Positions 1 to 64,000 of a stretch of DNA of 64,000 bases are shown in pieces. The position numbers and the translations under genes were made by a program. How positions within the stretch are numbered: position 1 is the first letter of the stretch; each line of letters opens with the position of its first letter. The notes below the pieces were generated by a model that had not been told where the DNA came from, did not search any database, and was given only the letters and a program-made list of their open reading frames with translations. This stretch comes from Metridium senile (lineage: Eukaryota; Cnidaria; Anthozoa; Actiniaria; Metridiidae): assembly GCA_949775045.1 (NCBI GenBank), contig OX459100.1, forward strand, positions 16,820,241 through 16,884,240. The letters are read 5' to 3'.

Positions 1-243
1 CAGCCTCCACTAGTTTGACTAGCTGCTATCGACCATTTCACAGCGATTGTGTCACGGCTTAGAAAGTGCGCCGGAAGGTAGCCCACATTTCTTCAACAGT
101 TAGTTATCGTCCGTTTTACGGAACATCGACGCAGCCTATACTAGTTTCGCTGCTAATTGTAGTCCATTATAGACAAAAACATTTCAGAAAGACCGACACA
201 ACCTCCACTAGTTAACCTTCAACAGTTAGTTATCGTCCATTTT
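1..243. other. 5' flank of GPCR 1 with short internal duplication
   Basis: No gene seen. A phrase beginning CTTCAACAGTTAGTTATCG occurs at about 92-119 and again at 217-244, the second copy running into the receptor start codon. A CCTCCACTAGTT-like phrase also recurs near 5, 135 and 203. This is probably a degenerate tandem repeat in the 5' UTR or promoter. Confidence 0.5.
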
Positions 244-1281
244 ATGCTCTCAGACATGGATGATGTACCGGGGACCAGTCTTGTAGCTATTGTCTTCCAA
301 GTTGCAGTCCTTCTTCTCATCAACATGGTAGCATTCGTAGGAAACTTTCTGGTCTGCTTGGCTTCGTTTCGTAATCATCGCCTTCGTACTACTACTAACC
401 TATATGTGATAGCCCTAGCAATCTCAGATATTCTAGCCGCCTGCATCACTATGCCGTTGACTTTGGTCGCTATTGTCAAACGACAGTGGATCTTTGGTAC
501 AGTCATGTGCAACATCCAGGGTTTTTTTGTTCACTTTCTCATCTATGCCTCGATGCACACTTTGGCTTTAACGGCTGTGAATAGGTATTTTCGCATCGTC
601 AAACCTCAAAAATACAGACAGTTTTTTGGCGGTAATCGAGCTGGGTTCTTTCTCGTTCTTGTGTGGGTATTAGTGGCTATCATTGTCGGTACTCCAGCGA
701 TTTTCGGTTGGGCAAAGTTTGATTTTCGTCCAGGTCCTTCGCTGTACATGTGTATTTTGTACTTTGACACTAAGTTAGGCGAAGTAACGTTTCTTCTTAT
801 CATTGTAGTTGTGTACGTGATCTGTTCACTGGTTGTCATGGCAATCTCGTATGTAAAAGTTTCCAAAACAATCCGTCACCACAATCTTCTTCTGGCCAAC
901 ACCATTCATCTGAACAGAAGATTCACTGGGATAAGCGTTGAAGAAATCCGTATTACCAAAACTTTATTCTTCTTGGTGCTCGCTTTTATGTTATGTTGGA
1001 TTCCTGTTTACACTGCAGTTGCTATCATTCGCTCTGGACTAGGGAATTTGACCCCTGGGGGATCGATCTTCGCCACTTATATGATATACATTACGAGTGC
1101 GATCAACCCTTTTGTATATGCTTTCAAGAACAAAGCTTTCAGACAAGAGTTCAAAAGTATAGTTATGTGTTTGAGTTCTATTAAAGAACGCGTGCATCCA
1201 TGCACTTCACGTGGTTTGGCGAGCCCTGAGGTCTTGGTCCTCTCTCTAAGGAATGGTATACAGGCAAACAATAACTGCTAG
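244..1281 (+). CDS. Class A GPCR, melatonin-receptor-like (GPCR 1)
   Basis: A single-exon reading frame of 345 aa with seven hydrophobic segments at about residues 14-40, 50-75, 90-112, 133-155, 181-206, 239-262 and 274-297. Rhodopsin-family landmarks are present: N34 (TM1), D62 in AISDILA (TM2), Cys89 and Cys170 for the extracellular disulfide, NRY at 113-115 in place of DRY, CWIP at 251-254 and NPFVY at 288-292. NRY and the overall look resemble melatonin and related orphan amine-type receptors, so a plasma-membrane G-protein-coupled receptor is certain but the ligand is not. An intronless paralogue lies at 6100-7086 in opposite orientation, sharing most TM motifs, so the pair is a local duplication. 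Two in-frame Mets (residues 1 and 5) are possible starts. Confidence 0.9.
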   Translation: MLSDMDDVPGTSLVAIVFQVAVLLLINMVAFVGNFLVCLASFRNHRLRTTTNLYVIALAISDILAACITMPLTLVAIVKRQWIFGTVMCNIQGFFVHFLIYASMHTLALTAVNRYFRIVKPQKYRQFFGGNRAGFFLVLVWVLVAIIVGTPAIFGWAKFDFRPGPSLYMCILYFDTKLGEVTFLLIIVVVYVICSLVVMAISYVKVSKTIRHHNLLLANTIHLNRRFTGISVEEIRITKTLFFLVLAFMLCWIPVYTAVAIIRSGLGNLTPGGSIFATYMIYITSAINPFVYAFKNKAFRQEFKSIVMCLSSIKERVHPCTSRGLASPEVLVLSLRNGIQANNNC

Positions 1282-1400
1282 GCTCTGTAAAACACATTTA
1301 ATAGTCTTACTCGCGAGGTCGGCGGTTCGGCGAGTAGTTGAAAATTCAGAATTTATCTCTTTTTATTTGATAAGTTTCTTGAACATCTTTTAAAAACAAC

Positions 1401-1406
1401 AATAAA
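1401..1406 (+). terminator. Candidate polyadenylation signal of GPCR 1
   Basis: AATAAA about 120 bp downstream of the GPCR 1 stop codon; another AATAAA follows near 1455. Position and strand fit, but no cleavage site can be verified. Confidence 0.4.
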
Positions 1407-2026
1407 TTGATCAAGGAAAAGAAGTGGATTTATATACTTATCAGTACTGTAGAAAATAAATATTTCGAGTTTGAAAAGCCCTTCTAGGGAACGATAAGCA
1501 TGTTTGTATTTCTAGCTAAATCCGCAGACAGAACCGAATCGACAAATCTCAACACAGTTTAGTTAAAAAGAATGGAAGAACTATGGAATTATATGGAATT
1601 TTTTCTTAACATCTTATCTTAAAGAAGTAAAAAAAACGTACAAAATTATATGAAAAAAAATTGAAAAAATGGATAGATGATGAAAAATGCGCGAAGAAAG
1701 TACCACATATATCATAATGATTTCTTTCCTTTCTGTAACTTAACTTTTTGTATTTTTAAAAAGTACAGCTACTCAGTGACAGGAAATGATAGACACTTGA
1801 ACTCTAAATACTCCCTTTTTACCGCCTTTGGTAAAGAGTACAAATGGACAACAGACAATAATATGATATCAACAAACAATATATGATAATCTTAGACATA
1901 CAATCTTAGACATTCAAGATAACTTGAAAGGTCTTTTCTACTGGAATACTGAATGGTGAAACCAAAGTCTTGTAACATTCTCAAGAGCTGAGTTTAACTA
2001 GAAACAATATGACGGCAATATATACA

Positions 2027-2172
2027 CCGAATCGAAATATGGCGGCCAATTTGAATAACAATTCTTCTTAACTGTCCAGCTTCGCATACATGTGAAAACT
2101 CTATTGTTTTCCAACGTGAACACGAGGCTGGACAGTCAAGAACAATAAGAGTACGCCATATTTCGATTCGGT
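2027..2172. mobile_element. Palindromic MITE (family C)
   Basis: Terminal inverted repeats: ACCGAATCGAAATATGGCG at the left end and its complement at about 2152-2171. A second inner inverted pair contains the CTGTCCAGC core. About 145 bp, no coding capacity, typical of a DNA-transposon MITE. Confidence 0.7.
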
Positions 2173-2173
2173 C

Positions 2174-2266
2174 TATACACCTATTTCAAAAATCGTTGTC
2201 GCAAACAAAGCCACAGTACACACTCTGAAGCCTGCAAGCCTGCGATTTTTGAAATAGGTGTATACA
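2174..2266. mobile_element. Palindromic MITE (family A, TACACCTATTTCAAAAATCG ends)
   Basis: Starts TATACACCTATTTCAAAAAT and ends with the complement, with TA at the border. Longer members of the same family lie at 36490-36784 and 53046-53342, and a diverged relative at 38992-39261. TA flanks suggest a Tc1/mariner-type origin (inference). Confidence 0.75.
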
Positions 2267-2552
2267 CCCTTTCCGAGGAACTGTGTCACCCGTGAAGTGA
2301 AAAGCCTACAAGCTAGTAGCGCAGGGACTATGGGTAGCCTATGTATACTTCAGTTATTAGAACGCAGGGATTTCATGGCCACATTGCTACACTTGTCAAT
2401 ATGTTATTGAGAAATGTCCATTTGACTTATCAAACAACAAGAAAGGCGTTCCGAACGCACATTTAGTTTCTGAACTGATCCATGATCCTTTGCGCCGCTA
2501 GCTTGTGTGCTTTTCACTGGTGACAAACTTTCTCGGAAAGGGTGTATATAGT
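2262..2552. mobile_element. MITE (family B, TACACCCTTTCCGAG ends)
   Basis: The left end TACACCCTTTCCGAGGAAC, followed by a GTGAAAAGCC...CTAGC segment, is mirrored at 2500-2550 by GCTAG...GTGCTTTTCAC and CTCGGAAAGGGTGTATA. A second copy is at 15374-15592. It abuts the family A MITE. Confidence 0.7.
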
Positions 2553-4963
2553 ATACATAATCTTGTCAAACAACAAGTACCATTTGAAAAACCAATAAGA
2601 AAAAGAGCAAAACAAGTATCTCAGAACATTCCTTAAAATCTCACTCAGTGTAAATTGCTAATATTTTAATCAAATGGCCAACTAGCATTAAGTTCTTTGA
2701 ATTTGTTAATAAAACAAAAGCACCATATAACAGAGTCACCGTTTTCAATGAGTCAGGGCGAGGCTAGTCTCCTGCGCAGGCGCTCACACAATGACTTCAC
2801 TCACGAGAGTCCCATTGTCACATTGACCTGGTGTTACTGTTGCTGTTTTCGCTCAGTTTACATAAAAAAGAGAGTATATCTTACTGATAAGCTTCGGACA
2901 TTTAGAAAATCCGTTATTTTACGACAAATGATTAATACAAAAAACGTTTATAATGTATACACACACTCGCCTTTTTACATTGTATAAGTTACAATTTTAA
3001 TCCAACTGATTAACAAAAAATGATGCAATACGATGATCGAACTCACCGAATCTCAAATTAAACCACTTTAGAAATTCATACAAAACTTGTTTCTATGTTA
3101 TATTACAATAATATTAGTATGGCTTGAATTCCTTACTAAATTTCCAAAAATACTGTTGTTTAAATGACATGAATGAAAACTGAATCTGGTAAAATGGTGT
3201 GCTCATCTTTCTTCCGTTTACTGTCAGTATTAGATTAAAATGTTCAGCTTGTCTTTGTTTAGATGACATTTGAATAAATTTGTAAAGTAAACTTTCTTTC
3301 CATTGTGTAAGATAACAAATATTCCGTTCTTTTAATTAAAATCAATAATTTTATGACAAACGGGAGGGTGAATTGAAGGGAAATTATAGCATATTGTGGT
3401 AAACATTTGCTACTAAGAACCATCAAGTAGAAGCTCTTTTCATTCCTTCTCCTGTTTTTCTTTTTCCCCCTTTTGTTTTGTTTTCTTTTCTTTTGCGTAT
3501 CAGAAATACCGTACGCAATCTTGAAAACAATACCATTACCATATATGATATTGTAGGTGAGAAGTAACAAAAGACTTTGATTAGCGCGCGAGATTTTTTT
3601 TTTCTTTAACAGGTTGAGATTTCAACAGAACAATAGCCATATCTTTGATACGGTTTTTTCCCCTTCTTTTTCTTTTCTTTCTTTCTTTCATTTCTTTCTT
3701 TTGTTCTTTTATTTTCTTCTGCTTTCTTTTTTCCCTTTCTTTCCTCTTGCTTCTTTTTTGTTTTTTTGTTTTGTTTTATTGTTTTTCTGTTCTTGTTGTT
3801 TTCTTTGTCCTTGAGCTTGTAAACTAACAATGTCTATAGACATAGATATATTCAGCTAGCTACACAAATAAAGCTTGTCTAGCTATGCTATTCTGGGTAT
3901 ATCTTTAGCCAATATAGTCGACGTCAGTGTCATTAACATGTCACGTGACAGTTCGTTCTAAATGCTTGATACTAGCATTAATTGTGAACATATGTTTCAT
4001 AATTCTTATTCCATTTTCACTGTTACTCATTATACAGTTAAACGTTTAAATTTTCACTGCTAAACAAATACATACAATTGTTACTTTGGTTGTTGTAATA
4101 ATATTTACTTTAAGTGGACAACGTTCATGACATTGACTGTAGGTTTAAATATTTGTGTACACCTAGTTGCAAGAACGTTGTCCTGACTTTTGTAATTTAA
4201 GGAATTAATCAAAAGACAAAAAAAGATCACTCAAGCTGAACTATTTCTTACGTTTTTACTTTCTTACTAAATCAGAAATGTCCTTTTAATGTGACAACAT
4301 TATATGTAGCTTGTATTTATATTTAAATGTTTGGTTAATCACATGTTGTTGTTGTCATCATCGTCATCGCCATCATCCTCATTATCAGCATTACATGTAT
4401 CTTCATCATAATGTTTACAACATACGTATAGTTAGGCATGTATACAACTATCTAATAAACGTTGATCCTCTGTAAATGCCTGAACTGAGACCGATAGGAA
4501 TTATGGGAGCTCATTAAATTGCAAATGAACAATCACCCTTGAATATTAACGCTTATTTTTTTGTGAAAAACTGTTATCCGTAATTCAGATTAAGAAAAAC
4601 CGTGATCAAAACAATACATTTGCAATTTAGATTAATTTAAATTAATTTAAAACAATTTAAATCTGTAAATCACAGGTGAAGATGATTTCACGGATCACGG
4701 CTGGAATATTTTACTTTTCATGAATCACAGGCTGAATTTCGGTTGAATCACAGATAGCCTCTTCCCTAGCCTCCTCCACAGGCGGCTCTGTAATCTAATT
4801 TGGATTTGGGTTTCCTGTGCTGCTACTAGAGAGGAACTAGCTATAGGCGCTAGTAAGGCGAGAAAAAGGAAATCTCCCCCTCCCCGGCTCGTTTGTTTTC
4901 CTCACCACAGGAAGCCCGATGAAAAGAGATATAAGAGATGCCTGCGTTTGTTTTGTTTGCGTT

Positions 4964-5620
4964 TCATTCTGCTATTGTACTAGTTTTATCTCTGTTATCG
5001 ACCTGGTTATCAGCTGTCTCTACGACTAAATCATTCGATGGACTACAATTAGCCTTGAGATCAAGAACTATCGTTGGGTCTACGGACGATTTGAACAACT
5101 GTTTTCTTCTAGAAATGCTGACTTCGTTGACAACTTTCCTCAGTTTCTGCAGATGGGATTCCTGTGGTATTAAATCCCTTTCAGAATGACCTGGCGTATT
5201 GATAACATGGTGCTTGGGGGTCCTGGTGAATAATGCTCCCTTTCCCGCATTTTGGGAATGAGCTATCCTAGGAAATGATGGACTTGGTCTTGTATTTGTA
5301 ATTCTTGAATCATGAGGTACACTTATAACATGGGGCTCTGGCGTCCTAGAGCATGATGGACTTAGTCGTGTATTTGTAAATCTTGAATCATGAGGTACAA
5401 TTCTAACATGGGGCTCCGGCGTCCTGGTAAAGGATACCGTTAGTCCTGTATTTGTAATGCCTGAATCCTGAGGTACACTTAGCTGAGCTATCCTAGCAAA
5501 GGATAGACTAAGTCCTTCATTTGTGTTTCCGTGACCCAATGGGTTACTTTTAACATGGGGTTGAGCTGTCCGGCTAAATGAAGGACCTAATCCTGCATTT
5601 TTGTTCTCCGTATAGGCAAA
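4964..5620 (-). CDS. Unrecognised reading frame with about 28-aa repeats, cut by LINE insertion
   Basis: An open minus-strand frame of over 200 codons ends at 4964. It remains open upstream of the first Met at 5539 as far as the junction with the LINE fragment near 5620. It contains four to five diverged copies of a unit of the type ITNTxxSPSFxRTPEPHVxx, spaced about 28 residues, followed by a non-repeated, charged C-terminal part with a basic stretch (ISRRKQLFK). No domain recognised and no signal peptide or membrane segment seen. It could be a fragment of a host gene's long exon, or part of a transposon. The LINE insertion separates whatever lay upstream of it from this frame. Function unknown. 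Confidence 0.35.
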   Translation of the reverse strand, partial: FAYTENKNAGLGPSFSRTAQPHVKSNPLGHGNTNEGLSLSFARIAQLSVPQDSGITNTGLTVSFTRTPEPHVRIVPHDSRFTNTRLSPSCSRTPEPHVISVPHDSRITNTRPSPSFPRIAHSQNAGKGALFTRTPKHHVINTPGHSERDLIPQESHLQKLRKVVNEVSISRRKQLFKSSVDPTIVLDLKANCSPSNDLVVETADNQVDNRDKTSTIAE

Positions 5621-6137
5621 GTTTACGAAATGGCTTCCCTGAGGCGGGCATGGGAACTATCTGGTGCAGAGCTTCAAAAGATTGATGTTATATGGAACGG
5701 ATTCCTTAGGAAGATGATAGCAGGAGGATATGCACGAAAGAATGCGCCACTACAAAGCCAACGAAAAAAGGGCATTGATCCGGCAACCCAAGTGAAAGGA
5801 GAACTCGATTGGGCTTTTAAGATCTCAAACACCAGACTTCATGAGATAACCAATACACAACCAATTCAGGACTTTTGTCACATCCAGTACCTAAAATATA
5901 TAGCTCATGTGAGCAGAATGAAAAATGATGTAATACAAAAACAAGTACTTTTCGACAAGAGGAAGACGTGGAGGAAAATGGAAGAACTACTTGGAATAGA
6001 TAGGCAACAGGCGTTAAGATCTATGTTGAATAAAAAGGACTTCACGCGGTTGTTGGAGCGTAGGTTCCCTTGCTCCAAGCAATCACGCCCCAAGGCCGAT
6101 CACGCGCCGAGCGGGAAACATTGATGATGATGATGTT
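5620..6137 (+). mobile_element. 5'-truncated non-LTR retrotransposon (LINE) 3' end
   Basis: A 164-residue open frame (5630-6124) resembles the C-terminal, post-RT portion of LINE polyproteins: an IDVIWNGFLRKM segment, then a block containing IQDFCHIQYLKYIAHVSRM and a basic tail. It ends in a TGATGATGATG run immediately after the stop codon, which is the short-repeat 3' tail typical of RTE-type elements. No RT or endonuclease core is left, so the copy is dead on arrival. Its 3' tail lies inside the coding end of the minus-strand GPCR at 6100-7086. Confidence 0.75.
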
Positions 6138-7086
6138 CCACTGAAATAACGGCCCTTCCACAAAATAAAATCCTCTTAAACTCATTACGAAAAATTCTGT
6201 GGCTGAACGCATAGATATAAGGATTAATAGCAGACGATAAGAAGATTAAGTAAGTCGCGATAAGAGATCCTTCATTCGTCATAGTACTATCAAGACCTGT
6301 TCTTATAATAGACACTACTGAATACACAGGTATCCAGCATAGAACGAACGCCATTACCAGAATAAAAAGTGTTTTTGTGATCTTGATTTCTTCCACGCTT
6401 ACGTTAGTCATTCCTCTCCTCGTGGTCTTGAGTGTCAATTGAAGATTCTGCTGATGCTGTCGGATAGCACGTGACACTTGCACATAAGAAGCAATGATCA
6501 AAGCCATTGATAAGATAACAAAGAAAATCAGCACTAAAAATAAAAATACAACTCCCCCGGTTGGAGTCTTGAAATCAAGAATACACATATAGAGGGAAAC
6601 GCCTGGTTCGAACTCGAACCGCGCCAAGCCGGCTGCCGGAGGGGTTGACACAAATAGCGCAACAAAAACCCACACGACGGCTATCAGACACAACGGCCTA
6701 CGCCCACCAAATATCTTCTTGTAATACTTCGGTTTGACGATTCGAAAGTATCGGTTGACAGCCATCAAAGCGAGAGTGTACATCGATGTGTAGACTAAAA
6801 AGTGCGCGAAAAATCCTTGTATGCGGCAGCCATAGATGCCAAACACCCAGCGCCCTTTCATGATAGAAGCTAATGTCATAGGTGTTGTTATGGTTGCGGC
6901 TAGAATATCTGTAATAGCAAGGGCGATCATGTATACGTTAGCTGCAGATCTTAGCCGTTGGTTACGGTATGAAGCGATACATACAAGTAAATTACCAACA
7001 AATGCAGCGATGTTTATGATTAAGAGTATAGCTACTTCGAGAATTAAGATTCCAATGCTTGTCTTCGGTATTGGTAGAATGGACAT
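6100..7086 (-). CDS. Class A GPCR, melatonin-receptor-like (GPCR 2), C-terminus from LINE
   Basis: A single-exon frame of 328 aa, paralogous to GPCR 1. Landmarks: N32 (TM1), D60 in AITDILA (TM2), Cys87 and Cys168, NRY 111-113, CWIP 250-253, NPYIY 288-292. It presumably acts as a plasma-membrane G-protein-coupled receptor; the ligand is not predictable here. The receptor-like sequence ends near residue 317 (AVISVE). The last residues (four His then QCFPLGA) are the antisense translation of the TGA-repeat tail and 3' end of the LINE at 5620-6137, and the present stop codon (6100-6102) lies inside the LINE. The original cytoplasmic tail was therefore probably replaced. All seven membrane segments and helix 8 (IFRNEFKRILFC) are intact, so the receptor may still work. 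Confidence 0.88.
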   Translation of the reverse strand: MSILPIPKTSIGILILEVAILLIINIAAFVGNLLVCIASYRNQRLRSAANVYMIALAITDILAATITTPMTLASIMKGRWVFGIYGCRIQGFFAHFLVYTSMYTLALMAVNRYFRIVKPKYYKKIFGGRRPLCLIAVVWVFVALFVSTPPAAGLARFEFEPGVSLYMCILDFKTPTGGVVFLFLVLIFFVILSMALIIASYVQVSRAIRQHQQNLQLTLKTTRRGMTNVSVEEIKITKTLFILVMAFVLCWIPVYSVVSIIRTGLDSTMTNEGSLIATYLIFLSSAINPYIYAFSHRIFRNEFKRILFCGRAVISVEHHHHQCFPLGA

Positions 7087-7589
7087 AGTGTTGATTTGGT
7101 GTCAAGTGTCAAATTTATCGAGAAGACCTCGATATATTTCAACAACTGATCGACGTCGATTCTTTTTAATGATAGTCTTCTGTTTCGAAGTCTTTCGGTT
7201 TATCGTCTGTTCCCAATTTCTCTGTATCCAAATTTTAGCTTCTTCTGTTTTGAACGTCGGATTCACTGGATCTATCCAATCACACGCTACAGAGTTCGAA
7301 CATTTGGGAAGCAGACTGATGATATGGGAGGCTTATTTTGTGTTTAGACTGCTCAGCCTATATTTCCTTGGTCAAATCAACTAAACATAATCCTTGGTGC
7401 CAAATCCTATTATTTAATGAGTATTATTGAATTAAGGTTTTCCCGAGTTTGGGAAAGTATTTCGTTTCGAGTACTGTTTATGGCTTTTTTAGTCGAGCCT
7501 AACAACGTTAACAACCGTATAGTCAGATTGATTGCTGAACAGGTTCCGATTTTCATTAGTCACGCTTCAAGTGTTTTTGGCTTTGAAAA

Positions 7590-8260
7590 ATCTTGAATCG
7601 ACTGCTTGAGATGTCGATTTTTAGTCTTCTGCTTCGACCGTTTTCGACTATCGGTTGTCTTGTTTCAATTCGACTTGTTTCAACTATGAGAGTCTTCAGT
7701 TTGCGATCTGATTGTTCGATGATTTGCTCCAAAAGCTTTTGATTATCAGTAGTATTTTGTTACGTTTTTTTCCACAGCAGTTTTCTGTTTCGACTGTTTT
7801 CGATAATCGTACCGGTAGTCTTCTGTTACGACTGTCTTCGACTATCGGTAGTCTTCTGTTTCGATCGCGACTATTTGCGATTGTCGAGCGGTTTGCTCCA
7901 AAAGCTTTCGATTATCAGTAGTTTACTGTTACGATAGCCTTTCGTTTTTTTTCACAGCAGTTTTCTATTTCGACTGTTTTCGATAATCGGTAGACTTCTG
8001 TTTCGACTGTTTGCAATTGTCGGATAGTTTGCTTCAAACGCTTTCAATTCGATTATCAGTAGTAAGTTTTTGTTACGACAGTGGTTTTCGATATTTCCAT
8101 TGCAGTTTTCTGGTTTGACTGTTTCCAATATACAACGATTTGTCCTCTACGACTTTTTTCCAAACTTGATTCTCAGTACTTCGTCTTGTTTCGATTGTTA
8201 TTATCAATAATCTTTTGCTTCGACTTTTTCATTCACGGCAATCTTACATTTCATTGAAGT
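7590..8260. repeat. Degenerate minisatellite upstream of GPCR 2
   Basis: Irregular copies of phrases such as TTCTGTTTCGACTGTTTTCG and GATTATCAGTAGT repeat about every 40-110 bp from roughly 7600 to 8250. No coding signal in any frame. The surrounding interval 7087-8850 shows no other feature. Confidence 0.55.
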
Positions 8261-9004
8261 ATTCTGCTTCAACTATGGGCGATTTGTAAGATTTTCCCAA
8301 CCAAATCTCGTCTTCTCTCTTCAGCGTTCGCACGTAAAGCACTATTGAAGTACACTAAGTGCTCTTCAAAACGTTAACTGTAAAATAGTTGGCAGAAAGC
8401 TAAGATAAACCCAAGACACTTGTACTACAAAACCATTAGTTTTGGCGTTCTCTTCAAGATTGGTCACTCGCCTGTAGAATCTTCTTCGATGATGAAAACT
8501 AGCTATATTATATACAGTTTCTTAACGCATTTGTCTCTGTTAAATAGCATGTAATGGGTACTTATATAGCGCATTTGACATCAGCTTAGCGCTTTACAAT
8601 AAGCTACTTTCTGACAGCTTGCTATCGCTCTAACAGACCATGTAGACACGAGGCATACAATCTACACTAAATCATACTTAGTTATTCCTGAGGCAAATCT
8701 CCAGCTATCATTTGATTTGGCATCTAAATTGGCAGCGTGTATGTATCATAGTAATGAATATATTTACATTGTCAAATACTCTAAGCCCATTGGTCAATAC
8801 ATGGTCAATATTAAAGTTATAGCCTCTTGAAGTTAATTACAACACTGGTTAAATTACTCGCCTCTCTCGCCTCTCTCACACCGCCAGTCCAGCGCTTTTT
8901 TCGTTTGATGTTTAAGTGTGGGGTTAAAAACCCTCCGTGATACGCCCTTATGAAATGACTTTCGGTACGTATCTTTTAGGGGCGTTTTAGAAAATTTCAG
9001 ACGA

Positions 9005-9112
<108 letters not shown>

Positions 9113-9318
9113 TTTATAATATATATTTTTCTATTCAACAATAACTATAATTTTTTCTATTTGATACATGTAAATAATTTAGTAACTTTTTATAGTATTC
9201 GATTTTATAAATTTCAAACATTATACACAAACAATTGTTAATGTCATTAATATATTTTTTTTAAATTATATCATGTTGTAAATTTTTATATATTTTAATT
9301 ATTGTGAAATAAAATTAT

Positions 9319-9328
<10 letters not shown>

Positions 9329-9397
<69 letters not shown>

Positions 9398-9412
9398 TGC
9401 CCCCCCCCCCCC
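9329..9412. repeat. (AAT)n array followed by poly-C
   Basis: About 21 AAT triplets, then GAGTTG and a homopolymer C run. Such arrays often mark the 3' tails of LINEs or SINEs, but I do not recognise an element body upstream. Confidence 0.9.
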
Positions 9413-9763
9413 AAGTTATTTGATTATTATTTGATTATTATAGCCAAGCCGCGACAATGTTTCATCACATCTGCGTTCTTCAGTACTTTTCTCAAAATAT
9501 CCGATACATGACTCATTATCAAAATATTGAGCAATCTATATCTTCGCCAGTTTTCTTGAAAAGAGTATCTTACTGATAACGCCACACCACGAATGATATC
9601 ATGAGTCGAAATCGACGTCCTTTCTTCAAATCACAAGCCGGTGAATACGCACCCTATGGCTTATCTGAAGACAGATTTCTCAACATCCAGACAAAGGGAC
9701 AACGATGTATCGATTAAGATCATAGTTAATGGGTCTTGGAAAGCGAAGAAAAGAAACGGCCCG

Positions 9764-10262
9764 TTTGGTACGGAAAAGAAAAGAAGTGAAAAGGAAAAAA
9801 AGAGAACGGAACGGAGAGAAGTGAAGGGGAAAGAAAAAAACTTAAAAGAAAAGAAGTGAAGGGGAAAAGAAAGAAATGGGTACGGAAGAGAAGGGAAGGG
9901 GAAAAGAAAGAAGATAAGGGACGGCAAAGGAAGAGAAGTGAAGTGATTGGACGGGAAAGGAAGGAAATGAATAGGAAATGAAAGAAAAATAAAATGGGAA
10001 GGGAAGTTGAGTGAAGACAAACGACGGGAAAAGAAGATAAGGGACGGCAAAGGAAGAGAAGTGATTAGACGGGAAATGAAGAAAAAGAATAGGAAATGAA
10101 AGAGACATAAAATGGGAAGGGAAGGGAAGAAAAAGGACGGGAAGTGAAGATAATGGACGGCAAAGGAAGGTAAGAGACGGGAAGTGGAGGGACGGGAAAG
10201 AAAGGGAAGAGACGGTAAGTGGATGGGAAAGGAAGAGAAGAAAAAGGGATGGAATGGAAGGG
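9764..10262. repeat. Purine-rich (GGGAAG/GAAAAG) tract
   Basis: About 500 bp of nearly pure purine on the plus strand made of GGGAAGGGAAG-type units with ACGG interruptions, including a longer repeated block around 9900-10090. Reading frames across it are Ser/Phe/Pro or Lys/Glu low complexity. Confidence 0.9.
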
Positions 10263-10585
10263 AATACATGATATTGGATCCCACACGTTGGATTTCGATA
10301 CTTTTATTGAACAAATAGCAGAAGGAAAATTCATATGTACAATGTATTATACAAATTATGATGTACTTTTCGTATTTACGAGGATAATGTTGACGAATTT
10401 TGTTTACTTATTTGGATACACCTAAGTGCTTGATCATTGTCATATAAAAATGACAAATAGGACTTCATTAGAAATATTTATCTATTTGTTTTTATTTTAA
10501 AGCTTTCTACGTTGGATATGACAGTTTTAGTATACACCTATTTCAAAAAACCTAGGCGACTGAATAGCGTTTTGCAAGACTGAAG

Positions 10586-10803
10586 CTAGGTTTACACGGG
10601 ACCGGTCAAAAGATCGGCTTGGACATGTTGTTCACAAGGAACCAATCAATATTTTCGTTCTGTTCAGACGAGACCATCACTATATTTGACCGGTTAGGCG
10701 TCCAAATTATTGCACGTTTAGCGCGGCCTGTGTGAACGGAACCCGTAAGCGGATGTTTTTCTGACTGGTCAAAAATTCGTCTGGTCCCGTGTAAACGTAG
10801 CCT
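10586..10803. mobile_element. MITE (family H, GTTTACACGG ends)
   Basis: Left end AGGTTTACACGGGACCGGTC and right end GGTCCCGTGTAAACGTAGCC are inverted. A clearer member is at 60848-61045 and shares the inner segment with GCGCGGCC/GGACCGCGC. Confidence 0.75.
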
Positions 10804-11027
10804 GAAATGCATTTTTGGTCCTGTAATATTGTTTAAAGTAAAATAGATAATAATTAGTCATTTTATTCTTAGTGCATTTAATTCCAAACAATATACGAGC
10901 TAGTTATGGGGAGAAAATATCGATGTATATATATTTTTATTTCAAATTAATGAGACCCACAATGCCCTTTGGTCTTGGATTGAACTATTCAGTGTTCAAC
11001 ATGTATTGAAATAGCTGTATACCGAGC

Positions 11028-11118
11028 CTCCTATGCAGCCACTCCTTTGTGTCGTCACGCAATACGAGTCTTCCCTATTGCGTGACGACACAAAGGAGCG
11101 GCTGCATAGGAGGCTACT
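11028..11118. mobile_element. Short perfect-hairpin MITE (family D)
   Basis: Arms of about 40 bp, AGCCTCCTATGCAGCC...GTCACGCAATA and the complement, around a small loop. A solo arm-like sequence occurs near 61505. Confidence 0.8.
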
Positions 11119-11429
11119 GTAGAACCAGATTATCTAGAAACGTCAGTCTTTTTCCCTTGTAAATAGATGAAGTTATCAAGCTAATTTTGCAAAATTCATT
11201 TATTCTTAATTAGTTTCTGTTTATTATTTGTTATATTAAAATTATTTCAATAAGATTGATATTAATCTTGTGTTTTAAGGCTCGAAACGAGTTTACTCTT
11301 TTCGTGGAAAAACTAGGATGGCCTACACACTTAGAAAGTTATCACTTATAACAGCATTGGTGTTTGTGAGAAAATGATTAATATCAGCATCATTTTTTCA
11401 TTATCAACCTTTATCTTATAACCCTCAAA

Positions 11430-12190
11430 ACCATCGACGTCATCATCAGCATCATCGATATGATCACGGTCAACATTATGATCATCATATTTATCATCAT
11501 TATATTCATTATCATCATCAGCAGCAGCATCACTTTCATCATCATCAGCTTCTTCTTCAACACAATTATCATCATCATCATTTTCATCATCATCAAAATA
11601 ATTATCATCATCAACAATCATCATCATCAACACAATTATCACCACCACCATCTTCATCATCAACAACAACATAATTATTATCCCCATCACAATCATCACC
11701 ATCAACAACACAATTATCACCACCACCATCTTCATCATCAACAACAACATAATTATTATCACCATCACAATCATCACCATCAACAACACAATTATCACCA
11801 CCACCATCTTCATCATCAACAACAACATAATTATTATCACCATCACAATCATCACCATCAACAACACAATTATCACCACCACCATCTTCATCATCAACAA
11901 CAACATAATTATTATCACCATCACAATCATCACCATCAACAACACAATTATCACCACCACCATCTTCATCATCAACAACAACATAATTATTATCACCATC
12001 ACAATCATCACCATCAACAACACAATTATCACCACCACCATCTTCTTCATCATCAACAACATAATCATTATCACCATCATCATCACCTCCATGACCATCT
12101 TTATTACTTTCATCATCATCATCATCATTAACACCACCACTATTATAGTTCACTGTTGCCATTACTGCGTTATAATCACCATCACTCATC
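11430..12190. repeat. 78-bp minisatellite made of CAT/CAA triplets
   Basis: A 78-bp unit (for example starting CACAATTATCACCACC at 11631 and 11709) repeats about five times between 11631 and 12050, embedded in looser ATC-triplet sequence. Because 78 is a multiple of three, long frames stay open on both strands (His/Gln, Asp/Val or Met/Val rich); these are not genes. Confidence 0.9.
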
Positions 12191-12339
12191 ACCATCACTA
12201 ACATGATCAACTTCCACAGCTCCCTTTAAAGTTCTCTACAATTTTATCATTACTTATTTACAATACCTACAAACTGTCTTTATAAATTTACTGCAATAAA
12301 TGCAAGTTTCTATTATTTCCATCAATATTCCAAGCCTTT

Positions 12340-13090
12340 CCTTCCTTGATTCCATTCTCATTTCGATCACTTATTCTAAAGAGATCTTTTTTAGATCTCT
12401 AAGTAACGCGATCTTTGGAGTCGATAGCTTCCAGGTTGATTCCATTCTCATTTCGATCACTTATTCCATTTGAGAAATCAACGTGGTGTAGTTTTGCATA
12501 GCGTTTCTTTTTGGATCTCTTCGTAACGTGATATTTGTAGCCGTTTGCTTCCAGGATTTCGATCACTTATTCCATATATGAAAGCAACGAGGCGTAGGTT
12601 TTCATTACTAGTATTCAACAAGGAAATCAGTGAGGCATAGTTTTGCATTTAAAGTGATTCTCTATTTCGATCACTTATTCCATAGGGAAATCAACGAGGC
12701 GTAGTTTTGCATTTAAAGTGATTCTTTTTTAGATCTCTAAGTAACGCGATCTTTGTAGTCGTTAGCCGGTTCCAGGTTGATTCCTTTCTAATTGCAATTA
12801 CTTATTCCATTGGGAAATCAACGAGGCGTAGTTCTGCATTGAAAGGGATTCTTTACAAATCTCTTAGTAACGCGATAATTGTAGTCGTAAGATTTCAGGT
12901 TGATTCCTTTGTACTGAATTGCGATCACTTATTCCATATGGGAAATCAGTGAGGAATAGTTTTGCATTTAAAGTGATTCTCAATTTGATCACTTATTCCA
13001 TATGGGAAATCAACGAGGCGTAGTTTTGCACAACTAGTATTCCACAGAGAATTGTCGAGGCGTAGTTTTGCATAGTGATTCTTTATAGAT
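12340..13090. repeat. Degenerate tandem repeat, about 110 bp unit
   Basis: Six or so diverged copies of a phrase containing CGATCACTTATTCCATA, AATCAACGAGGCGTAG and TTTTGCATTTAAAGTG. It lies directly downstream of the ENTR1 stop codon, so part of it may be transcribed as 3' UTR. Confidence 0.65.
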
Positions 13091-13111
13091 CACTTAGTAA
13101 CGCCATATTTG

Positions 13112-29057
<15,946 letters not shown>

Positions 29058-29102
29058 TTTGGATTTATGCGGATTACCACTGACTCCAGCTCGTAGGCTC
29101 AC

Positions 29103-29796
29103 ATATCACAACTTTCTATCCTTTCATTTTCCTATTTGGCAATATAATTTCAAGTCCTCCGAAAAACAACACAAATTTTTATACATTCAAAAACAGTTAT
29201 AACGTTCATGATCCCGTAGCGCAAATGGGAGGCAGCGATAATGCGAATTCTATACCGAGTTTTGATAGGCTGCACTTATAATAACATAACTTGCTGTGGT
29301 CAAAACGTCATGACTAAACATCATGCAAGCCAACATACCAAATACGTTTAAAAAATACATTGAGATTGGCCTATATTCACTGCGTAGAATTTCAACTAAT
29401 TCTTTACGGTTAAATATAACATTGGCTTCTAAAGTTCCAATGGTAGTTCATGTCTGCGTCGGTGTTTCAAAGGAAACAATTGAGTAAAAAATGTATAGTT
29501 ATAATATTAATTTATTTCTAGTGCATTCCAATATTTCTCGATGCCCTTAAAATTTGATTTAAAAAATGGTATAAATATATGTAGATATTACAACTATTAC
29601 AACGAAACGAAATATAAGCACTTTGCAAAAGAAATATTTCGCAAAGGCATTGGGATCGAGACAACTTGCAAAATGGCGGAGAGCCTGGGGACGAGGTTGC
29701 CAGTTCCGGGAACTGATGGTGCCCAGAAGTTTGTACACACCACCGAGTTACTTTCATTATAATTCATCGCTGTTTGCTACTGAAAACGAGCGTAAT
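29103..29796. promoter_or_regulatory. Shared region between divergent ENTR1 and TRIM genes
   Basis: The 5' ends of two oppositely oriented genes lie about 700 bp apart. A GCAAAATGGCGGA sequence at 29668-29680 matches the YY1 core (AAAATGGCGG), a common element close to metazoan transcription starts. No TATA box stands out. The promoter role is inferred from position. Confidence 0.4.
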
Positions 29797-30828
29797 ATGG
29801 AGTCATTTCTAGCAAATTTCAAACACCAAGTCAAATGTTCGTTGTGTAACGAGACGCTGATTGAACCCAAGTTGTTACAATGTTTTCATACATATTGTAA
29901 GTCTTGTATCAAGAGACATGCACAATTGCAACTCACTGAACAAGTCAACATCTTCAAGTGTCCGCAATGTGCCTCACAAACCTTGCTACAAGAACTAAAC
30001 GACGTCGAAGACCTACAGATTAGTCCAGTACACTCGAAAATCTTGCAAGTGTTATCGTTTGTTGAAAACCAGAGAATTTGCTCAGTTTCTTCGAGTCATT
30101 CGCAAGCATTTTGCCATTGCCTCGAATGTGATCGATCGTTGTGCGAAGAATGTCTTGCTAATCATTCAGAATTTATCAAAAATCACCAAGTCGTTTCGTT
30201 GTCTGATTTGAAGAAAGAAGACATCGAGGTAATGCTGAAAAGAGAAAGTCCTTGTAAAACTCACGACAATCAAGATGTGGATTTGCACTGCCAAGACTGC
30301 AATATGCTAATCTGTCTGCTCTGTTTGAAAGATCATCATCTCAACCACAAGGTAACATCACTGCAGGAGTTCATCGCCATTGAAAAAGATCTGCTGTCTA
30401 AAAACCTTGAAGAAATCGACAAAATGAGTACTGACGAAAAGGAAAAGAAACAACAAGAAGAAAATGCTCTCCTCATCAAACACGATGGAGAAAAAGTTAT
30501 AGAAAAAGTCAAGAAACTAACAAAAAAGTTAATCAATGCACTCATTGACAACGAACAACAACTTCTGAATGAAATTCAGAAGACCATAACGAAGGCTGAC
30601 AAGAATTTACGTATAATACGTCACACTGCAGAAGCACAAGCGTACATCAAATACTTCATACAAAACGGAACAGCGACTGAAATGATCAACACCCGAGACA
30701 GAGAGTGTCCTCAAAACTTCACCTACAACCCGTTTGAAAACTGCATCTCTAGAATAGAGTTCAAACCTAATGAAGAACTCTTTGAACAAGCGAAAACTGG
30801 CTTAGGTACAATCATTTACAAAGTCTGA
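29797..30828 (+). CDS. TRIM-NHL protein, N-terminal half (RING, B-boxes, coiled coil)
   Basis: The start chosen is MESFLANFKHQ; the frame is open further upstream but that part looks non-coding. RING C3HC4 residues are C14, C17, C29, H31, C34, C37, C55, C58. A weak B-box 1 follows (CHCLECDRSLCEECL, about 110-125) and then a full B-box 2 (CKTHDNQDVDLHCQDC...CLLCLKDHHLNH, about 149-185) and a Lys/Glu-rich coiled coil (about 190-300). The frame stops at TGA 30826-30828 after ...GLGTIIYKV, exactly where TRIM2/3-type proteins run on into their filamin repeat, which is encoded in the +1 frame directly downstream. The predicted role is an E3 ubiquitin ligase. Single exon; head to head with ENTR1. 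Confidence 0.85.
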   Translation: MESFLANFKHQVKCSLCNETLIEPKLLQCFHTYCKSCIKRHAQLQLTEQVNIFKCPQCASQTLLQELNDVEDLQISPVHSKILQVLSFVENQRICSVSSSHSQAFCHCLECDRSLCEECLANHSEFIKNHQVVSLSDLKKEDIEVMLKRESPCKTHDNQDVDLHCQDCNMLICLLCLKDHHLNHKVTSLQEFIAIEKDLLSKNLEEIDKMSTDEKEKKQQEENALLIKHDGEKVIEKVKKLTKKLINALIDNEQQLLNEIQKTITKADKNLRIIRHTAEAQAYIKYFIQNGTATEMINTRDRECPQNFTYNPFENCISRIEFKPNEELFEQAKTGLGTIIYKV

Positions 30829-30835
30829 CCCAAAA
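30817..30835 (+). other. Frame junction in the TRIM-NHL gene (possible +1 recoding site)
   Basis: The upstream frame reads TAC AAA GTC TGA C. Skipping the T at 30826 places GAC CCA AAA ATG in frame. A stop codon with a 3' C after a pyrimidine-ending codon is the arrangement of known +1 shift sites (antizyme, bacterial RF2). A single-base indel or assembly error is the simple alternative. Confidence 0.4.
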
Positions 30836-31924
30836 ATGAGCTCAATAAAAGTTGAGCCTTCTGATATGGAGGCCACGAAGAATGCAAAGCTGACAGTGGA
30901 ACTCAAGACATCAGAAGGAGAAGTCACGGAGGAATCTCTGGAAAATGTAACCATACACTTTACCCCAGAGGATAATGTGAAAGTAGGAGAAATACAGATG
31001 ACAGATGATATTGAGATTACAGTAGAATTTATACCACGTGTTCCTGGTCAGTTGACAGCAGATATTCAGGTACATGGCAATCCTGTGTCCAATAGTCCAC
31101 TAGTCATGCTTATTAAGCCACAACAAATGAAGGAAATGACTGGATATTCCAAACTGAAAAACGCCTTGAATACAGGATCTAAGGACTTTACAGGCATTGC
31201 AGTGAATAAAGCAAACAGTAAGATTGCTGTAGCAGATTTTAAATCTTCCTGTGTTAGAGTGTTCAACATGGAGGGAGATGTGTTACTGACATATAGCAGT
31301 AACGGCAGTGGAATGGGACAGTTGAAATGTCCACATGGTTTAGCATTTCTTAATGAAACAGATTTAGTCATTGCTGATAGTCAAAATAATAGAATATGCA
31401 TAGTGAACACTACAACAGGTAAACTTTCGAAAACCTTTGGTGGTCAATTGAATAACCCTCGTGGAGTACACGTTGATGATGATTCAAACATCATTGTAAG
31501 TGACTATATGAACAATCGTGTCCAAGTGTTTACAAAGGATGGTGAATATAAGTATCAGTTTAGTGTACCTTACCCATGGGTTACAGTTGCACACAATGGA
31601 CTGTTCTATGTCAGTAATCATAGCACCTTAGTGCCGGTTCATGTGATCGAGATGGAAGACAACCAGTCACCCACTACAGTAACCACCATTGGTGGGAAGG
31701 ATTACACTGACGGTCAGCTAAAGGATCCCCGTGGTCTAGCTATTGACAATGTTAGCAATCTACTGGTCTGTGATGACAGTTCTTGTTTGATTCATAAGTT
31801 CACCTTGGATGGTCGTTATGTAGGTCAGTCAAGTCAACTAACCAAGGGCCCCAAATACATAGTAGTATTGAATGATGGTCAAGTGATTTGTACTACATTC
31901 CAAAGGAGTGTAGTGTTTTTTTGA
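30827..31924 (+). CDS. TRIM-NHL protein, C-terminal half (filamin and NHL repeats)
   Basis: In the +1 frame relative to the upstream half, GAC CCA AAA ATG begins at 30827; the first Met is 30836 and the frame stays open for 362 codons to a TGA. The filamin/ABP280-like domain (about 95 aa, SSIKVEPSDMEATKNAKLTV onward) and five to six NHL repeats follow (for example GIAVNKANSKIAVADF, GLAFLNETDLVIADSQNNRI, NNPRGVHVDDDSNIIVSDYM, DPRGLAIDNVSNLLVCD). The domain order continues that of the upstream RING/B-box half, so the two belong to one gene. NHL propellers bind RNA or protein substrates in this family. No premature stop within it argues against old pseudogene decay. Confidence 0.85.
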   Translation, partial: DPKMSSIKVEPSDMEATKNAKLTVELKTSEGEVTEESLENVTIHFTPEDNVKVGEIQMTDDIEITVEFIPRVPGQLTADIQVHGNPVSNSPLVMLIKPQQMKEMTGYSKLKNALNTGSKDFTGIAVNKANSKIAVADFKSSCVRVFNMEGDVLLTYSSNGSGMGQLKCPHGLAFLNETDLVIADSQNNRICIVNTTTGKLSKTFGGQLNNPRGVHVDDDSNIIVSDYMNNRVQVFTKDGEYKYQFSVPYPWVTVAHNGLFYVSNHSTLVPVHVIEMEDNQSPTTVTTIGGKDYTDGQLKDPRGLAIDNVSNLLVCDDSSCLIHKFTLDGRYVGQSSQLTKGPKYIVVLNDGQVICTTFQRSVVFF

Positions 31925-32109
31925 AGTACCAATGAATGTATAAGATCCTATATCTGATGTAATACACTCAGTTTTAAAACACTCAAATATAAAAACGTAC
32001 GATTGATGACAGAATGAATGAATTAAATATTAAATAGATTCATGATCAAAATAAGTGAGTGTTAATTTGAAATAATCAATGATTGAACTAAAACAGCCAG
32101 AATAATTAA

Positions 32110-32370
32110 ACGTAGGAAAACATAAATAAATAAATAAACAAACAAACAAATAAATAAATAAACAAATAAATAAATATACAAACAAACAAACAAATAAATA
32201 AATATACAAACAAACAACCAAATAAGTAAATAGATAAATAAACAGATAAATAAACAAACAATCAAAGAAATGAATGAATGGATGGATGGATGAATGAATG
32301 GATGAATGAATGAATGAATGAATAAATAAATAAAATATGAATGAACAAATAAATGAATAAGTGAATGAAT
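32110..32370. repeat. (AAAT/AAAC)n and (AATG)n low-complexity array
   Basis: Runs of AAATAAAC tetramers change to GAATGGAT/AATGAATG near 32265. It lies 3' of the TRIM gene. Confidence 0.9.
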
Positions 32371-32589
32371 AACATGCCACGGAATCCTGTCATTGATGTT
32401 TATCAGGTATCAAAATACGTTTATACGGTATACTTAACATAAATAAACAAATCTATATATTAATCTTCATGGTCAATAAAATAGAAAATAACAATGATTA
32501 GTAGCTTTAAACTATTAGCTGCATGGTTTTATAATGGAAGATAGATGAGAAAAATAAAGCTTTATTGTAAACAATCACCTCGTGTATTC

Positions 32590-33170
32590 ATGTATATTAA
32601 TCGATCATCTCATCCATCCATTCATCTTAATTCCATCCACTCATCTGTTCATCCATCAAATTATCCAACTTTCTTTTGTTCGTCCATTCATCTACCCCTT
32701 AAATGATCTATTCACCAATCCTCCCATCCACTCATCCATCAAATTATCCAACTTTCTTTTGTTCGTCTATTCCTCCATCTATCCCTCAAATGATCTATTC
32801 ACCAATCCTCCCATCCATCAAATTATCCAACGTTCTTTTGTTTGTCTATTCCTCCATCTATCCCTCAAGTGATCTATTCACTTATCCTCCCATCCACTCA
32901 TCCATCAAATTATCCAACTTGCTTTTGTTCGTCTATTCCTCCATCTATCCCTCAAATGATCTATTCACTAATCCTCCCATCCACTCATCCTCCCATCCAC
33001 TCATCCATCAAATTATCCAACGTTCTTTTGTTCGTCTATTCCTCCATCTACCCCTTAAATAATCTATTCACTAATCCTCCCATCCACCAAATTATCCAAC
33101 GTTCTTTTGTTCGTCCATTCATCCATCTATCCTTCAATTAAAGAATCTTATCACCAATCTTTCAATCCAC
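32590..33170. repeat. Minisatellite, units of about 85-125 bp
   Basis: Copies of CTCCCATCCACTCATCCATC, AAATTATCCAAC, TTCTTTTGTTCG and CCTCCATCTATCCCTCAA recur about six times with variable CCATC spacing. All derived frames (Ser/Ile/Pro-rich) are artefacts. Confidence 0.9.
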
Positions 33171-33299
33171 TGCCAATCAATCATCCATCTCTACATCACA
33201 TTTTACAAACTTCGTTTTTTTTTTTGTTCTTTCTCTCATCTTTTTTTCCTCTTTCTTTTGACTCGTATTCGTAACTGAAAAAAAACACTATGCCATGGT

Positions 33300-33560
33300 G
33301 CTGTTGATATATGACGATAGCATTGAAGATGGTTGTTGATACAATGATGCATGACGATAGCATTGAAGATGGTGGTTGTTACAATGATGATGGCAATTGT
33401 GAAATGATGATATAAATTGATGATGATAGTGCTGTCAGTTATGATGATGTTTGACTTCCATCAGGTGTTGTACAAGGTGTTGATGTCAATGATGACAGTG
33501 CTGTCAGTTATGTGTCTTCCATCAGGTGTTGTACAGGGTGTTGATGTCAATGATTATTGT
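33300..33560. repeat. Two short tandem duplications
   Basis: ATGACGATAGCATTGAAGAT appears twice (33313, 33351) and the phrase GTGTTGATGTCAATGAT, with CTTCCATCAGGTGTTGTACA, twice (33455-33500, 33515-33555). Confidence 0.8.
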
Positions 33561-33623
33561 CAGGCTTGCGTGTTTGTGGATCAACTTCGAACCTTATTAC
33601 AGTTCAGGACAGTTTTGTTCAAC

Positions 33624-33694
33624 CTCGTTCCCAGGGCCCTCTTCCTTCCGGCCTCACCCAAAAGCGAAGGGAGAGGGCCCTGGGAACGAGGTTG
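33624..33694. mobile_element. Short palindromic MITE (family G)
   Basis: Arms CCTCGTTCCCAGGGCCCTC and its complement around a Pro/Ala-type loop. A diverged sibling is at 55851-55928 (ATCCCAGGACCTTATC arms). Confidence 0.8.
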
Positions 33695-34455
33695 AGTTTT
33701 GTTCACTGATCACATGACTATCGCTATAGTTGAAAGATAAAACGATCAATATAGAGAAGGCAATACCATCCTGTTTGCCAAATAAGGCAAACTAAAATGT
33801 CCAGTATCTCTAACTGATAAGTTAATTAAGCATTTGGAAAGGTCTAGTACGCAGTGCCCTTTAATTAGACCTATAATCAAGAGCAAGTCCTCAGAATATT
33901 TTCATGAAACTAAAGGAATTTCATTGTCTCGAATTATGGAATAATTCAAATATCATATCAAGCCATTCGTGCAGAATGTAGAACAATTTAGCATGCACAG
34001 CTAGCCTGAAGTCAGGAGCTGCAACCAAACCAGGTTGTAGGCCCTTAGACGCTGATTTAATTGACAGACACGCCGATGGCGACATGCAAAAACTAAACAA
34101 AGATATCAAATACACAAAATCATGCAGACATTCAATTCTTGCAGTTACAAAGACTCTACGAATTTAGTTCTAGTCGGGGGAAGGCGGTTTTTGCCATGGT
34201 CCCGACCCAGATTTCCTGCGCTTTTCCTCTTTCTGAGGTTTTTCTGTAGGTTTTTCTGGCTTTCCTGGCAATCGTCGTTTACTTAGCTTTTCATCATTAT
34301 AGATTATTATTATTATTGTACTGGCATCATATATTGAGTTACAATAAACTGATATATTTTCGTTCACCCGATCCATTTCCAATATTCTCCATGAGTTTTG
34401 GTTTCAGTATTTTGTATGAGGTGCATGTAGTCTGCGTCACACGTGACACACACTA

Positions 34456-34620
34456 AAGGCCCGGACAAACGGCTTCAACATCCTTTCGACTTTGTCGAAT
34501 GACAATGTGGAAGCCGTTTGCCACCCCTACGTTCAACATCGTTCAACAACCATTCTACAGCGTTCAACAAAATCGAACCAATGGTGAAGCAAATGTTGAA
34601 ACCGTTCGCCCGGGCCTTAA
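34456..34620. mobile_element. Palindromic MITE (family I)
   Basis: Left AAGGCCCGGACAAACGGCTT and right end ACCGTTCGCCCGGGCCTTA inverted, with internal GTTCAAC/CAACAT repeats. Confidence 0.65.
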
Positions 34621-34981
34621 GAAGGAGAAAGGGGACTGTTCAGAAAGCGACAATTGTTGATTTTGCTATCTTTTAGTGATTGACACTTCTGAACATAACA
34701 CTAATCTTAGAAACGTAACTAGAAAATACAATATTCTTAGAAATGTTTGCAGTATTTTAGATTACAGTATTCAGTTATATTTTCTATAAGTTGTTTTTGT
34801 TGTCCGTTATAGTGAAACACTGCGGGTTCCATTCCCCTACGGACATTAACTGCGAGCGAAACTAGTCGATATTCATTACTAAGTGTTTAGTTTTGATATC
34901 TGGCTGAGAATACAATAATCTTGGAAATGTTTGCAGTATTTTAGATTACAGTATTCACATAGTAATACTTTTTGCAAGTTA

Positions 34982-34987
34982 TTTATT
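34982..34987 (-). terminator. PRPF3: Candidate PRPF3 polyadenylation signal
   Basis: AATAAA on the minus strand about 120 bp beyond the PRPF3 stop codon. A long poly-C run (plus strand 35014-35035) lies between stop and signal. Confidence 0.45.
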
Positions 34988-35108
34988 TGTTTTTGTAGTC
35001 CGCAGAACCCCTACCCCCCCCCCCCCCCCCCCCCCGGACAATAGCAATGTCTGGGAAACTAGTCGATATTCAGTACTAAGTGTTCAGTTTTGATATCTTG
35101 TTGTTTCG

Positions 35109-46293
<11,185 letters not shown>

Positions 46294-46628
46294 TATGTTG
46301 AATAAAGGTTCCAAATAGCGACAAAATGTAAGTTTATTGAAGTTCGGCCGCCATTTTGAAACGCATGGCCAACGTAACGAAGCGCATACTTTTTGGAAAG
46401 TTCACCGCTGTAAGTTCTGTCATCGCTGGCTCATACAGTCCAAATATTGTCTCTGTTTTCACTCTTTTGTTTTAATAATCATTAAAAGGCTGAAAATTTG
46501 TAATATTTTCTACTCAAAGCTAAATTGACATATGTAAGTTTTTTGGCGTTTTTCTAAACGATTTGGTTTAAAAGTAAATTTGGGTTCCCTGTGTTATTTT
46601 ACAGAGCCTTCAGTAAAAGATCAGCGGT
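46294..46628. promoter_or_regulatory. Bidirectional promoter region of PRPF3 and TMEM199
   Basis: Only about 335 bp separates the PRPF3 start (46293) from the ancestral TMEM199 start (46629). A GGCCGCCATTTTG sequence at 46346-46358 (complement CAAAATGGCGGCC) is a strong YY1-type site, usual near starts of housekeeping genes. The role as promoter is inferred. Confidence 0.5.
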
Positions 46629-46645
46629 ATGTCCAGTGAAAACAA
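46629..46645 (+). pseudogene. TMEM199: Displaced first codons of TMEM199
   Basis: ATG TCC AGT GAA AAC AA is cut off by the Foldback-like element. Removing the element and one copy of the 8-bp duplication gives a continuous in-frame junction with AAA ATG GTG GTC at 50838 onward, so the ancestral protein very probably began MSSENKMVVN. Confidence 0.75.
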
Positions 46646-46729
46646 GGTTGGTACTTCATTTGTCGTAAATGTAATCGATCGAAATACTCTAAGTGGGTAT
46701 CATAATAACCATATGTATTACCCCTGGTA

Positions 46730-48850
46730 TTACCCTGTATTCCCCTGTAATCCCCTGTATTCATATGTATTCCCCTGTATTCCCCTGTATTCATATGTAT
46801 TCATATGTATTCATATGTATACCCCTGTATACCCCTGTATACCCCTGTATTCCCCTGTATTCCCCTGTATTCCCCTGTATACCCCTGTATACCCCTGTAT
46901 TCCCCTGTATTCATATGTATTCATATGTATTCCCCTGTATACCCCTGTATTCCTCTGTATTCCCCTGTATTCCCCTGTATACCCCTGTATACCCCTGTAT
47001 ACCCCTGTATACCCCTGTATTCCCCTGTATTCCCCTGTATACCCCTGTATTCCCCTGTATTCATATGTATTCATATGTATTCCCCTGTATACCCCTGTAT
47101 ACCCCTGTATTCCCCTGTATACCCCTGTATACCCCTGTATACCCCTGTATTCATATGTATTCATATGTATTCCCTTGTATACCCCTGTATACCCCTGTAT
47201 TCCCCTGTATACCCCTGTATACCCCTGTATTCCCCTGTATTCATATGTATTCATATGTATTCCCCTGTATACCCCTGTATACCCCTGTATACCCCTGTAT
47301 ACCCCTGTATACCCCTGTATTCCCCTGTATACCCCTGTATACCCCTGTATTCATATGTATTCATATGTATTCCCCTGTATACCCTGTATACCCCTGTATA
47401 CCCCTGTATACCCCTGTATTCCCCTGTATACCCCTGTATTCATATGTATTCCCCTGTATACCCCTGTATACCCCTGTATTCCCCTGTATACCCCTGTATA
47501 CCCCTGTATACCCCTGTATACCCCTGTATACCCCTGTATACCCCTGTATTCATATGTATTCATATGTATTCCCCTGTATACCCCTGTATTCCCCTGTATT
47601 CATATGTATTCATATGTATTCCCCTGTATACCCCTGTATTCCCCTGTATTCATATGTATTCCCCTGTATACCCCTGTATACCCCTGTATTCCCCTGTATA
47701 CCCCTGTATACCCCTGTATTCCCCTGTATTCATATGTATTCATATGTATTCCCCTGTATACCCCTGTATACCCCTGTATACCCCTGTATACCCCCTGTAT
47801 ACCCCTGTATACCCCTGTATACCCCTGTATTCATATGTATTCATATGTATTCCCCTGTATACCCCTGTATACCCCTGTATACCCCTGTATCCCCCTGTAT
47901 CCCCTGTATTCATATGTATTCATATGTATACCCCTGTATACCCCTGTATACCCCTGTATACCCCTGTATACCCCTGTATACCCCTGTATTCATATGTATT
48001 CATATGTATTCCCCTGTATACCCCTGTATACCCCTGTATTCCCCTGTATACCCCTGTATTCCCCTGTATTCATATGTATTTTTCTGTATTCCCCTGTATT
48101 CATATGTATTCATATGTATTCCCCTGTATACCCCTGTATACCCCTGTATTCCCCTGTATACCCCTGTATACCCCTGTATTCCCCTGTATACCCCTGTATA
48201 CCCCTGTATATTATTCCCCTGTATTCATATGTATTGATATGTATACCCCTGTATAACCCTGTATACCCCTGTATACCCCTGTATACCCCTGTATACCCCT
48301 GTATACCCCTGTATACCCCTGTATACCCCTGTATCCCCCTGTATCCCCCTGTATCCCCTGTATTCATATGTATTCATATGTATACCCCTGTATACCCCTG
48401 TATACCCCTGTATACCCCTGTATACCCCTGTATACCCCTGTATACCCCTGTATACCCCTGTAATCCCCTGTATTCATATGTATTCATATGTATTCCGCTG
48501 TATACCCCTGTATACCCCTGTATACCCCTGTATACCCCTGTATACCCCTGTATTCCCCTGTATACCCCTGTATACCCCTGTATACCCCTGTATTCATATG
48601 TATTCATATGTATTCCCCTGTATACCCCTGTATACCCCTGTATTTCCCTGTATACCCCTGTACACCCCTGTAAACCCCTGTATTCCCCTGTATTCATATG
48701 TATTCATATGTATTCCCCTGTATACCCCTGTATTCCTCTGTATTCCCCTGTATACCCCTGTATACCCCTGTATTCCCCTGTATACCCCTGTATACCCCTG
48801 TATACCCCTGTATACCCCTGTATACCCCTGTATTCATATGTATTCATTAT
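46730..48850. repeat. 10-bp satellite, left arm (CCCCTGTATA type)
   Basis: About 210 decamers of three main forms, TGTATACCCC, TGTATTCCCC and TGTATTCATA, the last usually in pairs every 8-17 units, giving a loose higher-order period. A few indels (for example 47380, 47790, 48210) shift the register. The long Pro/Tyr/Cys/Ile open frames are by-products. Confidence 0.95.
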
Positions 48851-49539
48851 TAAACTTGGCCAAGTAAACAAATCGGTCAATCACAGCGTTCTTCTAAACA
48901 GATAAATGCCATGTTATTTATTAAATCGCTATATCGATAAAAAAGGTCATAAAAAAAAATTATTGAAATAAATAAAAGTATATGATCTTCAAGAGAGATT
49001 TATCTTTTCTCCAACTTGCCGACATTGAAAAATATTCATTAACTTATGATAACTTAGTCTCACATTTAGAGATGTCAAATATTGAAATTTCTGGACTATC
49101 ACTTTCTGGAAATGACTGTAGGTTATTCAAGCAATGTCTTACTGTAACAATCGGCTCCAGCGAAAACATTTAAAAAACATTAAACAAACACCTTCAGGGA
49201 TGTTACGCGAGTAAAAATGCCTGGTGAAAACAGCGGCATGTTTTCACCAGGCATTTCAACTGGCCTAAACTTCCATAAGGTGTTTGCTGACAGACCAACT
49301 TTAGACTATAACTTTAGACTTGTTTTCGACTGTTTTGACTTTTTAAGTGTCTGCGTGAGTAGATCTAGTTACATCCCGTGCATTTCGAAATCATTTATAG
49401 TAGAGTTCCGATATGGCGGAAATGGTTATTCGAGTTGCTAATTTTAACACGTGTGCATATCCATGTCGGTAACTTCTGCCGTCTCAGCAACTATGAAAGT
49501 TTCCTCTCACAACGACTATAACCGAGGGCCAAAACGACT
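48851..49539. other. Unique centre of the Foldback-like element
   Basis: No reading frame longer than about 75 codons and no recognised domain. It contains a perfect 18-bp stem hairpin at about 49215-49257. Likely an internally deleted or captured segment. Confidence 0.6.
49215..49257. other. Perfect hairpin in element centre
   Basis: AAATGCCTGGTGAAAACA, loop GCGGCA, then the exact complement. It could be a separate tiny MITE or part of the element's structure. Confidence 0.7.
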
Positions 49540-50770
49540 ACATATGAATACAGGGGAATACAGGGGTATACAGGGGTATACAGGGTTATACAGGGGTATA
49601 CATATGAATACATACGAATACAGGGGAATACAGGGGTATACAGGGGTATACAGGGGAATACAGGGGTATACAGGGGTATACAGGGGAATACATATGAATA
49701 CATATGAATACAGGGGTATACAGGGGTATACAGGGGTATACAGGGGTATACAGGGGAATATAGAGGAATACAGGGGTATACAGGGGTATACATGGGGAAT
49801 ACAGGGGTATACAGGGGTATACAGGGGTATACAGGGGTATACAGGGGTATACAGGGGTATACAGGGGTATACAGGGGAATACATATGAATACATATGAAT
49901 ACAGGGGAATACAGGGGTATACAGGGGAATACAGGGGTATACAGGGGTATCCAGGGGAATACAGGGGTAAACAGGGGAATACATATGAATACATATGAAT
50001 ACAGGGGAATACAGGGGTATACAGGGGTATACAGGGGAATACAGGGGTATACAGGGGAATACAGGGGTATACAGGGGTATACAGGGGTATACAGGGGTAT
50101 ACAGGGGTATACAGGGGTATACAGGGGAATACAGGGGAATACATATGAATACATATGAATACATATGAATACAGGGGAATACAGGGGTATACAGGGGTAT
50201 ACAGGGGAATACAGGGGTATACAGGGGAATACATATGAATACATATGAATACAGGGGAATACAGGGGAATACAGGGGTATACAGGGGTATACAGGGGTAT
50301 ACAGGGGTATACAGGGGTATACAGGGGTATACAGGGGAATACATATGAATACATATGAATACAGGGGTATACAGGGGTATACAGGGGTATACAGGGGTAT
50401 ACAGGGGAATACATATGAATACATATGAATACAGGGGAATACAGGGGTATACAGGGGTATACAGGGGTATACAGGGGAATACATATGAATACAGGGGTAT
50501 ACAGGGGAATACAGGGGAATACAGGGGTATACAGGGGAATACATATGAATACAGGGGAATACAGGGGTATACAGGGGTATACAGGGGTATACAGGGGTAT
50601 ACAGGGGTATACAGGGGTATACAGGGGTATACAGGGGTATACAGGGGAATACAGGGGTATACAGGGGAATACAGGGGAATACAGGGGAATACATATGAAT
50701 ACATATGAATACAGGGGAATACAGGGGAATACAGGGGAATACAGGGGAATACAGGGGAATACATATGGTT
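49540..50770. repeat. 10-bp satellite, right arm (inverted)
   Basis: About 122 decamers, exact reverse complement forms (ATACAGGGGT, ATACAGGGGA, ATACATATGA). The arm is shorter than the left (about 1.2 versus 2.1 kb). Confidence 0.95.
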
Positions 50771-50840
50771 ATTATGATACCCACTTAGAGTATTTCGATC
50801 GATTACATTTACGACAAATGAAGTACTTACCGAAAACAAA

Positions 50841-53800
50841 ATGGTGGTCAACATTGTGCTAACAAGAAGGATCAAAAATGCTATTTTAGATGTGCAAAAT
50901 ATTGACAAAACTCCTAAAGATTTGATAGATAGACTATCAGAATACAACTCGAAAGATGAGGACAAAAATTTTGATAAAACCGCAAGTATAGAGTTCTCTC
51001 TTGTACGGGAAGTTTGGCAAGTTTTGAAGAAAAACAGTTTATCATTAGGTAAGATAGCTTTAAAATTATCCTATTTTTATCTTGACAAAGAAAACATTAA
51101 TAAGTGGTACAATCCAATTTATTCATTAGTCTATGGAACCTCTTAATAATAAACTTTGACTTAATAATACAAAAGCACCATGAGTCAAAGCTGTGATGCT
51201 TGCAATCTGGCCTTGTTTTTTTTGGGGCACCACTGCCAAGTAGTCTTAGTTGGTTAATAATTTAAGAGAAGGTGCTACTGTACCTTTGTAATTACATCTG
51301 CAAATGGTTAGCCCTTCTCAGATACATTAAATACAAAACATTCCATTTATCTCCATTCACAATAACCATAATGCCTTCTGTTTTTGGGGTTAGCTATTGT
51401 CATGCAAACAAAAATTATAAATGGAAACTAGGGAGTAAACTAGTATACTCATATTACTGGAACTAACAATAACCCTAAATCTAAAGAAATGCAACTTATT
51501 TATTCCTTAGGAACACAGCAACCTTTTGGCATGAATGAACAATTTGCTTTCAATTAATTTTTCCATTGGTCTTTAACTCCTCCTACATTTTCTATCGCCT
51601 TTTGATTGGTTTATCACTTTTCCCATTTCTTATTTATACAAAGTATCTCTCTTAGTCTAACTCTTTTACTCCGACGAAGGGCTAAAGCTCAAAACGTCAG
51701 TAAAGTTAAGTCAACATTTTTAACGGTGTTACAAATTTCATTATTAATATTACCTATCATTTATTGTCAAACAAAAAACAATATCTAACCCCCAAAAACA
51801 GAAGGCTTTATGGTTGTGTGAAAGTAGAGAATATGCAAATTATAATTATATCTATTACAAAAAAGATATAATTATAATAACTAATTGTGTGTTTCAGGCG
51901 ATTCAAGTCAAATTTATTTACATGAGCTTTTGGAAGGAAGTGATCTTTATGTTCCTCCACCAAAGCCACCAGAAAGGGTAAATAATTATTAAACTCATGA
52001 ATATCTTGAATCTATTTAGTTTTCAGGCTCAAGGGTTAATATGTGTAATTTTTACTTTTTTATTAATAATAATAATAATTTATTTGTTCAAATGCAAATT
52101 TTCAAATACGCTTATTACTAAAAAAATCATAACTGCTAAGATCAGTGCACAGTCTTTAGGTGTTGAAATCAACAAGACAGCTAGTATTTTAATTTATGCA
52201 TTACAATAAAGGGGTGATTTTCAAAATCAACCTCCAATCAACACCTACCACTTTGACGAAGAGAGTCCCCTGGGGGTTCTTGCAAATAGTCTGAACAACA
52301 TTAATACGAACAAAGTTAAATAAATAATGAAGTTGTGTTTATTAGTTGTCAATGAATACTTTTGTTTATCAGAGTCCAGAGCTTGTAGCACGTCTGAAAA
52401 AGCTGCAAGCACAACATGAAAGGAGACAGTATAATGCTATGGTTTCTAATCTAGGGCCAAAGGTAGGTTAAAGTCATTCATTATGAATAAATAGTTCACT
52501 CAATACACCCTATTCATAAAGGGGTGGCAATAATGATATCTTAGCTAATCAGTTTTAGAAGACACCATTGCTTTTATTAGAAAGAGCACATCGAAATTAC
52601 TAATATTCCAAAAGTTCAATTATAAATTAACATAAAATGATAAAAAGCTACAGCTGGTTTTTGTTAGTTCATTGTTCCAGTAGTCCTTTCTTGTTGAAGT
52701 CCATTAGCTTTCATGGCTCTAGGGGTTGTTTCCTCTTCGGTGGCTCTGGTGGCAGTGGGCTTGGTGGTGTTGCGTGGGGTGTTGGGACTTGAGGTTCCTC
52801 ACCCAGACCGTCTGGCTTTCTGGTATCCTGGGTTGGTAACACTTTGTTGCTTGGTGAGACTCGAGGTGGTTATGCCAGAGGGTTGGAAGTTTGCCTCAGT
52901 CAATGTCTCGTGATTAAGTCATCATGAATAGTGTGTGGAGGTGGTGGCGTGTGAACAGGGACATTCTTTGTCTGGAATTAAATTCAATTAATAAGTTACA
53001 CAGCCCTCTATAAGTTAAGCTAGCACCATGACAGTGTTTACTTTATATACACCTATTTCCAAAATCGTTGTCGCAATAAAAGCTGCAGTCCACACTCTGA
53101 AGCCTGCAAAGGATATTGGTAATATGAACTGAATGTGTGATTTATTACGCGCTTTTTAAATAAATATTTGACTCATCATCTATCACTGCAAAACTTGTTA
53201 TGTTCATATACTACAAACACGTACAATCAAAATATATTTAGAATAAACCGATTACAAGAGTAGAAATACCAACATCTTTTGCAGGCTTCAGTGTGTGTAC
53301 TGTAGCTTCGGCTGCGACAACCATTTTTGAAATAGGTGTATCGTCTGAGGCTACAGTACATTTTATTTAAGAGTGTAGAATGGTCTGATCACAGCACATC
53401 AACATATTTATTTTTTTGAAAATGTTTTTTTTTTCCATATCAACAGTATGATGCATCTAAAGAGTTGGCAACAGAAGGTAACACGTTTATGAGATCTGTA
53501 AAAAATTTAAAACAAAATGTTTTTCAGTATCTTTCCTTTTCATTCATCTAATTATCTACTCATTGATTCCCACATTAATTCACCAATTGATTTCATTTCT
53601 TCATGATTTTATTAATTTTCCATTTAATATTATATTATAACCATCCATCCTTTCACCTATTGTTTGACTGATTGGTTCATTAAATAGAAACTAGCAAGTA
53701 AACTTGTATAGGCTGCCTCAGTGTTTGATATTTAAAACGATAGGTAATATAATGAAATTTGTAACACCATAAAAAAATGTTGACTTAACTTTACTGACGT

Positions 53801-54815
53801 TTCGAGCTTTAGCCCTTCATCGGACTAAAAGAGTCCTCTTTTTTTACACACTTCTTTTACGGTGTTTCAAATTTAATTATATTACCTATGATTGGTTCAT
53901 TCATTAATGTCATCAATCAATTCATTCATTTATTCATTCATTTATTTATCCATCACTCTGTCCATCAATCCATGCATCCATACACTCATTTATTTATCAA
54001 TGTTAGAAGCTTTTATCTGTTTATGCAATTATACATACATGTATATTTTCATTTGATAATTGATCAGTATTAAAATTAGTAATTCTGCTGTCCATATTTG
54101 TCATCCATCCATTTATAATAGTTTACATTTATCTATTTTACAGTAAGAACAACATCCAAGCAGTTATCATCTATATTCAGCTTCATAGTCAGTATTGTAG
54201 CAGCATTTCTCTTTGGTTTGATGGCTTCACAGTATTCTTTTCCAAATCTAGCAATGGTAAATAGAAAACATTTAACACCATCATTTAACTGATTTTTTTG
54301 TCGTTTTTGGAGTTTTTATACAGTCAATGTCATTAATGTTGTCCACCAAAAAGACATAGACACTTTGTAAAAGAAATGTCACATGACACAACATAAACTT
54401 GCTCAAAATAACTCAATGCTAGCATTAAGCTTGGTACATAGATTTCATAATTCTTATTCCATATTCTATGTTACTCATTATACAGTTAAAAACCGAAACA
54501 AAGAAACAATCTTATTCCCATTGTCACTAAATCTAACTATGCATGTATGACGATATCAAGATATATCGTTGAGTGTATGAGATACATCGTTGAGCATGCG
54601 CAGTAAGATATAACGACAATAATTAGTTAATTGCTTCAAAGAGCTTATAAAATGTAGCCTGCGTTTACATCCGGAATTTTCTTCGTAAAATTTCAGATGT
54701 AACGCAGGCTAATAAAATATTTTTATTTTCTTCCTAGAGAGTCATCACTGGTATCGTATTAGCCTGTTTAGTGGCGATAGCTGATATCTACTTCATGGCA
54801 AGGACAGAAATATAG
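50841..54815 (+). CDS. TMEM199: TMEM199 (VMA12-like V-ATPase assembly factor)
   Basis: Six coding exons: 50841-51048, 51898-51977, 52373-52462, 53447-53477, 54144-54256, 54738-54815, phases all consistent, 199 aa (human 208). Family marks are YLHELLEGSDLYVPPP (human LYLHELLEGSEIYLP), SPELVARLKKLQAQ, YDASKELATEVRTTSKQLSS, and two C-terminal membrane helices (about 145-166 and 175-193) with FSFIVSIVAAFLFG and RVITGIVLACLVAIADIYFM. TMEM199 is an ER/Golgi membrane protein, orthologous to yeast Vma12, needed for V-ATPase assembly. The present start is ancestral Met7 (AAAATGG context); the first six codons and the promoter are 4.2 kb upstream, beyond the Foldback-like element. Introns carry MITEs and ribozyme-like repeats. 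Confidence 0.9.
51350..51830. mobile_element. Inverted-repeat element enclosing Penelope/ribozyme-like repeat, copy 4
   Basis: Inverted ends of about 42 bp: CCATAATGCCTTCTGTTTTT at 51366 and AAAAACAGAAGGCTTTATGG at 51791. Inside are GGAAACTAGGGAGTAAACTAG (51421) and the CCGACGAAGGGCTAAAGCTC / AAAACGTCAG motif (51671). Confidence 0.75.
53046..53342. mobile_element. MITE (family A) in TMEM199 intron 3
   Basis: Left TATACACCTATTTCCAAAAT, right ATTTTTGAAATAGGTGTAT; shares CACACTCTGAAGCCTGCAAA with the 2174 copy. Confidence 0.85.
53685..53890. mobile_element. Penelope/ribozyme-like dispersed repeat, copy 5 (best preserved)
   Basis: GAAACTAGCAAGTAAACTTG, TATAGGCTGC, TTTGTAACACC, TGTTGACTTAACTTTACTGA, CGTTTCGAGCTTTAGCCC, TTCATCGG in order. 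The minus strand gives a hammerhead-like core (CCGATGA, short stem, GAAA, CGTC). Confidence 0.65.
54655..54712. mobile_element. Short palindrome (family F) in TMEM199 intron 5
   Basis: TAGCCTGCGTTTACATCCGG with inverted partner CAGATGTAACGCAGGCTA just upstream of the last exon. Confidence 0.75.
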
Positions 54816-54854
54816 CAGAGAATATTCACTGGTATTCTATTCAATAATAATGTA

Positions 54855-54860
54855 AATAAA
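54855..54860 (+). terminator. TMEM199: Candidate TMEM199 polyadenylation signal
   Basis: AATAAA 40 bp after the stop codon. Confidence 0.5.
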
Positions 54861-55553
54861 GAATTATGTACAAATGAATACTAAATGAACATTCTTTGTG
54901 TTTGAACATAGGCCTGTTCAAACTTCCAGCTTTCATCCCGTTTGGTGCACAATAGGCAGAAGCACGTTACGTCTTTAAAATTCAAATTTAAATTGACTGT
55001 ACATGTATATAAGATGATAGGTCATTCTAAAACGGAAAGGAATTATAAGTACAAAACTAAACAATAATGAAGAAATTGTCATAAATAAAATAATAATAAA
55101 TAAATAAACACATATTATTCTAGCTATTATTGGATCTTTGACCTATGACATCTTTTTTTGAAATAGGTATTTATGTGGCATGGTATGTGAATTTACATAT
55201 TACCCTTGCTCCACACAATAAACGAATAAATAGATAAATCTAAATTGTAAATGAAATAAAACATATAAAGATATTTGATTCAAAATAAATGGTTACATTG
55301 TTCTGGTTTTACACGATGGAACTTGTATAATGCTGCAAAGCCTGTAAAATGTCTTTTAAATACGTTTGTTTAAATCAGGTACAGATCCAGGTAAGGTGAT
55401 CTGGGTGACTTCTCCATCCCCACCTCAACTGCTCCACCACCACCACCACCCCACCCCACCCCCAACCTTTTTGAACAGCCAAGTATTGATATTTTATTGA
55501 TTCAATACTTAGTTGATCTTCACTTGCACATAAGACACTTATACCCCCTTTAG

Positions 55554-55684
55554 GGGCTGTTTATATGAAGGCGAGTTGCCCCTGCTAGCTGGGATAACTC
55601 TTTTGTTTTGTATTCCCCGGGGGACTGAAAACAATAGAGTTATCCCGGCTAGCAGGGACAACTCGTTTTCATATAAACAGCCCT
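55554..55684. mobile_element. Palindromic MITE (family L)
   Basis: GGGCTGTTTATATGAAGGCG and CGTTTTCATATAAACAGCCC with inner CTGGGATAACTC/GAGTTATCCCGG arms. Confidence 0.85.
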
Positions 55685-55850
55685 CTAGAGCAGATTTCGT
55701 ACGACTATGACAAGCTCACGGCAAGAACGCGATCAAGGCACGGCAAGGCATTCTAAAACATCACGATCGCGACAAGGCACACCTACGTTTCACAGTCATA
55801 CGAAATCTGATCGGTCTCCCCTTGGGCACCTTGCCTCAAAATAGCAAGCT

Positions 55851-55928
55851 CAATCCCAGGACCTTATCTCATCACTTTTGATTCCCCGCCCCACCCGAAA
55901 GCGAAGGGATAAGGTCCTGGGATCGAGG
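55851..55928. mobile_element. Palindromic MITE (family G, diverged)
   Basis: Arms CAATCCCAGGACCTTATC / GATAAGGTCCTGGGATCGAG around a Pro-coding loop like that at 33624. Confidence 0.75.
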
Positions 55929-57109
55929 TATAGCAATAGTTCATCAGTAGAGTAGTGTAATTTCTTCTGTGTTTGTGAATTTATAGATAATCAGGAAGAA
56001 CAGATGTTAAAGGAATAATAGAACTGAAAGAGACTAGCTAGACCAAACAAGTCACAGTGTCATGGACGTTAGCAAGTAGGTAAGTTTGATAGTCATTCGA
56101 TGTTAACTTGTCAAGTACACCTGGGAGGGGGGGGGGGGGGGGGGGCAATTATGATTTTGACATTTCTTCATCTTTGAGGATGCCGACAATGGAAAAGCGC
56201 ATTGATTTGTATATACAAACTCGTGTTTTTTTTTATATGGGGTTACAAATCGTCCGCGCCACGCCCTTTTAAAAAGACTTCCAGTTTCTTTTGGGGTACC
56301 CCTGTGTAACAAGGGTAAAGAAGACTGTACTGCGTCAGGTTTTCAAAGATAACAATTTCATAGACTAGGAATAGTACACCATAGCTATAGAGTGTTTCGT
56401 CGTTATTCTTTAAAATGGAAGATTTGCGGTTTTTGTCGATATATTTTTGCGGTACCGCGGTTCTTTTCGATTATAATTTGTGCAGTTTTGATTGTTTTTG
56501 TCGATTGAATTGTGTGGTATTGCGGTTGTGTTTTTGTGCGGTATTGCGTGGTATTTAAGCTTCTTTCCGGTTAAATTATGTATATTCCTTTGCTGCAATT
56601 ACTAATTGCATGAGGGTAATAAGACAAATCAAAAATGTGTTTCAACTATTGATTTAATAGGGATTATTAAAAACCGTTATAAAATTTGTATTTACAAATA
56701 ATATAAATAAGATGTATAATAGCAATAACGTTCATACAAATGCAATATACATTAGTGTTCAATGTCATACTGAATTTTGAAACCTTTTAAAGCATTTTGA
56801 TTTTGGAATCCTTTTAAAACCAGGAATCCCGTCCAGAAACTTTAGTACTGCCTGGTAATGAATGGTATGTCCTTCAGCTCATTATAGAGCTTTATAATAA
56901 ACGCGTTTCCAACTGCACTCAATAATCAGTTCGTTTAGCTTCATGATCTTGAACTGAACTTGTCCACAGAATCATGATAATTGATGTTATCATATTAGCT
57001 CAGTTGGACTCTCATTCAGTTTGGGAGCCTTCTCAGATCTTGGGAAACTTTAGTCTCCCTCGCAGCCGTTCTTAGTGTCGGGCTTCCTGTCCTACCCGGG
57101 CCATTACTA

Positions 57110-57470
57110 CAAAGCTCTCAACTTAGCTTCCATTGCACTTAAGTTCAGGACGTCTTTTTACATTCCACAAGTCACGATACCTTTCCATGTTTTACATAAA
57201 TGGCCCAGTCCATCGTTCGTACTCTAGAATCCCGTTCTTTATGACGTGAAGACGGATGCGACCATTACATCCTCACCACTTCAAAGCTCTCTACTTAGCT
57301 TCCTTTGCACTTAAGTTCACGGGACGTCTTTTTACATTCCACAAGTCACGATGCCTTTCCATGTTGTACATGAACGGCCCAGTCCCTCCTTCGTACTCTA
57401 GAATCCCGTTCTCTATGACGTGAAGGGGAATGGGACCATTACATCCTCACCACTTCAAAGCTCTTTTCTT
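57110..57470 (-). repeat. Two partial copies of the deiodinase terminal exon
   Basis: Copies of the exon end (including ACTCTAGAATCCCGTTCT and TTTCCATGTTGTACATGAA on the plus strand) are centred near 57220 and 57400, spaced about 178 and 170 bp from each other and from the real exon near 57570. Copy 2 still reads LHVIENGILEYEGGTGPFMY; copy 1 has a stop after GPFM. Both lack the first two thirds of the exon. Confidence 0.88.
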
Positions 57471-57490
57471 TGCATCGTTTACACTTTAGT

Positions 57491-60086
57491 TCAAGTAGTG
57501 TTTTTATATTGTACAAGCCAGTTACGAAGGTTTTCCATGTTGTACATGAACGGCCCCGTCCCTCCTTCGTACTCTAGAATCCCGTTCTTTATGGCATGAA
57601 GGCGAATTGGAGTAGCTCCGTACGACATGCAGGCAGCATCTAGCATACTGTCAACTAACACTGGACAACTTGGATTGAAGGTTCTTTGGAGCAGCCTGGC
57701 GGCTTCACAGCGGTCTTTGATGGAGTGATGGGTCTTGATCTTTATATCACTCTGAAGAAAGACATAATTTGGATTAATGTTTTGAATAGGAATTCACACG
57801 ATGTTGAGTACCATTTAGTAGTAATATATTAATATAGTTACGAGTGCTATTTTAAAAGTTTTCTAAATTGGACGAGTCCTTTAGGCGAGTATCTGCAGAG
57901 TACAATTTATGATTTCTCTCGTCCAATCAGAATTAAGTAGATTATATGTATAGGAAATCGCCCAATCTACATCTTGTGTACAATTTGTAACTTATAGGTA
58001 CGAGTGATATTCTGAAAGTTTTCTAAATTGGACGAGCCCTTAAGGCGAGTATCTGTAGAGTACAATTACGATTTAATTGTACTCCGGAATCCTCTCGTCC
58101 AATCAGAATCGATTAGTATAATTTTGTACAGTACATTATAAGTCAGTAATCTCTTATTGTACTTGAACATTGAGGCGATGAGTAATGTTCTTGTACATTA
58201 TATTCTATTCTTAGTTCACGGAGCCGTTATCAAGGACTAGAATAAGATCACGGCAACTCGATAGTGCTAGCTTTATGTTCATAACGAGTTCTTTCAAAGA
58301 GCATTCAAATGAAAGATTGCTTGGAGAAAGTAATGCATGGAAGAAAAGGCCAAAAGTATTTTTCTGTGTTGCATTTCAGTTTGCGAGAACAGCTGTAAAA
58401 TAGACGACCTCCTCCTCGTGGTCTTTAACTAATACTATAACCTACACAGCAACATTCGCGGTATTAAAAGCATAAGTTGACGAAATACAAAAATTGGTTA
58501 GTGGTATAAATATCCCGAACACTGCAGCGTTTCTTTTTCTAGTATTTGTATTTATCATTTGTACGCCCGTGTTTATTTCCCGTTGCTGCACAAATCGTCA
58601 GATTTACAAACGATAAAGCAAGTAGAAAATAACCTCTGGTACTTAGGATAGGATATAAAATGTCCTCTTTATAAAATGGTATGTGTAATGCTTTGCATGT
58701 TTTATGTCTTGCAAGCAGCATGTTTTTACTTAGGGTATAGGATATAAAATGTCCTCTTTATAAAATGGTATGTGTAATGCTTTGTATGTTTTATGTCTTG
58801 CAAGCGGCATGTTTTTACATGCCTTGTTAATGACATTTATGACATAACTAATTATTCGAATATAACCTCGCGTTAAACACACTTATATTCCACACACAAC
58901 CAAGCCATGCCCCAGTCCAATTTTGACCTTCCGATCTACATGTTATGGAAATTGGCTTGCATCCTGTTTATCGGAAATCCACAAACGTTTCACAGACAAT
59001 AACCGGTAATACTGCGTAGGTTTTTAGATTAAAATGGACGCCCACCTAAAATCCCATAATGGGCCAGGTAGTGATCATTGTACTTAAACCCAACGCTTCC
59101 TCGACAAAGATTTTTCTAACCTTAGATCTTTTTCAAATGACTTTTTTAATAACATCCTCGATGATCTTTATATTTCCGCACTTTTCCTGGCTAAATGTTT
59201 TTCTAAGTATGTACAGGAAATGTGTATTGTCCTTCCCTATTGTACGTTTTTCTTGTACCTGATTGTTTGATCTGTTGTTATTCATTGTTTGCACCAATAA
59301 AGGAACATGAATAGGCTCATAATGTTTACAGAAAGAGGTATATTTTCGTGGTTCATGCACGAAACTGTTTTACTGGTCAAAAAAGAAAATACCAGTTCAC
59401 AAACCGTTGATTTGACAAGGCTTTGTTACATCAAACTCCTGTGTGAGTTTTATTCAGCCAAAAATGACCTGAACATTCTAATTACATCCATATTGGCAAA
59501 CTTAAAAGCGATATGTTTAAAATGGTATGATATAGATATAAGTTTATATGAATGAAAAGTTTCTTACCTTGAACGCCCAGCCATCAGATGGATGCGCCTC
59601 CTCAATGTAAACAATAACAAAGTCTGCAATATCTTCAAACTCTTTTTCAATTGAGAAGAAATCGTTCAATCTAGCTGTAAACACAGGGCAGGTCAGACTC
59701 CCAAAGTTCATTACTAAAAGACGACCTTTTGTAGCATGGTCAAGAAGATGTGCCATCTTTCCGTCGTCGTCGTCGTTGTTGTTGTTGTTGTTGTTGTTGT
59801 TTTCGTCAATATAAACAACAGGAGCGTCAGGAGCTTTTTCCTTCAAAGTTATCGTCTTGTTCAAGTCAATCTGAATGGTTCGCCATACTGTTTCAAGCAT
59901 CTCCCAGCTGAAGAGAGAATCCCAGTACAAGTCCAACGGGAGGCATAATCCAGACATTTTATCAAAGCCTTTCACTATAACTTTATTAATGAATGGTATT
60001 CCTTTAACAACCCATCCGATCTGAAAAGCCATTAAAACCAGAACGTAGATGACGAAACTTCGCAATGGATTCAAATCAACGGCCAT
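57491..60086 (-). CDS. Iodothyronine deiodinase-like protein, Cys type
   Basis: Two coding exons, 59568-60086 and 57491-57751, joined in phase 0 (GWAFK/SDIKIK), 259 aa. The start chosen is MAVDLNPLRSF; an upstream in-frame Met (60149) is less likely. An N-terminal membrane segment (about 10-27), then the thioredoxin-fold core with LLVMNFGSLTCPVFTARL, the deiodinase signature EEAHPSDGW (162-170) and the C-terminal VDSMLDAACMSYGATPIRL..GGTGPF block match the family. In vertebrate enzymes the site is SC-T-Sec; here it is SLT-Cys133, encoded by TGC, so no selenocysteine is needed. A run of nine Asn and four Asp (96-108, triplet repeat) lies just before the core. It presumably reduces iodinated or other small substrates at a membrane; activity is uncertain. 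Confidence 0.9.
57840..58145. repeat. Duplicated repeat in deiodinase intron
   Basis: TTTTCTAAATTGGACGAG, GGCGAGTATCTG and CTCGTCCAATCAGAAT occur at 57860-57955 and again at 58017-58110. A related fragment lies near 43525 (CTTGTCCAATCGGAATCGAG). Confidence 0.75.
58641..58819. repeat. Tandem duplication, about 88-bp unit, 2 copies
   Basis: ATATAAAATGTCCTCTTTAT to GCATGTTTTTACTT repeated once with two or three differences. Confidence 0.9.
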
Positions 60087-60229
60087 GTTTTTTAGCTCGG
60101 TTTTTCCCCGGAAAATATAACGATGTCTACACTGGTAACGTTGTGGCAACTAATGCTGCTTTGACAACTGTTCCCCTTATATACCTTAAGTGTTGTTAAC
60201 TACCAAAAGTCACCGAACTGTACCTAATC

Positions 60230-61510
60230 TTTTGAACATCGTAAACAACATGCGAACTGGTCCAGATTTCCTGGATATTGTTCTGGACATTTCCTGCAAA
60301 CCGCAGATTGAAATGTCAGCAATGCAGTCAAGCCCAGGAAACATTACAAAGTTTAACTAGTATGACTATTTATGATATGTTAGTTTTAGCGTGTAAATAT
60401 TATTCCATGACTCGGCTAGATCAAAAGATTTATCAATCAATGAATCATCGAATACCAGACATTCCTTATACATTGCACAGCAAAGGGGTACTTCGTATTC
60501 GACGATTGGGTTATAGTGCTTGGTGAAGGTTTGATCACTTCTTGCATTCAAATAAAACACTTGTGCAGACATTTAACTGCTTCGTGATGAAAGTTCTTGT
60601 CCATTTTAAGCTCTGAGCAAATCAGACGATTACAGACGATCCAAGTTTTCCTCTTTGTAAAACAAATCGCTGCTTTTCTCGCACAACAAAGCACTTCAGC
60701 GTTTTCGATAAGTCATGGAAAAAAACTCGACAGCAATAACACTATTAAATTAGCGCGGGACCATTAAGTCTAATTTTGTCTAAGCTTTAGGTATTCCTTA
60801 AAACTATTGAAACCGTCTATATGATACGGCGCGCAGTTTTCGCAGTTAGGCTACTTTTACACGGTACCGGACGAATTTTTGACCGGTCAAAAAACACATC
60901 CGCTTACGGGTTCCGTTCACACTGGACCGCGCTAAACGTGCAATAATTTGGACGCCTAACCGGTCAAATATTCGTGTGAACAGCATGTCCAGGTCGATAT
61001 TTCAACCGGTCAAAAATTCGTCCGGTACCGTGTAAACGTAGCCTTAATGAACAATTCATCCACTCATTAATGCCGATGTAATGGCTGTAAATAGCTTACT
61101 AGTGTAATTACTTGATAAACTAAATCTTCAGGGTCGTAAAGAGGGATCAGGGATCACATGCCTGGGATCAGGGATCACATAATCCGAATAAGCGGTAATC
61201 AGAGATCATTGAAAAGGGATCGGGATAGTATATGATCGTATGAATAAATTCAGTGATCGAACAAAGTCTTAATTTCTTCATTAATTCAAATTCGTTGATC
61301 GTGTCGATGGGCAACCTAATGAGCCATTGAACTGTATCTAATCTTTAAAACATGAAAAACAACATGTGAACTGGTCCAGGGTTCCTGGACTTGGTCTTAG
61401 CAGTCATCCAGCATGTGTTGTTCTTGCTAATGCAAGTTTGTTTGAAAAGCATTAATCTAAATCATAAACCTTAAAAGCAACATGCGAACTGGTCCCGGGT
61501 TCCTTAGCCT
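60230..61510. repeat. Dispersed duplication of deiodinase 5' flank
   Basis: The phrase AACAACATGCGAACTGGTCC at about 60244 (upstream of the deiodinase start) reappears near 61361 (AACATGTGAACTGGTCCAGG) and 61477 (CAACATGCGAACTGGTCCC), with GAACTGTA.CTAATCTTT in front of the first two. GGGATCAGGGATCACAT is also doubled near 61143-61180. Confidence 0.7.
60848..61045. mobile_element. MITE (family H)
   Basis: Left TTTTACACGGTACCGGACGA, right TCGTCCGGTACCGTGTAAAC, with GACCGGTCAAAAA arms and central GGACCGCGC. Confidence 0.85.
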
Positions 61511-62821
61511 CCTATGCAGCCGCTTCTTTGTATCGTCACGGGCTACGGGTTCCTGGACCTGCAATGAGTAGCTTTTGCTATTAGTTAGTAACTATTTTGT
61601 TTTTATTTCATGGTTTTAGTGTTTTCGCTCTATCATTTTTTATAATATAGCTTAGATAGTACGTAAGCTCTGATTGGTTTATTCACTCAAAAAAGCTATG
61701 CTCTATTTCACCGGTAGAGACATGGTTTTTGATTGACAGCTCACAATTTTAATAAGACTATTTCTGTAAGCTACTACATTTACTAAAAACGGTTATTAAA
61801 ATGTAAAAAGACTTTCCATCTTATGACCTTTCTGTTAACCTATAAACCCCTAAAGCCTACGGTGCAATTCAATGACATGCAAACGCGACAAAAATCATAG
61901 ACATGGTTTTGAAAATGCGCCGCCTTTAGACAAACTGAATTTGATCAAAGCAAACAAAAACAAAAGGAAAACAGCGTTTCAAAGTGGCAATAATTTTTAC
62001 TTCAGTTTATCCTTGAAATATGAAGATAATTTTTAAGATAATTTCATAGTGAAGAAGTGAGATTTTTTTGCAATTGAACTTGATTAATCTTGAACAATTA
62101 CATGTTGAATTTCTCGAAGGCAAAATATTATATTTTGTTTCATAAAAACAAACAACCAAACACACAATCAAGTACAGAATTATATATGTGTTTTCTTGTT
62201 TTTTTATTCTTATAAATAAACCACGTTTGAAAACACGCAATGTGAACAAAGACAAAAAGGCAGATTTACAATTATCTTTCAATTGTCTCGTCAGAAACTG
62301 ATCAACTTTAAACCTGCAAACGTTTGATTTAAAGTAAATAAATACATACTTTCAGCAGCCTAAGTAATCTTGTAGATGTGGTCTTTGTTCTTTTTAACTT
62401 GAAAACGTTGTACACAACAAGCTTGTCTTGTTCAAACTGTTTTTTCTCTCAGTACTTTCAGTGAATAAATTGCTGTCAGTCGGCTCGGCTTTCACCACTC
62501 AAATAAAGTTCAAATTCGCTTGAATTGCTGTATACATGGCAGTCTCATGCAAGAGTTCAGCTAAAGGTTTTTGTTTTTAGGCACAGAAGTCAGCCAAAGC
62601 TATATTTTAACGGGTTTTTTTAGTAAAATTCCTTCTTTTTAGCTAGAAAAAAAAACCCGGGAAGAAAGTGAACAGCACCTTGGTCCCTTTTGGTCAAGAT
62701 TGCTCAATAGTACACTGATTGTGATTGGTTCATTGGGCACTGGTGTTAGTTTTGAGAATTACAATTTTAATCAGCAAATAAAACTACATTTTTACGGGAA
62801 AACCTGCATTGCTATATTATA

Positions 62822-63014
62822 AAAGCAATAGAAGCCAGTTCCTATGACTCTACCAGTGAAATAGAGCACTTGGGATGTTGTTAGAAACACTCGAAAAAGT
62901 TATAAAATCACTCGCTTTCAGCTCGTGATTTTATAACTTTTCTCGTGTTTCTCCCAACATCCCGCGTGCTCTATTTCACCGGTAGAGTCATAGGAACTGG
63001 CTTCTATTGCTTAA
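62822..63014. mobile_element. Palindromic MITE (family M)
   Basis: AGCAATAGAAGCCAGTTCCT and its complement at both ends, inner arms GAAATAGAGCAC, TATAAAATCACTCG/CGTGATTTTATA; about 90-bp arms, nearly perfect. Confidence 0.9.
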
Positions 63015-63803
63015 ATATGAATTCGTAATTATTTATTATTGTGAATAAATGAATAGTAATTGTTTTTATCGTGTGCAAAAAAACCTGAGCTTGAATGTAA
63101 CCATGTACGTGATTCATTTGTTTACCAAATGATTACTGATCTGGTGTCTGGCCAATAGGTTGGTTTCCCAGGGGAGATTTTAGCAAATGCTTCTTGACAC
63201 GTACGCGGAACTTGTCGACCAAAGACACACGTATATATAGACCGATGTCATAAATGCCTGCCATTGTGTTTTTCGGAATTATGCCAGATATGAATATTTT
63301 TTCACTGGCATATTTAAGAACTAACAAAAATAAACATTTTTGGAAAGTTTTACAGCCCTGGACAAAATGTGAACGAAGTTATGGTGGAATAAATATGTAA
63401 AGATTTGTATGTAATTTTCTACTGAGTCCTAAAATGCCTCGTTTTGGTGTTTTCAGTATTTTTTTAATCCTTATAACTTTATCAAAAATTAATATATATT
63501 TTTCAAACTTTAATATGTTTTTAATAACTTAGGTTTCTATCATTTGATAGTTTTCCTTTTGCTAAAAACAAATTTTAAGACATGATTATTAGTGGCGGCC
63601 ATTTTTATGACATGCATCGGTCTTATTAATAATTCATGAGAAATTTGCAAAAGAAACCGTAACCGTGACGAGTGTTTTAACTGAAGATATAGATTCACCC
63701 TAATTTACATAACCTTTAACCTGAATTTTCTATAATGAACTTTCATAAATTCTTGATTTTTTTTTTACAAAAACATAAAATATATGTTGGAGTTTTTGAA
63801 GAC

Positions 63804-63902
63804 GTTCAATAAACGCGCAGATCGTGTTTTATCAGGTCTAAAACCACTTGGCTGCGCCTCGTGGTTTTAAATCCTGATAAAACACTCCTGCTCGTTTATT
63901 AA
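63804..63902. mobile_element. Palindromic MITE (family N)
   Basis: AATAAACGCGCAGATCGTGT left, ACACTCCTGCTCGTTTATT right, inner GTTTTATCAGG/CCTGATAAAAC and AAACCAC/GTGGTTT. Confidence 0.8.
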
Positions 63903-64000
63903 ACATTACTTATAGGACTGATTCATCCGTGACCATTATGGCAGAATATTTAACGACCATTGCACGACCGAAAGGAATTGTGGTCCTTTGATATCTATAT

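Follow-up and report, generated by a model that had tools for sequence, protein, structure and literature searches.

A foldback-like, probably non-autonomous DNA transposon directly upstream of the TMEM199 start codon in the sea anemone Metridium senile

A 64,000-nt stretch of Metridium senile contig OX459100.1 (hereafter the window) was analysed around the 5′ end of TMEM199. It contains a 4,186-bp segment (46646-50831) with inverted ends, flanked on both sides by the 8-bp direct repeat GAAAACAA, and the coding sequence of TMEM199 lies open in six exons downstream of it, with a start that matches that of its orthologues. These features led us to conclude that the segment is very probably a non-autonomous, cut-and-paste, foldback-like DNA transposon that inserted in the leader of TMEM199/Vma12 with an 8-bp target duplication. 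It would have landed in the 5′ leader directly before the start codon, duplicating 8 bp of its target, through a transposase supplied in trans by an autonomous relative, an enzyme that presumably binds the terminal repeats and may also bind the units of the arrays. The duplication and the inverted ends are direct evidence for the cut-and-paste mode and carry the case for mobility, one copy of the element having been seen, whereas the transposase is presumed. The features are compiled in Table 1.

Table 1. Positions of the element, its parts and the neighbouring gene features in the window
Feature	Positions	Strand	Basis or remark
Presumed start codon of the PWI-domain neighbour, presumably PRPF3-like	46291..46293	-	PF01480, E 1.4e-10
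Left target-site duplication copy	46638..46645	.	GAAAACAA
Candidate splice donor AAG/gttggt at the insertion junction	46644..46652	+	inferred
Left terminal inverted repeat, 74 bp	46646..46719	+	72/74 identical to the right one
Left arm, about 212 copies of a 10-bp unit	46714..48833	+	variants TGTATACCCC / TGTATTCCCC / TGTATTCATA
Middle domain, about 700 bp	48834..49545	.	ORF listing, Pfam scan
Imperfect 102-bp palindrome in the middle domain	49185..49286	.	48-nt arms, 81% complementary, 6 nt between
Right arm, about 122 copies of the left arm's 10-bp unit, inverted	49546..50763	-	Tandem Repeats Finder
Right terminal inverted repeat, 74 bp	50758..50831	-	counterpart of the left one
Candidate splice acceptor AG (cacttag/), located within the right terminal repeat	50787..50788	+	inferred
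Right target-site duplication copy	50832..50839	.	with the next A, forms the TMEM199 start-codon context
TMEM199 coding exon 1	50841..51048	+	begins ATG GTG GTC
TMEM199 coding exon 2	51898..51977	+	protein match, exon model
TMEM199 coding exon 3	52373..52462	+	protein match, exon model
TMEM199 coding exon 4	53447..53477	+	short; weak alone, E 0.42
TMEM199 coding exon 5	54144..54256	+	protein match, exon model
TMEM199 coding exon 6, including the stop codon	54738..54815	+	protein match, exon model

Structure of the element and its arms

Comparison of the two flanks showed that the copies of GAAAACAA are identical at 8 of 8 positions and that the duplication cannot be extended to 9 bp on either side. 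From base composition, two fixed places would carry the same 8-mer in direct orientation with a probability of 3e-5; when 200,000 pairs of places were drawn at random from this window, 30 of them shared an 8-mer. The element ends, GGTTGGTACTTC and GGTAAGTACTTC, are inverted relative to each other, and within the first 74 positions the terminal repeats differ only at positions 4-5, which read TG on the left and AA on the right. When a 20-base terminal pattern was searched with at most 3 mismatches, exactly two matches were obtained in the 64 kb, namely the two ends of the element; the same tolerance gave a mean of 0.02 matches in 100 shuffles, none of which had two. The 8-bp direct repeats bracketing 4,186 bp that an earlier note on this DNA had described therefore proved exact to the base, and the inverted ends were confirmed to run into long inverted arrays of a 10-bp unit. 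With inverted short-unit arms around a unique middle and a terminal target-site duplication of 8 out of 8 bp, the 4.2-kb element has the structure of the foldback-like class; the structure is of a known kind, and the element is an additional member.

The arrays are built from the unit TGTATACCCC plus two main variants, and Tandem Repeats Finder reported 212.5 copies with 88% matches in the left array and 121.7 copies with 89% in the right one. The arms account for 24 of the 25 longest inverted-repeat pairs, out of 244 in total, with lengths of 481-494 nt and 84-89% complementarity. Collinearity of the two arms was rejected, since the observed score of 61 compared with a block-shuffle mean of 55.5 and 19 of 100 shuffles scored as high. 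When only the TTCCCC and TACCCC units were considered and the other units omitted (n=149 left, n=92 right), TTCCCC units were found to be enriched toward the outer ends of both arms (permutation fractions 0.0032 left and 0.0137 right). Moreover, the unit following a run-ending TTCATA unit was TTCCCC, TACCCC or another one in 15, 3 and 4 cases in the left arm and in 9, 2 and 0 cases in the right arm. This common gradient and unit grammar suggests that both arms derive from one ancestral array, and they may be copies of one array that were later reshuffled, for example by unequal exchange. The terminal repeat continues into CATATGTATT, a sequence that is at the same time the TTCATATGTA variant of the 10-bp array unit; this unit may accordingly have grown out of the terminal repeat at its inner edge.

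The middle domain was then considered for coding capacity. No Pfam match at E<=1 was obtained for 16 of its 24 listed ORFs (at least 25 aa), one of which was scanned only partly; the remaining 8 are array translations. Neither a transposase nor a captured gene was found among these 16 ORFs against Pfam, and a 65-aa plus-strand ORF of the middle domain returned no homologue candidates. Together with the 8-bp duplication, the 72/74 ends and the inverted arrays, this lack of recognised coding supports the proposal of the earlier note that the element is a non-autonomous foldback-like DNA transposon. Searches for RNA genes gave no Rfam match at gathering scores and no tRNA. A 21-base terminal pattern had no match in viral and bacterial/archaeal contigs, which are collections without anemones, and two terminal and two array strings had none in a text search of 5.39 million papers. 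A 200-aa translation of the left end and array matched five proteins out of five candidates, all of them rejected as unrelated; they have in common a CIPLYSPVF-like low-complexity stretch, and the terminal-repeat translation was seen in none of the five, all of which were inspected.

Superfamily affinities

Several known types of transposon are comparable to the element in some respects. The sea-urchin TU elements are invertebrate foldbacks with 15-bp units and 8-bp duplications. Foldback (FB) itself produces 9-bp duplications, unlike the 8 bp found here, and Galileo, with P-type ends and a 7-bp duplication, does not match an element with GG ends and 8 bp. Elements of the hAT superfamily duplicate 8 bp and carry CA/TA-type terminal bases, and those of the P / Galileo type duplicate 7-8 bp and carry CA-type terminal bases. 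The duplication length of the element fits hAT, but its GG ends disfavour both hAT and P / Galileo.

Judging from the termini, our guess is that Merlin is the favoured superfamily, with Mutator-like elements as the main alternative, and we class the element as Merlin-like without filing it as a Merlin member. Merlin elements are described with terminal GG in all families covered and with 8-9 bp duplications, with significant matches in 10 cnidarian species, and with internal tandem repeats (PMC8101967). The element is alike in each of these respects: its terminal repeats start with GG, its duplication of 8 bp is one of the two lengths (8 or 9 bp) given for the superfamily, it has internal tandem repeats and its host is a cnidarian. 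Its 74-bp terminal repeats compare with a range of 24-462 bp given for Merlin, and in the Merlin family Sy.m_F1 a tandem-repeat region is duplicated in opposite orientation (PMC8101967). On the other side, no transposase was recognised in the element, and no inverted short-unit arms longer than 1 kb appear among the Merlin elements considered (PMC8101967).

Mobilisation by a Mutator-like transposase of the Phantom, Ghost or Spectre type instead of Merlin is a serious possibility, which we nevertheless do not prefer. The 8-bp duplication also falls within the 8-11 bp of Mutator-like elements; in Spectre, a duplication of 8 bp goes together with perfect terminal repeats of 74 bp, and a cnidarian Ghost sub-group has been listed (PMC6446971). 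Mutator is said to include the majority of foldback elements (PMC4079207), and the nematode element Tm1 combines units of about 14 bp and mostly 8-10 bp duplications with a Phantom-like transposase (PMC3169594). However, the GG termini and a duplication of exactly 8 bp agree readily with the Merlin signature, and 9 bp is the commonest value in the portion of the Mutator table considered (PMC6446971). No transposase that would decide between the two was recognised in the element: the 16 scanned ORFs among the 24 of the middle domain gave no Pfam match at E<=1, neither to the DDE_Tnp_IS1595 domain of Merlin nor to the MULE transposase domain.

Foldback-like architecture occurs with different transposase classes (PMC3169594). 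Tm1 of root-knot nematodes, a Phantom-type Mutator element, likewise has variable short-unit inverted arms of unequal length and composite ends with asymmetric outermost bases, and its duplications measure 8-10 bp in 45 of 53 complete elements; it differs in its 13-15 bp units, its duplications of most often 9 bp, its other terminal motifs and a known transposase-encoding copy (PMC3169594). Drosophila Tetris and Foldback (FB) resemble the element in arms with internal tandem repeats and a non-coding middle (PMC4079207); the source also cites foldbacks of sea urchins. The duplications of Tetris measure 8-10 bp, and a portion of its terminal repeat may have given rise to its tandem repeats, but its units, compared here by description only, are of about 220 bp as against 10 bp in the element (PMC4079207). 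In Galileo, a member of the P superfamily with foldback-like arms, the repeats include transposase-binding sites (PMC3688188), and the 10-bp arrays of the Metridium element may serve in the same way. Coral CMITEs were set aside as relatives, as they are described with TTAA duplications and lengths of about 100 bp (PMC2872659). If a Merlin partner were found, this young-looking anemone copy with GG ends could tie the foldback architecture to Merlin.

Leader, promoter and splicing

Downstream of the element, six GT/AG-bounded exons starting from the ATG at 50841 sum to 600 bases including the stop codon and encode an uninterrupted 200-aa protein. The Vma12 domain (PF11712, E 3e-25) was detected in a near-identical typed version of this protein. 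Upstream of the element, a minus-strand gene has its presumed start at 46293 and encodes a PWI-domain protein that, from its sequence, we take to be PRPF3-like, which supports the placement of the element by the earlier note between TMEM199 and a head-to-head neighbour. The two start codons are 4,547 bp apart, a distance that falls to 353 bp when the element and one duplication are subtracted. It is plausible that a putative promoter common to TMEM199 and the PRPF3-like gene lies within those 353 bp, in which case the element separates the TMEM199 start codon from it by 4 kb of repeats. The element contains 83 ATGs, so a transcript initiated upstream would carry all of them and could form a long hairpin; if the allele is expressed, an internal start site or splicing would accordingly be needed. 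TMEM199 may thus be transcribed from a start site inside the element or at its right end, or its leader may be spliced free of the element. The locus is a clean natural setting in which to ask how a housekeeping gene keeps functioning when its start codon is preceded by 83 ATGs and by 4 kb of repeats able to form hairpins.

The splicing route takes its most specific form in the reading that the whole element is spliced out of TMEM199 RNA as an introner-like 5′ UTR intron, with the donor at the insertion junction and the acceptor in the far terminal repeat, which we consider unlikely. On donor scores based on approximate metazoan frequencies, the junction donor AAG/gttggt reached 5.5, ranking at the 97th percentile among GT sites on the plus strand of the window and close to the weakest of the real TMEM199 donors, and on the minus strand the right end reads into the element as TCG/GTAAGT, scoring 9.0 at the 99.7th percentile. 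As an acceptor, the cacttag that ends at 50788 is fair (0.82 on a crude score), and introner families described earlier have 3-9 bp duplications, some of them with splice sites (PMC9860276). Nevertheless, within the limits of this approximate scoring, both plus-strand candidates are weaker than all five real TMEM199 sites of their kind (donors 5.6-10.3, acceptors 0.86-1.11). The three sites at 46626 (7.7), 46409 (6.4) and 46533 (6.2), a short way upstream of the element, are stronger donors, and better acceptors, each scoring 0.93, lie in the middle domain at 48902 and 49488. The size of the element also speaks against this reading, its more than 4 kb contrasting with median lengths of 30-654 nt in introner families (PMC9860276).

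A broader form of the idea is that the element is an animal introner-like foldback transposon of Merlin type, splice-ready in either orientation, which appears to us distinctly improbable. Each terminal repeat can start as G/GTAAGTAC, a near-ideal donor that is intact at the right end, and bears a CACTTAG acceptor on the other strand about 43 bp in. Were this so, an insertion in a transcribed leader would make its own intron and do little harm before a housekeeping start codon.

The TMEM199 start codon

The earlier note had placed the element six codons into TMEM199. When the element and one duplication are excised in silico, the frame ATG TCC AGT GAA AAC AAA ATG GTG is restored, exactly as that note had reported, and the in-frame upstream ATG would yield MSSENK-MVVN. 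The TMEM199 query recovered four proteins among 147 candidates. Three are sea-anemone orthologues, from Exaiptasia diaphana (76% identity), Actinostola sp. (66%) and Actinia tenebrosa (62%); the fourth is a distant match that covers 25% of the query and is not alignable at the start. Pairwise comparison with the starts of these predicted database proteins revealed that all three orthologues begin with MVV and have lengths of 199, 194 and 201 aa, and residues matching MSSENK are absent from all three. The two ATGs also differ in context, the upstream one having G at -3 and T at +4 and the MVV one A at -3 and G at +4.

The MVV ATG, the "Met7" whose use the insertion was said to have forced, is thus most likely the ancestral start codon. 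Since the three orthologues start at MVV and the six-exon product of 200 aa matches their lengths, the element most likely sits in the 5′ UTR, with the right duplication and a single A directly preceding the ATG. That the element split the coding sequence after codon 6 and forced the use of Met7 is accordingly very improbable: the restored frame is in its favour, but the orthologue starts and lengths and the weaker context of the upstream ATG oppose it, and MSSENK does not hold as part of TMEM199 as far as three predicted proteins allow. A disrupted gene is in this way replaced by a probable leader insertion, and the protein-coding part of TMEM199 is whole.

Assembly is difficult where satellite arrays are long and inverted. 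A palindromic rearrangement or an assembly artefact of the satellite that mimics an insertion might be entertained on this ground and on that of the single copy seen, yet it is the least credible of the readings, as a perfect 8-bp duplication directly abuts both ends of a 72/74 inverted repeat lying mostly outside the satellite, and the TMEM199 flank is an open gene.

A predicted donor upstream of the element

Within 46360-50845, the top-scoring predicted plus-strand donor was GCG/gtatgt at 46626 under approximate scoring, and this site overlaps the ATG upstream of the foldback-like element that the earlier note had taken as the TMEM199 start.

Repeats and domains in the window

The two arms of the inverted repeat at 42-43 kb match at 420 of 425 positions, and the repeat overlaps the ORF with a GIY-YIG domain; together they are perhaps a Penelope-like retroelement bearing an inverted copy. 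The 84-bp minisatellite starts at the apparent end of the PWI-domain exon of the minus-strand PRPF3-like gene, and one of its minus-strand frames is open over 502 aa. By-eye inspection revealed no direct repeat in the flanks of the imperfect palindrome, which is possibly a nested miniature element. Several reading frames are also open in the GCAA array.

Features of the window
Feature	Position	Strand	Details
GCAA array, near-perfect	16953-17331		95 copies, 99% matches
Inverted repeat, 425-nt arms	42180-42604 and 42974-43398		spacing 369 nt
ORF with GIY-YIG domain	42322-42990	minus	PF01541, E 6e-6
Minisatellite, 84-bp unit	44314-45763		17 copies, 93% matches
Imperfect palindrome, 102 bp	49185-49286		within the element's middle domain
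ORF with iodothyronine deiodinase domain	59544-60149	minus	PF00837, E 8e-32
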